64,000 nt of DNA from Chloroflexota bacterium (lineage in GTDB: Bacteria > Chloroflexota > Limnocylindria > Limnocylindrales > CSP1-4), in NCBI GenBank assembly GCA_015478725.1, contig JADMIG010000003.1:62001-126000 (forward strand), given 5' to 3'. Of the stretch, positions 1 to 64,000 are shown one piece after another (the first letter of the stretch is position 1; each line of letters starts with the position of its first letter). The translations under genes were made by a program, and so were the position numbers. The notes beneath the pieces were generated by a model. The model had not been told where the DNA came from, searched no databases, and saw only the letters and a list, made by a program, of their open reading frames with translations.

Positions 1-11
1 CTGAGACAGAT

Positions 12-43
12 CGAACGGCCGGGGCTTCCGCCCCGGCCGTTCG
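12..43. terminator. Strong GC hairpin before the first gene
   Basis: A perfect 13-bp stem (12-24 with 31-43) closes a 6-nt loop. There is no clear T-run on either side. It is most likely the terminator of a gene that lies left of the window. Confidence 0.6.
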
Positions 44-64
44 GCATCTCAGGGGTATCCTCCG

Positions 65-1678
65 TTGACCATGCAGCGCTCGACCGTCGGCCATCGCCTC
101 ATCGTCACCCTCGCCTCGGTGGTACTGGGGGCATCGTTGCTCGTTGCCGTCCCCGTGCCGGTGCTCGCCGACAGCTCGTCGAACATCCCAGGGACGCCGT
201 TGCCGGGACCGCTCGTCAGCGGCACGCTCGGCGGTCCGATCTACGACGTCGTCTACCGCCTGTATGTCCAGCCCGGCCGGATCATCCTCGTCAGCCTGAC
301 GGGGACGAGCGGCACGGACTTTGACCTCTATCTCTTCGATGCGACGGCCACCACCGTCTACGGCACCACGGGCCTCGTCGCGAAGTCCACCGGTCCCACG
401 AGCACGGAATCCCTCTCCGTCGCGTCCCCGCTCGGCGGGACGTACTACCTCGATCTCAACGGTGCGTCCAACGTGGAGGGGACGTTCCGTCTCGTCGTCC
501 AGCAGGTCCCGGACAACACCCCACCCACCGTCTCGATGAGCCTGGCCGGCGGGCGCCCCGCGACGAACCAGCTCATTGTCCCGGTCCAGGTGCAGGGCGC
601 GGACGACCTCTCGGGCGTCGTCGCGATGTCGTTCAGCCTGGACGGCGTCGCGTGGACGAACTGGACCCCGTATCAGACGCAGACCGCGTGGACGTTCCAG
701 CCCGGCGACGGTCCCCGAACGCTGTGGGCCCGCGTCCAGAATGGGGTGGGCCTCGTCTCGCCGGCCGTGAGCGCCTCGATCGTCATCGACACGGTCGCTC
801 CGCTGGCGGTTGAGATCCAGCCGCCCCCGAGTGGGCAGGTCGGGGGTCCCAGACCCACGCTCACGATCCGCTTCAACGAGCCGATGGATCCCGCCTCGTG
901 GATAGCCGGCGGGATGATCGTCCAGGCCGCGGACGGCAGCCTCATTGCGGGGACGTATACCTATGACGCCACGACGTGGACGGGTTCGTTCGTCCCGTCG
1001 GCACCGCTCACCGCGGGCGCCCTGTACATCGCGACGCTCGGGATGGTGACGGACATCGCCGGCAACGCGCCGGCTCCCCTCGGATCGTGGGTCTTCACGG
1101 ATGTCGCGGCGACCTCGATGACCGTGTCCGCGACGCCGACGACGGTCTTCGCGGGGGCCTCCGCGCGACTGACCGTGACGCTCGGCGGCGCGCCGAGCGT
1201 CACGGTGGAGGTCCTGTCCATGCCGCGCGGAGCGACGGCCTTCACGTCGATCGGGTCCATCTCGCTGACGGACGGCCAGGGGTCCGTGTCGGTCGCCCCA
1301 TCGTCGACGACGACATACCGGCTGGCGTACGCCGGGACGAGCGCGCTCGGAGCGTCCTCCGCGGACGTGCTCGTCTCTGTGCGCCGGGGCATCAAGGTCT
1401 CGGCGCCATCGTCCGTCGTTGCCGGTCGCGCGGTTCGGGTGACGGCGTCCGTCTCGCCGGCTGGCGCCGTGGGCGTCTCGTTCCGGCTGTACCGCTACGA
1501 CCCCTTTCGCCGGACGTACGAGTACGCGGGGAGCTGGGGCCGCCTGACGTCGGCGTCCGGCGTGGCCGTCTTCGACTGGCTGCCGCGATCGGGGAGCTGG
1601 TACTGGCGGGCCGTCGTGACCGGCACCGCGTCGTACGCGACGAATATGAGCCCGGTGGTCCGCGTCGCCGTCCGCTGA
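65..1678 (+). CDS. Secreted multi-domain Ig-like surface protein
   Basis: Exported protein of 537 residues with no catalytic motif, probably structural or adhesive. A signal peptide covers about residues 1-36 and ends VPVLA. Residues about 45-149 look like a PPC (pre-peptidase C-terminal) beta-sandwich. Residues 150-245 are Ig-like. Residues 246-345 resemble the SbsA-type bacterial Ig fold (RFNEPMDP near the start, DIAGN near the end). Two more Ig-like modules follow, and the last ends in a Trp/Tyr-rich pattern also seen in two other secreted proteins here. The TTG at 65 lies 9 nt after AGGGGT; an ATG at 71 is the alternative start. Next downstream is a second surface protein behind its own promoter box. 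Domain names come from pattern recognition only. Confidence 0.85.
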   Translation: MTMQRSTVGHRLIVTLASVVLGASLLVAVPVPVLADSSSNIPGTPLPGPLVSGTLGGPIYDVVYRLYVQPGRIILVSLTGTSGTDFDLYLFDATATTVYGTTGLVAKSTGPTSTESLSVASPLGGTYYLDLNGASNVEGTFRLVVQQVPDNTPPTVSMSLAGGRPATNQLIVPVQVQGADDLSGVVAMSFSLDGVAWTNWTPYQTQTAWTFQPGDGPRTLWARVQNGVGLVSPAVSASIVIDTVAPLAVEIQPPPSGQVGGPRPTLTIRFNEPMDPASWIAGGMIVQAADGSLIAGTYTYDATTWTGSFVPSAPLTAGALYIATLGMVTDIAGNAPAPLGSWVFTDVAATSMTVSATPTTVFAGASARLTVTLGGAPSVTVEVLSMPRGATAFTSIGSISLTDGQGSVSVAPSSTTTYRLAYAGTSALGASSADVLVSVRRGIKVSAPSSVVAGRAVRVTASVSPAGAVGVSFRLYRYDPFRRTYEYAGSWGRLTSASGVAVFDWLPRSGSWYWRAVVTGTASYATNMSPVVRVAVR

Positions 1679-1698
1679 TCGCAGGCGGTTCGGCCAGG

Positions 1699-1732
1699 AT
1701 TCACGGTCCATTCACACGCCGATGGGATGATC
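1699..1732 (+). promoter_or_regulatory. 11-bp direct repeat box, candidate response-regulator site
   Basis: ATTCACGGTCC (1699-1709) is followed immediately by ATTCACACGCC (1710-1720), with a -10-like segment around 1727-1732. The same arrangement is found at 5450 (+) and 19640 (-). The 11-bp spacing of a TTCA core resembles PhoB/PhoP-type boxes bound by OmpR-family regulators. It lies about 150 bp before the repeat surface protein. The regulator identity is inferred. Confidence 0.5.
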
Positions 1733-1878
1733 GGCGTGATCTCGCCGTAGCCCCGGGCGGGTTTCCATCCTATGAAGAGGCCTGCGGCCTCGATACGCTC
1801 GGGGTTGGCCGCGGACCGACGGGTGCCGTTCGACGGATCGGCCGCCGGCGCCCATCATTCGCCCTGGAGGTATTCGTC

Positions 1879-4260
1879 ATGCAACAACCGACTCGACCAA
1901 CTCGACGTGGATTCTTCGGGGCCATCGCCACCGCGGCGCTCCTCGCATCGCTGCTGCCGGGGGTGGCCAGCGCGGCAGGTCCCGCGACGCACCTGGCGTT
2001 CGTCGCACAACCGAGCACGACCGCCGCCGGCGCGACCATGGCGAGCGTCACCGTGGCGATCCAGGACGCGAGCAACGCGACTGTCACGACCGACAGTTCA
2101 ACCGTCGTCACCGTCGCGATCGCGAACAACCCCTGCTCCCCGTCCTGCGGGACGCTCACTGGAACACTCACCGCCACGGCAAGCAGCGGTGTCGCCACGT
2201 TCAGCACGCTCTCGATCAACAACGCCGGTGTCGGCTACACGCTCTTTGCTTCAGGGGGCTCACTCTCCGGCGCGACCAGCAGCGCATTCACGATCGTTGG
2301 TGCCGCGAACAAACTCGCCTTCACCACTCAGCCGAGCACGACCCAGGTCGGCGTTTCGATCTCGCCGCCCGTCACGGTGGCGGTCCAGGATGTCAACGGT
2401 CAGGTCGTCACCACAAGCTCGGCAAATGTCACCGTTGCGATCGGTGCGAACCCGGGCGGCGGGACGCTCGGCGGAACGCTCACCGTGGCGGCGGCCAGCG
2501 GCGTCGCGACATTCAGCAACCTCACGATGAGCAACTCCGGCGTCGGCAAGACGCTCGTGGCCACGAGCGGCGTGCTCACCACCGCGACGAGCGCCGGCTT
2601 CACGATCGTCGGCACCCCGACGCATCTCGCCTTCGGCACCCAGCCGTCCAACACGTCCGCCAACGCGCCGATCTCCCCGGTCGTGACGGTCCAGATCCTC
2701 GACGCCAACAACCAGGTCGTCACCAACAGCACGGCCAGCGTCACGCTTGCCATCGCGACGAACCCGGGTGGCGGCGCGCTCTCGGGCACGAACCCAGTCA
2801 GCGCGGTCAACGGGATCGCGACGTTCGGCAGCCTGTCGATCAATAACCCGGGCGTCGGATACACCCTGCAAGCGACGAGTGGTTCCCTCACTCTCGCGAC
2901 CAGCACCGCGTTCAATATCACCCTGAACCAGCACCTCGCCTTCACCACCCAGCCGGGTGGCGGCGGGCCCGGCGCGATCTGGGCGCAGCAGCCGGTCGTC
3001 GCCGTTCAGAACTCGCTCAACGCGGTCGTCACGAGCGATAACTCGACGATTGTCACGCTCGCCATCGCGACGAACCCGGCCGGCGGGACGCTCACCTGCA
3101 CGAGCGGTCTCAGCCGCACCGCGGTGAACGGCTATGCGACGTTCTACGGCTGCTCGATCAACTTCGCCTCGCCGTACACGTACACGCTCTCCGCCACGAG
3201 CTCGCCGACGTGGACAGCCGCGACGAGCAGCGCCTTCCTCATCGGCAGCACGCAGCACCTCGCCTTCACGACCCAGCCGGGCGGCGGCGGCGCCGGCGCG
3301 ATCTGGCTCCAGCAGCCGGTCGTCGCGGTGCAGAACGCGTCCAACGCGGTCGTCACCACGGATTATTCGACGGTCGTCACGCTCGCCATCGCGACGAACC
3401 CCGCGGGCGGCACGCTCACCTGCACGAGCGGTCTCAGCCGCACCGTGGTGGCCGGCGTGGCGACATTCTCGGGCTGCTCGATCAACCTCGCCTCGGCGAG
3501 CTACTACACCCTGAGTGCCACGAGCACCCCGGTGTGGACCGCCGCCACGAGTGGCTCGTTCCTCATCGGAAGCACCCAGCATCTCGCCTTCAGCACCCAG
3601 CCGGGTGGCGGCGGGGCCGGCGCGATCTGGCTCCAGCAGCCGGTCGTGAGTGTCCAGAACTCGCTCAACCAGGTCGTGACGAGCGACTACTCGACGGTCG
3701 TCACGCTCGCCATCGCGAGCAACCCGGCCGGTGGGACCCTGTACTGCACGAGCGGCCTCAGCCGGACCGTTGTGGCCGGCGTCGCGACGTTCTCCGGCTG
3801 CTCGATCAACCTCGCCTCGGCGAGCTACTACACCCTCTCCGCCACGAGCAATCCGGCCTGGATGGCCGCCACGACGAGCGGGTTCCTCATCGGGAGCACC
3901 AGCGTCCGGACGTCGGTGACGATCCCGAGTGACACGGCCGTCGGGCAGACGCAGTCCAGCTTCAGCTTCAGCCACGCGACGAAGATCGTCGCGGTGGGCT
4001 CGTGGATCACCGTCCGCTTCCAGACGAGCCCGGCCATGGCCGGTCGAAGGCTCGGCGTCTGGATCGCGGTGAAGGGATCGAACGGGCTGTGGAGCGCGTT
4101 CTCACCGCACACGAGCATCTTCACCGACAGCAGCGGTGTCGCCTACTACCAGTACCAGGCCGGATCCAAGGTCTGGGAGTCGTTCCTCGTCAAGTTCCTC
4201 GGCGACTCGACGTACGCGCCGAGCTCGTCCTCCGGTACCCAGGCGCGCTGGCTCTACTGA
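1879..4260 (+). CDS. Exported Ig-like repeat surface protein
   Basis: Protein of 793 residues. The N-terminus carries TRRGFFG and a hydrophobic stretch ending near residue 33, so export by Tat or Sec is likely. Six repeats of about 105-108 residues follow, each opening with HLAF or KLAF and containing VTLAI, GVATF and SIN blocks. They look like invasin or filamin-type beta-sandwiches. Repeats 4-6 (about residues 352-675) have two Cys each and are nearly identical in DNA. Residues 676-793 form a different C-terminal module with Trp/Tyr-rich blocks. The start is the ATG at 1879 behind GGAGG. The open frame runs further upstream, but that part lacks a start signal and is low complexity. It probably forms a cell-surface filament or adhesin; no enzyme motif is visible. 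Confidence 0.85.
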   Translation: MQQPTRPTRRGFFGAIATAALLASLLPGVASAAGPATHLAFVAQPSTTAAGATMASVTVAIQDASNATVTTDSSTVVTVAIANNPCSPSCGTLTGTLTATASSGVATFSTLSINNAGVGYTLFASGGSLSGATSSAFTIVGAANKLAFTTQPSTTQVGVSISPPVTVAVQDVNGQVVTTSSANVTVAIGANPGGGTLGGTLTVAAASGVATFSNLTMSNSGVGKTLVATSGVLTTATSAGFTIVGTPTHLAFGTQPSNTSANAPISPVVTVQILDANNQVVTNSTASVTLAIATNPGGGALSGTNPVSAVNGIATFGSLSINNPGVGYTLQATSGSLTLATSTAFNITLNQHLAFTTQPGGGGPGAIWAQQPVVAVQNSLNAVVTSDNSTIVTLAIATNPAGGTLTCTSGLSRTAVNGYATFYGCSINFASPYTYTLSATSSPTWTAATSSAFLIGSTQHLAFTTQPGGGGAGAIWLQQPVVAVQNASNAVVTTDYSTVVTLAIATNPAGGTLTCTSGLSRTVVAGVATFSGCSINLASASYYTLSATSTPVWTAATSGSFLIGSTQHLAFSTQPGGGGAGAIWLQQPVVSVQNSLNQVVTSDYSTVVTLAIASNPAGGTLYCTSGLSRTVVAGVATFSGCSINLASASYYTLSATSNPAWMAATTSGFLIGSTSVRTSVTIPSDTAVGQTQSSFSFSHATKIVAVGSWITVRFQTSPAMAGRRLGVWIAVKGSNGLWSAFSPHTSIFTDSSGVAYYQYQAGSKVWESFLVKFLGDSTYAPSSSSGTQARWLY
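2932..3903 (+). repeat. Three tandem 324-bp coding repeats
   Basis: The HLAF codons recur at 2932, 3256 and 3580, an exact 324-bp (108-codon) period. The second and third copies are the most alike, which points to recent unequal duplication inside the surface-protein gene. Confidence 0.85.
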
Positions 4261-4305
4261 TCCCATCCGGGGCGGAACCTCCCTCCCGCCCCCTCCCGTA
4301 ACCGC

Positions 4306-4336
4306 AACGGACCTCGCCCTCCCGGCGGGGTCCGTT
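4306..4336 (+). terminator. Terminator of the repeat surface protein gene
   Basis: A 13-bp stem (4306-4318 with 4324-4336, one G:U pair) and a 5-nt loop lie 45 nt after the stop codon. A near-identical copy occurs at 5301-5331. The rest of the gap to 4561 is GC-rich, with nothing else recognised. Confidence 0.7.
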
Positions 4337-4561
4337 CATGTCCGCCGGCCCGCGGGAGGTCCGGTCGCGGGTTCCGGCCGTCGGATCGGGATCTGGCCCT
4401 GAGCTCGCGACCTCGGAAGGCCCGGGGCGGGTCCGGCGAAGAGGCAGCTCTCGAGTCGAGATCGATCGTCAACGGAGCGGAACCGGACCGGCGCCGGCTG
4501 CCCAGGCTCTGGCTGAGGAGCCCGGATGCCCGTCAATCGACGCGGCGGACGGCCCGAGAGT

Positions 4562-4978
4562 TCAGCGCGTCACCTTGCCGGGTACGAACTTCTCCAGCAC
4601 GTCGGAGACGATCTCGCCGATGTCCTTCACGCCGCTGAAGCGCGAGCCGAACGTGCCGCCGATCTTCACTTGCTCGTCACCCGAGGTGGCGTGGAAGACG
4701 AACGCTCCAGGCTTGAACTTCCCGGGAGACTTCACCTCGACCGATTGCAGATCCGAATAGAGCACCTCGAACTGCTTGTGCTTCAGGAGGCTCACCACCT
4801 TCTTCAAGCCGTCATCGCTCAGCGGGGCAGCTTCAATGAAGTGGTCTTCCGTGAAGTCCTTGGAGCCGATGACCCGGTCCTCCGTGAAGATGAGTCCGAA
4901 CCCCTTCATCACCCCGCTGAAAAGCGCCCCGCTGTGGATGACGAGCTGCACGTCCTGCCTCTCGGGCATCTCTGACAT
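4562..4978 (-). CDS. Small cytosolic protein, possibly PH-like fold
   Basis: Protein of 138 residues without signal peptide or membrane segment. Alternating beta-strand patterns (LVIHSGALFSG, GLIFTEDRVIG, VLYSDLQSVEV, AFVFHATS) end in an amphipathic helix near residues 118-135. This resembles bacterial PH-like or GRAM-like domains that turn gene-encoded membrane signals into binding, but I do not recognise a named family. The ATG at 4978 was chosen because GGGAG lies just upstream; an upstream in-frame extension lacks a ribosome site. It sits opposite in direction to the surface genes, between the intact gene and its decayed partial copy. No function is assigned. Confidence 0.65.
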   Translation of the reverse strand: MSEMPERQDVQLVIHSGALFSGVMKGFGLIFTEDRVIGSKDFTEDHFIEAAPLSDDGLKKVVSLLKHKQFEVLYSDLQSVEVKSPGKFKPGAFVFHATSGDEQVKIGGTFGSRFSGVKDIGEIVSDVLEKFVPGKVTR

Positions 4979-5119
4979 CAGCGCTCCCTTCGTCTCGACC
5001 GTCTCTATGGTGCCTGACCTCGTCGGCGGGAGCCTCCCCGACGGTCGGCCCGCCAAACTTCCTCGGGGAGGATACGCCGATCACCTGTGTGCCGCGGTCG
5101 AGCGTGGAGAGCGGCAAGG

Positions 5120-5335
5120 ATGGGTCCAACGAGCGTGGTGTGGATCGCGATGAAGGTGGACGGAACCTTGGAGCGCCCTCTCGCCCCACACGAGCATCCG
5201 CACGGACAGCAGCGGTGTCGCCTCCAAGCAGTACCAGGCCCGCTGGCTCTACTGACCCCATCCGGGGCGGTACCTCCCTCCCGCCCCCTCCCGTAACCGC
5301 AACGGACCCCGCCCTCCCGGCGAGGTCCGTTCAGG
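5120..5335 (+). pseudogene. Decayed partial copy of the surface gene 3' end
   Basis: Blocks match the end of the 1879-4260 gene in the same order. GGATCGCG.TGAAG at 5142 matches 4061. The ACACGAGCATC to GGTGTCGCCT block near 5188 matches 4110. CAGTACCAGGCC and CGCTGGCTCTACTGA end at 5255, matching 4260. About 85 nt present in the intact gene are missing between the last two blocks, and the frame is broken upstream. After the stop, about 75 nt including the terminator are almost unchanged. It has no start and no signal peptide. A duplication followed by deletion fits best. The remaining part of the 4979-5715 gap shows only the promoter box at 5450. Confidence 0.75.
5301..5331 (+). terminator. 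Duplicated terminator hairpin
   Basis: A 13-bp stem with one C/A mismatch (5301-5313 with 5319-5331) copies the 4306-4336 hairpin. It follows the relic stop codon at 5255. Confidence 0.6.
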
Positions 5336-5449
5336 TCCAGGCCTGGGCGCTCGGTTTCGGGTACCGCGGGAGGGTGACTTGCTCACCGAGCGGCGCTGTG
5401 GACGCGACCAGGTTCCCTAACATTCCCAGGCGCGCCGTGGTCACCCGAG

Positions 5450-5483
5450 ATTCACGGTCCGCTCATGGACCCGTGGGACGATG
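5450..5483 (+). promoter_or_regulatory. Second copy of the 11-bp direct repeat box
   Basis: ATTCACGGTCC (5450-5460) and GCTCATGGACC (5461-5471) are followed by GTGGGACGATG. The first 11-mer is identical to that at 1699. It lies 245 bp upstream of the deacetylase start and may drive it. Confidence 0.45.
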
Positions 5484-5715
5484 GCCGTCGGTTCGGGGCC
5501 CGAGTCAGTCGAGGTTCGCGAGTGCGTTCATCCCGGCTTCGGCCTGGCCCGGGATCGTGCAGCGGAACTCGTCGGCGCCGGAATGAGCCGATCGTGGCGG
5601 GGCCTGCCCGCCGGCCGGCGGACGGATGGAGCCAAACGGGCCATGGTCGGGGCCCGCAGGCCCGCCTACGATGGCACTCTCGGCGGTCGTCTCGCACGGA
5701 GGACGGCATCGGCAG

Positions 5716-6462
5716 ATGGGCGGCATCTCGCGGCGCGCGTTCCTCGCGCTGGCTGGGCAGCTCGTGCTTGTCAGCGCCGCCGCGCCCTCCGTGCGCGCCG
5801 CGGCGCTCGCCCCGCTCTTCCACGGGCCACGCGACGCCCGGGTGATCGCGCTCACCATCGATGACGACTGGTCGGCGCTGCGCACCGGCGCCATCTTCGA
5901 GGTCCTCGCCCGCTCGTCGGTGGCGGCGACCTTCTTCCCCTACGCCAATGCCACGCTCGGCGATCCAGGGCTGTGGCGGGCCATCACGGCGGCCGGCTAC
6001 CCCTACGCGAACCACACCCGCAGCCATCCCTGGATGACCCGCCTCGCACCGCCGGCCCAGGCCGCCGAGCTCAGCGAGGCGCGGGCCATCCTGCAGTCGA
6101 TGACCGGGGTGGCGATGCTGCCGGTCTTCCGGCCGCCCTACGGAGCGTATGACGCGGCGCTCCTCGAGGTCGCGAGGGTAGCGGGCTTCCCGACCACGCT
6201 GCTGTGGGACACGAGCGCCGCCGACACCTCGCGGTGGGCCACCCCGGCCCAGCTCGTGGCGGCGGCCATGGACGGCACCAACGGCTCCGTGCTGCTCGCC
6301 CACGGGGGGCCCGCGCTCACCCCCCTCATCCTGCCCACGGTCATCGCCCTCTACCGGGAGGCTGGCTTTCGCTTCGTGACGGTGCCCGAGCTGCTCGGCT
6401 GGCCGACGCCGCGCCCGCCCGAGCCCAAGCCGCCGATCTCTGTCCTGCCGCGGGCCCGGTAG
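5716..6462 (+). CDS. Tat-exported polysaccharide deacetylase
   Basis: Member of the NodB/carbohydrate esterase 4 fold, which removes acetyl groups from cell-wall or exopolysaccharide sugars using a metal. Residues 5-14 (SRRAFLALAG) form a Tat signal followed by a hydrophobic segment. TIDDDW at residues 47-52 gives the catalytic and metal Asp pair. NHTRSHP (99-105) gives the two metal His. RPPYGAYD (139-146) is motif 3, and LLAHGG near residue 195 supplies the late His motif. The ATG at 5716 puts the Tat signal at the N-terminus; an earlier ATG at 5626 would bury it. The length of 248 residues is normal for a single-domain enzyme. The mature protein should act outside the membrane. Confidence 0.9.
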   Translation: MGGISRRAFLALAGQLVLVSAAAPSVRAAALAPLFHGPRDARVIALTIDDDWSALRTGAIFEVLARSSVAATFFPYANATLGDPGLWRAITAAGYPYANHTRSHPWMTRLAPPAQAAELSEARAILQSMTGVAMLPVFRPPYGAYDAALLEVARVAGFPTTLLWDTSAADTSRWATPAQLVAAAMDGTNGSVLLAHGGPALTPLILPTVIALYREAGFRFVTVPELLGWPTPRPPEPKPPISVLPRAR

Positions 6463-6753
6463 GGGCCGACCCGCGACCAACGGCGACGCTCATCGGCCCC
6501 GTGCCGCAGGCCCGACGGCAGATCTCAGCGTGTCCGGCGACACGGGGGCTCACCACCGAGCACCTCGGTCTGGCGAGGGATCCCCGGGAACGGACGGTCC
6601 GGGAGCCCGTCGTCGGTAGCCGACGCTGGTCGGCGTGCGTTGGTTTCGCCGGCAGGATGTTTCTCGGCGCCGAGGTCGCGTCTTGGCCCACACGCAGCTG
6701 CGGCGCGCCCGCGGCCTCCTCCCCGACGACCGCCTGTCCGGCCCCGGAATCGA
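6463..6753. other. Intergenic stretch, nothing recognised
   Basis: A GC-rich gap between the deacetylase stop and the convergent pilin terminator. Short open frames on both strands lack ribosome sites and look like composition artefacts. Confidence 0.5.
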
Positions 6754-6783
6754 AGAAGCCGGGCCCTCCGCGGCCCGGCTTCT
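6754..6783 (-). terminator. Terminator of the Flp pilin gene
   Basis: A 12-bp perfect stem (6754-6765 with 6772-6783) and a 6-nt loop lie 20 nt beyond the pilin stop codon on the minus strand. Confidence 0.7.
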
Positions 6784-6802
6784 CGTTGGTCGCGAGACGC
6801 GC

Positions 6803-6973
6803 CTAGATGGACTTGCCAACGTTGCTGAGGATCGTCTTGACCTGGCCGCCGAGGAAGATGAGGGCGATGATCGCGATGACCGCGATGAGCGCGAGGATGA
6901 GTGCGTACTCGGCGAGACCCTGGCCTTCCTCGTCACGATGGAAGGATGCGATGAGTGCGTTGAAGAGTGCCAT
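6803..6973 (-). CDS. flp: Flp/Fap-type pilin
   Basis: A 56-residue prepilin of the type IVb tight-adherence (Tad) family. A short charged leader ends at EEGQG, where the prepilin peptidase would cut. LAEYALILALIAVIAIIALI then forms the N-terminal membrane and packing helix, with the conserved Glu and Tyr at mature positions 3-4. The tail VKTILSNVGKSI is short, as usual for Flp. AGGAGG lies 10 nt before the ATG at 6973. No assembly genes (cpaF, tadB/C, prepilin peptidase) are next to it. A CpaE-like ATPase is encoded at 47-48 kb, so the Tad system appears scattered. It has its own terminator and is probably transcribed alone. Confidence 0.92.
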   Translation of the reverse strand: MALFNALIASFHRDEEGQGLAEYALILALIAVIAIIALIFLGGQVKTILSNVGKSI

Positions 6974-6997
6974 GGATGGCCTCCTGGATGATTGCCA

Positions 6998-7011
6998 CCC
7001 TCGATCGAGGG
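6998..7011. promoter_or_regulatory. 14-bp perfect palindrome before flp
   Basis: CCCTCGATCGAGGG lies 24 bp upstream of the pilin start. In the mRNA it would form a 5-bp hairpin just before the ribosome site. It could be an operator or a stability element; no function is established. Confidence 0.35.
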
Positions 7012-7206
7012 CTTCGCTACGATGCGCGCGGCCGGTCTCCGTCGCCACAGTCCGATGGTACCCCTCCTCGATGACCCGATCGGCGTCCAGCACGGGTACG
7101 GGAGTGTCGCCATCCGCTCGCGGCCACTGCGAGGCCGTCGAGCCACTTCAGCACGCCCTTCCAGTACACGACCTCGGGGCGCCACCCATGGTGAGCAGCC
7201 CGACGA

Positions 7207-7791
7207 TCAGCTCCGAGAGTCCTGCGAGGATCCGATCGCGCCGGGGGCCGGCCGCAGCTCGCTGACGCCGACGACGGCGGTGAGGTTCACGAGACCGAAC
7301 GGGTAGCGGGCGATGAGGCGCCGGTCGCTCAGCTGGCGGACGATCACGCCGGTGAGCGGGATGAAGCGCGACTCGGCCGACTCGACGAACGCCGGCAGGC
7401 ACGCCTCCTCGTGGAGATACGCATCGCCCCGGACGAGGTGGCCGCCGGTGATGAAGAGCATCCGCCGGGGTGCCTTGCGCACGAGGAGCGATTCCTCGCG
7501 GCGGGCCCAGGGCGCCACGGTCGGCTCGCCCATGAAGGCGATCTCGTCGCGGTCGATCCACAGCTCCGGGGCGGTGTCCGACGACGTCGGCCGGCCGGTC
7601 CGATCGAGCAGGACGGCGTCGTGCAGGACGAAGAAGCCGGCCCCGAGGTTCATGAGGTCGGACAGGCGCGGGAACCGCCCCATGGCGACCGTGCCCGCCG
7701 CCCGCAGGTGGTTGGTGATGATCTCGACCCGCTCGTCGGTGCCCGTGGCTCCGGGCGCGGCGGACAGGCTGCGCGTCTCGAGTGCGTTCAT
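7207..7791 (-). CDS. Conserved hypothetical protein, paralogue of the 46566 gene
   Basis: Protein of 194 residues, soluble, no signal peptide. Block one is about VEIITNHLRAAGTVAMG then FPRLSDLMN. Block two is RRMLFITGGHLVRGDAYLH then RFIPLTGVIVRQ. The same two blocks in the same order occur in the protein at 46566-47225 (GRLSDVLN, and VLGTVYLY then FLPVTSAQ), so both appear to be one small-protein family, possibly like DUF6812. The start at 7791 (ATG, GCGAGGATC upstream) is preferred over a longer frame from 7863. It is upstream of the pilin gene on the same strand with a 233-bp gap. The function is unknown; its beta-rich pattern suggests ligand or protein binding, not catalysis. Confidence 0.7.
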   Translation of the reverse strand: MNALETRSLSAAPGATGTDERVEIITNHLRAAGTVAMGRFPRLSDLMNLGAGFFVLHDAVLLDRTGRPTSSDTAPELWIDRDEIAFMGEPTVAPWARREESLLVRKAPRRMLFITGGHLVRGDAYLHEEACLPAFVESAESRFIPLTGVIVRQLSDRRLIARYPFGLVNLTAVVGVSELRPAPGAIGSSQDSRS

Positions 7792-7986
7792 GGGAGTCGA
7801 TCCTCGCTGCGGCACATGAACGAGACGTGAATCAGGGGGACGGCGCGTTCGTTCGACGGGCACGACCGCATCCTCGCCCCGCCGACGTATGGCAGCGATG
7901 AAGGGTGGATGAGAAGGCTCTCACGCTGCGGCGGATCGGCTCGACCGCTACCGACGGGCGGGGGTGACCGTCGCTACCATCGGGGG

Positions 7987-8343
7987 ATGCGCTTGACGAT
8001 GCCGCGGCGCGCGACGAGTGACCCGCCGGCCCTCCCCACGTCCCCGTTGCTCTCCCCGTTCGGGCTCACCCTGTTCGGCCTGGCACAGCTCGCCGACCTC
8101 GTCACGTTCCTCGCCATGATCGGGCAACACGGCATCGGGGCAGAGCGGAACCCGATCGCCGTGGCGTTCGTCGAGGGTCATCAGCTGGGCCCGCTCATCG
8201 TCGCCAAGCTGACCGTCTGGGCCCTCGCCGCGGCCTGCGCGGCGAACCTCCAGCGGCGCAACCCGCGCCTCGGCGAGCTCGTCATCGCCTTCGGGATCCT
8301 CGCCGGGTGCCTCGGCGCGGTCTCGAATGTCCTCAGCCGCTGA
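7987..8343 (+). CDS. Small integral membrane protein (DUF5658-like)
   Basis: Protein of 118 residues with three to four predicted membrane helices (about residues 25-45, 60-95 and 96-116). The pattern LADLVTFLAMI, then GAERNPIAV and a helix with KLTVWALA, recalls the DUF5658 group of small membrane proteins, which keep a T-x-x-x-[ML] and E-x-NP arrangement. The ATG at 7987 follows GGGGG; a longer frame from 7909 has no ribosome site. It is a stand-alone gene, divergent from the hypothetical gene at 7791. The cellular role is unknown, and the family call is from memory of the motif only. Confidence 0.65.
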   Translation: MRLTMPRRATSDPPALPTSPLLSPFGLTLFGLAQLADLVTFLAMIGQHGIGAERNPIAVAFVEGHQLGPLIVAKLTVWALAAACAANLQRRNPRLGELVIAFGILAGCLGAVSNVLSR

Positions 8344-8468
8344 GCTCGCGGCCTCGGCAGGCGCGGGGGGCGGCATCCGGCGAACGAGGCGCTGGCGACG
8401 GTCCGCGACCTCGTCGAGGCGGCGCGCTCGCCGTGGTTGGTGCAGGAACCGAAGTGCACCACAAGGTC

Positions 8469-8485
8469 CCAAGGGTCACCCTTGG
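8469..8485. promoter_or_regulatory. 17-bp perfect palindrome upstream of the GGDEF-EAL gene
   Basis: CCAAGGGT and ACCCTTGG flank a single central C, 68 bp before the start at 8554. A symmetric site this close to a gene is a reasonable operator candidate. No regulator is encoded next to it. Confidence 0.4.
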
Positions 8486-8553
8486 CAGTCGCCCTGCGCA
8501 GCCGCACAGTGGCGGTATGACCCAGCGAAGCAGCCCGACGTCGGGGCCCGCCG

Positions 8554-10920
8554 ATGAGGCCTGACGCACCGACGTTCGATCAACCCTCCCGGGTCGGACG
8601 CCTTCCGGCCGCCCGCCGAGTCGCCTGGATCGTCTACCTCGCCCTCGGTCTCGCGGCAGCGGCTCTGTACGCGGCCATCCCGAACCTGGACCATCGCTGG
8701 CTCTTCCCGCTGTTCGGAATCGGAGCATCCGGCGCGGTGTTCGTCGGCGTGTTCCTCCACCGGCCGACGAACGCGGGCCGCTGGATCGGGGTCGGGGGCG
8801 GGATCGCCCTCCTCGCACTCGGCGACCTGACGTACTCCGTGCTCGAGCAGGCCAGGGCAGGGGCGGCACCGTTGCCGCCGATCGCCGACGCCATCTACCT
8901 CGTCGGCTATGGCGTCCTCGCCCTCGGACTCGCCGGTCTCGTCGGTGGCCGGCGCGGCGGCCGCGACATCGCGGCCATGCTCGATGCGCTCATCGTCGCC
9001 GCCTCGGCCGGCGTCGTCGCCTGGGTCGCCTTCCTCAGCGGGACGATCACCGATGGCGGGCTCAACCCCGGCGATGCGGTCGCCCTTGTCCATCCGTTCA
9101 TGGACTTCGTGCTCCTCGCGATCGCCGTGCGGATCGTCCTCGCACCGGCCGGCATGGGCATCGGCCGGCTCTTCCTCGTCGTCGGCACCATTGCCTATCT
9201 CGCGAGCGACTTCGCCTACACGTTCGCGACGCTCGAGGGGAGTGGTACGTTCGGGGGCCTCGTCGACCCCGGCTGGGCGATCGGCTACGTCCTCTGGGGC
9301 GCCGCCGCTCTCCACCCGCGGATGGTCCAGAGCGCGCTCCGGCCTCCTCGGCTCGCCGACGTGCGGCGGTCGAGCGCACGCCTCGTCGGCCTCGGCGCCG
9401 CCATGCTCATCCCGCCGGTCCTGCTGTGGCTGCCCGGGGTCGCGACGTCACCGGAGAAGCTCTACGGCGTCGCGGTGACCTCGACGGCGTTGACAGTCTT
9501 CGTCCTCTTCAGGATCGCGCACCTGTTCGGCGACATCAACGCCTCGATCATCGAGCGCCGCCGCCTCGAGGGCCGGCTGCGCCATGCCGCCGATCACGAC
9601 CCGCTCGTGGGTCTGTGGAACCGGCGCGTGTTCCACGATCGGCTCGCCGACATGCTCGCGATCGGCGACGAGCGGCTCGCTGCGCTCTTCATTGACGTCG
9701 ACGACTTCAAGCGCATCAACGACACGGCAGGTCACGCGGCGGGCGACGTCGTCCTCGCCGAGCTCGCGAGTCGGATCGAACGGGCGCTCCGGCCGTCCGA
9801 TCTCGCCGCCCGGCTCGGCGGCGACGAGTTCGGCGTCATCCTCCCGGATTGCGCCACGCCGGACGCGGCCCGCGCGATCGCGGACCGTCTCCTCCTCGAG
9901 ATCGCGGCGCCGATCACCGTCCTCGGACGCGAGTTCACGGTCACGGCGAGCATCGGCGTCGCCGAGGCGCGGGAGGCAGCGGACACCGGCTCGCTCATGC
10001 GCAACGCCGACATCGCTATGTACCTCGCGAAGGAGCGCGGCAAGAACCGCGTCGAGTCCTATGAGGAGGGCGCGCACGTCGACGTGGTCCGGCGCCTCCA
10101 GCTCCGGACCGACCTCGAACACGCCCTCGCAGCCGGCCAGTTCGCCCTCGTCTACCAGCCGATCGTCGACCTCGCGTCGGGCTCGATGGTCGGCGTCGAG
10201 GCGCTCCTCCGCTGGGATCACCCGGAGCGCGGGCGACTCAACCCGGCCGACTTCCTCGCGATGCTCGAAGAGCAGGGCCGCATCGTCCCGGTCGGCCGCT
10301 GGGTGGTCAAGGAGGCGTGTCGCCAGCTCGGTGTCTGGAAGCGGCGCTACCCCACCCAGCCGCTCTACGTTTCGGTCAACCTGTCGCCGCTCCAGCTCCG
10401 TGATCCGGCGACGGCAGACGATATCGAACGGGCGATCGGCGAGGCCGGGATCGCCGCCGCCGATCTCGTCGTCGAGATCACCGAATCCGTCGTCCTCGAC
10501 ATCGAGCGGAGCCTGCCGATCCTCGCGCGCCTGCGAGCGCGCGGAGTGCGGGTCGCCCTCGATGATTTCGGGACCGGCTACTCGACGATCACGAACCTCG
10601 TCAAGGTGCCCCTCGACATCATGAAGATCGACCAGTCCTTCATCGCGCCCCTCGAGACGGGCGGCCGATCCGCCGCCCTCGTCGAGAACCTCCTCCAGAT
10701 CGCGAGCTCGATGGGCGTCGAAGCGATCGCCGAGGGGATCGAGGTATCGGCGCAGCGCGAGGCGCTCGTCGGGCTTGGCTGCCGCCTCGGGCAGGGCTTC
10801 CTCATGGGCTTCCCGGCCGATCCGTCAGCGGTGACCGAGCTGCTCTCCGCCCAGGTGGCAGCGACGCGCCGTCCTCGGGTTCCGGCCCGTCGTTCCGCCT
10901 ACGCACCCGGTGCGTCGTAG
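8554..10920 (+). CDS. Membrane GGDEF-EAL cyclic-di-GMP protein
   Basis: Protein of 788 residues with about eight to nine N-terminal membrane helices (residues about 22-320) acting as an unknown sensor. A GGDEF domain (about 350-505) and an EAL domain (about 520-770) follow. The cyclase active site GGDEF is intact at 422-426, and an inhibitory RxxD site (RPSD) lies five residues before it. The phosphodiesterase keeps EALLRW near 548, NLSP, EITES, DDFGTGYS, KIDQSF and AEGIE, so both making and breaking c-di-GMP look possible. The ATG at 8554 is used; GGGG lies upstream. It is a single-gene unit with a palindrome 68 bp ahead. It is one of three GGDEF genes in the window. Confidence 0.93.
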   Translation: MRPDAPTFDQPSRVGRLPAARRVAWIVYLALGLAAAALYAAIPNLDHRWLFPLFGIGASGAVFVGVFLHRPTNAGRWIGVGGGIALLALGDLTYSVLEQARAGAAPLPPIADAIYLVGYGVLALGLAGLVGGRRGGRDIAAMLDALIVAASAGVVAWVAFLSGTITDGGLNPGDAVALVHPFMDFVLLAIAVRIVLAPAGMGIGRLFLVVGTIAYLASDFAYTFATLEGSGTFGGLVDPGWAIGYVLWGAAALHPRMVQSALRPPRLADVRRSSARLVGLGAAMLIPPVLLWLPGVATSPEKLYGVAVTSTALTVFVLFRIAHLFGDINASIIERRRLEGRLRHAADHDPLVGLWNRRVFHDRLADMLAIGDERLAALFIDVDDFKRINDTAGHAAGDVVLAELASRIERALRPSDLAARLGGDEFGVILPDCATPDAARAIADRLLLEIAAPITVLGREFTVTASIGVAEAREAADTGSLMRNADIAMYLAKERGKNRVESYEEGAHVDVVRRLQLRTDLEHALAAGQFALVYQPIVDLASGSMVGVEALLRWDHPERGRLNPADFLAMLEEQGRIVPVGRWVVKEACRQLGVWKRRYPTQPLYVSVNLSPLQLRDPATADDIERAIGEAGIAAADLVVEITESVVLDIERSLPILARLRARGVRVALDDFGTGYSTITNLVKVPLDIMKIDQSFIAPLETGGRSAALVENLLQIASSMGVEAIAEGIEVSAQREALVGLGCRLGQGFLMGFPADPSAVTELLSAQVAATRRPRVPARRSAYAPGAS

Positions 10921-11077
10921 AGAGCGCCGTCGCCAGGATCCGGACGGATCCGAGGCGACGCATCGAGCGTTCGAGCGTGGCGGACCTGCCGCCGCGCCAC
11001 ACTTCCCGTCGGCCTGCGCTTACCACGCGTGAGGTGCGCAGGAGGTACGAACAGCAGGCCGCGGGCCGCTCCGACCG

Positions 11078-11099
11078 GCCGCAGACTTCCAGTCTGGCC
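11078..11099. other. Hairpin upstream of the DUF433 gene
   Basis: CAGACT-TCC-AGTCTG with flanking GGCC/GGCC pairing forms a compact stem-loop about 110 bp before the DUF433 start. It could be a terminator for the GGDEF-EAL gene or an operator. Nothing else is recognised in 10921-11208. Confidence 0.35.
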
Positions 11100-11208
11100 G
11101 CCCGGCGGACAGACTGGCGGGTGCGGCGTAGGCGGTGGACTCAGGATTGGACGTCGGCCTACTGTACGTGGACAAGCGACGAGGCCGCAGTCGAAAGGAG
11201 GTGACACG

Positions 11209-11481
11209 ATGGCTGAGCCAAAGCCCCTGGTCACCCGGTCGGGCGATCGAGCGTGGGGGGCCGCCGTGTTCGCCGGCACCCGCGTTCCGGTCGACGCCCT
11301 GTTCGAGCACCTCGAGGCAGGGGACACGCTGGACGAGTTCCTGCGACAGTTTCCGACCGTAACGCGCAAGCGGGCGGTGGCCGTCCTGGAGGCCGCGAGG
11401 CGCCGGACGGATGAAGCGGCGTTCCCGCCTATCCAGTCGACTCCGGGCCCGCGGCCCCCTACTCTTCAACAAGAGGACTGA
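11209..11481 (+). CDS. DUF433 antitoxin-like DNA-binding protein
   Basis: Protein of 90 residues. The core GAAVFAGTRVPVDALFEHLEAG, with DEFLRQFPTV and AVAVLEAARR, matches the DUF433 (COG2442) winged-helix family. That family is usually an antitoxin paired with a PIN-like DUF5615 toxin. AAAGGAGGTGA directly precedes the ATG at 11209, an unusually strong ribosome site. The usual toxin partner is missing; the next gene, 72 nt away, is a DUF2283 protein. A Pro-rich tail of about 15 residues is not part of the fold. Confidence 0.8.
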   Translation: MAEPKPLVTRSGDRAWGAAVFAGTRVPVDALFEHLEAGDTLDEFLRQFPTVTRKRAVAVLEAARRRTDEAAFPPIQSTPGPRPPTLQQED

Positions 11482-11553
11482 TCAGACAAACGTACGAGGA
11501 TCCCGATGACATGGTGGCCGCGTGGTGTCGAACTGGCGCAAGGGGTTGAAACC

Positions 11554-11808
11554 ATGAGGGATCTGCTGCTCGAGTACGACGCGTCAATCGATGCCGCGTA
11601 TCTGACGGTCAGCGATGAGCCGTGGGATCACCGGGTGCGTCTTGATGACGCGCGAGGGATCAACTATGCCGCAGACGGCTCCGTGATCGGAATCGAGATC
11701 CTGTCACCGAAGCGGAAGGGCGTCCTCCTTGACGGGCTGCCATTCCGCGAGGATGTGGCGCGCGTCATGCCCTCCGTGAGCTTCCGAGTGCTCGAAGGCG
11801 CTCGCTGA
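11554..11808 (+). CDS. DUF2283 family protein
   Basis: Protein of 84 residues. LLEYDASIDAAYLTVSD, a VRLDDARGINYAADGS block and VIGIEILSPKRKG fit the DUF2283 pattern (YD-x-x-x-DALYI, then GxVVGIEI). DUF2283 proteins often lie beside toxin genes and are treated as antitoxin-like. The ATG at 11554 follows AAGGGG; a longer frame from 11506 is possible but its extra residues do not fit the family. With the DUF433 gene 72 nt upstream it forms a two-gene unit made of two antitoxin-type proteins. A degenerate hairpin GCGTAA/TTACGC follows at about 11827-11846. Confidence 0.75.
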   Translation: MRDLLLEYDASIDAAYLTVSDEPWDHRVRLDDARGINYAADGSVIGIEILSPKRKGVLLDGLPFREDVARVMPSVSFRVLEGAR

Positions 11809-11985
11809 CCTGCATCACGAGACTCGCGTAAGGCCGTTTTTACGCCCGCGTGGCCGATGCGTCGCCGGAGCAGGCTGAGGGGCTCTCCCGGGCGCCTGGG
11901 CAGACCGATCGTCCGCCTGGCGACCGAGCGAAGTCGGGGGTGTTCCAGGAGCCGACGGGAGCGGCCGGAGCCCCGATCGCGGCCC

Positions 11986-12006
11986 CCGCGGACGGAATCG
12001 GCACCG
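11986..12006 (+). repeat. 21-bp repeat, left of the RHH-Fic module
   Basis: CCGCGGACGGAATCGGCACCG matches 13397-13417 with one mismatch, on the same strand. The two copies lie either side of the RHH-Fic genes. Confidence 0.5.
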
Positions 12007-12088
12007 TTCGGACGGGATCGACGACGTTTCGGAGGGGTCGGTAACGCCCCGGCTCCCCTCAGTGCGACGGTCCGGCCGGCAGTGGGCA

Positions 12089-12109
12089 GGTTAATCGTGG
12101 TGCCGATAG
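12089..12109 (+). repeat. Dispersed 20-bp element, copy a
   Basis: GGTTAATCGTGGTGCCGATA. Related copies lie at 13235 (-), 13476 (+), 19722 (-) and 19895 (+), all between genes. Confidence 0.5.
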
Positions 12110-12157
12110 TCCGGCGCCGGCCTCTCCGGAAGCGGCCTTGGCCCATCCCGGGGGTGT

Positions 12158-12196
12158 GATGTCATTCCTTGACATCTGATGTCGCAGAGCTAAGCT
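12158..12196 (+). promoter_or_regulatory. Promoter and operator of the RHH-Fic module
   Basis: A -35 TTGACA (12169-12174), a 16-bp spacer and a -10 TAAGCT (12191-12196) lie just before the ATG at 12204, so the transcript should be leaderless or nearly so. Three half-sites overlap the -35 region: GATGTCA (12158-12164), TGACATC (12170-12176) and TGATGTC (12177-12183). Such clustered half-sites are typical of RHH autorepressor operators. Confidence 0.75.
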
Positions 12197-12203
12197 CCGA
12201 GAC

Positions 12204-12542
12204 ATGACGACCGTCCGCCGCACGAGATCCGCCTTCCCGCTGCGCTTCGAAAACGAGCGTACCCGCGAGATGTTGCGGGTCGTGGCCGAGCGACAGCACA
12301 CGTCGATGAACCAGCTTGCGGAAGAAATGATCGAGCGCGAGCTGCACGTGCTCGCATTGGGCCTCGAGAGCGGCCTCTCGAGGACGATCGAGCTGCTCCG
12401 TTCCTATCGCCGCGAAGGGCGAGCGGAGGCGTGGGCCGCATTCGCCGATGCTGAAGGCCTGCCTGAGCCCGTCGCCGCCCTCCGTGTGCGGTCTGACGAG
12501 GATCCCTTCGGGGTCGCCCGTACCTTCGAGCGCGGCGTTTGA
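12204..12542 (+). CDS. RHH antitoxin of an RHH-Fic module
   Basis: Protein of 112 residues. The first 50 residues fit a ribbon-helix-helix DNA-binding fold: strand AFPLRF, helix TREMLRVVAERQH, turn TSMNQ, helix LAEEMIERELHVLA. The C-terminal half is helical (ELLRSYRREGRAEAWAAFADAE) and would bind the toxin. The gene starts about one nucleotide after the predicted transcription start, so translation is probably leaderless. Its stop overlaps the TTG start of the Fic gene, so the two are translationally coupled. It probably represses its own promoter through the GATGTCA half-sites. No Fic-inhibitory (S/T)xxxE(G/N) motif is evident, so any neutralisation would use another mechanism. Confidence 0.8.
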   Translation: MTTVRRTRSAFPLRFENERTREMLRVVAERQHTSMNQLAEEMIERELHVLALGLESGLSRTIELLRSYRREGRAEAWAAFADAEGLPEPVAALRVRSDEDPFGVARTFERGV

Positions 12543-13201
12543 CTCTGGCGTCGTGTCCAGCGTGGAACGAAGACCGCCCCGCAGATCTGCCGAGGATCAT
12601 CGCCAATCTCCAGAGCCTGTGGCCTCTGATCGAGGCCGACTCCAGCACCCGACCGAAACCGTCCGTCGCGACCGCGCTCGAGTGGCACCGTCGGATCTAC
12701 GACGGCGTCGCCGTGCCGCATCCGGACTACGTCGGCCAGGTACGCGACAGCGATCCGCTCTTCCCATGCCTGATCGACTACGAAGTCGCCGTCGGGAGCA
12801 GTCGCGCTGTGCGGGCCCGGGACGTCCCGGCGGCCCTCGACGCCTTCGTCAGCGCGACCTCGGCCGTGGTGATGGCGCTTGACGCCGCCGTCCCGCCGGC
12901 CCGAGTTCCTTCGGCTCCCCCGGTCGTCGCGGCGATCGTGCGCCTGTGCGCGTACGCTCATGGCGAATGGATCCGAATCCATCCGTTCGCTGACGGCAAT
13001 GGACGCACGGCCCGCATATGGGCGAACTGGATCGCCGTTCGCTACGGGCTTCCGCCGTTCGTTCGGATCAAGCCGCGACCGGATGACGTTCTGTTCGCCG
13101 GCGCGACGGAGATGTCGATGCGCGGCGACCATCGCCCGACGGAAGCGATGTTCGTCGCGATGCTCGACGATGCCCTCCGAGCTGCGATGCGTCGGCCATG
13201 A
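12539..13201 (+). CDS. Fic-domain protein, putative AMP-transferase toxin
   Basis: Protein of 220 residues. The Fic core motif HPFADGNGRTARIW lies at about residues 143-156 and keeps the catalytic His and the phosphate-binding GNG and Arg. A preceding flap (DYVGQVRDSD) and helix LEWHRRIYDG are typical of the fold. Fic enzymes usually attach AMP or another NMP to target proteins. The TTG start at 12539 overlaps the antitoxin stop by 4 nt. No (S/T)xxxE(G/N) autoinhibition motif is seen in this protein or in its partner, unlike well-studied Fic classes. Dispersed repeats lie on both sides, and the module may be mobile or acquired. Confidence 0.88.
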   Translation: MTLASCPAWNEDRPADLPRIIANLQSLWPLIEADSSTRPKPSVATALEWHRRIYDGVAVPHPDYVGQVRDSDPLFPCLIDYEVAVGSSRAVRARDVPAALDAFVSATSAVVMALDAAVPPARVPSAPPVVAAIVRLCAYAHGEWIRIHPFADGNGRTARIWANWIAVRYGLPPFVRIKPRPDDVLFAGATEMSMRGDHRPTEAMFVAMLDDALRAAMRRP

Positions 13202-13234
13202 CCGCGTACCCGCCGTTCGCGCGATCGACGCGAA

Positions 13235-13254
13235 CATCAGCCCCACGATTAACC
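13235..13254 (-). repeat. Dispersed 20-bp element, copy c
   Basis: Read on the minus strand: GGTTAATCGTGGGGCTGATG. It lies 34 bp after the Fic stop codon. Confidence 0.5.
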
Positions 13255-13264
13255 GGCTCGAAAA

Positions 13265-13301
13265 CTGCCGCGAACCGGCAAGCTCTCGACGAGAGCGGCA
13301 G
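13265..13301. terminator. Nested hairpin between convergent genes
   Basis: CTGCCG (13265) pairs with CGGCAG (13296-13301), enclosing the palindrome GCTCTCG-A-CGAGAGC (13282-13296). It sits between the Fic gene and the lipoprotein gene, which converge, so it may serve both. Confidence 0.45.
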
Positions 13302-13396
13302 GTCCGAGCGGGATCCGGGACGTCAGTCGAGCGACCCAACGCCGACGCGCCAACTCGAGGGGCCGGCGCAGGCGGTCGCGCCCCGAGGTCGGTCTT

Positions 13397-13417
13397 CCGC
13401 GGACGGGATCGGCACCG
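13397..13417 (+). repeat. 21-bp repeat, right of the RHH-Fic module
   Basis: Partner of 11986-12006, with one mismatch. Each copy is followed within 60-85 bp by a copy of the 20-bp dispersed element. Confidence 0.5.
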
Positions 13418-13475
13418 GCCGGGTGCATCGGCATCGCTCCGGCGAGGCGTCTGCCCGCCGGGCGTTGGAAGTTCG

Positions 13476-13495
13476 GGTTAGTCGTGGTGCTGATG
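13476..13495 (+). repeat. Dispersed 20-bp element, copy b
   Basis: GGTTAGTCGTGGTGCTGATG lies 43 bp from the end of the lipoprotein gene. Confidence 0.5.
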
Positions 13496-13538
13496 ACCTG
13501 GGGGCCGCGTCCGCCCGCCCGCGCCGCGCGGACCCCTC

Positions 13539-14765
13539 TCAGAAGAGGCCGGGTGGCATCGGCTGGTGACCGTCCGGGTCGCTGAGATAGCCCGGCGCGG
13601 TGCCGGTCCGACCCGTGTGCCCGTACTGCCAGACGATTCGGAGGGTCCGTGGATCGATGACCACAATCCGCTGGCGGTCGTCGTCGTTGATGGAGACGAG
13701 GCCGTTCGGCAGCGGCGTGGCGAGGCTCGGATGGTCGAGCCGTCCGGGCCCGCTCGTGGGGGCATAGCGCCAGAGGAGTTTGCCCTTGGGGCTGATGCCG
13801 ATGACCGCACCCGGGCTGTGATAGTCGGCGACGACGACGTTGCCGTTCGCGTCGAGCTGCGCGTCGGAGGGGTAGAAGAGCGGCACGTGGATGTCGAAGA
13901 TGACCTTGCCGGCGGCGTTCAACCGGGTGACCCGCGCCCCCCGGATCTGGGTGATGAGGACGCCGCCGTCCGGGAGCGGGGTCGCGCCGTTCGGTGCGCC
14001 GTAGGTATGCGGGGCGTTCGCGACGCAGACGCCGGTCCGGCCCCACATCCGGCGGATCGTCTTGTCCGGTGCGATCTGGAGGATCCGGCAGTTGCCGATG
14101 TCGGCGACCATGATGTCCCCGTTGGCGAGGGGATACGCGTCATCCGGCGTGTGGAGCTGGCCCTTCCCCGAACCCGCCCGGTTGTACGTGCCGTACTGCC
14201 AGATCACCTTCCGGGTGGCGATGTCGATCCGGTTGATCACCTGGTGATCCTCGTCGTTGGTGACGATCGTCTTGCCGTCCGGCGAGATGAACGCGTCGTC
14301 CGCGGCGAACGCCTGGCCCTTCGGGAGGCTCCCGGCGACCGGGAATTTCCAGAGGATCCGGCCGCTGTTCGAGATGACGAGGAGGCGACCATTCCCCCGA
14401 TCGGCGATGAGGAGCGAGGCGGCGAAGGGCGCGGCGACGCTCGTGACGCCGAGTGGGATCGGCGTGGCGACGGGGCCCGATGCGCCCGCCCCCGATGCGC
14501 CCGCACCGGCGCCTGTGCCCGGCGAACTGCCGATGAGGCCGCCGATGACGCTGCTCGGGCTCCCCGACCTGGCAGCCGACCCGCCCACACCCGCGGACGG
14601 CGTCCCAGCTGCGGGACTGCCGCAGGCCGCGACCGCGAGGAGAGTCGCGACGAGCGGACCAGCCATCCGAAGGCGCCCCCGTCGCGCTGGACGCGGGCGC
14701 ACCTCGTCCGGACGGGTCGGCTCGTCCGTGAGCAGCACAGAGGGGGCGTGGTGCGTGGCGATCAT
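13539..14765 (-). CDS. Beta-propeller lipoprotein
   Basis: Protein of 408 residues. After a basic N-terminus, TLLAVAACG gives a lipobox with Cys at about residue 48, so the mature protein should be lipid-anchored outside the membrane. A Ser/Gly/Ala linker follows, then six or so repeats of about 45 residues such as LLIADRGNGRLLVIS, IMVADIGNCRILQI and VVVADYHSPGAVIGIS. This is the NHL/PQQ-like propeller pattern (ADxxNxRxxxx). No catalytic motif is visible. It is the last gene of the MacAB-type operon, and its ATG overlaps the sigma factor stop (ATGA). It may be the sigma factor's target, a sensor, or a partner of the exporter. Confidence 0.8.
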   Translation of the reverse strand: MIATHHAPSVLLTDEPTRPDEVRPRPARRGRLRMAGPLVATLLAVAACGSPAAGTPSAGVGGSAARSGSPSSVIGGLIGSSPGTGAGAGASGAGASGPVATPIPLGVTSVAAPFAASLLIADRGNGRLLVISNSGRILWKFPVAGSLPKGQAFAADDAFISPDGKTIVTNDEDHQVINRIDIATRKVIWQYGTYNRAGSGKGQLHTPDDAYPLANGDIMVADIGNCRILQIAPDKTIRRMWGRTGVCVANAPHTYGAPNGATPLPDGGVLITQIRGARVTRLNAAGKVIFDIHVPLFYPSDAQLDANGNVVVADYHSPGAVIGISPKGKLLWRYAPTSGPGRLDHPSLATPLPNGLVSINDDDRQRIVVIDPRTLRIVWQYGHTGRTGTAPGYLSDPDGHQPMPPGLF

Positions 14766-15427
14766 CCGTTCACCTTCGATCTGATTCCGGTTTCGTCGTG
14801 GGGAGGCGCGATCTCGAGGTCATCGCTGTCCGCTGGCCCAAGACGGTCGGCCATGGCGGTCTGAATGAGCCAGGTCCCGTGAAGGAGGTGTCTCCCGAAG
14901 GCTTCGAGCGACAGGTCGAGCTCGCGCGCGGCCTCGGCGCTCGGAAGGCCGACGATGTGGCGCAGGACGACGGCTACACGATACTTGAACGGCAGCTCGA
15001 CCAGGGCGCCAGCGAGGTCGGCGCTCGGCAGCGTCGCGGCCGCCCCGTCGCGGTGGGCGACCGTCCGGGACGCGGTCCGCAGGACGATCGTGTTGAGCCA
15101 GAGCTCGAGAGACGGTCGCGGATCGCTGCGCTCGAGTGAGCGGAAGGCGACGACGAACGCCTGCTCCACGACGTCCTCCGCGGTCCCCCGAGCGCCGGTC
15201 AGGTGGTAGGCCATGAGGTAGAGGCGCGGTCGGTGGGTGCGGATGACCTCGCCGTACGCCGACGCGGAGCCTTCCGCGCATCGTCGGACCAGCTCACGCT
15301 CATCCCACCGATGGTCCACGAGGCCTCCGAGCGGTCTGCCGGCGAGTTGCACGGCGGCCGCTTCGGCCAGCCGCGGGACGGCCGCTTCGGCGGTCCGGCC
15401 GGCCGGACCGCCGATCTCGAGCGCCAT
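14762..15427 (-). CDS. ECF-type RNA polymerase sigma factor
   Basis: Protein of 221 residues. The sigma-2 region (about residues 48-100) has SASAYGEVIRTHRPRLYLMAYHLTG followed by AEDVVEQAFVVAFRSL, the usual -10 binding helices. The sigma-4 region (about 140-195) has LPFKYRVAVVLRHIVGLPSAEAARELDLS, a helix-turn-helix that would read the -35. There is no region 1 or 3, as in ECF factors. The ATG at 15427 was chosen because the frame beyond it is low complexity and overlaps the neighbouring gene. No classical anti-sigma factor is adjacent. The small one-helix protein upstream (15468) or the lipoprotein downstream could hold it at the membrane, which is an inference. Confidence 0.82.
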   Translation of the reverse strand: MALEIGGPAGRTAEAAVPRLAEAAAVQLAGRPLGGLVDHRWDERELVRRCAEGSASAYGEVIRTHRPRLYLMAYHLTGARGTAEDVVEQAFVVAFRSLERSDPRPSLELWLNTIVLRTASRTVAHRDGAAATLPSADLAGALVELPFKYRVAVVLRHIVGLPSAEAARELDLSLEAFGRHLLHGTWLIQTAMADRLGPADSDDLEIAPPHDETGIRSKVNG

Positions 15428-15467
15428 GGTGCGGATGACAGCCGCCCCGGACCCGCCGGTCAGGGTC

Positions 15468-15779
15468 TCAGCCGCCACCGCCGGCCGGCTGGCCGCCGTT
15501 GTCCGGCACTGCGGGGGCACCGGACGCCGCGGGGCCGCCGCCTCCCGCACCGCAGTTCTGGTCAGCCGCTGTCGCGGCCGCCGGTGCGGTGTACCGTCCG
15601 CCGGCGAAGGCGATCCCGCCGAGGGCGAGGATCCCCGCGAGGGCAAGGACGAGATCGATCCGGCTCCGCCGCCGCGGGGCGGGTCTGGCCGGGAGGATGG
15701 GTTCGTCGGGCGTGACCGGCTCGGTCGCGACGACCGGCTCGGTGGGGACGCTGGCACTGGGTTCGAACGGACCTGACAT
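15468..15779 (-). CDS. Small single-pass membrane protein
   Basis: Protein of 103 residues. Residues 1-38 are acidic and Pro-rich, ending in RRRSR. One membrane helix (about 41-62, DLVLALAGILALGGIAFAGG) follows. The C-terminus of about 40 residues is Gly/Ala/Pro-rich with one Cys, probably outside. AGGAGG precedes the ATG at 15779. It lies 12 bp after the permease stop and 40 bp before the sigma factor. I do not recognise a family. It could be an anti-sigma-like anchor or an accessory subunit of the exporter; no motif decides this. Confidence 0.75.
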   Translation of the reverse strand: MSGPFEPSASVPTEPVVATEPVTPDEPILPARPAPRRRSRIDLVLALAGILALGGIAFAGGRYTAPAAATAADQNCGAGGGGPAASGAPAVPDNGGQPAGGGG

Positions 15780-15791
15780 GGGTTGGGCCTC

Positions 15792-17003
15792 CTACTCGTA
15801 TCGAAGTGCGGCTATGGGGTCGAGAAGGGCGGCCTGGCGCGCCGGCCAGACCCCGAAGACGACGCCGACGACCGCGCTGAAGGCGGCCGCGACGATGAGG
15901 ATGAGTGGGCTGAAGACGAACCCCCAGCCGGCGATCTGGCCGATCACGGCCGAGATGACGAGGCCGAGGACGATCCCGATCGCGCCACCGAGGACCGAGA
16001 GCGTGAGCGCCTCGATGAGGAACTGGAGAAGGATGTCCCGGCTCCGGGCGCCGATCGCCTTGCGGATCCCGATCTCGCGGGTCCGTTCGCGGACGGAGAC
16101 GAGCATGATGTTCATGATCCCGATGCCGCCGACGACGAGCGAGATGGAGGCGATCCCGGCGAGGAGGACGGCCAGCAGCGTCGAGACGGAGGAGACGGCA
16201 CCGAGGAGCTGCGCCTGGTTGGCGATGGCGAAGTCGAGCGGGTGGCCAGGCAGGATCCCGTGCCGGCCCTGGAGCATCGTCGTGATCGCTGCGGTCACCG
16301 CATCCATCTGGCCCACGGAAGCAACGCTGACGCCGATCGTGCGGACGCTGATCCCACCGACGAACTCGGATCGCACGGTGGACAGCGGGACGACGATCTG
16401 GTCGTCCTGGTTGAGGGCGGAGGAGCCGCCCTTGGGCTGGAGGATGCCGATCACGCGGAACGGGATGCCGCCGATCTTGATGTCCGTCCCGACGGAGTTC
16501 GCCCCGAGCCCCAGGTTCGTGGCCGTCGTCGCCCCGACGACCGCCACCCGCAGCGAGAGCGACTGGGTCACCGGGCTGAGGAAGGATCCCAGCCAGACGC
16601 TCTGGTTGCGGACGAGGGCGTAGGACGGCGTCGTGCCGACGATCGTCGTCGTCGTGTTCTTCGTGCCGGCGATCGCCGGCAGCGTCGTGGCGATCTCCGG
16701 GGCGACCGCCACCACGCCCGGGATCTGGCCCACCGCCGCCGCATCGGCGAGGGTGAGCGAGGTGGACGATCCGGGCTCGCCGGCGTTCGCTCCGCTGATG
16801 GCCCGGCCCGGGTTGATCGTGAGGAGGTTCGTGCCGAGGCTCTGGAGCTGGGTCGTGATGCCGCGGGTGGTGCCGTCGCCGACGGCGACGAGGGAGACGA
16901 CGGAGGCGACGCCGATGATGACGCCGAGCATCGTGAGGACGGCTCGCAGGCGGTTGGATCGGAGCCGCGAAAGCGCGAGGCGGACGAGATCGAGCGAATT
17001 CAT
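15792..17003 (-). CDS. MacB-like ABC transporter permease
   Basis: Protein of 403 residues with the FtsX/MacB four-helix layout. The N-terminal helix (LRAVLTMLGVIIGVASVVSL, about 19-40) is followed by a large extracellular domain (about 45-275). Three helices then lie at about 280-305, 330-360 and 370-395, ending WPARQAALLDPIAALRYE, the conserved MacB/FtsX C-terminal motif. It works with the ATPase encoded just upstream (ATGA overlap) and the adaptor before that. MacB-type pumps are mechanotransmission transporters that push substrates from the extracytoplasmic side; without an outer membrane the substrate would be released directly. The substrate is unknown. Confidence 0.92.
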   Translation of the reverse strand: MNSLDLVRLALSRLRSNRLRAVLTMLGVIIGVASVVSLVAVGDGTTRGITTQLQSLGTNLLTINPGRAISGANAGEPGSSTSLTLADAAAVGQIPGVVAVAPEIATTLPAIAGTKNTTTTIVGTTPSYALVRNQSVWLGSFLSPVTQSLSLRVAVVGATTATNLGLGANSVGTDIKIGGIPFRVIGILQPKGGSSALNQDDQIVVPLSTVRSEFVGGISVRTIGVSVASVGQMDAVTAAITTMLQGRHGILPGHPLDFAIANQAQLLGAVSSVSTLLAVLLAGIASISLVVGGIGIMNIMLVSVRERTREIGIRKAIGARSRDILLQFLIEALTLSVLGGAIGIVLGLVISAVIGQIAGWGFVFSPLILIVAAAFSAVVGVVFGVWPARQAALLDPIAALRYE

Positions 17004-17674
17004 GCGACCAGCCGCCCGTCGCGGACGTGAACCTGGCGTTCGGCTGCCGCGGCGATCTCCGCCTCGTGGGTGATGAGGATGATCGTCCGGCCCGATCGGT
17101 GGAGCTCATGGAGGAGGTCGATGACCTCGGCGCCGCTCGCGCCGTCGAGGTTGCCGGTCGGCTCGTCCGCGAGGACGATCGCCGGCTCGGTGACGATGGC
17201 CCGGGCGATCGCCACCCGCTGCTGCTGTCCGCCGGACAGCTCCGTGGACTCGTGATCGAGGCGATCGCCGAGGCCGAGTCGTTCGAGGGCGGCTCGTGCC
17301 CGGGCCTCGCGTTCATGACGCCGCACACCCTGATAGATGAGCGGCGCCGCGACGTTGTCCAGCGCGGACATCCGGGGCAGCAGGTTGTAGGACTGGAAGA
17401 CGAACCCGATCTCGCGGCTGCGGAGGGCGGCGAGCCCGTCGTCGTCGAGGTCCGCCACGGCCGTGCCGGCGAGGACGTAGCGGCCGGTGGTGGGGCGGTC
17501 GAGACAGCCGAGGATGTTCATGAGGGTGGTCTTGCCTGAGCCCGACGGCCCCACGATGGCGACGAACTCGCCCTCGCGGATGACGAGGTCGATGCGGCGG
17601 ATGGCCGCCACGTCGATCCGCCCGGTCCGATAGATCCGGCTGATGCCATCGATGGTGATGATCGGCGCGCTCAT
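17000..17674 (-). CDS. MacB/LolD-type ABC transporter ATPase
   Basis: Protein of 224 residues, a stand-alone nucleotide-binding subunit. Walker A is GPSGSGKTT (42-50), the Q-loop is FVFQSYNLLP, the signature is LSGGQQQR, Walker B is IVLADEPTGNLD and the switch is THE. The DEPTGNLD variant is typical of the MacB/LolD/FtsE group. It follows the adaptor gene by 2 nt, and its stop overlaps the permease start by 4 nt, so all three are co-translated. Length and motifs are complete. Confidence 0.95.
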   Translation of the reverse strand: MSAPIITIDGISRIYRTGRIDVAAIRRIDLVIREGEFVAIVGPSGSGKTTLMNILGCLDRPTTGRYVLAGTAVADLDDDGLAALRSREIGFVFQSYNLLPRMSALDNVAAPLIYQGVRRHEREARARAALERLGLGDRLDHESTELSGGQQQRVAIARAIVTEPAIVLADEPTGNLDGASGAEVIDLLHELHRSGRTIILITHEAEIAAAAERQVHVRDGRLVA

Positions 17675-17676
17675 CG

Positions 17677-19539
17677 TCAGCCACCCCCCTGGCCGCCGCC
17701 GGCAGGAGCCGCGGGGAGGAGCCCCGGCAGTCCGCCACCGGAGGTGTTCGTGCCCGAGAGCGGAGCGACGGTCCCGGTGACGACGAGGTCGCCGACCGCC
17801 AGGCCGGACGTGATCTCCGCCAGGGTCCCGGTGATGAGCCCCACCTGGACCGGCCGATTCTGTGGCTTCCCGGATGCGTCGAGCACCTGGACCGTGTACT
17901 GGCCGGTCCCGCCGTTGAGGGCGATGGACGGCACGGCGAGGACGTTCGTCGCCTGGGCCGTGATGATCGTGACCTGGGCGCTCATCCCGGAGAATGTGCC
18001 CGCTGGCGGCGTGGCGAGAGCGAGCACGATGGGGTAGGTGACGACGCCACCGGACCCGGGGATCGAGCCGGTCGGCGAGATGGACAGGACGGTGGCGGTC
18101 GCGGTGGTACCGAGCGCGGTGAGCGAGACGTCCGCCTTCTGGCCGAGCTTGAGCGAGGGCAGGTCCGTCTCCGTGACGGTGGCCGTGACCTGGAGCGACG
18201 CGGCGGAGACGGCGACGTCGAGGCCCGCCGGCGCGGCCGCACCGGCGACGACATTGACCGCCACGACGATCCCGTCCACCGGGCTCCGGAGGGTCGCTCC
18301 GTCGAGGGTGAGCTGGGCGAGGCGGAGCGTCTCCTGGGCGCCGGCGACGGCCGACTGGTCGGTGCTGATCGTGGCCGCGGTCGCGCCGACGACCTTGCTC
18401 GCGTAGCCGTTCTGGGCGATCGAGAGGGACAGCGCGGCGGACGAGATCTGGCCGCTGGCCTGGGTGGCGGATGACTTGATGGAGAGCCTGAGGCTATCGA
18501 GCTGTGCCTGGGCGGTGGCGATCGCCGCCTGGTCGGACTGGATCGTCGCGACCGGCGGGCCGGCGGCCTGGTCCGCGGCGAGCCTGGCCTGGGCGGCCTG
18601 GAGCGCCTGCTGGGCCTGGGTCAGCTTGAGCGCACTGAGCTGGGCGGCCTGGCTGGACGACGCGCTCGCGGTGGAGAGATCGAGATTGGCTGCGTCGAGT
18701 GCCGTCTGGGCCTGGGCGACGGCCGCACGATCGGTGGCGATCGTGGCCGCCGACGCGTGGGCGGCCTGGTCGGCGGCAAGCTGGGCCGCCGCTGCCTGGA
18801 GGGCGGCCTGTGCCTGGCTGACCTTGAGGGCACTCGCCTGCGCTGCACCGCCTGCCTGGGTGGCCGCTGCGCGGTTCTCGAGCGTGAGGGTGTCGACCTG
18901 CTGCTGGGCGGCGAGGACCGCGGCCTGGTCGGCCTGGATCGTCGAGGTGACCGGGCCGGCCGTCTGATCGGCGGCGAGCTTCGCCCTGGCCGCCACGAGA
19001 GCCGCCTCCGCCTGCCGCACCTGGAGGGAGCTCTGCTGGCTCGTCACCGTGCCCGTCTGGCGGGCGAGATCGAGTTGCTGCTGTGCCTGGAGGATCGCGT
19101 CGTAGGCGGCTGCCCGATCCGCGGCGGTCGGCCCGGCGCCGTCGACCGCGAGGCGCGCCTTCGCGGCGGCGAGGCCGGCCTTCGCCAGTTGCACGGAGGC
19201 AGTCGCCGCGGCAGTGTCGGCGGTGGCGAGGACGGCACCCCGGGTCACGCGGTCGCCGGTCTTCACGACGACCGTGCTCACGAGCCACACGGCGCCGCCC
19301 GCTCCACCGGCGGCGGGAGCGCCGAGCTCAAGGACCGGGCTCGCCCCGAAGGCGAGGTCGTAGGTCGCGGCGGAGCGGACGGATCCGCTCGCGACGATCT
19401 GCTGGGCGACCGTCGTCTTCACGACCGCCGCGGTCAGGTACTGGGCGGGCGCCGGACCGAAGGGCGATGCGAACACCGACCCGACGGCCGCGACCGCTAT
19501 CGCGAGGAGGACGACCGCAATTGCGGCTTTCAGCTTCAT
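17677..19539 (-). CDS. MacA/HlyD-like adaptor with expanded coiled coil
   Basis: Protein of 620 residues, about 1.5 times a usual MacA (around 370-400). An N-terminal membrane helix (about 4-25) and a lipoyl-like half-motif are followed by a very long alpha-hairpin (about 110-440). That hairpin is built from four to five repeats of roughly 60-66 residues, each with TI-x-x-D-x-AAV-x-x-AQ-x-x-L and ending LAADQAAGP. The second lipoyl half (TLRSPVDGIVVAVNV), a beta-barrel and a Gly-rich tail complete it. The adaptor stabilises the MacB permease and guides substrate. The ATG at 19539 is preferred because it starts directly before the membrane helix and follows GGAGCGGG. It is the first gene of the operon, behind the box at 19619-19640. 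Confidence 0.88.
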   Translation of the reverse strand: MKLKAAIAVVLLAIAVAAVGSVFASPFGPAPAQYLTAAVVKTTVAQQIVASGSVRSAATYDLAFGASPVLELGAPAAGGAGGAVWLVSTVVVKTGDRVTRGAVLATADTAAATASVQLAKAGLAAAKARLAVDGAGPTAADRAAAYDAILQAQQQLDLARQTGTVTSQQSSLQVRQAEAALVAARAKLAADQTAGPVTSTIQADQAAVLAAQQQVDTLTLENRAAATQAGGAAQASALKVSQAQAALQAAAAQLAADQAAHASAATIATDRAAVAQAQTALDAANLDLSTASASSSQAAQLSALKLTQAQQALQAAQARLAADQAAGPPVATIQSDQAAIATAQAQLDSLRLSIKSSATQASGQISSAALSLSIAQNGYASKVVGATAATISTDQSAVAGAQETLRLAQLTLDGATLRSPVDGIVVAVNVVAGAAAPAGLDVAVSAASLQVTATVTETDLPSLKLGQKADVSLTALGTTATATVLSISPTGSIPGSGGVVTYPIVLALATPPAGTFSGMSAQVTIITAQATNVLAVPSIALNGGTGQYTVQVLDASGKPQNRPVQVGLITGTLAEITSGLAVGDLVVTGTVAPLSGTNTSGGGLPGLLPAAPAGGGQGGG

Positions 19540-19606
19540 TTTGGGACCCGCTCCAAGGTGCTCGAACATCGGCCTGACCGGGATCCATCCCGGGCGCGTT
19601 GTTCGC

Positions 19607-19640
19607 AGCCTAGGCAACGGACGATGAATGGCTCGTGAAT
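19607..19640 (-). promoter_or_regulatory. Promoter with 11-bp direct repeat box for the MacAB-type operon
   Basis: On the minus strand ATTCACGAGCC (19640-19630) and ATTCATCGTCC (19629-19619) are followed after 6 nt by TAGGCT (19612-19607) as -10. The layout matches the boxes at 1699 and 5450. The repeats replace a normal -35, as expected for an activator-dependent promoter. The start codon is 68 bp on. Confidence 0.55.
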
Positions 19641-19654
19641 CCGCGAGGATGCGG

Positions 19655-19684
19655 GCGGCGGCCGCGCGGCGGCCGCGCGGCGGG
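19655..19684. repeat. Short GC tandem repeat
   Basis: About two and a half units of an 11-bp GC-only sequence (GGCGGCCGCGC) lie upstream of the MacAB-type promoter. It is probably a replication-slippage product. Confidence 0.5.
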
Positions 19685-19721
19685 GGTCCGGCACGCGAGT
19701 GGTGGCGACGAGTGCATCGAT

Positions 19722-19740
19722 ATCGGCCCGACGATTAGCC
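19722..19740 (-). repeat. Dispersed 20-bp element, copy d
   Basis: Read on the minus strand: GGCTAATCGTCGGGCCGAT. It is the most divergent copy, about 80 bp upstream of the MacAB-type promoter box. Confidence 0.4.
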
Positions 19741-19894
19741 GAAACGCTCAGGTGCACTAAGCAGCCTGCCCGCGACGACGTTCGTGGTCAGTTGCGCATG
19801 GCGGACGCACGGCGCTCCGAGCTCGCTGCGCCTCGATGCCCATCCCCGTGACCCCGCCCGGCCGCCCGGCCCCCTATCCGGAGGCCCAGGCCCC

Positions 19895-19915
19895 GGATAA
19901 TCGTGGCATTGATGA
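19895..19915 (+). repeat. Dispersed 20-bp element, copy e
   Basis: GGATAATCGTGGCATTGATGA. It is preceded by an inverted repeat TATCCGG/CCGGATA. The rest of the 19540-19974 gap holds only the elements listed. Confidence 0.4.
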
Positions 19916-19974
19916 TCCTGCGTTCCGGCAACCGCGCCCGGTGCCTTCAGCGGCCGCGACAGCGCGGGCGGCGG

Positions 19975-21687
19975 CTACCGGGCGAGGAGTTCGAGGATGT
20001 TCTGGGTCAGTCGACCGAAGCCGGATACGACGTTGTGGCCGGCGGCGAAGCGGGGGTCGAGCGCCCAGCCCCAGTAGAACGTGCCGCTGGCGAAGATCCG
20101 GGCGCCGTTGGGCAGGACGCGGTAGACGGCCTCCGCCGAGGAGGTGACGCCGCCTCGCGACGGGATGCCGTACGCGCCGGCGACGATCGCCGCGTTCGAG
20201 CCGTTCGCGCCGCCGGCCGCGCCGCCGGTCGCATCCACCTCGCCGCCGGCGAAGAAGCCGAGTGGCGATCCCGGCGCGATCCCGGTGCCGGCAAGCAGGG
20301 CAGGCTCGGGAACTGGGTCGGTCAGGGTGTACGCCGCCATCGCCGTCGTCACATGCTGGTAGGCGACCCCGAAGAGCGAACGCGCCTGGAACCGGCCCAC
20401 GTACGGCCCGAGGTAGGGGCCATTCGGTGGAAACGACGCGATCGCGGCGCCGGCCGCCCCCTCGTTCTCGATGCCCGGCGGGTTCGATCCCTCCGGACTC
20501 GCCGCGGCCGGCTCGCTCGCCCCCGTGCCGCCGTCCGTCGGCCCGCCCACTGTCGGCCCGCCGTCCGCGAGTCCGCCCGGCAGCGGCCCGTTCTTGTAGC
20601 AGGTCACGGTCCGTGGACCGTCGGCGCTCGTCCCGATGAGGGCGACAGGCCAGTAGCCGGTGTCGGCGGCGAAAACGCCGAGCCCCATGTCACCGGCCTG
20701 GAGCACATGGCGCTCGAGCCAGAGGCGGAGCGGCACGCCCCAGTACTCGCTGTGGCCGTTAAAGAGGACCGCGCGCGGCAGCGGCTGGGCTTCGGGCGCG
20801 ACGGACAGGTCGTAGTCCGTCGTGAAGCTCACGTCGAGTCCCTGCCGCTCCATCCACGCGACCATCGGCAGCTCGAGGAAGAAGAGCTGGCCGGCGCCGC
20901 CGTCGGCGGCGTACGGTCGATCGAACGAGACGGCGAGCGCCCGGTTGACGCCCGGGATGGGCTGGCCGACCTTCGTCCGGTAGAGGTCCGAGCCGCCCCA
21001 CGGGTTGTAGGCCTGCCAGTTCAGGGCGCTCGAGACGAGCAGGTAGCGGGTCGCCACGCGGCTCCGGACGACGAACGGGACGTACGACTGGACGTTCTCG
21101 CCGCTCTCGAGCCGGGCGAGGTACATCCCGGACGGCCAGTCGGACGGGATGACGAAGGTCGTCGTGAACGACCACCGTGCACTCACCATCCTCGTCACCG
21201 GGTCGACGATCGGCGCCCCCTGGCGGCCGCCCGGCTGGGACGCGAGGCGGACGACCTCCACGAACGGGTTCTCGGCCGAAGCGGTGCCCGACACGCGGAA
21301 GATCGTCACGGCGTACGTGGAAGCGGTCGTGCTCACCGCGAGGCGCAGCGTTTCGCCGGGCAGATATGACGGTCGCGAGGCGAACCCTTCGACCACGCGG
21401 CCACCACCCTGGAGCTGGTGCAGCTGCCACGGCGCGTCGCCGACGTACGGGAAGACGGGACGATCGAGCGGGATCGTCGCCGCGAGGCCGGGGGTGGCGC
21501 CGGGCGGGAGGACGGCGACCGACGGGAACGACGGGATCGGCGGGAAGGTCGGCGGTCCCGCGGGCGTGGCCTGCTCGGTCCGGGTGAGGACCCCGACCGT
21601 GCCGACGAGCGCGCCGATGGCGATCGCGACGGCGGCGAGGCCGGCGAGCGTGCGGCGGCGAGGCGTTCGGGTCGACGGGGGGTGCAT
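19975..21687 (-). CDS. Exported N,N-dimethylformamidase-like protein
   Basis: Protein of 570 residues. One N-terminal membrane helix (about 12-34) acts as signal or anchor. A beta-rich domain (about 70-190, YLPGETLRLAVS, PSDWPSGMYLARL) leads into the C-terminal domain (about 200-570). Blocks such as VSSALNWQAYNPWGGSDLY, FDRPYA, LPMVAWMERQGLDVSFTTD and NGHSEYWG match the fold of the N,N-dimethylformamidase large subunit. A low-complexity Gly/Pro/Thr insertion of about 45 residues (near 375-420) interrupts the domain. The real substrate is unknown; many relatives are only described as hypothetical. The ATG at 21687 starts just before the signal helix. It is divergent from the esterase gene. Confidence 0.72.
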   Translation of the reverse strand: MHPPSTRTPRRRTLAGLAAVAIAIGALVGTVGVLTRTEQATPAGPPTFPPIPSFPSVAVLPPGATPGLAATIPLDRPVFPYVGDAPWQLHQLQGGGRVVEGFASRPSYLPGETLRLAVSTTASTYAVTIFRVSGTASAENPFVEVVRLASQPGGRQGAPIVDPVTRMVSARWSFTTTFVIPSDWPSGMYLARLESGENVQSYVPFVVRSRVATRYLLVSSALNWQAYNPWGGSDLYRTKVGQPIPGVNRALAVSFDRPYAADGGAGQLFFLELPMVAWMERQGLDVSFTTDYDLSVAPEAQPLPRAVLFNGHSEYWGVPLRLWLERHVLQAGDMGLGVFAADTGYWPVALIGTSADGPRTVTCYKNGPLPGGLADGGPTVGGPTDGGTGASEPAAASPEGSNPPGIENEGAAGAAIASFPPNGPYLGPYVGRFQARSLFGVAYQHVTTAMAAYTLTDPVPEPALLAGTGIAPGSPLGFFAGGEVDATGGAAGGANGSNAAIVAGAYGIPSRGGVTSSAEAVYRVLPNGARIFASGTFYWGWALDPRFAAGHNVVSGFGRLTQNILELLAR

Positions 21688-21811
21688 CGCGCGGCAGCAT
21701 AGCGGGGGAACGGCCGGACCATCGATTCGGGGAGCCGGTGTATCGTTCGAGCCCGTCGGTCGACTCGAGCGACCGCCTCGCGGACCGGCGGCGACGCCAG
21801 GAGCACGAACG

Positions 21812-23509
21812 CTGCGCGCCAGCCTTTCCCGCCTCATCCCCCTCCTGCCGCTCGTGACGGTGGCCGTCGGTGCCGCGATGGTCGCCCTCATGGCGGCGAC
21901 CGGGGCCCTCCTCGGCACCCACGACACGCTCGTCATCATGGGGTTCGACCCGGATCGGGCGGAGTTGATCACGGCACTCCTCGCCGGAGCGATCGGCGCG
22001 GCCGTCGGGACCCTTGTCGTGGATCGACGGCTCGCCGCGACCTTGCTCGGCCTGGCCGCCGCGGCGGCCCTCTTCAGCCAGACGTTCCTCACCGAGACTC
22101 GGGCGGCGATGGCGTCCGGTGGCGACCAGGGGCACTTCTCGCCCGTCGGCTGGTCGCTCACGCTGCTCGCCCTCGTCCTCGGTGGGCTCGCGGCCTCGTG
22201 GGCGGCCGCGGTCGTCGCGGGCGAGGTTCGGGCCGCCGTGGCCGCCTCGGTCTCCGTCGCCGTCGCGGCGGTCCGTGCCCGCACCGTCCGCGGCGTCGGG
22301 ATCTGGCGACCGTTCCTCACCCTCGTCCTCGGCATCGTCGTGGCGGTCGCGGTGCCGGTGCTCGGCGACATGTTCAACTACGCCCCGGATGCGGACATGC
22401 GGGTCGGCGGACCACCGGCGATCGGGCTGTTCGGTGGGGGAGCGGGTGGCGCGGGAGGCTCGCCAGCGCCCTCGGCGGCTCCCGGCGGCGCGACCGGGGG
22501 CGGGTATCTCCCCGGCTCGCCGTACCCAAGCGTCGGCCCCTCGGCGAACGTCGGTCCGTCGGCGAGCGCGGGCGGACCCGGCGCGACCGCGTCGGCGGCC
22601 CCAACGTCCTTGCCCTCCGGCCTCCTGCCGCCGGTCTCGAGCGGCCCCGGCGCGACGAGCTCCGCCCGGCCGTGGCTGGCGAGTCTCCCGTCTGGCAGCG
22701 GCCGCCTCATCGCGAAGATCCATCTGCCGCCGCCGTGGACGAGCGGTGCCGATCCGTACGCCACGCTCACGGTCTACCTGCCACCGGGCTATGACGCCTC
22801 GACCCGCTCCTACCCCGTCATCTACGAGGTTCCGTGGTCGTTCGAGCTGTGGAACCGCTCGATCCAGTTCGCGGGAATGCTCGACACCCTCATCGCCGAG
22901 GGTCGGATCCCGCCGGTCATCGTCGCCTTCGCGGCGACGAACGGCGCGCCGATACCCGACACGGAGTGCGTGAACTCGTCGGACGGGCGTCAACAGATCG
23001 AGACCTACCTCTCGTCGACCGTCGTTCGCTACATGGATTCGACCTTCCGGACGATCCCGAGAGCGGCCGCCCGGGCGCTGTTCGGATTCTCGAGCGGCGC
23101 CTTCTGCGCCCCGATGCTCCTCCTCCGCCACCCGGACGTGTTCGGTCAGGCGATCTCCTTCAGCGGCTACTACCAGGCCGCGATCTCGTCCGGGCCCACA
23201 CTCAACGCCTGGCGGCCGTACGGCGGTGACGCGGCGGCGATCGCCGACCACTCCCCGATCCAGCTCCTCTCGATGCTGCCGCAGACCACCCGACGGTCGC
23301 TCTACTTCGTCGCCTCGGGCGATTCGGCAGAGCCGTTCTACGGCTCGCAGTTCGACGCGTTCGGGGCGGCGCTGCGGGCGAACGGCTACCCCTACCTGCT
23401 CCTGCCGACCAACCTCGGCCACGCCTGGGGTGCCGTCCGGACCGCGTTGCCCCCCGCGCTCGCGGCCGTCGCGGGCCGGTGGGTGACGCTCGGGGTGTTC
23501 GGCCCGTAG
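21812..23509 (+). CDS. Membrane-anchored alpha/beta-hydrolase esterase
   Basis: Protein of about 565 residues. Five to six membrane helices (residues about 5-190) are followed by a Gly/Pro/Ser linker of about 100 residues. An esterase D/enterochelin-esterase-type domain then covers about residues 290-565. LPPGYD and YPVIYEVPWSFELWN mark the first strands, GFSSGAF holds the nucleophile Ser (GxSxG), and NLGHAW near the end carries the catalytic His. The catalytic domain should face outside. No ATG, GTG or TTG lies before the first helix; a CTG at 21812 follows AGGAG at ideal spacing and is used here. A GTG at 21854 would cut into the first helix. The substrate is unknown; surface or corynomycolyl-like acyl transfer is conceivable. 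Confidence 0.75.
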   Translation: MRASLSRLIPLLPLVTVAVGAAMVALMAATGALLGTHDTLVIMGFDPDRAELITALLAGAIGAAVGTLVVDRRLAATLLGLAAAAALFSQTFLTETRAAMASGGDQGHFSPVGWSLTLLALVLGGLAASWAAAVVAGEVRAAVAASVSVAVAAVRARTVRGVGIWRPFLTLVLGIVVAVAVPVLGDMFNYAPDADMRVGGPPAIGLFGGGAGGAGGSPAPSAAPGGATGGGYLPGSPYPSVGPSANVGPSASAGGPGATASAAPTSLPSGLLPPVSSGPGATSSARPWLASLPSGSGRLIAKIHLPPPWTSGADPYATLTVYLPPGYDASTRSYPVIYEVPWSFELWNRSIQFAGMLDTLIAEGRIPPVIVAFAATNGAPIPDTECVNSSDGRQQIETYLSSTVVRYMDSTFRTIPRAAARALFGFSSGAFCAPMLLLRHPDVFGQAISFSGYYQAAISSGPTLNAWRPYGGDAAAIADHSPIQLLSMLPQTTRRSLYFVASGDSAEPFYGSQFDAFGAALRANGYPYLLLPTNLGHAWGAVRTALPPALAAVAGRWVTLGVFGP

Positions 23510-23555
23510 GCGGCCGCGGTCGATCGGTCGTCAGGCGATCGCGGTCAGTCGCTCG

Positions 23556-24929
23556 TCAGGCGGTCCCGCTGACCGTCGCCCAGACGAGGACGACGGACAT
23601 GACCGCGATGACCACCGTGATCGACCAGCCGATCCCGAGGAGCCAGCGGCCACTGGCGAGGTCGCCGAGGATGCGCCGGTCGGACGCGAGGAGCATGACG
23701 AACACGAGGATGAACGGCAGGAGCAGGCCGTTGAGGACCTGCGAGAGGTAGAGGACCTGGATGAGCGGGAGCCCCGGGATGAGGATGAAGAGGGCCGCGA
23801 ACCCAATGAAGAAGGCGAGCAGGCCGTAGAACGCCGGCGCCTCGCGCCAGCGCCAGTCCACGCCGGTCTCCCAGCCGAACGCCTCGCACGCCGTGTAGGC
23901 GCTGGCGAGTGGCACGACCCCGAGGCCGAGCAGTGAGGCGGCGAGGAGGCCGACGGCGAAGAGGACCGTCGCGGCGTCGCCGGCCAGCGGCCCGAGCGCC
24001 CGGGCGGCCTGGGCGACGTCTGTGATGCCCGTCTGGCCGGACGCCCACAGCGTCGCCGCACAGGCCACCACGATGAACCCGGCGACGACGTTCGTGATGA
24101 GCGAGCCGAGGCCGACATCGAGGCGGGTCGTGTTGATGTCCTCGGGACCGAGGCGCTTGTCCACGACATACGCCTGGATGAACGCCTGGCCCCACGGCGT
24201 GATGGTCGTCCCGACCGTGCCGACGACGGCGAGCCAGTAGGCCGGGGCCGCGGAGAGGTGCGGGACGACGAGCGCCGACGCGGCGGCGCCCCAGTCCGGT
24301 CGCGACAGGATGGCCGAGACGATATACGCGACTGAGACCGCCACCCCGATCCCGACGAAGGCCCACTGGACCCGGCCGTAGCTGCCGCGCGAGATGAGGG
24401 CCACCACGGCGACCGAGGCGAGGGCCGCGCTCACCGGGATCGGCACGCCGAAGAGGCCGAGGGCGGCGCCGATGCCGGCGAACTCGGCGATGATCGTGCC
24501 GAGGTTCGCGACGAGCATGGTGATGACGAAGAACGTCGCCCAGCGAACGCCGAACCGCTCGCGCGTGAGGCCGGTCAGGCCCTGACCGGTCGCGAGGCCG
24601 AGCCGGGCCCCCACTTCCTGGGTGAAGAAGAGAGCGATCTGGCTCGCGAGGATGACCCACAGGAGGGCGTAGCCGAACTGGATCCCGGCGAGCGAATACG
24701 TCGCGATGCCGCCCGCGTCGTTGTCGGCGAAACCGCTGACGAGCCCCGGACCGAGAACGCCGAGGACGGCCGCGAACCGGATCCGCCATGCCGGCGTCCG
24801 CCGGAACGCGGGCAGGACGCGGCGACGTGCCGAATCGACGTTCGGGCCGATGCGCCCGAGGTGGGACCCACCCGGACCGGGCTCGGCGCCGGTCAGCTCG
24901 GAGCCGCCGTTCGGCTCGGCGCCGGTCAC
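23556..24929 (-). CDS. NRAMP-family transporter with altered metal site, possibly for Mg2+
   Basis: Protein of 457 residues with about 11 membrane helices and the NRAMP/SLC11 fold. In helix 1 the classic DPGN is replaced by DNDAGG (69-74). In helix 6 the metal-selecting Met of the usual MPH motif is absent; the stretch reads TTITPWGQAF (241-250). Loss of that Met is a known feature of NRAMP-related magnesium transporters (NRMTs). The start overlaps the stop of the MgtE-like sensor gene by 4 nt, which supports Mg2+ or a similar hard divalent ion. An N-terminal Gly/Pro-rich tail of about 45 residues precedes helix 1. Mn2+ transport cannot be excluded from sequence alone. Confidence 0.85.
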   Translation of the reverse strand: MTGAEPNGGSELTGAEPGPGGSHLGRIGPNVDSARRRVLPAFRRTPAWRIRFAAVLGVLGPGLVSGFADNDAGGIATYSLAGIQFGYALLWVILASQIALFFTQEVGARLGLATGQGLTGLTRERFGVRWATFFVITMLVANLGTIIAEFAGIGAALGLFGVPIPVSAALASVAVVALISRGSYGRVQWAFVGIGVAVSVAYIVSAILSRPDWGAAASALVVPHLSAAPAYWLAVVGTVGTTITPWGQAFIQAYVVDKRLGPEDINTTRLDVGLGSLITNVVAGFIVVACAATLWASGQTGITDVAQAARALGPLAGDAATVLFAVGLLAASLLGLGVVPLASAYTACEAFGWETGVDWRWREAPAFYGLLAFFIGFAALFILIPGLPLIQVLYLSQVLNGLLLPFILVFVMLLASDRRILGDLASGRWLLGIGWSITVVIAVMSVVLVWATVSGTA

Positions 24930-26197
24930 GCCGTCCCTCCGCCACGACTGCCGGGCCGGAGGGGCAGCCGCGTTCGGGAGTCGGGGACCACCGCTTCGAT
25001 GACGTCGTCCACCGTGACGATCCCCACCAGACGCTCGTCGGGATCGACCACGGGGACGGCGAGGAGGTTGTACCGCGAGACGATCTCGGCGACGTGCTCC
25101 CGATCGTCCGACGTCCGCACTGCGGCCGGCTCGCGGATCATGACATCAGCGATTTGTGCCTCCGGGCGAGCGACGATGAGGTCGCGCAGGGAGAGGACGC
25201 CAACGAGCCGTCCCTCCTCGTCCGCCACGTAGACGTAGTAGATCGTCTCGGCGTCCGGCTCGAGCTCGCGCAGGCGGTCGATCGTCTCGGCCGCGGTGAG
25301 GGTCGCCGGAACCGAGACGAACTCGGTCGTCATGAGCCCGCCGGCCGTGTCCTCGGCATAGCCGAGGAGCTCCTCGACCTCGGCCTTCTCGTCGGATTCC
25401 ATGTGGGCGAGGATGCGATCGCGGGTGATCTCGTCGAGATCCGCCACGAGATCGGCGGCGTCGTCCGGGCTCATCTCCTCGAGGATGTCCGCCGCCCGCT
25501 CGGGGCTCAGGTCCTCGAGGACCTCGACCTGGCTCTCCGGCTCCATCTCCTCGATCGCGTCGGCGGCCGCCTCATCGTCGAGGGAGGCGAGGACGCCGGC
25601 CCGGTCGCGCGGGGCGAGCTGGTCGAGGATCGTCGCGAGGTCCGCCGGGTGGAGCTCGGCGAGGCCCTGGTGCGGGACGCGGAGCTTGATCGAGGCAATC
25701 GAGGTCTCGACCGGGTCCACGTCCTCCCAGTCGATGTACTTCTCGGGGACCGGTCGGCTCAGGTTGCGGGCGATCGTCCGGAACGGGCCCTCGATGCCGA
25801 GGCGGCGAAGGAGTCCGGCCCCGCCGACGTCCACCGCGACGAGGTGCCACGCCCCACCGACCTCGTCGAGGCGGAGATCGTTGACCCGGACGACCTTCCG
25901 GCCGTCGATGTCGACGATCTGCTTGTCCATGAGGTCCGCCCGGAGGAGGATCTCGTTCGGGCGCTGGCGGAACTTGTCGATGTCGATCGTGCGGGTCCGG
26001 AGCTGGGCGCCGGACGCGTCGAGCCGGGCGACGGACGACCACGGCACGAAGATGCGGCGACGGTCCGTCTGCACGACGAGGCCGGTGACCGGCGGATAGC
26101 GGTCGCCGACGGCGACGATGAGATCGGCGATGCGGCCCATCGGCTCGTCCTGCCGATCCTGGACGGGCCGGCCGATGGCCTGGCTCAGATACAGCAT
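24926..26197 (-). CDS. Soluble MgtE-like sensor: PRC barrel, MgtE_N and CBS pair, no membrane domain
   Basis: Protein of 423 residues. Residues about 1-135 contain one or two PRC-barrel units (GRPVQDRQDEPMGRIADLIV, then a second VVRVNDLRLDEV block). Residues about 170-275 match the acidic helical MgtE N-domain (HPADLATILDQL, then repeated SPERAADILEEM-type helices). Two CBS domains (about 280-410) follow. In MgtE channels these parts bind Mg2+ and close the pore, but here the transmembrane part is missing and the protein ends after the CBS pair. The next gene, overlapping by 4 nt, is an NRAMP-type transporter, which probably takes the place of the pore. Its leader contains mutually exclusive hairpins at 26437-26521. 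Confidence 0.88.
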   Translation of the reverse strand: MLYLSQAIGRPVQDRQDEPMGRIADLIVAVGDRYPPVTGLVVQTDRRRIFVPWSSVARLDASGAQLRTRTIDIDKFRQRPNEILLRADLMDKQIVDIDGRKVVRVNDLRLDEVGGAWHLVAVDVGGAGLLRRLGIEGPFRTIARNLSRPVPEKYIDWEDVDPVETSIASIKLRVPHQGLAELHPADLATILDQLAPRDRAGVLASLDDEAAADAIEEMEPESQVEVLEDLSPERAADILEEMSPDDAADLVADLDEITRDRILAHMESDEKAEVEELLGYAEDTAGGLMTTEFVSVPATLTAAETIDRLRELEPDAETIYYVYVADEEGRLVGVLSLRDLIVARPEAQIADVMIREPAAVRTSDDREHVAEIVSRYNLLAVPVVDPDERLVGIVTVDDVIEAVVPDSRTRLPLRPGSRGGGTA

Positions 26198-26436
26198 GTG
26201 CCACCTCGCGGGCGGGTCCGTCCCGCCGGGGTGGCCGGTCCGCCGCCGGCCGGGATCGGGCCGGGTGGCGGTTCAGCCGTCAGCGTGGACGGATCGGGTG
26301 GGTGTCCATGGCGCGCGGGCTCGAGCGTTGACGCGGGGGCTCTCGGGTCCGGTACTGGGTCCGGTCTCCACCGGCAGAGGGTCCTCCGAACGACGTGGGC
26401 GACTCCGACGAACGGCACGCGGCGGAGCGAGCCGCG

Positions 26437-26521
26437 CTCGACGGGAGCCGCGTCGAGTGTAGCCGCGAGCACCGGAGGCTCGCAAGGTAGCCGCACCTCG
26501 GTGGCGCGCCGAGCTTGCGAG
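26437..26521 (-). other. Structured leader with mutually exclusive hairpins
   Basis: In minus-strand order, CTCGCAAG (26521-26514) can pair with CTTGCGAG (26486-26479). The overlapping GCGAGC (26483-26478) can instead pair with GCTCGC (26470-26465). A separate stem CTCGACG/CGTCGAG (26457-26437) follows. It lies 240-320 nt before the MgtE-like start, as expected for an ion-responsive leader. It does not match the M-box or yybP-ykoY consensus I know. The rest of the 26198-26742 gap holds only the palindrome listed next. Confidence 0.4.
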
Positions 26522-26534
26522 GGGTCGCAGGATC

Positions 26535-26563
26535 GTGCATCGGTGAACCATTCACGGATGAAC
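26535..26563. promoter_or_regulatory. 29-bp imperfect palindrome, candidate operator
   Basis: Arms GTGCATCGGTGAAC (26535-26548) and ATTCACGGATGAAC (26550-26563) match 11 of 14 positions around one central base. A closely related palindrome occurs at 55978-56006. It could control the MgtE-like gene (minus) or the GAF-GGDEF gene (plus). Confidence 0.45.
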
Positions 26564-26742
26564 AACTCTTCACCTGGCGGGTCCCTGCCCGCCGGGCCTG
26601 CGAGCGGCCGCTCCCGCGAACGTCCCCTGCCCGCCGCGCGCCGGCTTGCGACGCGCCGTGAAGCGGGGTACGTTCGGACCCACCAGTGTGGTACATCAGC
26701 GGAGGCGTAGGCGCACCACAGAGGTGACACGCTGCGATCCAC

Positions 26743-29001
26743 ATGAGCGCGCATCTCGATCCGGTCCGAGCCGGGTTCCGGGCCCTCGGCGGTCTCCTCG
26801 CGCCGCCGCACGCGCGACCCGACGCCCCGGGGTCGGCGATCGTGGAGGTGCCGACCGCCGTCGCTCCCGCACCGACCGACGCCGCTGCCGCCCCCGCGCC
26901 GACCGCGCCGCCGATCGCTCCCGTGGCGGAGGGCATCAGTGATCGGATCGAGGCGGTGCTCGACATCGCCGGGCGGCTCACCCGGACATTCGATCAGACC
27001 GAGATCATCCAGACGGTGGTCGACGAGACCCTTCGCGTGCTCGGCGGCGACGGAGTGGCGATCCGAATGCTCCACGGCGACAGGCTCGAGGTGGTCGCGA
27101 CGGCCGGGCTGGCGCCGCACGTCGCGCGCCGCCTGCCGATCATCGCTGCGAACGAGGGCTGGTTCGGCGAGGTCGTTCGAAGCGGACGGCCATGGGTCTG
27201 CGACGACGTGCGCACGGTCTCCGCCGCCGGACCCGCCGCCGTCGGACCCGCCGCGGAGCTCTACCGCCGGTACGTCGACGTGCACCCGTTCGCTGCCGAT
27301 CTCGTGGTGCCCCTCGTCGGCAACGGTCGAGTGATCGGGGCCATCAGCGTCGTGCGGGACGAGCCCTACCACTGGCCTGCCGCCGACGTGGAGTTCGTCT
27401 CCATGCTCGCCACGCACGCCTCGATCGCCATCCAGAACGCCAAGCTCTTCCAGCGCGCGGAGGCCCGCGCCGGCCGGATGGCGGTCCTCCAGGCCGCCTC
27501 GGCTCGGTTGAACCGCGAGAACACCGTGGAGTCCGTGGGCCGTGCCCTGGTCGAGGAGACGCGCGGGATCATCGACTACCACAACGCCCGGGTCTACCTC
27601 CTCGAGCCACCGGATCTGCTCGTCCCGATCGCCTTCGCCGGCTCGGTGGGCGAGTACGAGAAGGTCGACATGGAGGTCCTTCGGACCCGCCTCGGTGAGG
27701 GCTTCACCGGCTGGGTGGCGGAGCATGGAGAGGCGCTGCTCATCGGCGATGCCAACGCCGATGCTCGGGGCGTGACGATCGCCGGCACGGACGATGTCGA
27801 CGAATCGATGCTCGTCGTGCCGATGCGCTACGACGATCGGGTCATCGGCGCGGTCACCCTCTCGAAGCTCGGACTGGAACAGTTCGGCGAGGAGGACCTG
27901 CAGCTCCTCACGATCCTCGCCGATCAGGCGGCGACGGCCGTCGAATCCGCGCGGCTCCTCGTCCGGACGCAGGGCCTGGCCGGCGAGCTTCGCCGGCTCC
28001 TCGACATGAGCAGCGAGCTCGCCCGAAGCCTCGATCCCGGGACCGTCGCCCATCTCATCGCCATGCACCTCGTGGAGGCGCTCGATGTCGACGAGTGCAC
28101 GATCAGCTACTGGGATCGGCCCGGCGAACGGATCCTCACCTCCGGCTCGTTCAGCCGCGACGGGGTTGGCGCACCGGAGACGGAGTACACGCTGGTGGGA
28201 TTCCCCGCCACGCGACGCGTACTCGAGCGCCAGGAGACGATGTTCGTCGACGTCGACGATCCAGCCGCCGACCAGGCGGAGGTCGCGATCCTCCGCGACG
28301 AGGGCCGGCGCTCGCTCGTCATGATCCCGCTCGTCGCGAAGGGCGAGTCCATCGGCCTCGTCGAGCTCACGTCGACGAAGGCGGTTTCATTCGATCCGGG
28401 GCGCCTCGCGCTCGTGCGGACGATGGCGAACGAGGGGGCGATGGCACTCGAGAACGCCAAGCTCTACGAAACCGCGCGTCGGCTCGCCGATCACGACCAG
28501 CTGACCGGGTTCGTCAACCACCGCTTTCTCCACGAGCGGGTCGGCGAAGAGATCGTCCGCGCCCAGCGAGGGCGAACCTCGCTCAGCCTCCTCATGATCG
28601 ACCTCGACGACTTCAAGCTCGTGAACGACAACTTCGGCCACCTCTTCGGGGACCGGGTCCTCGTGTGGGCGGCCGACATCATCCGCTCGTCCCTTCGCGC
28701 ATCGGACGTGCCGGCCCGCTACGGGGGCGACGAATTCGCGGTCATCCTCCCGGACACGGACTCCTCCGCCGCCGCAGCGGTCGCCGATCGGATCCGGACC
28801 GCGTTCCGTGAGCAGGCGTTCGAATCCGCGTCGCGGGGGTCCGTCCCGGTCGCCGCGTCCATCGGGATGGCAACCTTCCCGGCGGCCGGACGGACCGGTC
28901 AGGACCTCATCGCGGTCGCCGATGCGGCGCTCTACCGGGCCAAGGACAGCGGTCGAAACGTGGAGCCGGCGCGGGCCGCCCCCCGGGGCGACGCCGCCTG
29001 A
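26743..29001 (+). CDS. Diguanylate cyclase with three GAF domains
   Basis: Soluble protein of 752 residues. A disordered Pro/Ala stretch (about 25-60) is followed by three GAF-type sensor domains (about 65-235, 240-410 and 415-580) and a GGDEF domain (about 585-740). The active site GGDEF is at 661-665, and RASD five residues upstream is an intact inhibitory RxxD site, so it should make c-di-GMP under product control. No EAL domain is present. The GAF ligands are unknown. The ATG at 26743 is used, although the best purine-rich stretch (GAGGTGA) is about 18 nt upstream. The downstream gene at 29088 encodes another cyclase, 86 bp away. Confidence 0.92.
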   Translation: MSAHLDPVRAGFRALGGLLAPPHARPDAPGSAIVEVPTAVAPAPTDAAAAPAPTAPPIAPVAEGISDRIEAVLDIAGRLTRTFDQTEIIQTVVDETLRVLGGDGVAIRMLHGDRLEVVATAGLAPHVARRLPIIAANEGWFGEVVRSGRPWVCDDVRTVSAAGPAAVGPAAELYRRYVDVHPFAADLVVPLVGNGRVIGAISVVRDEPYHWPAADVEFVSMLATHASIAIQNAKLFQRAEARAGRMAVLQAASARLNRENTVESVGRALVEETRGIIDYHNARVYLLEPPDLLVPIAFAGSVGEYEKVDMEVLRTRLGEGFTGWVAEHGEALLIGDANADARGVTIAGTDDVDESMLVVPMRYDDRVIGAVTLSKLGLEQFGEEDLQLLTILADQAATAVESARLLVRTQGLAGELRRLLDMSSELARSLDPGTVAHLIAMHLVEALDVDECTISYWDRPGERILTSGSFSRDGVGAPETEYTLVGFPATRRVLERQETMFVDVDDPAADQAEVAILRDEGRRSLVMIPLVAKGESIGLVELTSTKAVSFDPGRLALVRTMANEGAMALENAKLYETARRLADHDQLTGFVNHRFLHERVGEEIVRAQRGRTSLSLLMIDLDDFKLVNDNFGHLFGDRVLVWAADIIRSSLRASDVPARYGGDEFAVILPDTDSSAAAAVADRIRTAFREQAFESASRGSVPVAASIGMATFPAAGRTGQDLIAVADAALYRAKDSGRNVEPARAAPRGDAA

Positions 29002-29087
29002 GCGGTACCTTCGTACCATGCGGGGCCGCCAAAGGTACCCCCCTCGCCGTCTGGACCCTCGCCCCCGGACCTCGCATGCTGTGATCC

Positions 29088-30461
29088 GTGAGCGAGGCCT
29101 CCACGAGCCGTCCGTCCGATCATGTCGTCGAGGATCGGGCGATCCGTCGCTCCTCCTGGCTCCTCTCCGGTTCGTTCCTCATCCTCGGGCTGGTCACCGT
29201 CATCCGGCTCTTCGCCGGGACTCCCCGTCCGGTCGACTGGTTCGTCGGCCTCCTCGTCCTGGTGGCCGGGTTCGCCGTGGCGATGCACCGATCGGCCGTG
29301 GGCTCGCTCGAGGCCGAGCGTCGATCGGAGGCGGAGAGCTTCGCCCGGGTGTTTCGCGGCCTTTCACGATCCATCTCGCCGGACGCCATCGTCGACGCGA
29401 TCGTGGAGGAGCTCGGCGTGGGGACGAATGCGGACCACACGGTCGTCGTTCGGCTCCGACCGGAATCCGACGCCCTCGAGGCGACGCTCGTCAGCCGGCG
29501 CCCCGGTGTCCCGAGTTCGACCACGATCCTTCCGCGATCCGATCTCGAGGATCCGGGGGCGAACCCGATCCGACTCGAGCGCCTTCCGGTCGCGATCCCG
29601 GTGGGGACGCTGCAGCCGGTGGGCGTCGGGAGACCTGCCGCGCCGCCGGGGATTGTGGGGGTCCTCGGAGCCGTGGCGGCCATCCGGGCCTTCGGGGCGA
29701 CGACCGTCCCGCCATCGGCGAGCGGCGCATGGGACGGACCTGAGGCGCGGATCGCGGCCCGCATCGCCCGTCGCGTCCGCGACGTGTACGGCCTCAGGCA
29801 CACGATCGAGGCTCCGCTCGTGACGTCCTCCGGAACGGTCGGCGCTATCGTCCTCTCGAGGCGTTCGGAGGACCCCTGGACGGGATCGGCCGGGCGGATC
29901 CTGGCCGGGGCCGCGGTCGAGGCGTCGGCCGCCCTCGAGCGGGCGTACTCGCACCGGGCGGCGGAGGCGCGCGCGTCCACCGACGCGCTGACGGGGCTGC
30001 CGAATCGGCGCTACTTCGATGAGTTCTGCGGCCTGCTCGCACGCCGGCGCCGTGCGGACGACGTACTCGGCGTCCTCATGATCGACATCGACCACTTCAA
30101 GCGTCTCAACGACACGTACGGGCATGCTACGGGCGACGAGGTCCTGCGGTCCGTCGCGGGGGCCATCGCGGCCGCTGTCCGGACGGACGACGTGCCGGCC
30201 CGCTTCGGCGGCGAGGAATTCGCCATCCTCCTCCGGGACCCGAGCCCGTCGATCGCGGCGGAGGTGGGTGAACGGGTACGGACAGCGGTCGCCGAGCTCG
30301 ACCTCGATCTCCTCCACGGCTCACGGGTCACGGTCTCGGTGGGCGTCGCGGTCTCCGTCGCGCCGGCCGAACCGATCGACGAGGTCATCGCCGCCGCCGA
30401 TCGGGCGCTCTACGCGGCGAAGCGCGCCGGCCGGAATCGGGTGGTCGTCGGGCCGCTCTGA
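29088..30461 (+). CDS. Membrane-anchored diguanylate cyclase
   Basis: Protein of 457 residues from a GTG start. Two membrane helices (about 24-43 and 48-67) form an anchor. A GAF-like region (about 80-285) follows, then a GGDEF domain (about 295-455). The active site reads GGEEF (374-378), a normal active variant, and RTDD before it is an RxxD inhibitory site. It probably forms a unit with the GAF cyclase just upstream. No EAL domain is present. The sensor region has poor similarity to known GAF patterns, so its ligand cannot be guessed. Confidence 0.9.
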   Translation: MSEASTSRPSDHVVEDRAIRRSSWLLSGSFLILGLVTVIRLFAGTPRPVDWFVGLLVLVAGFAVAMHRSAVGSLEAERRSEAESFARVFRGLSRSISPDAIVDAIVEELGVGTNADHTVVVRLRPESDALEATLVSRRPGVPSSTTILPRSDLEDPGANPIRLERLPVAIPVGTLQPVGVGRPAAPPGIVGVLGAVAAIRAFGATTVPPSASGAWDGPEARIAARIARRVRDVYGLRHTIEAPLVTSSGTVGAIVLSRRSEDPWTGSAGRILAGAAVEASAALERAYSHRAAEARASTDALTGLPNRRYFDEFCGLLARRRRADDVLGVLMIDIDHFKRLNDTYGHATGDEVLRSVAGAIAAAVRTDDVPARFGGEEFAILLRDPSPSIAAEVGERVRTAVAELDLDLLHGSRVTVSVGVAVSVAPAEPIDEVIAAADRALYAAKRAGRNRVVVGPL

Positions 30462-30489
30462 CCCCACCCGCGCCGGCTACCATCTCGGC

Positions 30490-32382
30490 GTGCCCCGCGA
30501 CCCGGACCCGCCGCTCGGATCGCCGACCAACGGCGACCTCGCCCGGATCTTCCATGAGATCGGCGACCTCCTCGAGCTGAAGGGCGAGCTCGTCTTCAAG
30601 ACCGTGGCCTATCACCGCGCCGCGGACGCGCTCGATCACAGCCCGGTCGACGTCGCGGGCGGGTACCGGCGTGGCACACCGCCGCGGATCGCCGGGGTGG
30701 GGTCCGCGATCGGCGACAAGATCGCCGAGATCGTCGCGACCGGCCGGCTGCGATTCCTCGACCGGCTGCGCGACGAAGTCCCGCCGACGCTCGTCGAGTT
30801 GCTCCGGCTCCCGGGGCTCGGTCCCCGTACCGTCCGTCTCATCCACGAGTCGCTGGGGATCGCGACGCTGGACGAGCTCCGCGCGGCGGCGGAGGCGGGG
30901 CGCCTGCGGACGATCCGCGGGCTCTCGGCAAAGACGGAGGAGACGATCCTCGCAGGGATCGCCGGTCTGTCACGCCGCTCGGACCGGATGCTCCTCGGCG
31001 AGGCGGCGGAGATCGTCCGCCGGCTCGTCGGCGAGCTCGAGGCGGCGCCGGGGGTCCGCTCGGTCGAGCCGGCCGGTTCGTTCCGCCGCTGTCGTGAGAC
31101 GATCGGCGACCTGGACCTGCTTGCCGAGACCACGGAGGCGGCGGCGCTCGTCGAGCGCTTCGCGACGCTCGGGAGCGTCGAGCGGATCCTCAACCGGGGG
31201 AGCTACAAGGCGGCGATCCGCCTGCTGGACGGGCCGCAGGTGGACCTCATGATCATGCCGCCCGGCGAGGCGGGGACGTACCGCATCCACTTCACCGGGA
31301 GCCGCGACCACAACATCCGGCTCCGCGAGCGGGCCCGCGACCTCGGCTGGAGCCTGTCCGAGAAGGGTTTCCTCCGCCTCGGAGCGGACGGCGAGGCGGC
31401 CAGCGGCGAGGACGCGGCGCTCCGGACGTTCGGGACGGAGGCCGAGGCGTACGCGTTCCTCGGCCTGCCCTTCATCGAGCCCGAGCTCCGCGAGGACGAC
31501 GGCGAGATCGAGGCGGCGCTCGCGGGGCGCCTGCCGGTCCTCATCCGCCTGGCCGATCTGCGGGGCGATCTGCACAGCCATTCCGACTGGTCGGACGGCG
31601 TCCATCCGATCGAGGCGATGGCGGAGGCGGCCCGTCGGCGAGGCCATGCCTACCAGGTGCTCGCGGACCACAGCCGGTCGCTCGCCATCGCCCACGGGCT
31701 CACCCCGGAGCGAGTCGCCATGGAGCGTCGGGTCATCGCCGAACTCAACGCCCGGTTCGAGCGCGAGGAGACGGAGGGGCGGCTCCCGGAGGGCGCCTCG
31801 CCGGATGGCTTCCGTCTCCTCCACGGCTGCGAGCTCGAGATCCGGGCGGACGGCCGTCTCGACTACGACGACGAGCTCCTCGCCACGTTCGACCTCGTCG
31901 TCGCGTCGCTCCATGTCGCCCGCCGGCAATCCCGGGCGGAGCTCACGGCGCGGGTGATCGGCGCCATCTCGAGCCCGCACGTCGATGTCATCGCGCACCC
32001 GGCGGGCCGGATGCTCGAGGGCCGGGACGATCTCGACCTCGACTGCGAGGCGGTCTTCGCCGCCGCGGCCGCGACGGGGACCGCGCTCGAGATGAACGGC
32101 TCGGACCATCGGCTCGACCTCTCGGCCGAACGGGCGAGGCTCGCGGTGGCCGCCGGCTGCTTCATCGCCATCGATTCGGATGCCCACCGCATCGAGGAGC
32201 TCGGATTCCTCCGCTGGGGTGTCGGCCAGGCGCGGCGGGCCTGGGTGGAGCCGTCGAGCGTCGTGAACACGCGCTCGCGCGCCGACCTCCTCGCCTGGGC
32301 GGCGGGCAAGCCCGAGCGGGTCCGGCGGCGGCCATCCCGTACCATCGCAACGGATGGATCAGCGACACCGCCACCAGCGTGA
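30490..32382 (+). CDS. polX: DNA polymerase X with PHP domain
   Basis: Protein of 630 residues from a GTG start. An 8-kDa-like helical domain and helix-hairpin-helix regions (RIAGVGSAIGDKIAEIV and LPGLGPRTVRLIHE) precede the palm. There D207 and D209 (GDLDLL) and D252 (QVDLMI) are the metal-binding Asp. The C-terminal PHP domain (about 345-600) keeps HSHSDWSDG (from 362), LADHS, HPAGR and DSDAH, the metal ligands of a 3'-5' exonuclease/phosphoesterase. PolX enzymes fill short gaps during base-excision repair. The start begins 28 bp after the cyclase stop. The last 29 bp overlap the next gene in another frame. Length and motifs are complete. Confidence 0.93.
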   Translation: MPRDPDPPLGSPTNGDLARIFHEIGDLLELKGELVFKTVAYHRAADALDHSPVDVAGGYRRGTPPRIAGVGSAIGDKIAEIVATGRLRFLDRLRDEVPPTLVELLRLPGLGPRTVRLIHESLGIATLDELRAAAEAGRLRTIRGLSAKTEETILAGIAGLSRRSDRMLLGEAAEIVRRLVGELEAAPGVRSVEPAGSFRRCRETIGDLDLLAETTEAAALVERFATLGSVERILNRGSYKAAIRLLDGPQVDLMIMPPGEAGTYRIHFTGSRDHNIRLRERARDLGWSLSEKGFLRLGADGEAASGEDAALRTFGTEAEAYAFLGLPFIEPELREDDGEIEAALAGRLPVLIRLADLRGDLHSHSDWSDGVHPIEAMAEAARRRGHAYQVLADHSRSLAIAHGLTPERVAMERRVIAELNARFEREETEGRLPEGASPDGFRLLHGCELEIRADGRLDYDDELLATFDLVVASLHVARRQSRAELTARVIGAISSPHVDVIAHPAGRMLEGRDDLDLDCEAVFAAAAATGTALEMNGSDHRLDLSAERARLAVAAGCFIAIDSDAHRIEELGFLRWGVGQARRAWVEPSSVVNTRSRADLLAWAAGKPERVRRRPSRTIATDGSATPPPA

Positions 32383-33193
32383 ACTCGTCGTCCTCGCGGC
32401 GACGATCGTCGGCCTCTCGCGGCTCCTCGACGGGCCGCTCGTGTGGCTCGTCGCCGGACTCCTGTTCGCGGCCGTCTGGCTCGGCTCGCGCCAGGTCATC
32501 GGGGAGGGGAGCCTCGGCTATGCGCCGATCCCGCTCGAGGCGTCCATCATCCCTGCGATCGCCGCGGCGGGTTCGCTCGGCGCCATCCGCCTCGTCCCGC
32601 TCGGGCTCGCGGTGCTCCCCGCCATCGCCGTCGCCGGCTGGCTCATCCACCTCGCGCTCGACGCCGAGGCGCGCGTCCACGATCGCCCGACGGGCATGTC
32701 GGCCGCCGACCGGTCCATCCTCCTCGCCGTCGCGCTCGTCGCCGCGTTCCTCGCCTTCGTCGGTGCCGCCTCCATGGTCGTGGGCGGCCTCGCCGAACCA
32801 TCGGGCGGCGGGGCTCCGGGCGGCGGGGCTCCCGGCGGCGGGCTCGCGGTGAGCGAGGCCGGCATCGCCATCATCGCCCTGGCGGACGGGATCGTGGCCG
32901 GTCTCCTCGGCTTCCGGTTCTCCGCCGAACGACTTGCCGGACGCCGTGATGCGCTGTGGGCCGCCCTCACCTATGCCGCCGCCATCGCCATCGGCGCCGG
33001 GCTCCTCCGGGCGATCGCCATCCCGCGCCTCGTCTTCCCGGCACTCCTGACACTCGTGTTCTACCTCTGGGACACGCTCCGCGGCACCGCCCCGTCCCTC
33101 CGTCGCGACCCGCGGTTCCTGTGGCAATCGGGCCTGCTCGCGCTCCTCGCGATCGCCGTCGTCGCCTGGAACCTGGGGCTGCGCGGCTCGTGA
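32354..33193 (+). CDS. Polytopic membrane protein of unknown function
   Basis: Protein of 279 residues with about eight hydrophobic helices (first pair about 10-45; others near 55-100, 120-145, 165-190, 205-245 and 255-275). A short Gly/Ala/Pro repeat (GGGAPGGGAPGGG, about 154-166) lies in a loop. No transporter or enzyme motif is recognised. It starts inside the end of the polX gene (29-bp overlap), which suggests co-expression. The polX overlap argues for ATG 32354; no later start is better supported. Confidence 0.7.
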   Translation: MDQRHRHQRELVVLAATIVGLSRLLDGPLVWLVAGLLFAAVWLGSRQVIGEGSLGYAPIPLEASIIPAIAAAGSLGAIRLVPLGLAVLPAIAVAGWLIHLALDAEARVHDRPTGMSAADRSILLAVALVAAFLAFVGAASMVVGGLAEPSGGGAPGGGAPGGGLAVSEAGIAIIALADGIVAGLLGFRFSAERLAGRRDALWAALTYAAAIAIGAGLLRAIAIPRLVFPALLTLVFYLWDTLRGTAPSLRRDPRFLWQSGLLALLAIAVVAWNLGLRGS

Positions 33194-33491
33194 CTGGGAT
33201 CGGCGCTCGCCGGCTCCACAGCCGCCTAGAATCGCGGGCCCTCCGGTCGCCTCCTCGCGCGCGGTCTGTGGATTCTCATCCGCTCATCCCCGGAGCGTTC
33301 GAAAGGAGAATCAGGGTCTGGATGCCCCGATCCGTCTCAACCGTCCACCCGGAGAGCACGGGAGACGCAATGGACCCCGGCTGCGCCTCCAACGTTCCCG
33401 TGGTGAGCAGATGAGACCGTCCGGGGCTCGCGGACGTCCAGGCGCGTCCCCCCGCCCATCGACACCGCCCATCAACCGGACGATCCTTGCG

Positions 33492-33520
33492 TTGACGATT
33501 CGGGCGGCTGATGCTACAAG
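33492..33520 (+). promoter_or_regulatory. Sigma-70-type promoter of the TPR protein gene
   Basis: TTGACG (33492-33497), a 17-bp spacer and TACAAG (33515-33520). The predicted leader is about 130 nt. The rest of the 33194-33657 gap has a few very short open frames but nothing convincing. Confidence 0.55.
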
Positions 33521-33657
33521 TAGCGGTCGTGCTGTCGCCGCCAGCCGCGGCTCGGCTGCCATGCTCCACTGCCTGGCGGATGCCCGCCCACCCGCCACGC
33601 CTGACGCGTCACCCACCGGCGCGCCACGCCAACCCGCCCGAAAGGACGATCCCCGCC

Positions 33658-34515
33658 GTGACCTTCCCCGATCTCGACACCAGCAAGACGACCGCGACGA
33701 ACCAGGTCCGCCTGAAGCGCCAGCTCGCTGAGCAGGCGGTCGCCCAGGCGACCGCCGCCCAGTGGCGGGATGCGGCGGAGACGAACCGCCGGATCCTCGA
33801 GATGGGCCCGGACGTGCAGACGCAGAACCGGCTCGCCAAGGCGCTCTGGGAGCTCGGCGAGCTCGGCGAGGCGCGCGAGCACTATCAGACCGCGCTCGCC
33901 CTGGACCCGACGAACCGGATCGCGGAACGGAACATCGACCGGCTCCGGACGCTGCTCGTGGACGCCGGTGAGCGGACCGTCCCGGCCATGGACGGGAGCA
34001 AGGCGCCGGTCAGCATCTTCGTCGAGGAGACCGGCAAGACCGGCTTCGCGTTCCTCACCGACCTCCCCGATCCGCGCAAGCTCGCCCAGGTGAACCCGGG
34101 CGACAGCGTGGAGCTCCATCCCGAGGGCAACCGGCTCATCGCGGTGAGCAACGGCGTGGGCATCGGCATCGTCGAGCCGCGCGTCGCGGCCCGTCTCCTC
34201 AAGCTCCTCGCCGACGGCAACAAGTACGCCGCCGGCGTCACCTCGCTCGGCGACAAGGATGTCCGGATCATCATTCGCGAGACGTTCCAGGATCCGCAGA
34301 ACTACGGCAAGGTGAGTTTCCCGGCCGCGGCCAAGTCGACCGACCTCCGGCCGTACACGAAGGGCACCCTCATCCGTGAGGAGATGGACCTCGAGGACGA
34401 CCTCGAGGATGACGTCGAGGACGAGGAGATCGAGGATCTCGATCGCGTCCTCCCCGCCGACGTGACGACGGACGAGGCGTTCGAAGAGGAGCCCGACGAG
34501 CTCGACGAGCCGTAG
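33658..34515 (+). CDS. TPR-containing cytosolic protein
   Basis: Protein of 285 residues. An N-terminal helix region (about 15-45) leads into at least one clear tetratricopeptide-like pair (ALWELGELGEAREHYQTALALDPTN, about 65-92), usually a protein-protein contact module. The middle (about 115-215) is beta-rich (SIFVEETGKTGFAFLTD, RLIAVSNGVGIGIVEPR). The last 50 residues are strongly acidic (EDDLEDDVEDEE). The GTG at 33658 follows AAAGGA at a rather long distance; the frame upstream is unlike protein. It converges on the DUF4129 gene with only 3 bp between the stops. I do not recognise a family for the central domain. Confidence 0.75.
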   Translation: MTFPDLDTSKTTATNQVRLKRQLAEQAVAQATAAQWRDAAETNRRILEMGPDVQTQNRLAKALWELGELGEAREHYQTALALDPTNRIAERNIDRLRTLLVDAGERTVPAMDGSKAPVSIFVEETGKTGFAFLTDLPDPRKLAQVNPGDSVELHPEGNRLIAVSNGVGIGIVEPRVAARLLKLLADGNKYAAGVTSLGDKDVRIIIRETFQDPQNYGKVSFPAAAKSTDLRPYTKGTLIREEMDLEDDLEDDVEDEEIEDLDRVLPADVTTDEAFEEEPDELDEP

Positions 34516-34518
34516 GGC

Positions 34519-36009
34519 TCAGACGCGGCCCTCCCGGGCCGCCGTCGCCGCGTCGCGGGCCTCCGTCCGGCCCGCCGCTCCGTCCCCGCCATCGGCAGCG
34601 CTCGTCGCCGCCCGCGCCGCGAGGTCCCGTCGCGCCCGCTCCTCGGTCTCGGCCGCGATGCGGCGCCACCGTCCGAGCGCCCGGCGGTGCTCCACGGCGG
34701 ACAATCCCCGCCCTCCGAACCGGATGAGCGCATAGTCCGCCGCCAGCAGGTCGAGCGCGCGACCGCCCGCACCGTCGGCGCGCAATCGGCGCGCATGGTC
34801 GGCCGGTGTCTCGCCGCGTGCCCGGCGGGTCGTCGGCTCGGCGCCGAGCGTGGCGAGCGCGGCGAGATACGCGCCGACCGCGTCGGCGGGCGGCTCCGGG
34901 CGCTCTGACCGCCGGAGCGCGACGCGCCAGCCTCCGCGGAGGCGGTGCCAGTCGACCGCCACGAGCCGCCTTTCGGTCGTCCCGGATCGGGCGGTCGGGG
35001 CCGCGATCCAGCGACGCCGCAGGACGACGGCCGCGACGGCGAGGGCGATCCCGAGCCCGACGAGGACGAGGATCGCCCCACCGCTCCGCCCGGTCGTGTC
35101 TGCCTGCGACTGGGTCGTCGCCGCTGTGGCGTCGGTCGGTCGAGGCTGGGTCGTGAACTGCGGCAGGAACAGGACGAGGGACAGCGCGCCGAGGATGAGG
35201 AGCCAGCCGAGGACGGTCCGCCGGCGGGAGTCCTGGCGGGCCACGGGCGATGGGGCCCGCGCCACGACGACGACGGCGGCCAGCACGAGGAGCGCCGGCG
35301 CGACATCGCGGATCGCGACCCCCGCATCCGCCGCGGCGATCGCCGCGACGCCTCCCACGAAGAGGAGGCCGGCCCACAGCGATGCGATCCACGCCCGGTT
35401 CGCGGTCCAGCCGAAGCCCGTCGCCCGGCCGAGCATCGCGACGCGGTTCATGGCCGTCCCGCCCGGCCCGGCGATGAGGAAGAGGATCGTCGGCCCGACG
35501 ATGGCGTGGACGACGACCGACCGTCCCGGGTCGGCAAGCGCCCCGGCGAAGAGCCAGCCGCCGGCGAGACAGATGGCCGGACCGCCGAGCCCGGCGTCGC
35601 TCGTGCCGATGTCCGCCAGCGATCGCCCGCGAAGGACCCCCCGGAACGCCGCGACGCCGAGGAGGAACCCGCCCGGATGACTCGCCACGGCCAGTCCCGG
35701 ATCGCCGGCGACGACCCTGGCGATCGCACCGGGCGCAGCGAGCCAGCCGAGCACGGCGATGACGACCAGCCCGGCGCCAACCGTCCTATCGCGGTCGTGG
35801 CCGGCTCGGGTCCGGCTGCCGACCGCGAGGCCGAGTGTCGCCGCGACGATGAACCAGGCGAGTCCGAGCGTGCGGTCCCCGCCGCTGGCGACCTCGAGAA
35901 CGTCGTACAGGGCGGCGATCCACGCTCCCTCCGCGACGGCGATGAGGGTCGGCCCGACGAGCGCCGGGAGGGAGGACGCCGGCAGGGAGCGGCGGGATGC
36001 CGTCGTCAC
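34519..36009 (-). CDS. Membrane protein with C-terminal DUF4129
   Basis: Protein of 496 residues. About ten membrane helices fill residues 10-310, and one more (about 315-340) is followed by a cytosolic C-terminal domain with AVGAYLAALATLG, GETPADHARRLRADG, LAADYALIRFGG and RRALGRWRRI. This fits DUF4129, which usually closes transglutaminase-like proteins in MoxR/DUF58 operons. The transglutaminase core itself is not present here. The GTG at 36009 overlaps the DUF58 stop by 4 nt and is preferred over an ATG at 36042. It is the last gene of the MoxR operon. Confidence 0.8.
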   Translation of the reverse strand: MTTASRRSLPASSLPALVGPTLIAVAEGAWIAALYDVLEVASGGDRTLGLAWFIVAATLGLAVGSRTRAGHDRDRTVGAGLVVIAVLGWLAAPGAIARVVAGDPGLAVASHPGGFLLGVAAFRGVLRGRSLADIGTSDAGLGGPAICLAGGWLFAGALADPGRSVVVHAIVGPTILFLIAGPGGTAMNRVAMLGRATGFGWTANRAWIASLWAGLLFVGGVAAIAAADAGVAIRDVAPALLVLAAVVVVARAPSPVARQDSRRRTVLGWLLILGALSLVLFLPQFTTQPRPTDATAATTQSQADTTGRSGGAILVLVGLGIALAVAAVVLRRRWIAAPTARSGTTERRLVAVDWHRLRGGWRVALRRSERPEPPADAVGAYLAALATLGAEPTTRRARGETPADHARRLRADGAGGRALDLLAADYALIRFGGRGLSAVEHRRALGRWRRIAAETEERARRDLAARAATSAADGGDGAAGRTEARDAATAAREGRV

Positions 36010-37226
36010 GCCACGAACTCGAGGCGAGTGCTCGTCGCCCATGGTCCGTCGAGTCTGGCCGCCCGCGCCGCGATCCCGACGGCGGTGGCCCGGGAGGCGA
36101 GGGCCGGCGCGTCTCGACCGAACGCGATGTGGATGACGCCGAATCCCGATCGCGAGAGGCGTCGCAGCGCCACGAGCGCGGGGCCCGGATCCACGGCGCT
36201 CATCGTCACGATCGTGGTGCCCGGCGATAGCCGCCGCGAGACGTCGTCGAGGAGCTGGCTGAACGACAGCGACGGGATCGCGTCGAGGCGGGCGAGGAGG
36301 TCGGCGAGGAGGCCGAGGGCTGCCGCCGTCCCGTTCGGTGGGAGGAGGATGTGGCGGGCGCCCCCGGCAAACCCGGCCACCGCGAGTCCCACCGCCGCAC
36401 CGTCACCGTGGAGCGATCTGGCGAGCGACATCGCGGCGACGATGAGGCCCTCCGTGGCCTCATCCCGCTCCGTCGCTCCGACGCCCGGGCCGCCGGGAGC
36501 CCGCAGGTCGAGGACGAGCACGACGTCGCGTCGTCGCGATGGATCGAAGCGCTTCGTCAGGGGCCTGCCCGTGCGCGCCGTGGCGCGTCGATGGAGGTGC
36601 CGGAGCGGATCGCCCGGCCGGTATGGCCTCACGCCGGCGAAGCGGCTCGGGTCCTCCGCGAGGCCCGTCCGGGCACGGCGCTCGCCACCGCGGTCGCGCG
36701 TGTCATCGAGGCCGTGGACCGCGACCATCCGCGGCCGGACGAGGTAGCGCGTCCGAAGGCTCGCTTCCTCGATCGGGAGGGAACGGCCGAGGAGGTCGCC
36801 GGCGGCGATCGTGAGCGGTCCCAGCTCGAACACGCCGCGGCGGGTCGCGAGGATGCGGAACCGCCGGCTCACGAGTTCGAACGGCCCGAGCGTCCAGCCG
36901 TTGACGAGCTCGCCGTGCACGGCACTCCCGGCCGCCTCGGGCGGTCCGGCCACGCTGACCCCGCGTCCCAGCCCGTCGACCGTCCGGACCCACGGGAGCG
37001 GCAGGGGGCCGCCGTTGCGGACGGCGATCTCGAGTTCGATCTCGTCGCCCACGACCGCCCGGTCGGTGGCGAGACGGCGGCGATAGGTCACCGTCCGCGC
37101 GCCATATCGAAGCCACGCCGTCCGGGTGATCGAGAGGCCGAGGGCCGCGACGCCGATGGCGACGACGCCGGGGATCGCGAGGATCGCTCCGCCGAGCACG
37201 ACGACGAGCGCGACGAGGACGGACAT
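36006..37226 (-). CDS. DUF58 protein
   Basis: Protein of 406 residues. Two N-terminal helices (about 1-40) anchor it. A beta-rich segment (about 45-190, with ATRRGVFELGPLTIAAGDLLG) is followed by the DUF58 signature FAGVRPYRPGDPLRHLHRRATARTG and a von Willebrand A-like fold (DVVLVLDLRAPGG then a Rossmann pattern). DUF58 proteins partner with MoxR ATPases, which are chaperone-like and load or activate complexes. The vWA metal site is partial, as usual for DUF58. The ATG at 37226 is used; 37 bp separate it from the MoxR stop. It overlaps the DUF4129 gene by 4 nt. Confidence 0.88.
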   Translation of the reverse strand: MSVLVALVVVLGGAILAIPGVVAIGVAALGLSITRTAWLRYGARTVTYRRRLATDRAVVGDEIELEIAVRNGGPLPLPWVRTVDGLGRGVSVAGPPEAAGSAVHGELVNGWTLGPFELVSRRFRILATRRGVFELGPLTIAAGDLLGRSLPIEEASLRTRYLVRPRMVAVHGLDDTRDRGGERRARTGLAEDPSRFAGVRPYRPGDPLRHLHRRATARTGRPLTKRFDPSRRRDVVLVLDLRAPGGPGVGATERDEATEGLIVAAMSLARSLHGDGAAVGLAVAGFAGGARHILLPPNGTAAALGLLADLLARLDAIPSLSFSQLLDDVSRRLSPGTTIVTMSAVDPGPALVALRRLSRSGFGVIHIAFGRDAPALASRATAVGIAARAARLDGPWATSTRLEFVA

Positions 37227-37263
37227 CGACGTCCCGGACGGCCGGTCGGTGAGTCCGCCCGCG

Positions 37264-38238
37264 TCAGTCGCGGGGCGGCGGGACGGGTGTCGTCCCGAGC
37301 ACGTCGCCCACGACCGCCGCGAGCGACGCACCGCGCAGCTCGCGATCGATGTCCAGGCGAAGCCGATGCGCAAGGACGGCCGGCGCGACGGCCTGGACAT
37401 CGTCCGGAAGCACGAAGGCGCGGCCGTCGAGGAACGCCCAGACCTGGGCCGCCCGGAACAGCCCCACGGTCGCCCGGGGCGAGCCGCCGAGTGAGAGGTC
37501 GGGGTGGACCCGGGTCGATCGGACGAGGGCGACGACGTAGGCCGTCACCTCGTCGCCGACGTGGGTCCGGCGCACTGCCTCGCGGATGGCCACGATCCGG
37601 GCCCCCGGCACGACCTCGCGGACCCCGTCGAGCGGCTCCGCGGCGGTGAGGTGGCGGCGGGCGATCCGAGCCTCGCCCGCCTCGTCCGGATAGCCGATGC
37701 GGACGCGGACGAGGAACCGATCGAGCTGGGCCTCCGGGAGGGCGAACGTCCCCTCGTACTCGATGGGGTTGTCGGTCGCGAGGACGATGAACGGGTCGGG
37801 AAGGGGACGAGTCTCGCCCTCGACCGAGACCTGGTGCTCCTGCATCGCCTCGAGGAGTGCCGACTGGGTCCGCGGCGTGGCCCGGTTCACCTCGTCCACG
37901 AGGAGCACGTTGTGGAAGACGGGCCCGGGCAGGAAGCGGAACGCCGCGCCGTCGAGGACGCCGCTCCCGGTGATGTCGCCGGGCAGGAGGTCCGGCGTGC
38001 CCTGGACCCGTGCGAACGAGAGGCCGAGGGCGCGCGCGAAGGCGCGGGCGAGCAGCGTCTTGCCGACTCCCGGCACGTCCTCGAGGAGGACGTGACCATC
38101 GGCGAGCAGGGCGACGAGGAGCAGCCGGAGCGCCGGTTCGGCGCCCACGACGGCGACCGAGACGGCGTCGCGGATCGCGCTCCACGTCCGAAGGCCGTCC
38201 CGCGTCGCCTCGACCGTGTCCGCCGATCCGTCGACCAT
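37264..38238 (-). CDS. MoxR-type AAA+ ATPase
   Basis: Protein of 324 residues. Walker A is EDVPGVGKT (about 53-61), Walker B is LLVDEVNR, sensor 1 is VLATDNPIEYEGTFALPEAQLDRF, and a lid domain with LGGSPRATVGLFRAAQVWAFLDGR follows. All are hallmarks of the MoxR group. It is the first gene of the three-gene operon MoxR-DUF58-DUF4129. GGAGG lies 6 nt before the ATG at 38238. MoxR proteins are thought to remodel partner proteins such as DUF58/vWA proteins. The upstream region contains a five-unit tandem repeat. Confidence 0.94.
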   Translation of the reverse strand: MVDGSADTVEATRDGLRTWSAIRDAVSVAVVGAEPALRLLLVALLADGHVLLEDVPGVGKTLLARAFARALGLSFARVQGTPDLLPGDITGSGVLDGAAFRFLPGPVFHNVLLVDEVNRATPRTQSALLEAMQEHQVSVEGETRPLPDPFIVLATDNPIEYEGTFALPEAQLDRFLVRVRIGYPDEAGEARIARRHLTAAEPLDGVREVVPGARIVAIREAVRRTHVGDEVTAYVVALVRSTRVHPDLSLGGSPRATVGLFRAAQVWAFLDGRAFVLPDDVQAVAPAVLAHRLRLDIDRELRGASLAAVVGDVLGTTPVPPPRD

Positions 38239-38266
38239 GCCGTTCCTCCGTGTGGACCGCGCGTGG

Positions 38267-38344
38267 CCGTCCGCCGGGTTGCCATCCGCCCGAGTAGCCG
38301 TCCGCCCGGGTGGCCGTCCGCCCGGGTGGCCCGCGCCCGGATGG
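38267..38344. repeat. 16-bp tandem repeat between divergent genes
   Basis: About five units of CCGTCCGCCCGGGTGG: 38267 (15 bp), 38282, 38298, 38314 (the last two identical) and 38330 (partial). They fill half of the 154-bp gap between the MoxR operon and the methylase-like gene, so they lie among both promoters. There are no spacers, so it is not a CRISPR array. Confidence 0.8.
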
Positions 38345-38392
38345 TACGCTCGGCGGCCGGCGCCGTGGCGGGGGTGGCACAATGCTCCGACG

Positions 38393-41230
38393 ATGCCCGG
38401 CCACGACCCGCTCGCCCGTGCCGATCCCGCGATCTCGCTGCCGGCGTTCGAGCGGCTCAGCGGGCCGCCGCCGCCGCCCGAGCTCGTCGAGGCGGCGATC
38501 GAGGCGCACTCTGCCCCCGGCGACATCGTCGTGGACCTCCACGGCCGAGGCGGCTGGGTCGCCCGGTCCGCGGTCGACCGCCAGCGCCGTGCGGTCACCC
38601 TGGAGTCGAACCCGCTCACGCGGCTCCTCGCGGAAGTCGTCCTCCGCCCGCCGGACGTCCGTCACCTCGACGCGGCGTTCCAGGCGATCGCCGCCGCGCC
38701 CCGCCTCCAGTCCAGCCTCAAGGTCTCGATCAGCGAGCGTTTCGCCACCCGCTGCCCCACGTGCGGCCGACCCGCCGTCGTGGACGAGTTCATCTGGGAG
38801 GCGTCACCCGACGGCGAGGGCACCGCCGGGCGGCTGGTCCGCAAGCACTATCGCTGCGCGATCTGTCGCGATCAGATCGGCGGCGGCGAGCAGCGCCACG
38901 CCCCGGTGGACGACGACGATCTCGCCCGGGCGGCGGCGACGGAGCCGAGCCTGCTCGCCCGCCGTCTCCTCCGCGACCGCTTCCCGACCCTCGACGGGCA
39001 CGATGCGCTCGTCGACGAGATCCTCGACCTCCATACGCCGCGACAGCTCGAGGGCCTCCATGCGGTCCTCGAACGGATCGACGCGGACCTCCGATCGGCG
39101 TCCGTCGAGGCGGCGCTCCGGCTCTCCCTCCTGCATGCGATCCTGCCGGCGAGCCGCCTCAACGGATTCCCCGGTCGGATCGCGAACATCCGGATCCATG
39201 GCGGTCGCGTGAAGCTCCCGTCCGGCGAGCAGTGGCGGGAACGGAATCCGTGGCTGGCCTTCGAGGACGGGTACCGGGTCGTCCGCGGCTTCATCCAGCG
39301 CCTCGAAGGGAGCCCCAGCGGACCGGCCCACGTCCGGCTCGGCGACGATGTGCGGAGTCTCGGCGAGGGAGCGGCGACGGCGGTCGTCCGCCTCGGCACG
39401 CCGTCCGCCTTCCGGGCGCTCGAGGCGGAGGCGCATGAACCCGCTGCGGCCGGCCAGGCGCGTCCCCGCGTCCGGCTCGTCCTGGGCCAGCCGCCGGCCC
39501 GCCCGAACCAGGATCGCCTCTCCGCCACCTATGCGGCCACCGCCTGGCTCCTCGGCCGGGAGGCCGCGGCGCTCCTCCCGCTCGAGGCGCTCTTCGGACC
39601 CGGTGGTCGCGCTCCGTGGGGCTGGCAGGCCGCCGCGCTCGGGCGATCGCTCGAGGCGGTGGCGCCGTGGTTCAGCCGGGATGGACGGGTGGTCCTCCTG
39701 CTCGAGTCGGGCGGGCCCGAGGCGCTCGTGACGGCCGCACTCGGCGGCGTCCGTGCCGGCTATCGCCTCGTCGCGGCGCGGACCGGCGAACCGGACGATG
39801 AAGCCGGCGGATCCGTCGAGTTCGTGCCGCCCGGGGCAACACTCGCTCCGTCGCCCCGGACGCGGGCGAACGTCGAGCTGCCCCACACGCCCGGCGGGTC
39901 GGGGGATCCGGACGTCGTCCCGGGTCGGGGCCTCTTCTCGCCGCCGGAGCGCTTCGACCGCCGGGCCTTCTCCTCGAGCGAGGCGGCCGCGACCGTGACG
40001 GCCACGGCGATCGAGATCCTCCAGGCGCGCGGCGAGCCGGCTCGCGCCGAGCGGATCCTCGGCGACGTCCTCGTCGGCCTCGACCGGGCGGGCATGCTCC
40101 GGCGGCTCGTCGCCGCGGATGCCGGGACGGAGGCTGCGGACCGCGTCGACGTCCCGGACCGCGGCGGCCGGCACGATGTCGGTCGCGGCGAGGAGGGGCG
40201 GGTCGGCCGCTCCTCCGAGGGGGCGACGGGTGTGGCCGAGCCGGACCCGCGCGGCGGTGGCTTCGATGTGCGGCGGCTGCCCACGACCCGGCCCCGGCGC
40301 GACGAGCGGCGCGAACCGGCGACGATCGCCGGGAACGATCAGGTCGAGGCCATCCTGTCGCTCATCCGCAACGAGCTGTCGCGGCCCGACCAGCGGCGCC
40401 TCCGCGAGATCGAGCCGGGGCGCTGGTGGCTGGCCGATCCGGCGGACGTCGCCGGGGCGGCGCTTCCGCTCGCCGATCGGGTCGAATGGGCGGTCTTCAG
40501 CCTGCTCTCTACCGGGGGCCGCCTGTCCGAGTCCGCGTTCTTCGGCCGGATCGCGGCGCTGTTCAGCGGTCATGACCTGCCGGACGAGGGCCTCGTCCGT
40601 GCCTGCCTCTCCTCGTACCGGAGTCTCGCCTCGACACCGGACCGCCTCGTCACGTCGGAGGACCTCCTCCGACGCAGCCAGGAGCACACGGAGCTCCTCA
40701 CGGTCCTCGCCGAGCTGGGCCATCGGCTCGGCTACCGCGTCTGGCTCGGAGCCCGGGAGCAGGGTCGCCGGATCGCCGGCCGGACCGTGGGCGACTGGCT
40801 CGACGACCGCGAGCGCAATGCCTACCTCCCGCTCATCGTCCGTGGACCGGCCGAGGAGATCGAGCAGATCGACTGCGTCTGGTACGTCCGCTCGCGGGGC
40901 GCCTTCCTGTTCGAGGTCGAATGGACCGCGATGCTCGGCGAGCCGCTCCTCCGCCGCCACGCCAGGATCCCCTCGACGGAGGCCATGGTCCGCTTCCTCG
41001 TCACGGTCCCGGAGCGGACCGAGCTCGTTCGCTACAAGCTCGAGCGGTCGCCGCTCCTCCGCGAGGCGATCGAGGCGGACAACTGGCACGTGCTGAAGGC
41101 GAACCACCTCCGAACGTGGGCCGCCCGCGACGAAGCGGCCATCGCGGATCTCGAACCCCTCGTCGGTCTCGACCCGGCGGTCGAACGGACGGGCGAGCAG
41201 CTCCCGCTCTTCGGCGGCCCATCCTCCTGA
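38393..41230 (+). CDS. DNA methylase-like protein fused to a nuclease-like domain
   Basis: Protein of 945 residues, no signal peptide. Residues 40-80 form a Rossmann-type SAM motif (DIVVDLHGRGGWV, then LESNPLTRLLAE). C121, C124, C155 and C158 (CPTC, CAIC) make a zinc ribbon, as in adenine-specific DNA methylases of the COG1743/DUF1156 type. A helix-rich part with a second methylase-like half (about 250-480) follows. However, where the DPPY catalytic motif is expected, the sequence reads LGQPPARPNQ (about 362-371), so methylation activity is doubtful. After a disordered linker (about 580-640), the C-terminal part has D827 (EQIDCVWY) and E841/E843 (FEVEWT). This resembles PD-(D/E)xK-like domains of the D...ExE kind. 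It is divergent from MoxR. I do not know a described system with this make-up. Confidence 0.7.
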   Translation: MPGHDPLARADPAISLPAFERLSGPPPPPELVEAAIEAHSAPGDIVVDLHGRGGWVARSAVDRQRRAVTLESNPLTRLLAEVVLRPPDVRHLDAAFQAIAAAPRLQSSLKVSISERFATRCPTCGRPAVVDEFIWEASPDGEGTAGRLVRKHYRCAICRDQIGGGEQRHAPVDDDDLARAAATEPSLLARRLLRDRFPTLDGHDALVDEILDLHTPRQLEGLHAVLERIDADLRSASVEAALRLSLLHAILPASRLNGFPGRIANIRIHGGRVKLPSGEQWRERNPWLAFEDGYRVVRGFIQRLEGSPSGPAHVRLGDDVRSLGEGAATAVVRLGTPSAFRALEAEAHEPAAAGQARPRVRLVLGQPPARPNQDRLSATYAATAWLLGREAAALLPLEALFGPGGRAPWGWQAAALGRSLEAVAPWFSRDGRVVLLLESGGPEALVTAALGGVRAGYRLVAARTGEPDDEAGGSVEFVPPGATLAPSPRTRANVELPHTPGGSGDPDVVPGRGLFSPPERFDRRAFSSSEAAATVTATAIEILQARGEPARAERILGDVLVGLDRAGMLRRLVAADAGTEAADRVDVPDRGGRHDVGRGEEGRVGRSSEGATGVAEPDPRGGGFDVRRLPTTRPRRDERREPATIAGNDQVEAILSLIRNELSRPDQRRLREIEPGRWWLADPADVAGAALPLADRVEWAVFSLLSTGGRLSESAFFGRIAALFSGHDLPDEGLVRACLSSYRSLASTPDRLVTSEDLLRRSQEHTELLTVLAELGHRLGYRVWLGAREQGRRIAGRTVGDWLDDRERNAYLPLIVRGPAEEIEQIDCVWYVRSRGAFLFEVEWTAMLGEPLLRRHARIPSTEAMVRFLVTVPERTELVRYKLERSPLLREAIEADNWHVLKANHLRTWAARDEAAIADLEPLVGLDPAVERTGEQLPLFGGPSS

Positions 41231-41327
41231 CGGGACCGCCCCGGTAGGCGATACTCCGCGAACGACCGGCGCAGCGGAGGGATTCGCCGCCATCGACCGC
41301 GGTCGTCCACCGATGGAGTGCCGAATC

Positions 41328-43010
41328 GTGACCGACGACCAGCCCCTCAGCGCCGTCGACGCCTTCGCCGATCGATTCTGGGACTCGATCCTCGAGCTCC
41401 AGCCGACGACCGCCACGGTCTACGGCGACGAGCGCTACGCCGATCGGCTCGAGGATCCGAGTGCGACCGGCCGCGCGCGGGCGGTGGACCTCTGGCAGCG
41501 GACCCGCCGCGAGATCGCGACGCTCGACGACCGCGGATGGTCCGTGGAGGAGCGGATCACGCTCGACATGATCGGCGTCGTCTGTGATCTCGGGCTCGAG
41601 CAGCACGAGCAGCGCACGGACATCCTCGCCGCGGTCGACCAGATCAACGGTCCGCAGACGCTCCTCGCGGTCGTCGCCCAGTTCCAGCGAGCGGACACGC
41701 CGGATCGCTTCGCCGCCTACGCCGCCCGCCTGCGGGCGTATCCGGCGTTCATCGCCGCCACCATCGACCTCCTCGCCGAGGGTCTCGAACTCGGCCTCAC
41801 GGCGACGAGGATCGTGGCGGAGCGGACGATCGCCCAGCTCGAGCGCGTCCTCGCCTCGCCGGTCGAGGAGTCGCCGATCGTCACCTACGCCCAGGTCGCC
41901 TCGGAAGCGGATCGGACGATCGTCGCCGACCTCGTCCGGGACGTGGTCCGGCCGGCGGACGCGGCGTATCTCGCGGCCCTCCGCGGCCCGTATCTCGGCG
42001 CGACGCGGATGGAACCGGGCCTCTGGTCGGCACCCGATGGCGACGCGCTCTACCGCACCGCGATCCGGGCCTGGACGACCGTGGACATGCCGGCCCGCGA
42101 GATCCACCGGATCGGGCTCGAGGAGCTCGAGTCGATCGAGATCGAACGGCGGGTCATCGCCCGGGCGGCCGGCTTCGGCGACGACACGGCCGCCTACCGG
42201 GCGGCCCTCGACGCCGACGCGTCGAACACCCCGCGGACGAAGGACGAGATGCTCGTCCGGGCGCGGGAGGACATCGATCGGGCGATGGTGGCGGCACCGC
42301 GCTTCTTCGGGAGGCTGCCGCGCACGGCCTGTGAGGTTCGGCCGGTCGAGGAGTTCAAGGAGGCGGACTCGCCGTTCGCCTACTACTACCCGCCGGCGGC
42401 TGACGGATCGCGCACCGGGATCTATTACGCCAATGGCTACGATCTGCCGAGCCGCTCGTTCTCCAGGCTCGCCACGACGACCTACCACGAGGCGGTCCCG
42501 GGTCACCACTTCCAGATCGCCCTCGAGATGGAGAACCCGCAGCTGAATCGCTTCCGGCAGCTCGGCTCGCGGATGGTCGGCGGCGCGTACGTCGAGGGCT
42601 GGGGCCTCTACAGCGAGCGGCTCGCCGACGAGATGGGCCTGTTCCGCTCGGAGGCCGAACGGTTCGGGATGCTCGATGCGCAGGCCTGGCGCGCCGCGCG
42701 CCTCGTGGTCGACACGGGGATGCATGCGCTCCGCTGGTCCCGCGAGCAGTCCGTCGAGGCGCTCCTCGCGGCCGGGCTGTCGATGACGGACGCCACGATC
42801 GAGACGGACCGCTACATCGTCTGGCCGGCCCAGGCGCTCACGTACAAGCTCGGTCAGCGAGTGATCGAGGAGCTCCGCCGTGAGCTCACCGCCCGAGACG
42901 GCTCGCGGTTCGACATCCGCGTCTTCCACGACGAGGTCCTGGGTCACGGTTCGCTGCCCCTCGCAACGCTCCGGCGGGAGCTTCCTCGCTGGGTGGCCGA
43001 GTCCGTCTGA
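41328..43010 (+). CDS. DUF885 metallopeptidase-like protein
   Basis: Protein of 560 residues, the usual length for DUF885 (about 550-600). The zinc motif HEAVPGHHFQ (387-396) gives His387, Glu388 and His392, and EGWGLYSE further on holds the third ligand region. TYKLGQRVIEELR near the end is also conserved. The family belongs to the M32/M3-like gluzincin fold and probably cuts peptides at the C-terminus; substrates are mostly unknown. No signal peptide, so probably cytosolic. The GTG at 41328 lies 9 nt after GGAG and starts near the conserved region; ATG 41313 is the alternative. It is separated by about 100 bp from the methylase-like gene. Confidence 0.88.
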   Translation: MTDDQPLSAVDAFADRFWDSILELQPTTATVYGDERYADRLEDPSATGRARAVDLWQRTRREIATLDDRGWSVEERITLDMIGVVCDLGLEQHEQRTDILAAVDQINGPQTLLAVVAQFQRADTPDRFAAYAARLRAYPAFIAATIDLLAEGLELGLTATRIVAERTIAQLERVLASPVEESPIVTYAQVASEADRTIVADLVRDVVRPADAAYLAALRGPYLGATRMEPGLWSAPDGDALYRTAIRAWTTVDMPAREIHRIGLEELESIEIERRVIARAAGFGDDTAAYRAALDADASNTPRTKDEMLVRAREDIDRAMVAAPRFFGRLPRTACEVRPVEEFKEADSPFAYYYPPAADGSRTGIYYANGYDLPSRSFSRLATTTYHEAVPGHHFQIALEMENPQLNRFRQLGSRMVGGAYVEGWGLYSERLADEMGLFRSEAERFGMLDAQAWRAARLVVDTGMHALRWSREQSVEALLAAGLSMTDATIETDRYIVWPAQALTYKLGQRVIEELRRELTARDGSRFDIRVFHDEVLGHGSLPLATLRRELPRWVAESV

Positions 43011-43242
43011 GGGCGTCCGGCCGTCGGGAGTGGTTCCGACGCATTCCTGTCGCATTCATCGCGCGACCGACGGATTCCGGTGCTGGCAGGCGCACGGACC
43101 ACGAATATCGCGTTGACGCACCGGCGGAACGTGTGCCACCATGCGAGGCGGCGCGTCCCACCCTGCGCACCCACCGCTGCCGGCGTGGCGGGCGCGCCGC
43201 GCCGGATCCCGGCGCGTCCCGCCGCCGCATCGTGGAGCGATC

Positions 43243-44610
43243 ATGGCCACCCACCCCGCCGCCCGCACGAGCCCCGTGCTCGACCGATCCCGCCAGCACG
43301 CGATGTACGAGCGTGCATGCCGTGTCCTGCCGGGAGGCACGGACTCGAACTTCCGGGCCTGGGGAGAGGAGACGATCTACGTCGATCGGGGCAGCGGCGG
43401 CCGGGTCTGGGACATCGACGGCAACGAGTACGTCGACCTCCGGATGGGATACGGGCCGGTCATCCTCGGCCATGGCGACCCGCGCGTGGACGACCACGTC
43501 AACGAGCGGATGCGCCGCGGGGTGAGCTTCAGTCTCACGAGCGAGGACGAGGTCCGCGCGATCGAGCTCATCTGCGAGATGACCGGCTGGGTGGAGATGG
43601 CCCGCCTCACCGTCTCCGGGACGGAGGCGACGATGCATGCGATGCGCGTCGCCCGCGGATATACCGGTCGGACGAAGATCGTCAAGTTCGAAGGCCAGTA
43701 CCACGGCGTCCACGACTACGCCCTCATCAGCGTCGGCCCGAACGACATGAGCGAGCTCGGCGACCGTGACAACCCGGTCCGCCTTGCCTGGGGTCGCGGC
43801 ATCCCGAAGGAGATCGCGGAGACGGTCATCCCCGTGCCGTTCAACGATCTCGAGACGCTGCGCCGGGTGTTCGAGCGCGACGGCGACGACATCGCTGCGG
43901 TCATCGTCGAGCCGATCCTCGGCAACGCCCAGGCGATCCTCCCGAGGGAGGGGTTCCACGAGGGCGTCCGGGCGCTCACGAAGGAGTTCGGCGCACTGCT
44001 CATCTTCGACGAGGTGAAGACCGGGTTCCGCCTGGCCCTCGGCGGCGCGGCCGAGTTCTTCGGGGTCACCCCGGACCTCGCCACGTATGCCAAGGCGATG
44101 GGCAACGGCTATCCGGCGGCCGCCTTCGGCGGGACTGCCGAGGTGATGAGCGTTCTGCCGGATCGGGTGAGCCACGGCGGCACGTACGCCGGCAACCGGG
44201 TCGCCGCGGCGGCCACGGTGGCGACCCTGGGGATCCTCCGCGACGGGACGGTCCTCGAATCGATCCGGGCCCGCGGCCGCAGCATCCAGGCGGAGCTGGG
44301 CCGCATCCTTCGCGCGAAGGGTCTCGCCCACACGTTCACCGGGGTCCCGGCGATGTTCGGGATCGTCTTCGCCGAGAAGGAGATCCGCGAGTACCGCGAC
44401 TGGGCGGACACGGACCACGAGCTCTACGACGCGATCGCCGCCGGGATGCACGCTCGCGGGGCGATGCCGGAGCCGGACAGCCGCGAGCCATGGTTCCTCT
44501 GCGCCGCCCATGACGACGCGGACGAGGCGAAGGCACTCGAGGCCTTCGAGGGGTCGCTCGAGGCGGCGCTCACGGCTCGGGCGCACGATGTGCTCGCCGT
44601 GGCACGCTGA
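43243..44610 (+). CDS. Class III aminotransferase, glutamate-1-semialdehyde aminomutase-like
   Basis: PLP enzyme of 455 residues. GGTDSNFR opens the domain, VSGTEATMHAMRVARGYTGR binds the PLP phosphate, LLIFDEVKTGFR contains the Asp that contacts the pyridine nitrogen, and YAKAMGNG carries the Schiff-base Lys at residue 284. The pattern is close to HemL, but the acceptor blocks differ and this is probably another omega-aminotransferase or aminomutase. The ATG at 43243 follows GGAG; an upstream extension is low complexity. The next gene, 17 bp on, is an IclR regulator, so a catabolic role for an amino compound is plausible. Confidence 0.88.
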   Translation: MATHPAARTSPVLDRSRQHAMYERACRVLPGGTDSNFRAWGEETIYVDRGSGGRVWDIDGNEYVDLRMGYGPVILGHGDPRVDDHVNERMRRGVSFSLTSEDEVRAIELICEMTGWVEMARLTVSGTEATMHAMRVARGYTGRTKIVKFEGQYHGVHDYALISVGPNDMSELGDRDNPVRLAWGRGIPKEIAETVIPVPFNDLETLRRVFERDGDDIAAVIVEPILGNAQAILPREGFHEGVRALTKEFGALLIFDEVKTGFRLALGGAAEFFGVTPDLATYAKAMGNGYPAAAFGGTAEVMSVLPDRVSHGGTYAGNRVAAAATVATLGILRDGTVLESIRARGRSIQAELGRILRAKGLAHTFTGVPAMFGIVFAEKEIREYRDWADTDHELYDAIAAGMHARGAMPEPDSREPWFLCAAHDDADEAKALEAFEGSLEAALTARAHDVLAVAR

Positions 44611-44627
44611 GTCCGGGGGCCCGGCAC

Positions 44628-45398
44628 GTGGTCCTCGACGGCAACGCCGTGCGGTCCGTGGATCGGGCCGCGACCCTCCTCCTCGCCCTCGGCGAGTCGC
44701 CGGGTGAGGTGGGTGTCACGGAACTCGCCCGACGGCTCGGCCTCCACAAGTCCACGGCATCGCGGCTCCTCGCGACGCTCGAGCGTCGCGACCTCGTCGA
44801 ACAGGACGACGATACGGGAAAGTACCGCCTCGGACTCGCTGTCATCCGTCTCGCCGAACGCGCCGAGCGGACGCGCGACCTGCGGAGCATCGCGATGGCC
44901 GAGCTCGAGCGCCTCGCGCGGGTCACTCGGGAGATGGTCGGCCTCGCGGTCCTCCACGCCGACGGCTGTCTCACGATCGCCCAGGCGAACGGCTCGAGTG
45001 TCGCGCCCGACGGTGACTGGACCGGCCGGACGAGCCCGCTCCACTGCGTCGCGACCGGCAAGGTGCTCCTCGCCGCCCTCGCCGAGCGCGAGGTCCTGCG
45101 GATCGCCCGACGCGGCCTCGAGGCGCGCACGGAACGGACGATCACCCGCCTCGAGCCGCTCCTCGAGGAGCTCGCCCGCGTCCGCCGTCGCGGCTTCGCC
45201 ACGGCGTTCGGCGAGTTCGAGGCGGGGATGAACGCGGTCTCCGCGCCGGTCCACGACGCTCGGGGTGGGGTCGCCGCCGCGGTGGGGGTGTGGGGAGAAG
45301 CCTGCCGGGTCGTCCCGGCCCGGGTGCCGGAGATCGCGGCCCAGGCCCGCGCCGCCGCCGCGGCGATCTCGATCCGGCTCGGTGGCGCTGCGGCCTGA
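44628..45398 (+). CDS. IclR-family transcriptional regulator
   Basis: Protein of 256 residues from a GTG start. A winged helix-turn-helix (about 8-70: VDRAATLLLALGE, VTELARRLGLHKSTASRLLATLERRDLVE, YRLG) is followed by the IclR effector domain (about 85-250) with SPLHCVATGKVLLAAL and a FGEFEAGMNAVSAPV block. IclR proteins mostly control catabolic operons and bind small organic acids. It lies 17 bp after the aminotransferase gene and may regulate it, although it is downstream and not divergent. The effector is unknown. Confidence 0.92.
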   Translation: MVLDGNAVRSVDRAATLLLALGESPGEVGVTELARRLGLHKSTASRLLATLERRDLVEQDDDTGKYRLGLAVIRLAERAERTRDLRSIAMAELERLARVTREMVGLAVLHADGCLTIAQANGSSVAPDGDWTGRTSPLHCVATGKVLLAALAEREVLRIARRGLEARTERTITRLEPLLEELARVRRRGFATAFGEFEAGMNAVSAPVHDARGGVAAAVGVWGEACRVVPARVPEIAAQARAAAAAISIRLGGAAA

Positions 45399-45436
45399 GC
45401 GTCCGCGCGGTCGGCGGTCCACGGTAGGCTAGCGCC

Positions 45437-46399
45437 ATGCCGGACTTCAATCGCGCCCCGTGGCCGGCGCTCGGGTCGTTCGCCACGCGGACGCTCGTCC
45501 CGATCGTCATCGTCATCGTCGTCGCCTGGATCTTCCTGTGGCTCGCCGAGCGGTATCTCGGGGCCCTGGTGCGGCGACTCATGGACCGCGAGCGGCGCGA
45601 GGGCACCGCGCGCGAGCTCTCAGCGGTCGAGATCGAACGGCGGATTGACACCGTCTCGTCGCTCGCCGTCGCGGTCGTCCGTGTCCTCGTCGTGACGATC
45701 GCGATGATCTCGGTCCTCGGCAACTTCGACGTGAACATCGGGCCAGCGATCGCCGGCCTCGGCATCGTCGGGATCGCCGTCGGCTTCGGGGCGCAGAGCC
45801 TCGTCAAGGACTACCTCAACGGTGTCCTCATCCTCGTCGAGAACCAGTTCGCCCGGGGCGACGCGGTCCAGATCGCCGGCGTGAGCGGCGTTGTGGAGGA
45901 CTTCACCCTCCGCCGGACGACCGTCCGGGACATCGACGGGGTCGTCCACTCCGTGCCGAATGGGGAGATCACGGTCGCCTCGAACCTGACCCGACTGTGG
46001 GCTCGCATCAACGAGGATGTCGTGGTCGCCTATGGCACGAACATCGAGCGGGCGACGGAGATCGTCAACGAGGTGGGTCGCGAGATGGCCGCCGATCCGC
46101 TCTGGGCGGAACGGGTCCTCGAGCCGCCGCGCGTCGAACGCGTCCAGGGCCTTGGTGAGTACGGAATCACCCTCAAGGTCCTCGGCGCAGTTCGGGCGGA
46201 GGCGCGCTGGGATGCCCCGGGCGAGCTGCGCAAGCGCCTCCTCGTCGCATTTCGAACCCATGGCATCGAGATCCCGCGTCCGCAGCGGGTCGTTCTCTCC
46301 GCCGACCCGACCACCGGCCCCGGCGGAATGACTCGTCCCGCCGATCCGCCGCCGGACCTCCCGGTCGAGCCGGGCGGGGACGCACCCACGGGGGACTGA
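45437..46399 (+). CDS. MscS-type mechanosensitive channel
   Basis: Protein of 320 residues. One long helix (about 18-40) and a second (about 75-98) lead into the pore helix TM3 (AIAGLGIVGIAVGFGAQSLVKDYLNGV, about 105-131), with the Gly/Ala packing and the conserved LVKDYLNG turn. The beta domain (GDAVQIAGVSGVVEDFTLRRTTVRDIDG) and a C-terminal alpha/beta domain follow. A Pro-rich tail ends it. It relieves osmotic stress by opening under membrane tension. It is a small three-helix channel. A 38-bp gap separates it from the IclR gene; it is probably independent. Confidence 0.93.
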   Translation: MPDFNRAPWPALGSFATRTLVPIVIVIVVAWIFLWLAERYLGALVRRLMDRERREGTARELSAVEIERRIDTVSSLAVAVVRVLVVTIAMISVLGNFDVNIGPAIAGLGIVGIAVGFGAQSLVKDYLNGVLILVENQFARGDAVQIAGVSGVVEDFTLRRTTVRDIDGVVHSVPNGEITVASNLTRLWARINEDVVVAYGTNIERATEIVNEVGREMAADPLWAERVLEPPRVERVQGLGEYGITLKVLGAVRAEARWDAPGELRKRLLVAFRTHGIEIPRPQRVVLSADPTTGPGGMTRPADPPPDLPVEPGGDAPTGD

Positions 46400-46507
46400 G
46401 CGGACCGACCACGTCCGCCGCGCGATCCCGGTCCGGCGGCCCGTGCCGCCTGCCGCCGGCCATCGTCAGCCGCGTAGAATGCGCCCGTGGCAGGCAGGAG
46501 GTCAGCG

Positions 46508-46564
46508 GTGAGCGTCGAGTGGTCCGCGTCGGACCCGTGGGCCGCCGGCCGAACGGAGGACTGA
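46508..46564 (+). CDS. 18-residue leader ORF before the conserved hypothetical gene
   Basis: GTG start with AGGAGG 6 nt upstream and a TGA stop one nucleotide before the GTG of the next gene, so reading one should help reading the other. The predicted peptide is 18 residues and has two Trp. A -10-like TAGAAT lies at 46475-46480. Whether it makes a stable peptide is unknown; it could be a coupling or attenuation leader. Confidence 0.45.
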   Translation: MSVEWSASDPWAAGRTED

Positions 46565-46565
46565 C

Positions 46566-47225
46566 GTGCCGTTCCCGTTCCGCCGGAAACCCATCCAGCC
46601 GACCGAGCCAGCGCCCGCGCCCGCGCGCGGCTCGATCGCCACTCCTCCGCGAGCGTCCGAGGCGAGCCGGGCGTCCAGTGGCATCGCCTTCGACGGCCTC
46701 ACCGAGGAGTGGCGGCTCATCGGGCTCATGCACGTCGAGGGCCGGCTGTCGGACGTGCTGAATCGGCGCGAGGCGATCGCGATCAGCGATGTGTCGTGGG
46801 CCCCGATCGACGGGTCGGAGGGGTTCTCGCCGGTGCCCGGGCTCAAGAGCATCGACCCGTACGATCTCATCATCGTGCTCGCCGGCGAGGGGACGCTGCC
46901 GGACCTGTCCGACGACGAGAAGGTCGCCCATCGGATCCACAAGATCCCCTACGACGTCGCGCTCGAGGTGCCGCCGTTCCGCGTCCTCGGGACGGTCTAC
47001 CTCTACCCGGGCTCGGATCCCGACCGGCTCCTCGATCGCGCCAGCGAGATGTTCCTCCCGGTGACGAGTGCCCAGGCGCTGCTCGGCGATCGGGAGGTGG
47101 GCGACGCGGACGTGGATGTCGTCCTCGTCAATCGCTTCTACCTTCGCGGCGCGGCGCAGATCGACAAGCGGACGAAGCAGGCTGCCGTGCCGCTGCCGGG
47201 CCTCCCGCTCGGGGGCGCGAGCTGA
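46566..47225 (+). CDS. Conserved hypothetical protein, paralogue of the 7207 gene
   Basis: Protein of 219 residues from a GTG start with GGAGG upstream. The first 40 residues are Pro/Ala-rich and disordered. The core has LIGLMHVEGRLSDVLNR and, further on, VLGTVYLYPGSDPDRLLDRA then MFLPVTSAQALLG. These correspond to blocks in the 7207-7791 protein, so both are probably the same family. It is soluble and has no enzyme motif. It converges on the CpaE-like gene (33 bp between stops). The function is unknown. Confidence 0.72.
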   Translation: MPFPFRRKPIQPTEPAPAPARGSIATPPRASEASRASSGIAFDGLTEEWRLIGLMHVEGRLSDVLNRREAIAISDVSWAPIDGSEGFSPVPGLKSIDPYDLIIVLAGEGTLPDLSDDEKVAHRIHKIPYDVALEVPPFRVLGTVYLYPGSDPDRLLDRASEMFLPVTSAQALLGDREVGDADVDVVLVNRFYLRGAAQIDKRTKQAAVPLPGLPLGGAS

Positions 47226-47258
47226 CGGCGAGCAACGCGGATCGCGCGGCGGCGAGCG

Positions 47259-48497
47259 TCAGGCCCTGACGACTTCCTTCTGCCGCCCGAAGAGCGTCCG
47301 GAGCGCCGCCTTCGCCACGCCCCCGTCCGTCGTGCCCGCGGGGTTCACGAGGCGTGTCGCCAGGTCGGCGAAGTCCTCGCTCACCTTCTCGCGGGGGAAG
47401 CGTTCGACGACCGTTCGACCTTCGTTCGCGGCTCGCACGAAATACATCCCGCCGGAGCGGATCGTGGCGAGGGCGGGCATCCCGACCGTCCGTTCCATGT
47501 CCGCGACGGAGACACCGCTGTTCGCCCGGTTGACGATCATCGCGAGGCGTTCGTGGATGCCGAGTTCGGTGGCCGCGTCGCGCAGCTGGACGGCGGCCCG
47601 GATGGCCGGAACATCCGGCGTCACCGGGACGAGGATCCGGTCGGCGCGCTCGAAGATCGCCCGGTTGAGGTCCGAGTAGCTGGGATGCAGGTCGACGATG
47701 ACGTAGTCGAATCCCCGGCGGCTCGCCGCGATCGCATCGCCGACGCGGCCGGGCTCGAGGATCTCCGTGTGGAGCGGGGAGTTCGTGAGCGACACCACGC
47801 GCATCCCGTTCGGGTGCGACGCGGCGAGCTCGACGAGCGACTCGGCATGTGATCCTTCGGCCTCGTCGCGCCAGCTGTCGACGACCGTGCGGACGTTCTC
47901 GAGGGAGAGCGACGTCGATACATGGCCGGTCACGGTGTCCGCGTCGACGAGGAGGACCTTGAGGCCGCAGTTCACCTGGATGGCGGCCGAGAGGTTGGTC
48001 GCGATCGTCGTCTTCCCCACGCCGCCCTTCGGATTGAAGATCGCGAGGACCTGCGCCCGACGGTTCCACGCGGCGCTGTCGATCGGTCCGGACTCGATGA
48101 TCCCGCCGCTGCCATCGTCGACCGTCTGCGAGCGGATGAGCATCGCCTCGATGCGCCAGCGGAGCGCCTCGACAGAGTACGGACGGGTGAAGTACTCGTC
48201 CGCGTCGGCCTTCGCGACGGTGAGGCGAGACGACCCGAGCGATGCGGGGGCGACGACCATGAGGGCCGGGACGGCGCGACCGGCGTCATGGAGGACCGCG
48301 TAAGCGTCCAGGGCGGCGTCGAAGTCGCGCTCGCCGTCGATGATCGCGACCGCGACGTCCCGGCGGGAGGACAGGAGGGCCTCGAGCCCTTCGGGGCCGT
48401 CGACCGCGACGGCGTCGAATCCCGCGTCGGTGAGGTAGGCGGTGACGGGCGTACGTTCGTCCGGTGGCAGGACGACCGCGATGGCGTGACGTGTCAC
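47259..48497 (-). CDS. CpaE-like ParA/MinD ATPase with degenerate receiver domain
   Basis: Protein of 412 residues. Residues 1-125 have a receiver-like fold: AIIDG holds Asp54, but the switch Lys is replaced (FTRPYS, Arg105-Pro106), so normal phospho-signalling is doubtful. Residues 145-400 are a deviant Walker A ATPase (KGGVGKTT, 157-164; LLVDADT; YVIVDLHPSYSD). This combination is typical of CpaE/TadZ, which places the Tad pilus machine at a pole. It starts at a GTG 9 bp after the coiled-coil protein gene, so the two are one unit. The Flp pilin gene lies 40 kb away. Confidence 0.88.
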   Translation of the reverse strand: MTRHAIAVVLPPDERTPVTAYLTDAGFDAVAVDGPEGLEALLSSRRDVAVAIIDGERDFDAALDAYAVLHDAGRAVPALMVVAPASLGSSRLTVAKADADEYFTRPYSVEALRWRIEAMLIRSQTVDDGSGGIIESGPIDSAAWNRRAQVLAIFNPKGGVGKTTIATNLSAAIQVNCGLKVLLVDADTVTGHVSTSLSLENVRTVVDSWRDEAEGSHAESLVELAASHPNGMRVVSLTNSPLHTEILEPGRVGDAIAASRRGFDYVIVDLHPSYSDLNRAIFERADRILVPVTPDVPAIRAAVQLRDAATELGIHERLAMIVNRANSGVSVADMERTVGMPALATIRSGGMYFVRAANEGRTVVERFPREKVSEDFADLATRLVNPAGTTDGGVAKAALRTLFGRQKEVVRA

Positions 48498-48506
48498 GGC
48501 CGGCGA

Positions 48507-49937
48507 TCAGCCTTCCGACTCGGGATCGCGGGCGGAGACGTTGAGGACGCCGTCCCCGCTGTTCGTGATCCGCGCACCGAACCCGGGCAGGCTCGGGATC
48601 GCGTCGCCGAGTCGAAGGGCGGGATCGTGGTTCACCGCGAACAGGAAGTCGCCGTCGGGCCCGGACGACACGCCGACCGAGCGGACTCCGGGCAGGCGGG
48701 TGAGGTGACGCTTGAAGCCCGCGATGCTCGAGACACTGACGAGTCCGACGACGACGATCTGGGTCGACTCGACCGGCATTGTGGCGGTCGCCTGGCGTTC
48801 GGCCGCGGGGCGCTCGGCCGCTGGATGCTGGCGCTCCGGGACGAGATCGGCCAGCCGCGCACTCAGGGCGTCGTCGTCGATGACGGCGTAGTCGCCGTTG
48901 TCGCCGACGGCTGTCGCCGCCTCTGCCTCCGCGGCGTCGGGGGCGGACGCTCCGAGGGCCTCGAGCCGCGGATCGCGGTCCCAGCCGGCGTCTGCGCCAC
49001 TGTCCGTGACGGATCCCTCGGATGCGTCGACAGCGACCTCGGCGGCCCCGACCGCGATCTGGGCGGCGACCTCCGCGGCCTCGCCGGCGGCATCCACGGG
49101 CGCAGGTTCGGAGTCTTCCCGGGCGTCGTCGACGACCGCGGTCTCCGGTCCGTCTCCCGCATCCACGAGCTCCATCGCAGCGGCGCCGAGGGTGGCTTCG
49201 GCCTGCCGGTCGGGCGCGTCGGCAACGAGGGCCGGCGGGACGGTCCCGGCGACGATCTCGTCGACATCGACGGCCGAGGCGAGGAAGGTGGGCGGCTCCG
49301 GCAGGTTTCCGGCCATCGTCGCGATCCGGGTCGGGTCCTCCTCGGCGCGGAGTCGCTCGAAGAAGCGCTCCATATCGGTCTCGAACGCGGCCACTTGACC
49401 GTGGATGCGCTCGATCTCGCGTTCGATGACGGCCGCATGAAGCTCGAGGTGGTGTTCGAGTTCGGTCTTGCGTCCGCCGATCCGCACCTCGGTCTCCTCG
49501 CGGACTCGGGCGATCTCCGCCTTGGACCATTCGCGGATCGAGGCAACGTCGTCGTCGGTACGCTTGCGGAGCTCCGACACCTGGCTCGCGGAGCGACCGT
49601 GGATCTCCTCGACGAACGTCTTCGCCTCGGTTGCGAACTGGCCGAGTGTCTGGGTCCGCGCCGTCTCGGCGGCCGCCTGCATCGCCCTGGTCAGGTCGGC
49701 CAGGAGCCGGTTGGCAGGCCGTCCGACGGGGGCCGGAGCGGTCGCGCTTGCCGGCGGCACGGATCCGACGGTCTCCTCGAGAGCGACCGGGATCGCGTCC
49801 GCGGCTGGACGCTCGGCAGCTTCAGGTCCGTCGGCGTCGGCCGCGCCGGATCCGTCGAAGCCGCCATCGTCGGCGGTCGATCGCTGTTCCGAGGTCCAGG
49901 GGAGCCGGAAGCCGGCCCGCTGGTCGGTGGTCGCCAT
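48507..49937 (-). CDS. Coiled-coil protein with C-terminal ferredoxin-like domain
   Basis: Protein of 476 residues, soluble. A disordered Pro/Ala-rich N-terminus (about 1-80) is followed by a long coiled coil (about 85-215; AEIARVREETEVRIGGRKTE, HLELHAAVIEREIERIHG). An acidic Ala-rich linker (about 215-375) and a small alpha/beta domain (about 395-465; VSSIAGFKRHLTRLPGVRSVGV, GDFLFAVNHDP) follow. The last part resembles an HMA/ACT-like beta-alpha-beta fold found at the end of other coiled-coil division or gliding proteins. The ATG at 49937 is used. It is co-transcribed with the CpaE-like ATPase and may be its scaffold. Confidence 0.72.
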   Translation of the reverse strand: MATTDQRAGFRLPWTSEQRSTADDGGFDGSGAADADGPEAAERPAADAIPVALEETVGSVPPASATAPAPVGRPANRLLADLTRAMQAAAETARTQTLGQFATEAKTFVEEIHGRSASQVSELRKRTDDDVASIREWSKAEIARVREETEVRIGGRKTELEHHLELHAAVIEREIERIHGQVAAFETDMERFFERLRAEEDPTRIATMAGNLPEPPTFLASAVDVDEIVAGTVPPALVADAPDRQAEATLGAAAMELVDAGDGPETAVVDDAREDSEPAPVDAAGEAAEVAAQIAVGAAEVAVDASEGSVTDSGADAGWDRDPRLEALGASAPDAAEAEAATAVGDNGDYAVIDDDALSARLADLVPERQHPAAERPAAERQATATMPVESTQIVVVGLVSVSSIAGFKRHLTRLPGVRSVGVSSGPDGDFLFAVNHDPALRLGDAIPSLPGFGARITNSGDGVLNVSARDPESEG

Positions 49938-50033
49938 GGTAGGAGGTCGCCTCCACGTTTGGACGGTGCCGCTGGTCATCAGGGGCGTGGCCGCATCGTA
50001 TGGAGCAGAGGTGGTCCGGGGCAGTCCGCTAGA

Positions 50034-50061
50034 GGTACCACGGTCCCGGTCCAGTGGTACC
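50034..50061. promoter_or_regulatory. Inverted repeat upstream of moaA
   Basis: GGTACCAC (50034-50041) and GTGGTACC (50054-50061) are perfect 8-bp arms around 12 nt. They lie 37 bp before the moaA start and could form an operator or a leader hairpin. Confidence 0.4.
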
Positions 50062-50098
50062 GCCAGGCCGGTTCCGCGGTCCGGCGTACCATGGCCCG

Positions 50099-51151
50099 AT
50101 GGATCGAGTCCTCGTCCCGCTCGAGGCGCTTCGTCGGCCGGTCGATCGCCTCGGACGGCCGATCCACGACCTGCGGATCTCGGTGACGGACCGCTGCAAC
50201 TTTCGCTGCGTGTACTGCATGCCCAAGGAGGTCTTCGGGCGGGACTTCGCGTTCCTGCCGCGCGATCAGGTCCTCACGTTCGAGGAGATCGAACGGCTGG
50301 CCCGCGTCTTCGTGGGCCTCGGCGCGGCGAAGCTCCGGATCACCGGCGGAGAACCGCTCGTGCGGCGCGACCTGGCGGTCCTCGTCGAGCGCCTCGCGAC
50401 GATCCGGACGCCGGACGGGGGATCGGTGGACCTGACGCTGACGACGAACGGATCGGCGCTGGCGAGGCTCGCCGCCGAGCTCGCGGACGCGGGCCTGCGG
50501 CGCGTGACGGTGAGCCTGGACTCGCTCGACGACGCGACGTTCCGGATGATGAACGACGTGGATTTCCCGGTCGATCGGGTGCTCGAGGGGATCGCCGCGG
50601 CCCGCGAGGCGGGCCTGACCCCAATCAAGATCAACATGGTCGTCCGGCGCGGGCTCAACGAGTCGAGCATCGTGCCGATGGCCCGCTGGGCGCGGTCGGC
50701 GGGCGTCATCCTCCGCTTCATCGAGTACATGGACGTCGGCCACACGAACGGCTGGCGCCTCGACGATGTCGTGCCGGCCGCGGAGATCCTTGCCGCGATC
50801 GCCGCGGAGATGCCCCTCGAGGCGATGCCGCCGAATTACCGGGGCGAGGTCGCCGACCGCTGGCGGTATGCCGACGGATCGGCGGAGGTCGGCGTCATCG
50901 CGTCCGTCACCCGACCGTTCTGCGGCACCTGTACCCGCGCCCGGCTGTCCGCCGACGGAAAGCTCTACACGTGCCTGTTCGGCACTGTCGGGCACGACCT
51001 CCGCGCGCCGCTCCGCGCCGGCGGATCGGACGACGATCTGCGCGATGCGATCGCGGCCGTCTGGGGCGACCGGAGCGATCGATACTCGGAGTTGCGGACC
51101 GCTGCGACGACGGACACGCCGCGCCCGGAGATGTTCGCCCTCGGCGGCTGA
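50099..51151 (+). CDS. moaA: GTP 3',8-cyclase MoaA
   Basis: Radical SAM enzyme of 350 residues that starts molybdenum-cofactor synthesis from GTP, together with MoaC. C33, C37 and C40 (CNFRCVYC) bind the SAM iron-sulfur cluster. [10 protein letters not shown] binds SAM, and the C-terminal [19 protein letters not shown] carries the second cluster Cys. The C-terminal GG (FALGG) needed in MoaA is present. The ATG at 50099 matches the family start; an in-frame GTG at 50054 is the other option. No other moa gene is in the window, so the pathway is scattered. Confidence 0.95.
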
Positions 51152-51173
51152 GCCGGGACTGACGTGGCCGCCG

Positions 51174-51247
51174 ATATCCACGAGTTGTCCACAGTCGCCG
51201 CGACTTCGTGGAAACCTGCGCCGAGGCCCGGCGCAAGTCGTGGATAA
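51174..51247. promoter_or_regulatory. Cluster of four DnaA-box-like sites
   Basis: ATATCCACG (51174, 7/9 to TTATCCACA), TTGTCCACA (51185, 8/9 and the form common in high-GC bacteria), CGTGGAAAC (51207, reverse, 6/9) and CGTGGATAA (51239, reverse, 8/9). Two read forward and two reverse within 74 bp, ending just before the pnp promoter. There is no AT-rich unwinding segment, so this is more likely DnaA-controlled transcription or titration than oriC. Confidence 0.5.
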
Positions 51248-51252
51248 GCGCG

Positions 51253-51282
51253 TTGACCCGGCCCACCGGTCGGCCCTACTGT
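51253..51282 (+). promoter_or_regulatory. Sigma-70-type promoter before the purine phosphorylase gene
   Basis: TTGACC (51253-51258), an 18-bp spacer and TACTGT (51277-51282). The leader would be about 230 nt. No gene is recognised between it and 51518. Confidence 0.5.
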
Positions 51283-51517
51283 TGGTCTTGCCCGAAGGGG
51301 CCAGCGAGACCGGAGACCCCGAGATCACATCAAGGACCTCTGGCCAGCGCGGTCGCTTCGGGCGCTTCGTTTGTCCGCGTGTGCGCCGGCTTCACCGCCG
51401 ACCCGCGTGTGGCAGCCCGGCGGGACGCGATCGGCATCCCGGTGTCGATACTCCCGTCGGGCCGACGAGGCTCCCGGACGACACCCTCCGTGCGCCGCCG
51501 TGGGCTACGCTGCATCG

Positions 51518-52408
51518 ATGACCGACCGGCCAGCCGGAGCGCCCCTGTCCGCCGACTTTCCCGCGCCGATCCAGCCCGCGGATCAACCCGTCCGGCTCGA
51601 CGCCCTCGTGGCCGCCGTGCGCGCGCGGACGGCGCTCGTGCCGCGGGTCGGGATCGTCCTCGGTTCCGGGCTTGGCGGGCTGGCGGACGACCTGCAGGAA
51701 GCGACGTCCATCCCCTTCCACGAGCTGCCAGGCTGGCCCGCGGCCACAGCGCCCGGACACGTCGGGCGTCTGCTCCTCGGTCGGCTCGACGCGACGCCGG
51801 TCGTCATGCTCCAGGGTCGGTTGCATCTCTACGAAGGCAACGATGCGGGTCTCGTCGTGCAGCCGATCCTCCTCATGGGCAGACTCGGCGCCAGCACCGT
51901 GCTCCTCACGAACGCGGCCGGCGGACTCGACCCCACGTTCGGTGCCGGCACCCTCATGGTCATCGCCGATCACATCAACATGACCGGCCGAACGCCGCTC
52001 CTCGGACAGAACGCGGATGCGATCGGCCCGCGCTTCCCGGATCTGACGGACGTGTGGAGTCCGGCGCTTCGCGGCCGTCTCCACGCGGCGGGTCGCGCCG
52101 AGGGAGTGGGGCTGCGGGAGGGCGTGTACGTCGGCCTCCTCGGGCCGAGCTATGAGACACCGGCAGAGGTGCGGATGCTCCGAGCGTGGGGTGGCGATGC
52201 GGTCGGCATGTCGACGGTGCTCGAGGCGATCGCCGCTCGCTGGGCCGGCCTCGAGGTATGCGGCGTCTCGCTCGTGACGAATTCCGGGGCCGGCTATTCG
52301 GGCCTGCCCCTGAGCCATGAGGAGGTCCTCGCGGCGGGAGCCGAAGCTGGGCCCCGCCTCGCCAGGGTGATCCGACGGTTCGTGCGCGAGCTCGGCGCGG
52401 CGGACTGA
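51518..52408 (+). CDS. punA: Purine nucleoside phosphorylase
   Basis: Protein of 296 residues of the trimeric, guanosine/inosine-specific class. It splits purine nucleosides with phosphate for salvage. VGIVLGSGLGGLAD forms the phosphate loop, TAPGHVGRLLLG the second phosphate contact, and LLTNAAGGLDPTF with VSLVTNSGAGYS the base site. GPSYETPAEVRMLR is the hallmark of this class. The ATG at 51518 fits the family; the frame upstream to 51371 does not. It lies behind the DnaA-box cluster and a promoter, and converges on thyX. Confidence 0.93.
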   Translation: MTDRPAGAPLSADFPAPIQPADQPVRLDALVAAVRARTALVPRVGIVLGSGLGGLADDLQEATSIPFHELPGWPAATAPGHVGRLLLGRLDATPVVMLQGRLHLYEGNDAGLVVQPILLMGRLGASTVLLTNAAGGLDPTFGAGTLMVIADHINMTGRTPLLGQNADAIGPRFPDLTDVWSPALRGRLHAAGRAEGVGLREGVYVGLLGPSYETPAEVRMLRAWGGDAVGMSTVLEAIAARWAGLEVCGVSLVTNSGAGYSGLPLSHEEVLAAGAEAGPRLARVIRRFVRELGAAD

Positions 52409-52439
52409 CCCCCGGCCTCACCCCGGGGACCCCGCCGGA

Positions 52440-53225
52440 TCAGCGGACGGGCAACTCCCGACCGCTCGTGCGCGCCGCGCGCGCCGACGCTGCCCACGCT
52501 CCGAGCACTCGGTCCTTGTGCGGCCGGATGGGGCAGTGCTCGTCGCGGTTGCCCATCTCGTCGCAGTAGCCGAGTGGCACGCATTTCGGGGCGAGGAAGC
52601 TGCCGAGGAACGGGCTCACCGCGAAGACCTCGTGGCGGATGAGCTGGAAGAGTCGCCGGATCTCCCACTGCGCCATCGTGCAGAGGCGGAGGCCGCTCAT
52701 ATGGATGAGGGCCCGCAGGTTCGCCGTCATGACGAGGTTGGTCCGGGTGGCATTCGGAAAGACGAATCGGGCGTCCTCGCCGGGGATGCCGGCCGCGACG
52801 AGATCGCCGTACAACTCGAGTGACCCCTCGATCTGGCCCTCGTACCGTTCGCGGAGCTCCGGGTCGGCGTCCTCGAGTGTCGCCGGCAACATCGTCGAGG
52901 CACCCTTGAACTTCACGTACCGCTGGCTCTGCTGGTCGAATGCCACTCCGGCGCGATGGCGGACCAGCTGATGCGACAGCGTCCTCGACACCCCGCTGAT
53001 GCCGAACGTGAACACGATGTGTTCGATCGTCGAGCCGTGTCCGGACTCGATCACCCCCTTGATGAGCCGCTCCTGCTTCGCGGCCTCGATATCGCCGGAG
53101 GCGGCGCGGCGGAAGATCTCATCGGGCTCCATCTCCGAGTAGCACGTCCGGCAGGCGGTGTAGATGAGCGGGACGTAGTACCGCTCGACGATCTCGCGGT
53201 CCGGGAAGAGGAGGGTCGCCTTCAT
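52440..53225 (-). CDS. thyX: FAD-dependent thymidylate synthase ThyX
   Basis: Protein of 261 residues that methylates dUMP to dTMP using FAD and methylene-tetrahydrofolate. The ThyX signature RHRAGVAFDQQS (89-100) and the HGSTIEHIVFTFGISGVSRTLSHQ block before it are intact. TRTNLVMTANLRALIHMSGLR contains the later substrate-binding Arg and His. The ATG at 53225 begins at the conserved strand; an ATG at 53327 would add 34 low-complexity residues. No thyA is seen. It lies between pnp (converging) and a cNMP-binding protein. Confidence 0.93.
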   Translation of the reverse strand: MKATLLFPDREIVERYYVPLIYTACRTCYSEMEPDEIFRRAASGDIEAAKQERLIKGVIESGHGSTIEHIVFTFGISGVSRTLSHQLVRHRAGVAFDQQSQRYVKFKGASTMLPATLEDADPELRERYEGQIEGSLELYGDLVAAGIPGEDARFVFPNATRTNLVMTANLRALIHMSGLRLCTMAQWEIRRLFQLIRHEVFAVSPFLGSFLAPKCVPLGYCDEMGNRDEHCPIRPHKDRVLGAWAASARAARTSGRELPVR

Positions 53226-53412
53226 GCCGAGCTCGCGGCGGCCGGGATTGCGAGGGATCGCCGTCTTCGCGCGCTGCCCCCCTGCAGGCGGCGTGGGAAC
53301 AGGCGGGTCGGCGGCGCGCGAGGTCATCGTCCGGTGAGTCTACCCGGGTCGACGGTGCGCGGCTGCCGCCGCATGGAAGGCTGTCCAGGCGCGTGTGACG
53401 CGTCGGCACAGC

Positions 53413-53844
53413 TCAATGGCTCGCATCCTCGGTCACCGCCCGGAGCCGCGTCGCGACCCCCCGCAGGATCGCCAGTGCGACGCCCGGCTGCTCGGCGAGG
53501 ATCGTCTCGAGATCCCATGACGCGAGGGCGAGGAGGTCGCTCGGCTCGTCCGCGACGACGGCGGCGACCCGCGGACCGCGATCGAGGAGCGACAGCTCGC
53601 CGAAGAAGCCGCCGGGCTCGATCGTCGCGAGGAGCCGGCCGTCTCGAACCACCCGCACCCGACCGTTGACGACGAGGAAGAACCCGGTCCCGACCTCTCC
53701 CTGCCGGGCGATCGTGCGGTCGGCCTCGAACCTCACGGTCGAGGCCGCATCGGCGATCGCGGCGAGCCCGGCGTCCGGGACGCCCTCGAAGAGTGCCACG
53801 CTCCGCAGGAGGCGGATCCGATCCGCCCTGGACAGCTCCGTCAT
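53413..53844 (-). CDS. Single-domain cyclic nucleotide-binding protein
   Basis: Protein of 143 residues, one cNMP-binding fold: LFEGVPDAGLAAIADAA, then GEVGTGFFLVVNGRVRVV and GGFFGELSLLDRGPRVAAVVADEP. The phosphate cassette FGELSLLDRGPRVA keeps Gly, Glu and Arg, so ligand binding is likely. There is no DNA-binding domain, so it is not a Crp regulator. It is divergent from a second cNMP protein at 53961 (116-bp gap). The partner is unknown; it may sense cAMP or another cyclic nucleotide and act by protein contact. Confidence 0.82.
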   Translation of the reverse strand: MTELSRADRIRLLRSVALFEGVPDAGLAAIADAASTVRFEADRTIARQGEVGTGFFLVVNGRVRVVRDGRLLATIEPGGFFGELSLLDRGPRVAAVVADEPSDLLALASWDLETILAEQPGVALAILRGVATRLRAVTEDASH

Positions 53845-53960
53845 CGGCCGATCCTCTCGTCCGGTCCGCTCAGCGGCCGCGTCGCGCGGACGCGCTCCGT
53901 ATACGATGGCAGACCGAGGGTCCGCCGGGTAGCCCCGACCCGACGTCGCACGGAGGCGGC

Positions 53961-54383
53961 ATGGCCAGCAGCGACGAGATCGCCGATACGCTCGCGGGAT
54001 TCGCCCTCTTCGCCGACCTCTCCTCGGCTGCGCTCGAGGCGGTGGCCCACACGTTCGAGGAGACGTGGTACCCGGAGGGTGAGCGGATCCTCCGCCAGGG
54101 CCTCACGGGTTCGGCGTTCTTCGTCATCCTCGAGGGCGAGGCGGCGATCGTCGTCGACGGCTCGCGGCGGGCGACCCTGGGGCGTGGAGAATTCTTCGGC
54201 GAGGTGTCGATCCTCCTCGGCGAGCCACCGGTGGCGGACGTCGTCGCCCTCCGGCCGATGCGCTGCCTCGTCCTCGCCGGCCCGGCGGTCGAGGCGTTCC
54301 TCGTCAGCCAGCCGCGGGTCATGTACCGGATGCTCCAGGCGCAGGCGCGCCGGTTGCGGAACGCGAACCGGTGGCGCAGCTGA
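53961..54383 (+). CDS. Cyclic nucleotide-binding protein coupled to a flavoprotein
   Basis: Protein of 140 residues with a single cNMP-binding fold (LFADLSSAALEAVAHTF, GLTGSAFFVILEGEAAIV, RGEFFGEVSILLGEPPVADVVA). Its phosphate cassette lacks the Arg of typical cAMP sites (EPPVAD), so ligand binding is less sure than in the divergent neighbour. GGAGG precedes the ATG at 53961. Its last 13 bp overlap the start of the flavoprotein gene. Fusions of a cNMP domain with pyridine-nucleotide flavoproteins occur in other bacteria, and here the parts are separate but coupled. Confidence 0.82.
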   Translation: MASSDEIADTLAGFALFADLSSAALEAVAHTFEETWYPEGERILRQGLTGSAFFVILEGEAAIVVDGSRRATLGRGEFFGEVSILLGEPPVADVVALRPMRCLVLAGPAVEAFLVSQPRVMYRMLQAQARRLRNANRWRS

Positions 54384-55885
54384 TCGAGCGGCCGTTCGCA
54401 CCCGGCGACTATCCGGTCGTCGTCGTGGGGAGCGGCCCGGGCGGCCTTCAGGTCTCCGCGGCACTCACCGGATACGGCATCGACCACGCGGTCATCTCGG
54501 CCGATCCGGCGCCCGGCGGGATGTTCCGCCGCTGGCCGTTCTTCCAGCGCCTCCTCTCGTGGACGAAGCCGTACTCGCCCGCGAGACGCTCGGATCGGGC
54601 GTTCGAGCGATACGACTGGAACTCGCTCGTCTCGGACGACCCGGCGCTTCGCGCCCTCCAGGTGGACCTCATGGACGGCTCGTCCGAGTTCCCGTCGCGA
54701 CCGGAGATGGAGGCGAATCTCGCCACGTTCGCCGAGCGTTCGCGGGTCCGCGTCCGATACGGCTGCCGCTGGGAATCGACCCGCCGGGAGGAGGATGCGG
54801 ACGGAGTCCGGTTCGTCCTCGCGACGTCGGACGGCGAGTATCGCTGCCGGGTCGCCGTCTTCGCCGTCGGGGTCGCCGAACCGTGGCGGCCGTCCACGCC
54901 GGGGATGGAGCTCGTCGCCCACTACGCGGACACGCGGCCGGCGGCGACCTACGCGGACCGCCGGATCTTCATCGTCGGCAAGCAGAACAGCGGGTTCGAG
55001 CTCGCCTCTGGGCTCCTCCAGTGGGCGCGTCGGATCGTCCTCGCCTCGCCGTCGCCGGCCAGGCTCTCCGTCAACACCCGCTCGCTCGTCGGTGTGCGAG
55101 CCCGCTACGTCCAGCCGTTCGAGGACCACAACCTCGGCGGGGGTGTCTCGATCCTCGACGCGGCGATCGAGTCGATCGAGTGCGCCGGTGATGGATTCCG
55201 CGTCCGGCTGCGACGGACAGACGGCGGCTCGGCACTTGTCGTGGACACGGACGAGGTGATCGCCGCGACCGGCTTCGTCACTCCGCTCGGCGACCTTCCG
55301 GAGCTCGGCGTGGCGACGTTCGGCCAGAGCCGCCTGCCCGCCCAGACGCCGTACTGGGAGAGTGCGACGGTGCCCGGCATCTCCTTCGCCGGCACCATCA
55401 GCCAGGGAGCCGCCGGCCTCCGGAAGCACGGCATCCCGGCGAACTCCGGGGCGGTGCACGGACACCGCTACAACGCCCGGGTCCTCGCCCGGCACCTCGC
55501 CGAGACGCGGTTCGGCCGCTCGGTGCCGCGGCCGACGGTGGCGCCGCGGGATGCGCTCGCGTTCTGCCTGGACGAGCTGAGCGGCGGTCCGGAGCTGTTC
55601 CATCAGCGGGCGTATCTCGCCCGCGTCCTCAGCGCCGCACCCGAGGACGGGATCCGCGATGAGGGGATCGTGCCGCTCACCACGTTCCTCGACGGTCCGG
55701 GGCCGGACGGACTCGCCCTGACGATCGAGGCGGATGGCAGCGGAGCGATCTATCCGGTGTGTTACGTGCGTCGCTCCGGCGATGTCGTCGAGCATCGATT
55801 GGCGCCGCATCCGCTCCTCGACTTCACGACGATCGAGCATCGACGGGCGCTGTCCGACAGCCTTGCGAGCCTCGGCATCCGGTAG
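54371..55885 (+). CDS. FAD-dependent oxidoreductase
   Basis: Protein of 504 residues from a GTG start. An N-terminal FAD site GSGPGGLQ (about 21-28) and a second dinucleotide site VGKQNSGFE (about 200-208) frame a two-dinucleotide-binding fold, and the ATG-type block ATGF (about 300) supports it. No CxxC redox pair is present, so it is not a thioredoxin reductase. It is closer to YpdA-like or flavin monooxygenase proteins. The C-terminal 120 residues have no recognised motif. It overlaps the cNMP-binding gene, which probably controls it by protein contact. The electron acceptor is unknown. Confidence 0.85.
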   Translation: MAQLIERPFAPGDYPVVVVGSGPGGLQVSAALTGYGIDHAVISADPAPGGMFRRWPFFQRLLSWTKPYSPARRSDRAFERYDWNSLVSDDPALRALQVDLMDGSSEFPSRPEMEANLATFAERSRVRVRYGCRWESTRREEDADGVRFVLATSDGEYRCRVAVFAVGVAEPWRPSTPGMELVAHYADTRPAATYADRRIFIVGKQNSGFELASGLLQWARRIVLASPSPARLSVNTRSLVGVRARYVQPFEDHNLGGGVSILDAAIESIECAGDGFRVRLRRTDGGSALVVDTDEVIAATGFVTPLGDLPELGVATFGQSRLPAQTPYWESATVPGISFAGTISQGAAGLRKHGIPANSGAVHGHRYNARVLARHLAETRFGRSVPRPTVAPRDALAFCLDELSGGPELFHQRAYLARVLSAAPEDGIRDEGIVPLTTFLDGPGPDGLALTIEADGSGAIYPVCYVRRSGDVVEHRLAPHPLLDFTTIEHRRALSDSLASLGIR

Positions 55886-55977
55886 CGTCGCGCCGGCGCC
55901 CACGGCGATGGGCGACCGCTCGGACGACGCCGACATCGCGCCGCGACCGCCCGGACGTGCCGGCGATGCACGCGGTG

Positions 55978-56006
55978 GTGCATCCGTGTACGGTTCACCG
56001 ATGCAC
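55978..56006. promoter_or_regulatory. 29-bp imperfect palindrome, second copy
   Basis: Arms GTGCATCCGTGTAC (55978-55991) and GTTCACCGATGCAC (55993-56006) match 12 of 14 positions around one base. GTTCACCGATGCAC is identical to the reverse complement of the left arm at 26535. It lies 142 bp before the LysE-type gene. Confidence 0.45.
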
Positions 56007-56147
56007 CAGAGCGAACTCGACGCCACATGCCCCACGGTGTCGCCGGATCCCGTATCTGCGTTCCTCGACGGACCGCTCGCCCGTCACCGCCCGGCCTGAG
56101 CGCACCCCCGGAGGGACCGGCGTCCGGGTCCCGAGCGGGGCCGAACG

Positions 56148-56771
56148 GTGAGCGGCGCGTTCATCGCCCGCGTCTTCGCCGGCTACGGCGTCGCGATCCC
56201 GGTCGGCGCGATCGCCGTCCTGATCCTCGACGCGGCGATCCGGCACGGCTTCCGGATCGGGGCAGCCGCCGGGGCCGGGGCGGCGACGGCCGACGCCGTG
56301 TATGCGGCCCTCGCCGCGCTTGCGGGTGCGGCGATCGCGGCGCTCATCGATCCGGTGCAGACCGAGCTTCGGGTGCTCGCGGTCGTCATCCTCGTCCTGA
56401 TCGCCGCACGCGGCCTGCTGGCGGTCCGATCGGGCGGCGCCGCCTCCCCTGGCGGTCCGCAGACGCCATCAGGCGGGCGCCGGACATATCTGCGTTTCCT
56501 CGGCCTGACGATCGTGAACCCGACCACGGTTGTCTACTTCGCGGCGCTCATCGTGGGCCTGCCGACGATCGGCGCTACGGCGTCCGAGCGGGCGGCGTTC
56601 GTCGTGGGCGCGGCGCTCGCATCGCTGTCCTGGCAGACGCTCCTCGCCTCGATCGGCTCGTTCGCCCATGGCCGGCTCTCGCCGCGGGCCCGTCTCGCGA
56701 CGAGCCTCGTCGGGAACCTCATCGTCCTCGCCTTCGCCGCGAACATCGCCCGTGGCATCGCGTTCGGTTGA
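56148..56771 (+). CDS. LysE/RhtB-type amino acid exporter
   Basis: Protein of 207 residues from a GTG start, with six membrane helices. The first helix carries GYGVAIPVGAIAVLIL, equal to the PGP-type motif of LysE/RhtB (here IPVGA). The helix-4 region has FLGLTIVNPTTVVYFAAL, the conserved NPK/NP motif. These carriers expel amino acids or small amino compounds. A palindromic site lies 142 bp upstream. It converges with the aldolase gene, 6 bp away. Confidence 0.85.
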   Translation: MSGAFIARVFAGYGVAIPVGAIAVLILDAAIRHGFRIGAAAGAGAATADAVYAALAALAGAAIAALIDPVQTELRVLAVVILVLIAARGLLAVRSGGAASPGGPQTPSGGRRTYLRFLGLTIVNPTTVVYFAALIVGLPTIGATASERAAFVVGAALASLSWQTLLASIGSFAHGRLSPRARLATSLVGNLIVLAFAANIARGIAFG

Positions 56772-56777
56772 CCGCGT

Positions 56778-57419
56778 TCAGGGCCGGCCGGCGGCCCGCA
56801 GGAGCACGACGTCACGGTGGACGCGGCAGAGGAGGTCGACGAGCTCGATCCGGTCGCCCGCGATCACCGGATCGGACCCGACCGCGATCGCCCCGTGACG
56901 CTCGAGGAGCACCGCGTTCGGCGGCTCGAGTCGGCCATCCGGGCCCCGATCGGTGAGCGCAGCGACCACCCTGGCGGCGAGTCGGTCGCTGCCCGGTACC
57001 TCCAATGGAACGAACGGCAGCCGGCCGAGGAACCGTGCCGTCTCCGGCAGGTCCGCCGGGTCCGGCAGGAGGCCGACGATCGTGAGGGCCAGCGAAGCCG
57101 CGAGGTGAGCGTGGACGATCGCGCGGACGTCCGGCCGGGCGGCATAGATCGCCCGGTGGATCGCGATGTCCGAGCTCGGCCGCGCCGCTCCGCGCCCACC
57201 TGCGACCGGCGGCCCGACCTGGGCGGCGAAGGGCACGACGATGGCATCCGTCGGGTCGAGGGCGTCCTTCCGGCGGCCCGACGGAGTGATGAGGATCCCG
57301 TCCTTCGTCCGCACGGAGAGATTGCCCTCGCTCGCCACGATCAGTCCGCGAGCGCCGAGCCGTGCGCCCGCGGCGACGAGGGCGGACCGGTGGGCGGCAT
57401 ATGGATCCATGCGGGGCAT
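56778..57419 (-). CDS. Class II aldolase/adducin-family protein
   Basis: Protein of 213 residues. SEGNLSVRT (about 32-40) is the substrate-phosphate loop, HAHLAASLALT (about 103-113) provides two zinc His and LLERHGAIAVG (about 172-182) the third. The fold splits or epimerises sugar phosphates such as fuculose- or ribulose-phosphate; the substrate is not fixed by these motifs. Start at ATG 57419 (GAGG upstream, long spacing) or ATG 57410. It is divergent from the ABC exporter genes. Confidence 0.85.
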   Translation of the reverse strand: MPRMDPYAAHRSALVAAGARLGARGLIVASEGNLSVRTKDGILITPSGRRKDALDPTDAIVVPFAAQVGPPVAGGRGAARPSSDIAIHRAIYAARPDVRAIVHAHLAASLALTIVGLLPDPADLPETARFLGRLPFVPLEVPGSDRLAARVVAALTDRGPDGRLEPPNAVLLERHGAIAVGSDPVIAGDRIELVDLLCRVHRDVVLLRAAGRP

Positions 57420-57506
57420 CGTCGCACACCGCCGCCTCGATCCGTCGTCTAGCATCCATCCGCGGGGCGGCTGTCGCCCCGGCCATCCAGCCGAGGACGA
57501 TGCACG

Positions 57507-58523
57507 ATGTCCGCTGCCTCGATCGCCGCCGCGAGTGCGATCCCGACCGCCGATGGACCCGCCATCGAGACCGACGGCCTGGCGAAGCGATACGGTCGGA
57601 CGGTCGCCCTCGCCGGCCTGACGATGCGCGTGCGCCGCGGCCAGGTGTTCGGGTTCCTCGGCCCGAACGGCGCCGGCAAGACCACCGCGGTCAAGCTCCT
57701 GCTCGGTCTGGCGCGTCCCTCGGGCGGCTCCGGGCGGCTCCTCGGGGCGCCGATCGGCGATCGGAGGACGCGCGCCCGGGTTGGCTACCTGCCCGAGCTC
57801 TTCCGCTACCAGTCGTGGCTCACGGCGCGCGACGTCCTCGGCCTCCACGCCGATCTCGCCGGCCTCGCATCGTCGGAACGGCTGCACGCCATCGACGACG
57901 CCCTCGGCACCGTCGGCCTCGCCGATCGCGGCACGGACCGGGTCGGGACGTTCTCGAAGGGGATGCAGCAGCGACTCGGGCTCGGCGTCGCGCTCCTCGG
58001 CCGGCCGGCGATCGTCTTCCTCGACGAGCCGACGTCGGCCCTCGATCCGGTCGGGCGTCAGGACGTACGGGCGATCATCCACGCTCTCCGCGAGCGAGGC
58101 ACGACCGTCTTCCTCAACTCCCACCTCCTCACGGAGGTGGAGCGGGTCTGCGACGAGGTCGCGATCGTCGACCGCGGGCGGGTCATCGCCGCCGGTCCGC
58201 TCGCCGATCTGCTCGGCGACGCGACCGTCCGGATCCGGACCAGCGGCGATCGGTCCGTCGTGCGGACCGCCCTCGAGGGGTTCGGCGCGATCGCCGAAGA
58301 TCCGCCGTGGACGGTCGTCCGCGGCTGTCCGATCGAACGGGTGCCGGAGCTCGTGGCGGCGCTCGTCGCCGTCGGCGCGCCGATCTACGGCGTGGAGGCC
58401 GGTCGCGAGACACTCGAGGAGCGGTTCCTCGAGCTCCTCGGCCACGGCGCGACCGCCGGACCGGGGTCTCCCGGGGCCGCGGACCCCGAGTCCACGGCGG
58501 CCGCCGGTGGGGCGGCTCGATGA
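57507..58523 (+). CDS. ABC-2 type exporter ATPase
   Basis: Protein of 338 residues. Walker A is GPNGAGKTT (52-60), the Q-loop region is VGYLPELFRY, the signature is FSKGMQQRL, Walker B is IVFLDEPTSALD and the switch is NSH. A C-terminal extension (about 235-325) with the DUF4162-like pattern follows. Its TGA overlaps the ATG of the permease gene by 4 nt. It powers the membrane partner; typical substrates are drugs, lipids or peptides, and none is indicated here. Confidence 0.93.
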   Translation: MSAASIAAASAIPTADGPAIETDGLAKRYGRTVALAGLTMRVRRGQVFGFLGPNGAGKTTAVKLLLGLARPSGGSGRLLGAPIGDRRTRARVGYLPELFRYQSWLTARDVLGLHADLAGLASSERLHAIDDALGTVGLADRGTDRVGTFSKGMQQRLGLGVALLGRPAIVFLDEPTSALDPVGRQDVRAIIHALRERGTTVFLNSHLLTEVERVCDEVAIVDRGRVIAAGPLADLLGDATVRIRTSGDRSVVRTALEGFGAIAEDPPWTVVRGCPIERVPELVAALVAVGAPIYGVEAGRETLEERFLELLGHGATAGPGSPGAADPESTAAAGGAAR

Positions 58524-59386
58524 ACGTCCTCCTCATCGCCCGGCTCACGCTCCTCGAGGCACTCCGGCGGCGGCTTCTCTGGGCGCTCATCACCCTCACG
58601 GTCGTGGTCGTCGTGCTCACCGGCATCGCCTTCGGGCTGCTCGTGGACAACGCCCACAGTCACGGCGTGAGCGAACTCGAGCTCATCGTCGGCGTGAGTC
58701 AGGTGCTCATCCTCGTGGCGTTCATGTTCAGCTTCGTCCTCGCCATGACGGCGGCGTTCCTCGGCGCGCCGGCCATCGCCTCGGACCTCGACACGGGGGT
58801 CCTCCTCGCGATCGCGGCGCGGCCGCTCCGGCGGGCGGACATCATCCTGGGCAAGTGGCTCGGACTGGCGGCGATCGCACTCGGCTACGCCGTCCTCGCC
58901 GGCCTGTCGGAGGTGGCGGTGGTCCGTCTCGTCAGCGGCTACGCGCCACCGGACCCACTGGGGGCATCGCTCTTCCTCGGCGCCCAGGCGATCGTCCTCC
59001 TCAGCGTCGCGATCCTCCTGTCCACCCGACTCCCGGCCATCGCCGGTGGGGCCGTCGCCGTCGTCCTCTTCGGCCTGTCATGGATGGCCGGGGTGATGGC
59101 GAATGTCGCATCCGTCCTCGGCCTCGACTCGCTCGCCGCGACGGCCCAGTCGAGCCGGTTCCTCCTTCCGCTCGACGGCCTGTGGCGGGGCACGGTCTTC
59201 GCGCTCGAACCGCCGGCCGCGATCCTCGCCCTCGGCGGGGCGGGGAGGGGCGTCGGGCGGGTCGCCACGAGCAACCCGTTCTTCGCGGCGTCCGGCCCGG
59301 AGCCGTCGTTCCTCTTCTACGCCGTTCTGTGGGTCGCCGTCGTCCTCGGCCTCGCGATCCTCTCGTTCCGCCGCCGCGAGATCTGA
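58520..59386 (+). CDS. ABC-2 type permease
   Basis: Protein of 288 residues with six membrane helices (first about 19-40, others near 65-90, 105-130, 140-165, 170-195 and 265-282). A loop of about 60 residues before the last helix is predicted outside. LGAPAIASDLDTGVLLAIAARPLRRADIILGKWLG is the usual ABC-2 coupling region. It forms the transporter with the overlapping ATPase gene. It converges on tag (25 bp). Confidence 0.9.
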   Translation: MNVLLIARLTLLEALRRRLLWALITLTVVVVVLTGIAFGLLVDNAHSHGVSELELIVGVSQVLILVAFMFSFVLAMTAAFLGAPAIASDLDTGVLLAIAARPLRRADIILGKWLGLAAIALGYAVLAGLSEVAVVRLVSGYAPPDPLGASLFLGAQAIVLLSVAILLSTRLPAIAGGAVAVVLFGLSWMAGVMANVASVLGLDSLAATAQSSRFLLPLDGLWRGTVFALEPPAAILALGGAGRGVGRVATSNPFFAASGPEPSFLFYAVLWVAVVLGLAILSFRRREI

Positions 59387-59411
59387 GCCGCGCGAGTCGG
59401 GGCTGCGCAGG

Positions 59412-60029
59412 TCAGCCGGGACCGAGGTAGCGGAAGCAGCCCGGAAGGTGGTCGTCCACGAGGCCGACGCTCTGCATGAAGGCGTACACGATCGTCGGTC
59501 CGACGAAGCGGAAGCCACGCCGCTGGAGATCCGCCGAGAGCGCCCGCGCCACCGTGGTCGTGGCCGGGATGTCGGCCGTCGTGGAGCCGGGCGCTCGCCG
59601 CTGCGGGGCCGCGGGCACCCGCGCGGCGAGGTACCCGTCGAACGACCCGTCCGTCGCGGCCACCGCGAGGAAGGCCGCTGCGTTCGCGATCGTCGCCTCG
59701 ATCTTGGCCCGATTGCGGACGATGCCGGCGTCGGCAATCAGCCGATCGCGATCAAGCCGCCCGAAGGCCGCCACCGTGGCTGGATCGAAGTCGCGGAACG
59801 CGGCGCGGAAGGCGGCTCGCTTGTGGAGGATCGTCGACCACGAGAGGCCGGCCTGGAACGATTCAAGGGCGAGCCGCTCGAAGAGGGCGATGTCGTCGTG
59901 GACGGGGACGCCCCACTCGGTGTCGTGGTATGCCGTCATCGCCTGGTCCGGGCGGGTCGCGTCGGGCTCGGCCCACGGACACCGGGTCCGGGCCGGCCGC
60001 GTCGGATCCAGCGCCGATGTTGCTGCCAC
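59412..60029 (-). CDS. tag: DNA-3-methyladenine glycosylase I
   Basis: Protein of 205 residues that removes 3-methyladenine from alkylated DNA. RCPWA (about 16-20), AYHDTEWGVPVHDD, ESFQAGLSWSTILHKR and the late GLVDDHLPGCFRY cover the Tag zinc site (Cys near the N-terminus, His and Cys near the C-terminus) and the base pocket. No signal peptide. The length and motif order are normal. Confidence 0.94.
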   Translation of the reverse strand: MAATSALDPTRPARTRCPWAEPDATRPDQAMTAYHDTEWGVPVHDDIALFERLALESFQAGLSWSTILHKRAAFRAAFRDFDPATVAAFGRLDRDRLIADAGIVRNRAKIEATIANAAAFLAVAATDGSFDGYLAARVPAAPQRRAPGSTTADIPATTTVARALSADLQRRGFRFVGPTIVYAFMQSVGLVDDHLPGCFRYLGPG

Positions 60030-60101
60030 CGTCTCACTCCCGCTCGGTCCCCGGGGAGCCTACCGCAACCGCCCGGATCGCTGGTCGGTCAGTGCAGTCG
60101 G

Positions 60102-62225
60102 TCAGCGCACCTGGTAGAGCTCGCGGGGCGTGGGGAAGCTGTTCGCGTTGTACGGCGTCGGGTTGGCGGCTGATGAGACAGCCCACAGGCCGGGCAGATT
60201 GAACTGCCACGTGAGTCGCGCGAGCCCGGCCGCATCGGCGACGACGCTCCGCGTCGCGTAGAGGCTCCAGCGACCGCCGAGGAACCGCTCGATCCGATAG
60301 CTGATCGTGGCCGGAGCGAGCTCCGGTCGGGCCGGCCGGACGGTCGTCGTGAATGACACTGGGGCATTCCGCACGGCCGAGCTCACCCTTCCGTACGTCG
60401 TCGGCCGCAGCAGCGCGATCTGGCGGACGACGGTCCGGACGGTCGCGCTGACAGCCGCGGGCAGATCCGCGGCACCGCCGAAGACGACCCGGTAGTAGAG
60501 GTTCGTCGCCGGGCGATAGGCGAGGGAGGCGCGTCCCGACGCATCCGTGACGAGGTTCGCGATGGTCGACCAGGCGACGCCGTCGCGTGTCCCCTGGAGG
60601 GCGAACGCGCGGTTCGCACCGCTGCCGACGAACTGCACCGTGAGGGTGATGCCGCTCGACCAGGTGATGACCGGCGCGGAGGTGGTGAGTGCGATGGCGG
60701 TCGAGGGGGACGACACGGTGACGACCGCCGGCGGTTCCTGTCCGAGCGGGGGCTGGCCGGGGGACGTGGTCGGAGTCGGGGTCGGCTGGCCGGGGGACGT
60801 GGTCGGAGTCGGAGTCGGCGTCGGCGTCGTGCCGGGGGCCCCGGCGACGATCGCGCAACCGGCGAGCGTCGGCATCCCCACCGCCGGCTGCGGTCCGGGC
60901 GGGCAGACGTCCGGCAGCGGCGAGGTCGCGACGAGCGTGCTCCACATATATGGATCCGTGGCCGGGGTGTACCGATTGAAGACGGTCCGGAAGATCTCGC
61001 CGGAGACGGTCTGCATCCCGAGGGAGCCGCTGAGCGTCACGCTGATGAGCCGCCCGGAGACACCGCGGTTCGAGAGGTCGAGGGAGGCGAGCGTACCGAC
61101 GTTGGTCCGTGGATCCGCGCCGAAGACGGCCGAGAGCTGGTCGTTCGTGTACGTCGCGGTCTGCCACGACGCCTGGGGCGACGTCGCGTCGTAGGCCGAG
61201 CCATCGGGGGCCCGATCCGGGGAGCCGCGGAGATAGCTGATCGGCTGGCCGTACACCGTCCCGGCGTCACTCACGTAGACGTTCTCGTTGTTCTCCGTCG
61301 CCCCGCCGTCGGAGGAATGGAATAGCGCCATGACGACCGTCGAGCCGGACATGAGGACCTGTCCCGCGGTCGCCGTGACGGCAGCCTGTGCCTGAGCCGA
61401 CTCGCCGAACACCCCGCGGTAGACCTGCGAGCGCGTGTCGTCGTAGACGTCCCACGTCCCGCTCGCCGGGTGGAGGTGCGCCGCGGCGAAGCTCCGGGCG
61501 GCGATCGCCTGGGCGTTGAGCGCCTCGGACGGCCAGGAAGCCGGCATCTCGCAGGTCACGACGCCGAGGAGATACGTGTCGAGCGTGGTCTCGTCGATCG
61601 CGGTGACGCTGCCGCCGGTCGATCCGATGAGCAGGATGGCGCCGCGATACGTGTCGTAGTAGCTCGGCTTGAACCAGACCTGGAGAACCGTCGTCGTCGC
61701 CGAGGGCTGGATCCGGACGCTCGGACCGACCGGAGCCGTTGCAAGGACGGTGCCGTCCGCCGCGGCGATCGTCAGCTGCCACGTGACCGTGGGACCGGCG
61801 GACGGGGTCATCGTCGCCGAAGCCTCGGCGGGCCACGTTCCCGGCAGCCCGTCGACGGTCCACGTGCCGCCGTGAGCCACGACCTTCGCGGGACGCGCGG
61901 CGGTCGGGGTGAAGCCGTCGACGACGAGGATTCGGATCGGGGTCGTGGGATCGATCGCCCCGAGCGTCGTGTTCTGGTAGTACTGGGCGAGGATCTGCGG
62001 GGCGGTCTGGCCGGCGAGAGCCCGTCCGCGCGCCCCGTACTGCGAGAGACCCAGGCCGTGTCCGTATCCACGGCCGTAGAACGTGACGGTCGCCCCCGGC
62101 TGCGGCATCGCGCCCGGGACCGCCGCGACGCGCGAGGGTGCAGCAGCGATGGCGGTGAGCGCGACGGCGATGGCGATGAAGAGTGGCGCGATGGGATCGC
62201 CGGAGCGGGTCCCGCGTCGGTGCAT
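60102..62225 (-). CDS. Exported SpoIID/LytB-domain protein
   Basis: Protein of 707 residues. A signal helix ends near residue 36. The SpoIID domain (about 45-330) has FYGRGYGHGLGLSQYGA, LDTYLLGVVTCEMPASWPSEALNAQAIAARSFA and TAGQVLMSGS; this region cuts denuded glycan strands in relatives. A second part (about 330-420) ends before a Pro/Thr linker (TPTPTPTTSPGQP, duplicated). Two Ig-like modules follow, the last similar to the C-terminal modules of the proteins at 65 and 1879. No sporulation genes are present, so it more likely acts in vegetative wall remodelling. The ATG at 62225 follows GAGG and precedes the signal helix. Confidence 0.85.
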   Translation of the reverse strand: MHRRGTRSGDPIAPLFIAIAVALTAIAAAPSRVAAVPGAMPQPGATVTFYGRGYGHGLGLSQYGARGRALAGQTAPQILAQYYQNTTLGAIDPTTPIRILVVDGFTPTAARPAKVVAHGGTWTVDGLPGTWPAEASATMTPSAGPTVTWQLTIAAADGTVLATAPVGPSVRIQPSATTTVLQVWFKPSYYDTYRGAILLIGSTGGSVTAIDETTLDTYLLGVVTCEMPASWPSEALNAQAIAARSFAAAHLHPASGTWDVYDDTRSQVYRGVFGESAQAQAAVTATAGQVLMSGSTVVMALFHSSDGGATENNENVYVSDAGTVYGQPISYLRGSPDRAPDGSAYDATSPQASWQTATYTNDQLSAVFGADPRTNVGTLASLDLSNRGVSGRLISVTLSGSLGMQTVSGEIFRTVFNRYTPATDPYMWSTLVATSPLPDVCPPGPQPAVGMPTLAGCAIVAGAPGTTPTPTPTPTTSPGQPTPTPTTSPGQPPLGQEPPAVVTVSSPSTAIALTTSAPVITWSSGITLTVQFVGSGANRAFALQGTRDGVAWSTIANLVTDASGRASLAYRPATNLYYRVVFGGAADLPAAVSATVRTVVRQIALLRPTTYGRVSSAVRNAPVSFTTTVRPARPELAPATISYRIERFLGGRWSLYATRSVVADAAGLARLTWQFNLPGLWAVSSAANPTPYNANSFPTPRELYQVR

Positions 62226-62355
62226 GTGTTCAACCTCGATATGGCCGGGGCCGGGAGCGTGCGCCACCGGACGGCGCCCCGGCCATGGCCCAACCCTCCC
62301 AACCGCACCCCATCCGAACGGACCACTGCACGGCCGGGTGCTCGGTTACGCTGCG

Positions 62356-62877
62356 ATGATGCATCCCCCTGTCCAGCTCGTCATCGGCCACGGTGCGTCC
62401 GGCTCGGCCGCGACGATGGAACCGTTCGCTGCCGGCCTCCGGATGCGGGGCATCACGGCCCGCGCGATCGACCTGCCGAAGCGGCGCGCCGAGGACGCTG
62501 TTGCTGCCCTGATGGCGCTGGCGCCGCCCGGTCCGGGAGTCGTCGTGGCCGGACATTCGTACGGGGGGCGAGTGGCCAGCCTCGCCGCGGCCGAGGCGTC
62601 CTACCGCGGCCTCGTCTGCTTCTCCTATCCGCTGCACCGGCCGGGATCGCCGGACGTGCTCCGGACCGCGCATTGGCCGGCGATCTCGTGTCCGGTGCTC
62701 CTCCTCTCGGGTGAGTCCGACCCCTTCGCGCGGATCGACCTGCTGCGAGCGGTGGTCGGGCTGCTGCCGCAGGCCGAGCTCGTCACGTATCCGCGGCTCG
62801 GCCATTCGCTCCTGCCCGTCCTCGACGTCGCCCTCGACCAGGTCGCCCGATTCGTGCGCGCGTTGCCGGTGCCCTGA
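62356..62877 (+). CDS. Small alpha/beta hydrolase
   Basis: Protein of 173 residues, short for the fold. The nucleophile elbow GHSYGG (about 67-72) is intact. The late Asp (GESDPFAR) and His (LGHSLLP) complete a plausible triad. HGASGS near the N-terminus is the oxyanion loop. It resembles the KANL3/Tex30 or dienelactone-hydrolase-like small hydrolases. The ATG at 62356 is the first good start. It is divergent from the SpoIID-domain gene. The substrate is unknown. Confidence 0.82.
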   Translation: MMHPPVQLVIGHGASGSAATMEPFAAGLRMRGITARAIDLPKRRAEDAVAALMALAPPGPGVVVAGHSYGGRVASLAAAEASYRGLVCFSYPLHRPGSPDVLRTAHWPAISCPVLLLSGESDPFARIDLLRAVVGLLPQAELVTYPRLGHSLLPVLDVALDQVARFVRALPVP

Positions 62878-62890
62878 TCGCAGCGCCGCC

Positions 62891-62932
62891 GACCAGGCGC
62901 CGACGCGATCCGACCAGGCCCCGACGCGATCC
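62891..62932. repeat. 21-bp tandem duplication
   Basis: Two head-to-tail copies (62891-62911 and 62912-62932) differ at one base. They lie between the converging hydrolase and helicase genes. Confidence 0.7.
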
Positions 62933-62957
62933 GTCCTCCGGTCCGTCGTGACGGCCG

Positions 62958-64000
62958 TCAGCCTCGCGTCGCTGCGCCGCCTCGGCGCGGACGAGAACCG
63001 GCGCCGGTGCCCTCGCTGCCCGATCGCCGCGCGCCTCGGGCCGGCGGCGGGTCATCGCGATCGCGGACGGGGATGAAGCCGTCCTCGACCATCCATGGGA
63101 TCGCATGTCGGAGGAGCCGCTGGATGCCGCGAAGGTACTCCGCCTCGTCGAGCGACACGAGGGAGATCGCCTCCCCGCTCGCGCCCGCCCGGCCGGTCCG
63201 TCCGATGCGGTGGATGTAGTCCTGCGGATGCGGTGGCAGCTCGAAGTTCACGACGTGTGGGAGGTCCTCGATGTCGAGGCCGCGCGCCGCGACGTCGGTC
63301 GCGACGAGAACCCGGATCTCGCCGTTCTTGAACCCTTCGAGCGCCCGTGTCCGTTCCGGCTGCGTACGATCGCTGTGGATCGCGACGGCCTGGATCCCCT
63401 CTCGGTCCAGTCGGCCGGCAAGCCGCGATGCGGCGATCTTCGTCCGGGTGAAGACGAGCACCTGACGCATGTCGTCGCGGCGGATGAGATGTGCAAGGAG
63501 CGCTTCCTTCCGGTCGCGGTCCACCGGGTAGACGATCTGGCGGATGGCCTCGAGCGTCGTGTTCCGCGGCGCGACCTCGACGGTCGCCGGATGGTGCATG
63601 AAGGTCGCCGAGAGCGAGCGGACCTCGTCGTTGAAGGTCGCCGAGAAAAGGAGGTTCTGCCGCCGTTCCGGGAGGAGGGCGAGGATCCTCCGGATGTCCG
63701 GGATGAACCCCATGTCGAGCATCCGGTCCGCCTCGTCGAGGACGAGGATCTCCACCTGGCCGAGGTTCGCCGTCCGCTGGCCGACATGGTCGAGCAGCCG
63801 GCCAGGCGTGGCCACGAGGAGTTCGACACCGGCCCGAAGCTCCTTGAGCTGCGGCTCGATCGGTACTCCTCCGTAGACGCTCGCCACGCGGAGCGGGACG
63901 TAGCGGCCGTAGTCGGCCGCCATCGTCTCCACCTGCATGCACAGCTCACGGGTCGGGGTGAGGACGAGTGCCCGGACCGGGTGCCTGGCGGGTGAGAAGC
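62958..64000 (-). CDS. DEAD-box RNA helicase, N-terminus outside the window
   Basis: The C-terminal 347 residues of a helicase of RhlE type. Visible motifs, in order: LTPTREL (Ia), TPGRLLD, VLDEADRMLDMGF (the DEAD motif II), FSATF (III), TDVAARGLDIED (V) and HRIGRTGRAG (VI). The gene runs past position 64000, so motif I is not seen. The last 30 residues are Arg/Gly-rich, which probably helps RNA binding. It unwinds RNA in ribosome assembly or decay. Confidence 0.93.
   Translation of the reverse strand, partial: FSPARHPVRALVLTPTRELCMQVETMAADYGRYVPLRVASVYGGVPIEPQLKELRAGVELLVATPGRLLDHVGQRTANLGQVEILVLDEADRMLDMGFIPDIRRILALLPERRQNLLFSATFNDEVRSLSATFMHHPATVEVAPRNTTLEAIRQIVYPVDRDRKEALLAHLIRRDDMRQVLVFTRTKIAASRLAGRLDREGIQAVAIHSDRTQPERTRALEGFKNGEIRVLVATDVAARGLDIEDLPHVVNFELPPHPQDYIHRIGRTGRAGASGEAISLVSLDEAEYLRGIQRLLRHAIPWMVEDGFIPVRDRDDPPPARGARRSGSEGTGAGSRPRRGGAATRG

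Follow-up and report, generated by a model that had tools for sequence, protein, structure and literature searches.

An MgtE-like cytoplasmic partner encoded with an NRMT-type NRAMP transporter in a Chloroflexota genome: a candidate unit for Mg2+ feedback control

Why would the cytoplasmic part of a magnesium channel be encoded without its pore, directly in front of the gene for a transporter of a different fold? This question is raised by two genes in a 64,000-nt stretch of a Chloroflexota genome (class Limnocylindria; GenBank assembly GCA_015478725.1, contig JADMIG010000003.1, positions 62,001 to 126,000), hereafter called the window. The first gene (24926..26197, minus strand, ATG start) encodes a soluble protein of 423 aa with the architecture PRC-MgtE_N-CBS-CBS, as judged from its open reading frame, Pfam and structure comparison; we refer to it as the MgtE-like regulatory partner. 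The second (23556..24929, minus strand), assigned by its open reading frame, Pfam and site motifs, encodes an NRMT-type NRAMP transporter of 457 aa, whose GTG start lies over the stop codon of the partner gene, the two ORFs sharing the 4 nt GTGA. The initial annotation of this DNA, made from the letters alone, had given the same two genes at 23556-26197 with the same 4-nt overlap, in exact agreement with the ORF positions. Both flanking long ORFs (21149-23509 and 26743-29001) lie on the plus strand, and this layout suggests that the partner and NRMT genes may form a transcription unit of their own.

The partner starts with a PRC-barrel domain (Pfam PF05239; residues 2-56; 26030..26194, minus strand), continues with an MgtE_N domain (residues 182-283; 25349..25654, minus strand; Pfam, 4.2e-27) and a CBS pair (residues 287-404; 24986..25339, minus strand; Pfam, 8.8e-21), and ends in a C-terminal tail (24929..24985, minus strand) that aligns with the position of the MgtE plug helix. 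The initial annotation had spoken of PRC barrels in the plural; one of them is called by Pfam, and the other amounts to a PRC-like strand block at residues about 80-125 of our structure model, which Pfam does not call. Its description of MgtE_N and CBS domains without channel helices is borne out, since no 19-residue segment of the whole protein reaches a hydrophobicity of 1.6 (maximum, 1.24). Among solved structures, the Thermus MgtE cytosolic domain matches residues 173-405 of the partner (177 bits), and identity to the MgtE cytosolic domain amounts to 45-47%. The partner model, built from 21 relatives, has a mean pLDDT of 82 and a pTM of 0.55, the latter rendering the domain packing uncertain; its N-terminal region is strand-rich, and its MgtE-like part compares with the Mg2+-bound MgtE cytosolic domain (2yvy) at a target-normalised TM-score of 0.84. 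The protein is not an NCBIfam mgtE equivalog, as its 213 bits fall below the cut-off of 232.75. It does not have the features of an MgtE channel either: the genome, which is 96% complete, contains no match to the MgtE pore domain PF01769, and the partner carries no plug helix. Nor do we regard it as the remnant of a broken MgtE, because the genome has no remaining pore gene and relatives likewise conserve the protein without a pore.

To judge whether such a protein might still sense Mg2+, we compared it with TtMgtE at the acidic positions (E59, D91, D95, D214, E216, D226, D247 and D250) that we take to be the MgtE Mg2+ sites. In the alignment, D213, D245 and D249 in the MgtE_N domain of the partner occupy the positions of TtMgtE E59, D91 and D95, and D365, E367 and D398 in its CBS pair those of D214, E216 and D247. 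The residues at D91, D95, D214, E216 and D247 are identical, with Asp replacing E59, Asn replacing D226 and Glu replacing D250. Among the aligned relatives, the D91 position is conserved in 41 of 41 sequences, D247 in 40 of 40 and D95 in 38 of 41. The TtMgtE numbering was checked via the ATP-site residues Y170, R187, D188 and F227 (PMC5529423), the first three of which correspond to Y321, R338 and D339 in the CBS pair of the partner, Leu standing in place of F227. The partner thus resembles the MgtE channel (2yvx, 2zy9, 5x9h) in having the N domain, the CBS pair, the acidic interface positions and most ATP-site residues, but differs from it in the N-terminal PRC region, the lack of plug helix and pore, the Leu in the ATP site and a basic C-terminal tail. 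In MgtE, the CBS pair runs on into the plug helix, which links sensor to pore, whereas in the partner only a short tail is found there. The tail of the relatives carries a conserved basic motif, W-K-K/R-R-L-P-R (e.g., TAWKKRLPRLFAR), which is reduced to RTRLPLRPGSR in the window partner.

The second protein is an Nramp family member by Pfam (1.2e-86), and its top solved relative is EleNRMT (7qia, 302 bits, as compared with 116 bits for DraMntH). An NRMT (NRAMP-related Mg2+ transporter) is recognised by DxxG instead of DxxN in helix 1 and by TxxA/T instead of A(C)xxM in helix 6 (PMC8806188). Both motifs occur in the window transporter: D71-A-G-G74 (24708..24719, minus strand) aligns with D55-G58 of EleNRMT, and T241-T-I-T244-P-W246 (24192..24209, minus strand) with T224-W229, W246 falling at the W229 position. 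As the initial annotation had noticed, the DPGN position of NRAMP proteins is occupied within DNDAGG, and the helix-6 Met is missing, with Thr where MntH carries Met. The window NRMT therefore shares with EleNRMT the DxxG-TxxA/T site, the absence of this Met and the Trp after the TM6 motif, but has T244 where EleNRMT has A227. With DraMntH and EcoMntH it shares the LeuT-type NRAMP fold; the DPGN and AxxM site of these canonical transporters is replaced, and in a tree of 37 rows, whose small reference set includes two MntH rows, MntH is split at 100/100 from all other rows, EleNRMT among them. The window transporter belongs to the clade with EleNRMT, apart from canonical MntH, and not with the Mn2+ carriers whose company would have told against the earlier reading. 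Its NCBIfam MntH score is 155 bits against a cut-off of 430, and motif, scores and tree together rule out the canonical Mn2+ transporter MntH. According to Ramanadane et al. (2022; PMC8806188), EleNRMT transports both Mg2+ and Mn2+ and is not coupled to H+. By its sequence, the window transporter is an NRMT within the SLC11/NRAMP superfamily, and as such would transport Mg2+ and/or Mn2+, probably independently of H+.

The initial annotation had held that a dedicated MgtE-like partner of an NRAMP-type transporter was not described, which is incorrect. According to the available sections of Shin et al. (2014; PMC4072509), most NrmT genes adjoin a gene for an MgtE cytoplasmic domain, and cytoplasmic feedback regulation of NrmT by this MgtE-like partner was already proposed there, with chaperone activity of the partner as an alternative. 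Since the pairing has been known since 2014, the window locus is a further example of it and not a discovery; what the present analysis contributes is the class-wide pairing count, the natural fusion, the retention of the acidic positions, the basic tail in place of the plug helix and the genome without an MgtE pore or CorA match. Our literature search, in which subscription journals were thinly covered, returned nothing relevant on the partner beyond Shin et al. (2014; PMC4072509) and Ramanadane et al. (2022; PMC8806188), and the available sections of the latter mention no partner for EleNRMT. As in the Ca_c0685 operon of Clostridium acetobutylicum and in Acp2976-Acp2977 of Acidobacterium capsulatum, a separate pore-less MgtE-domain protein adjoins nrmT in the window, but the pair differs from the systems of Shin et al. 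(PMC4072509) in its Chloroflexota lineage and in having no M-box. We found no M-box or other riboswitch in 20000-30000 at E<=1, and no M-box in 16 relatives at the gathering score. In the same sections (PMC4072509), an M-box is described upstream of many, though not all, NrmT/partner loci; since A. capsulatum also has none, it is not a required feature. The C. acetobutylicum proteins transported Mg2+ without needing the partner (PMC4072509). The A. capsulatum NrmT was shown to be mainly a Mn2+ transporter: it fully rescued a Mn2+-uptake mutant and supported a partial Mg2+ rescue only at low millimolar concentrations, which was no better when the partner was co-expressed, the sole published co-expression that we found (PMC4072509). 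Because of this protein, NRMT clade membership is no guarantee of high-affinity Mg2+ transport. Hence, Mg2+, which the initial annotation had taken as the substrate, is better replaced by Mg2+ and/or Mn2+.

Is the pairing more than an accident of this genome? We surveyed 121 genomes of the class (Limnocylindria), which yielded 80 full-length partner matches. An NRMT gene lies directly downstream on the same strand in 73 of them, with a median gap of 54 bases, and this same-strand pairing spans families of the class; the gene pair is thus conserved in relatives, as the earlier reading had required. For five of the seven unpaired partners, the contig ends about 20-320 bases away. The sixth is followed by an NRMT frame (L005:5184-5560) that stops at the helix-1 NDAG and gives way to unrelated sequence, through either truncation or an assembly junction, and the seventh has no NRMT within the next 4 kb. 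Contigs of Bacteroidota, Bacillota and Actinomycetota likewise contain partner-NRMT pairs. Moreover, the phylum survey contains several genomes with both genes in one frame, separated by a single stop codon, and in one relative (G034; L058:894-3449, minus strand) they are naturally fused into one open frame of 852 aa, with the partner at residues 12-426 and the transporter at 427-844. This single-chain form, of which the available sections of Shin et al. (2014; PMC4072509) make no mention, favours physical coupling of partner and NRMT, although an assembly or base-call error is possible, as it comes from one fragmented genome assembly. The fused form offers a single-chain construct for probing the role of the partner.

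The remaining inventory of the genome bears on the substrate. In the 96%-complete assembly we found no CorA match, just as no MgtE pore, and the P-type ATPases score well under the MgtA cut-off. Therefore, as far as absences in an incomplete assembly can tell, the partner-NRMT pair is a good candidate for a main Mg2+ uptake route. A CNNM/CorC-type protein is encoded in the same genome, as is a second NRAMP relative (contig C51, L002:1306-2673) with the motifs DDDPSG/GTTISPY and no MgtE-like partner, which by these motifs is a distant relative, neither a canonical MntH nor a typical NRMT. The P-type ATPase matches on contigs C50 and C52 of this genome do not differ in score or frame length, which may reflect a stretch that is duplicated or redundant in the assembly.

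What the sequences establish is the family of each protein, the motifs at their sites, a pairing that is conserved and a fusion in one relative; that the partner docks, binds Mg2+ and inhibits, and which ion is carried, is inferred. We consider it on balance probable that the locus is a two-gene unit, in which an MgtE-derived cytoplasmic partner places an NRMT under Mg2+ feedback control. The partner would dock as a dimer to the NRMT from the cytoplasmic side; Mg2+ in the cytoplasm, perhaps with modulation by nucleotide, would fill the acidic N-CBS interface of the partner; the filled partner would close to a compact form, as in MgtE, and the closed form would inhibit the NRMT, giving product feedback on Mg2+ uptake. 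Feedback gating of the NRMT by the partner thus appears likely, even though the Mg2+ transport by the C. acetobutylicum proteins without need of the partner, the Mn2+ preference of the A. capsulatum NrmT and the lack of benefit from co-expression there, the missing plug helix, the lack of an M-box and the presence of a CNNM/CorC-type protein in the genome speak against it. That the two genes are mere neighbours without functional coupling is hardly credible any longer: the opposite strand of the NRMT in some actinobacterial loci would fit such a reading, as would the two partners of the class that have no intact adjoining NRMT for reasons other than contig ends, but 73/80 same-strand pairings, the occurrence of pairs beyond this phylum and the fused gene of one relative largely refute it.

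It is harder to dismiss that the pair handles Mn2+, with the NRMT acting chiefly as a Mn2+ importer and the partner sensing Mn2+, or Mg2+ as a proxy. The full rescue of the Mn2+-uptake mutant by the A. capsulatum NrmT (PMC4072509) and the Mn2+ transport by EleNRMT (PMC8806188), both as given in the available sections, are consistent with this, and the other NRAMP relative of the genome is too distant to be a canonical MntH, which leaves Mn2+ uptake with no other assigned carrier. However, the partner keeps the MgtE-type acidic positions, the genome has few Mg2+ importer candidates, with no MgtE or CorA match, and the NRMT lacks the helix-6 Met, a ligand for transition metals; we consider a chiefly Mn2+ role unlikely, if far from negligible. 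Possibly, the partner is instead a metal chaperone or buffer, a scaffold or a stability factor for the NRMT and not an allosteric gate. Its additional PRC-barrel region, which is not found in MgtE, and its lack of a plug helix fit such a function, as does the ineffective co-expression in A. capsulatum (PMC4072509, available sections), but the partner has retained the complete N-CBS architecture together with most residues of the interface, beyond the needs of a buffer, which makes this an improbable explanation. Under the feedback model that we prefer, a single Mg2+ sensor would gate two unrelated transport folds, and metal sensing would be movable between transporters. We tentatively go further and speculate, with less confidence than in feedback control itself, that the MgtE sensor is a portable cassette, a stoichiometric gating subunit of a LeuT-type transporter that would be docked by its basic tail and is fused to it in at least one lineage.

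The survey also revealed variation in the arrangement of the pair. In four actinobacterial contigs (L044, L048, L050 and L052) the partner and the adjoining NRMT are encoded on opposite strands, facing each other, and a tandem NRMT pair lies 3' of a single partner in L027:4333-6970, G120 (contig C38) and G088 (contig C123). Partners that are 71-80% identical to that of the window precede two NRMT lineages. The first (following the partners in L004, L009, L012, L016 and L032) has the motifs ADNDAGG/GTTITPW and is about 65-75% identical to the window NRMT, as compared with AGNDAGG/GTTITPY and about 45% identity for the second (L007, L014, L018, L021 and L022). It seems that the transporter has been swapped beneath a stable partner.
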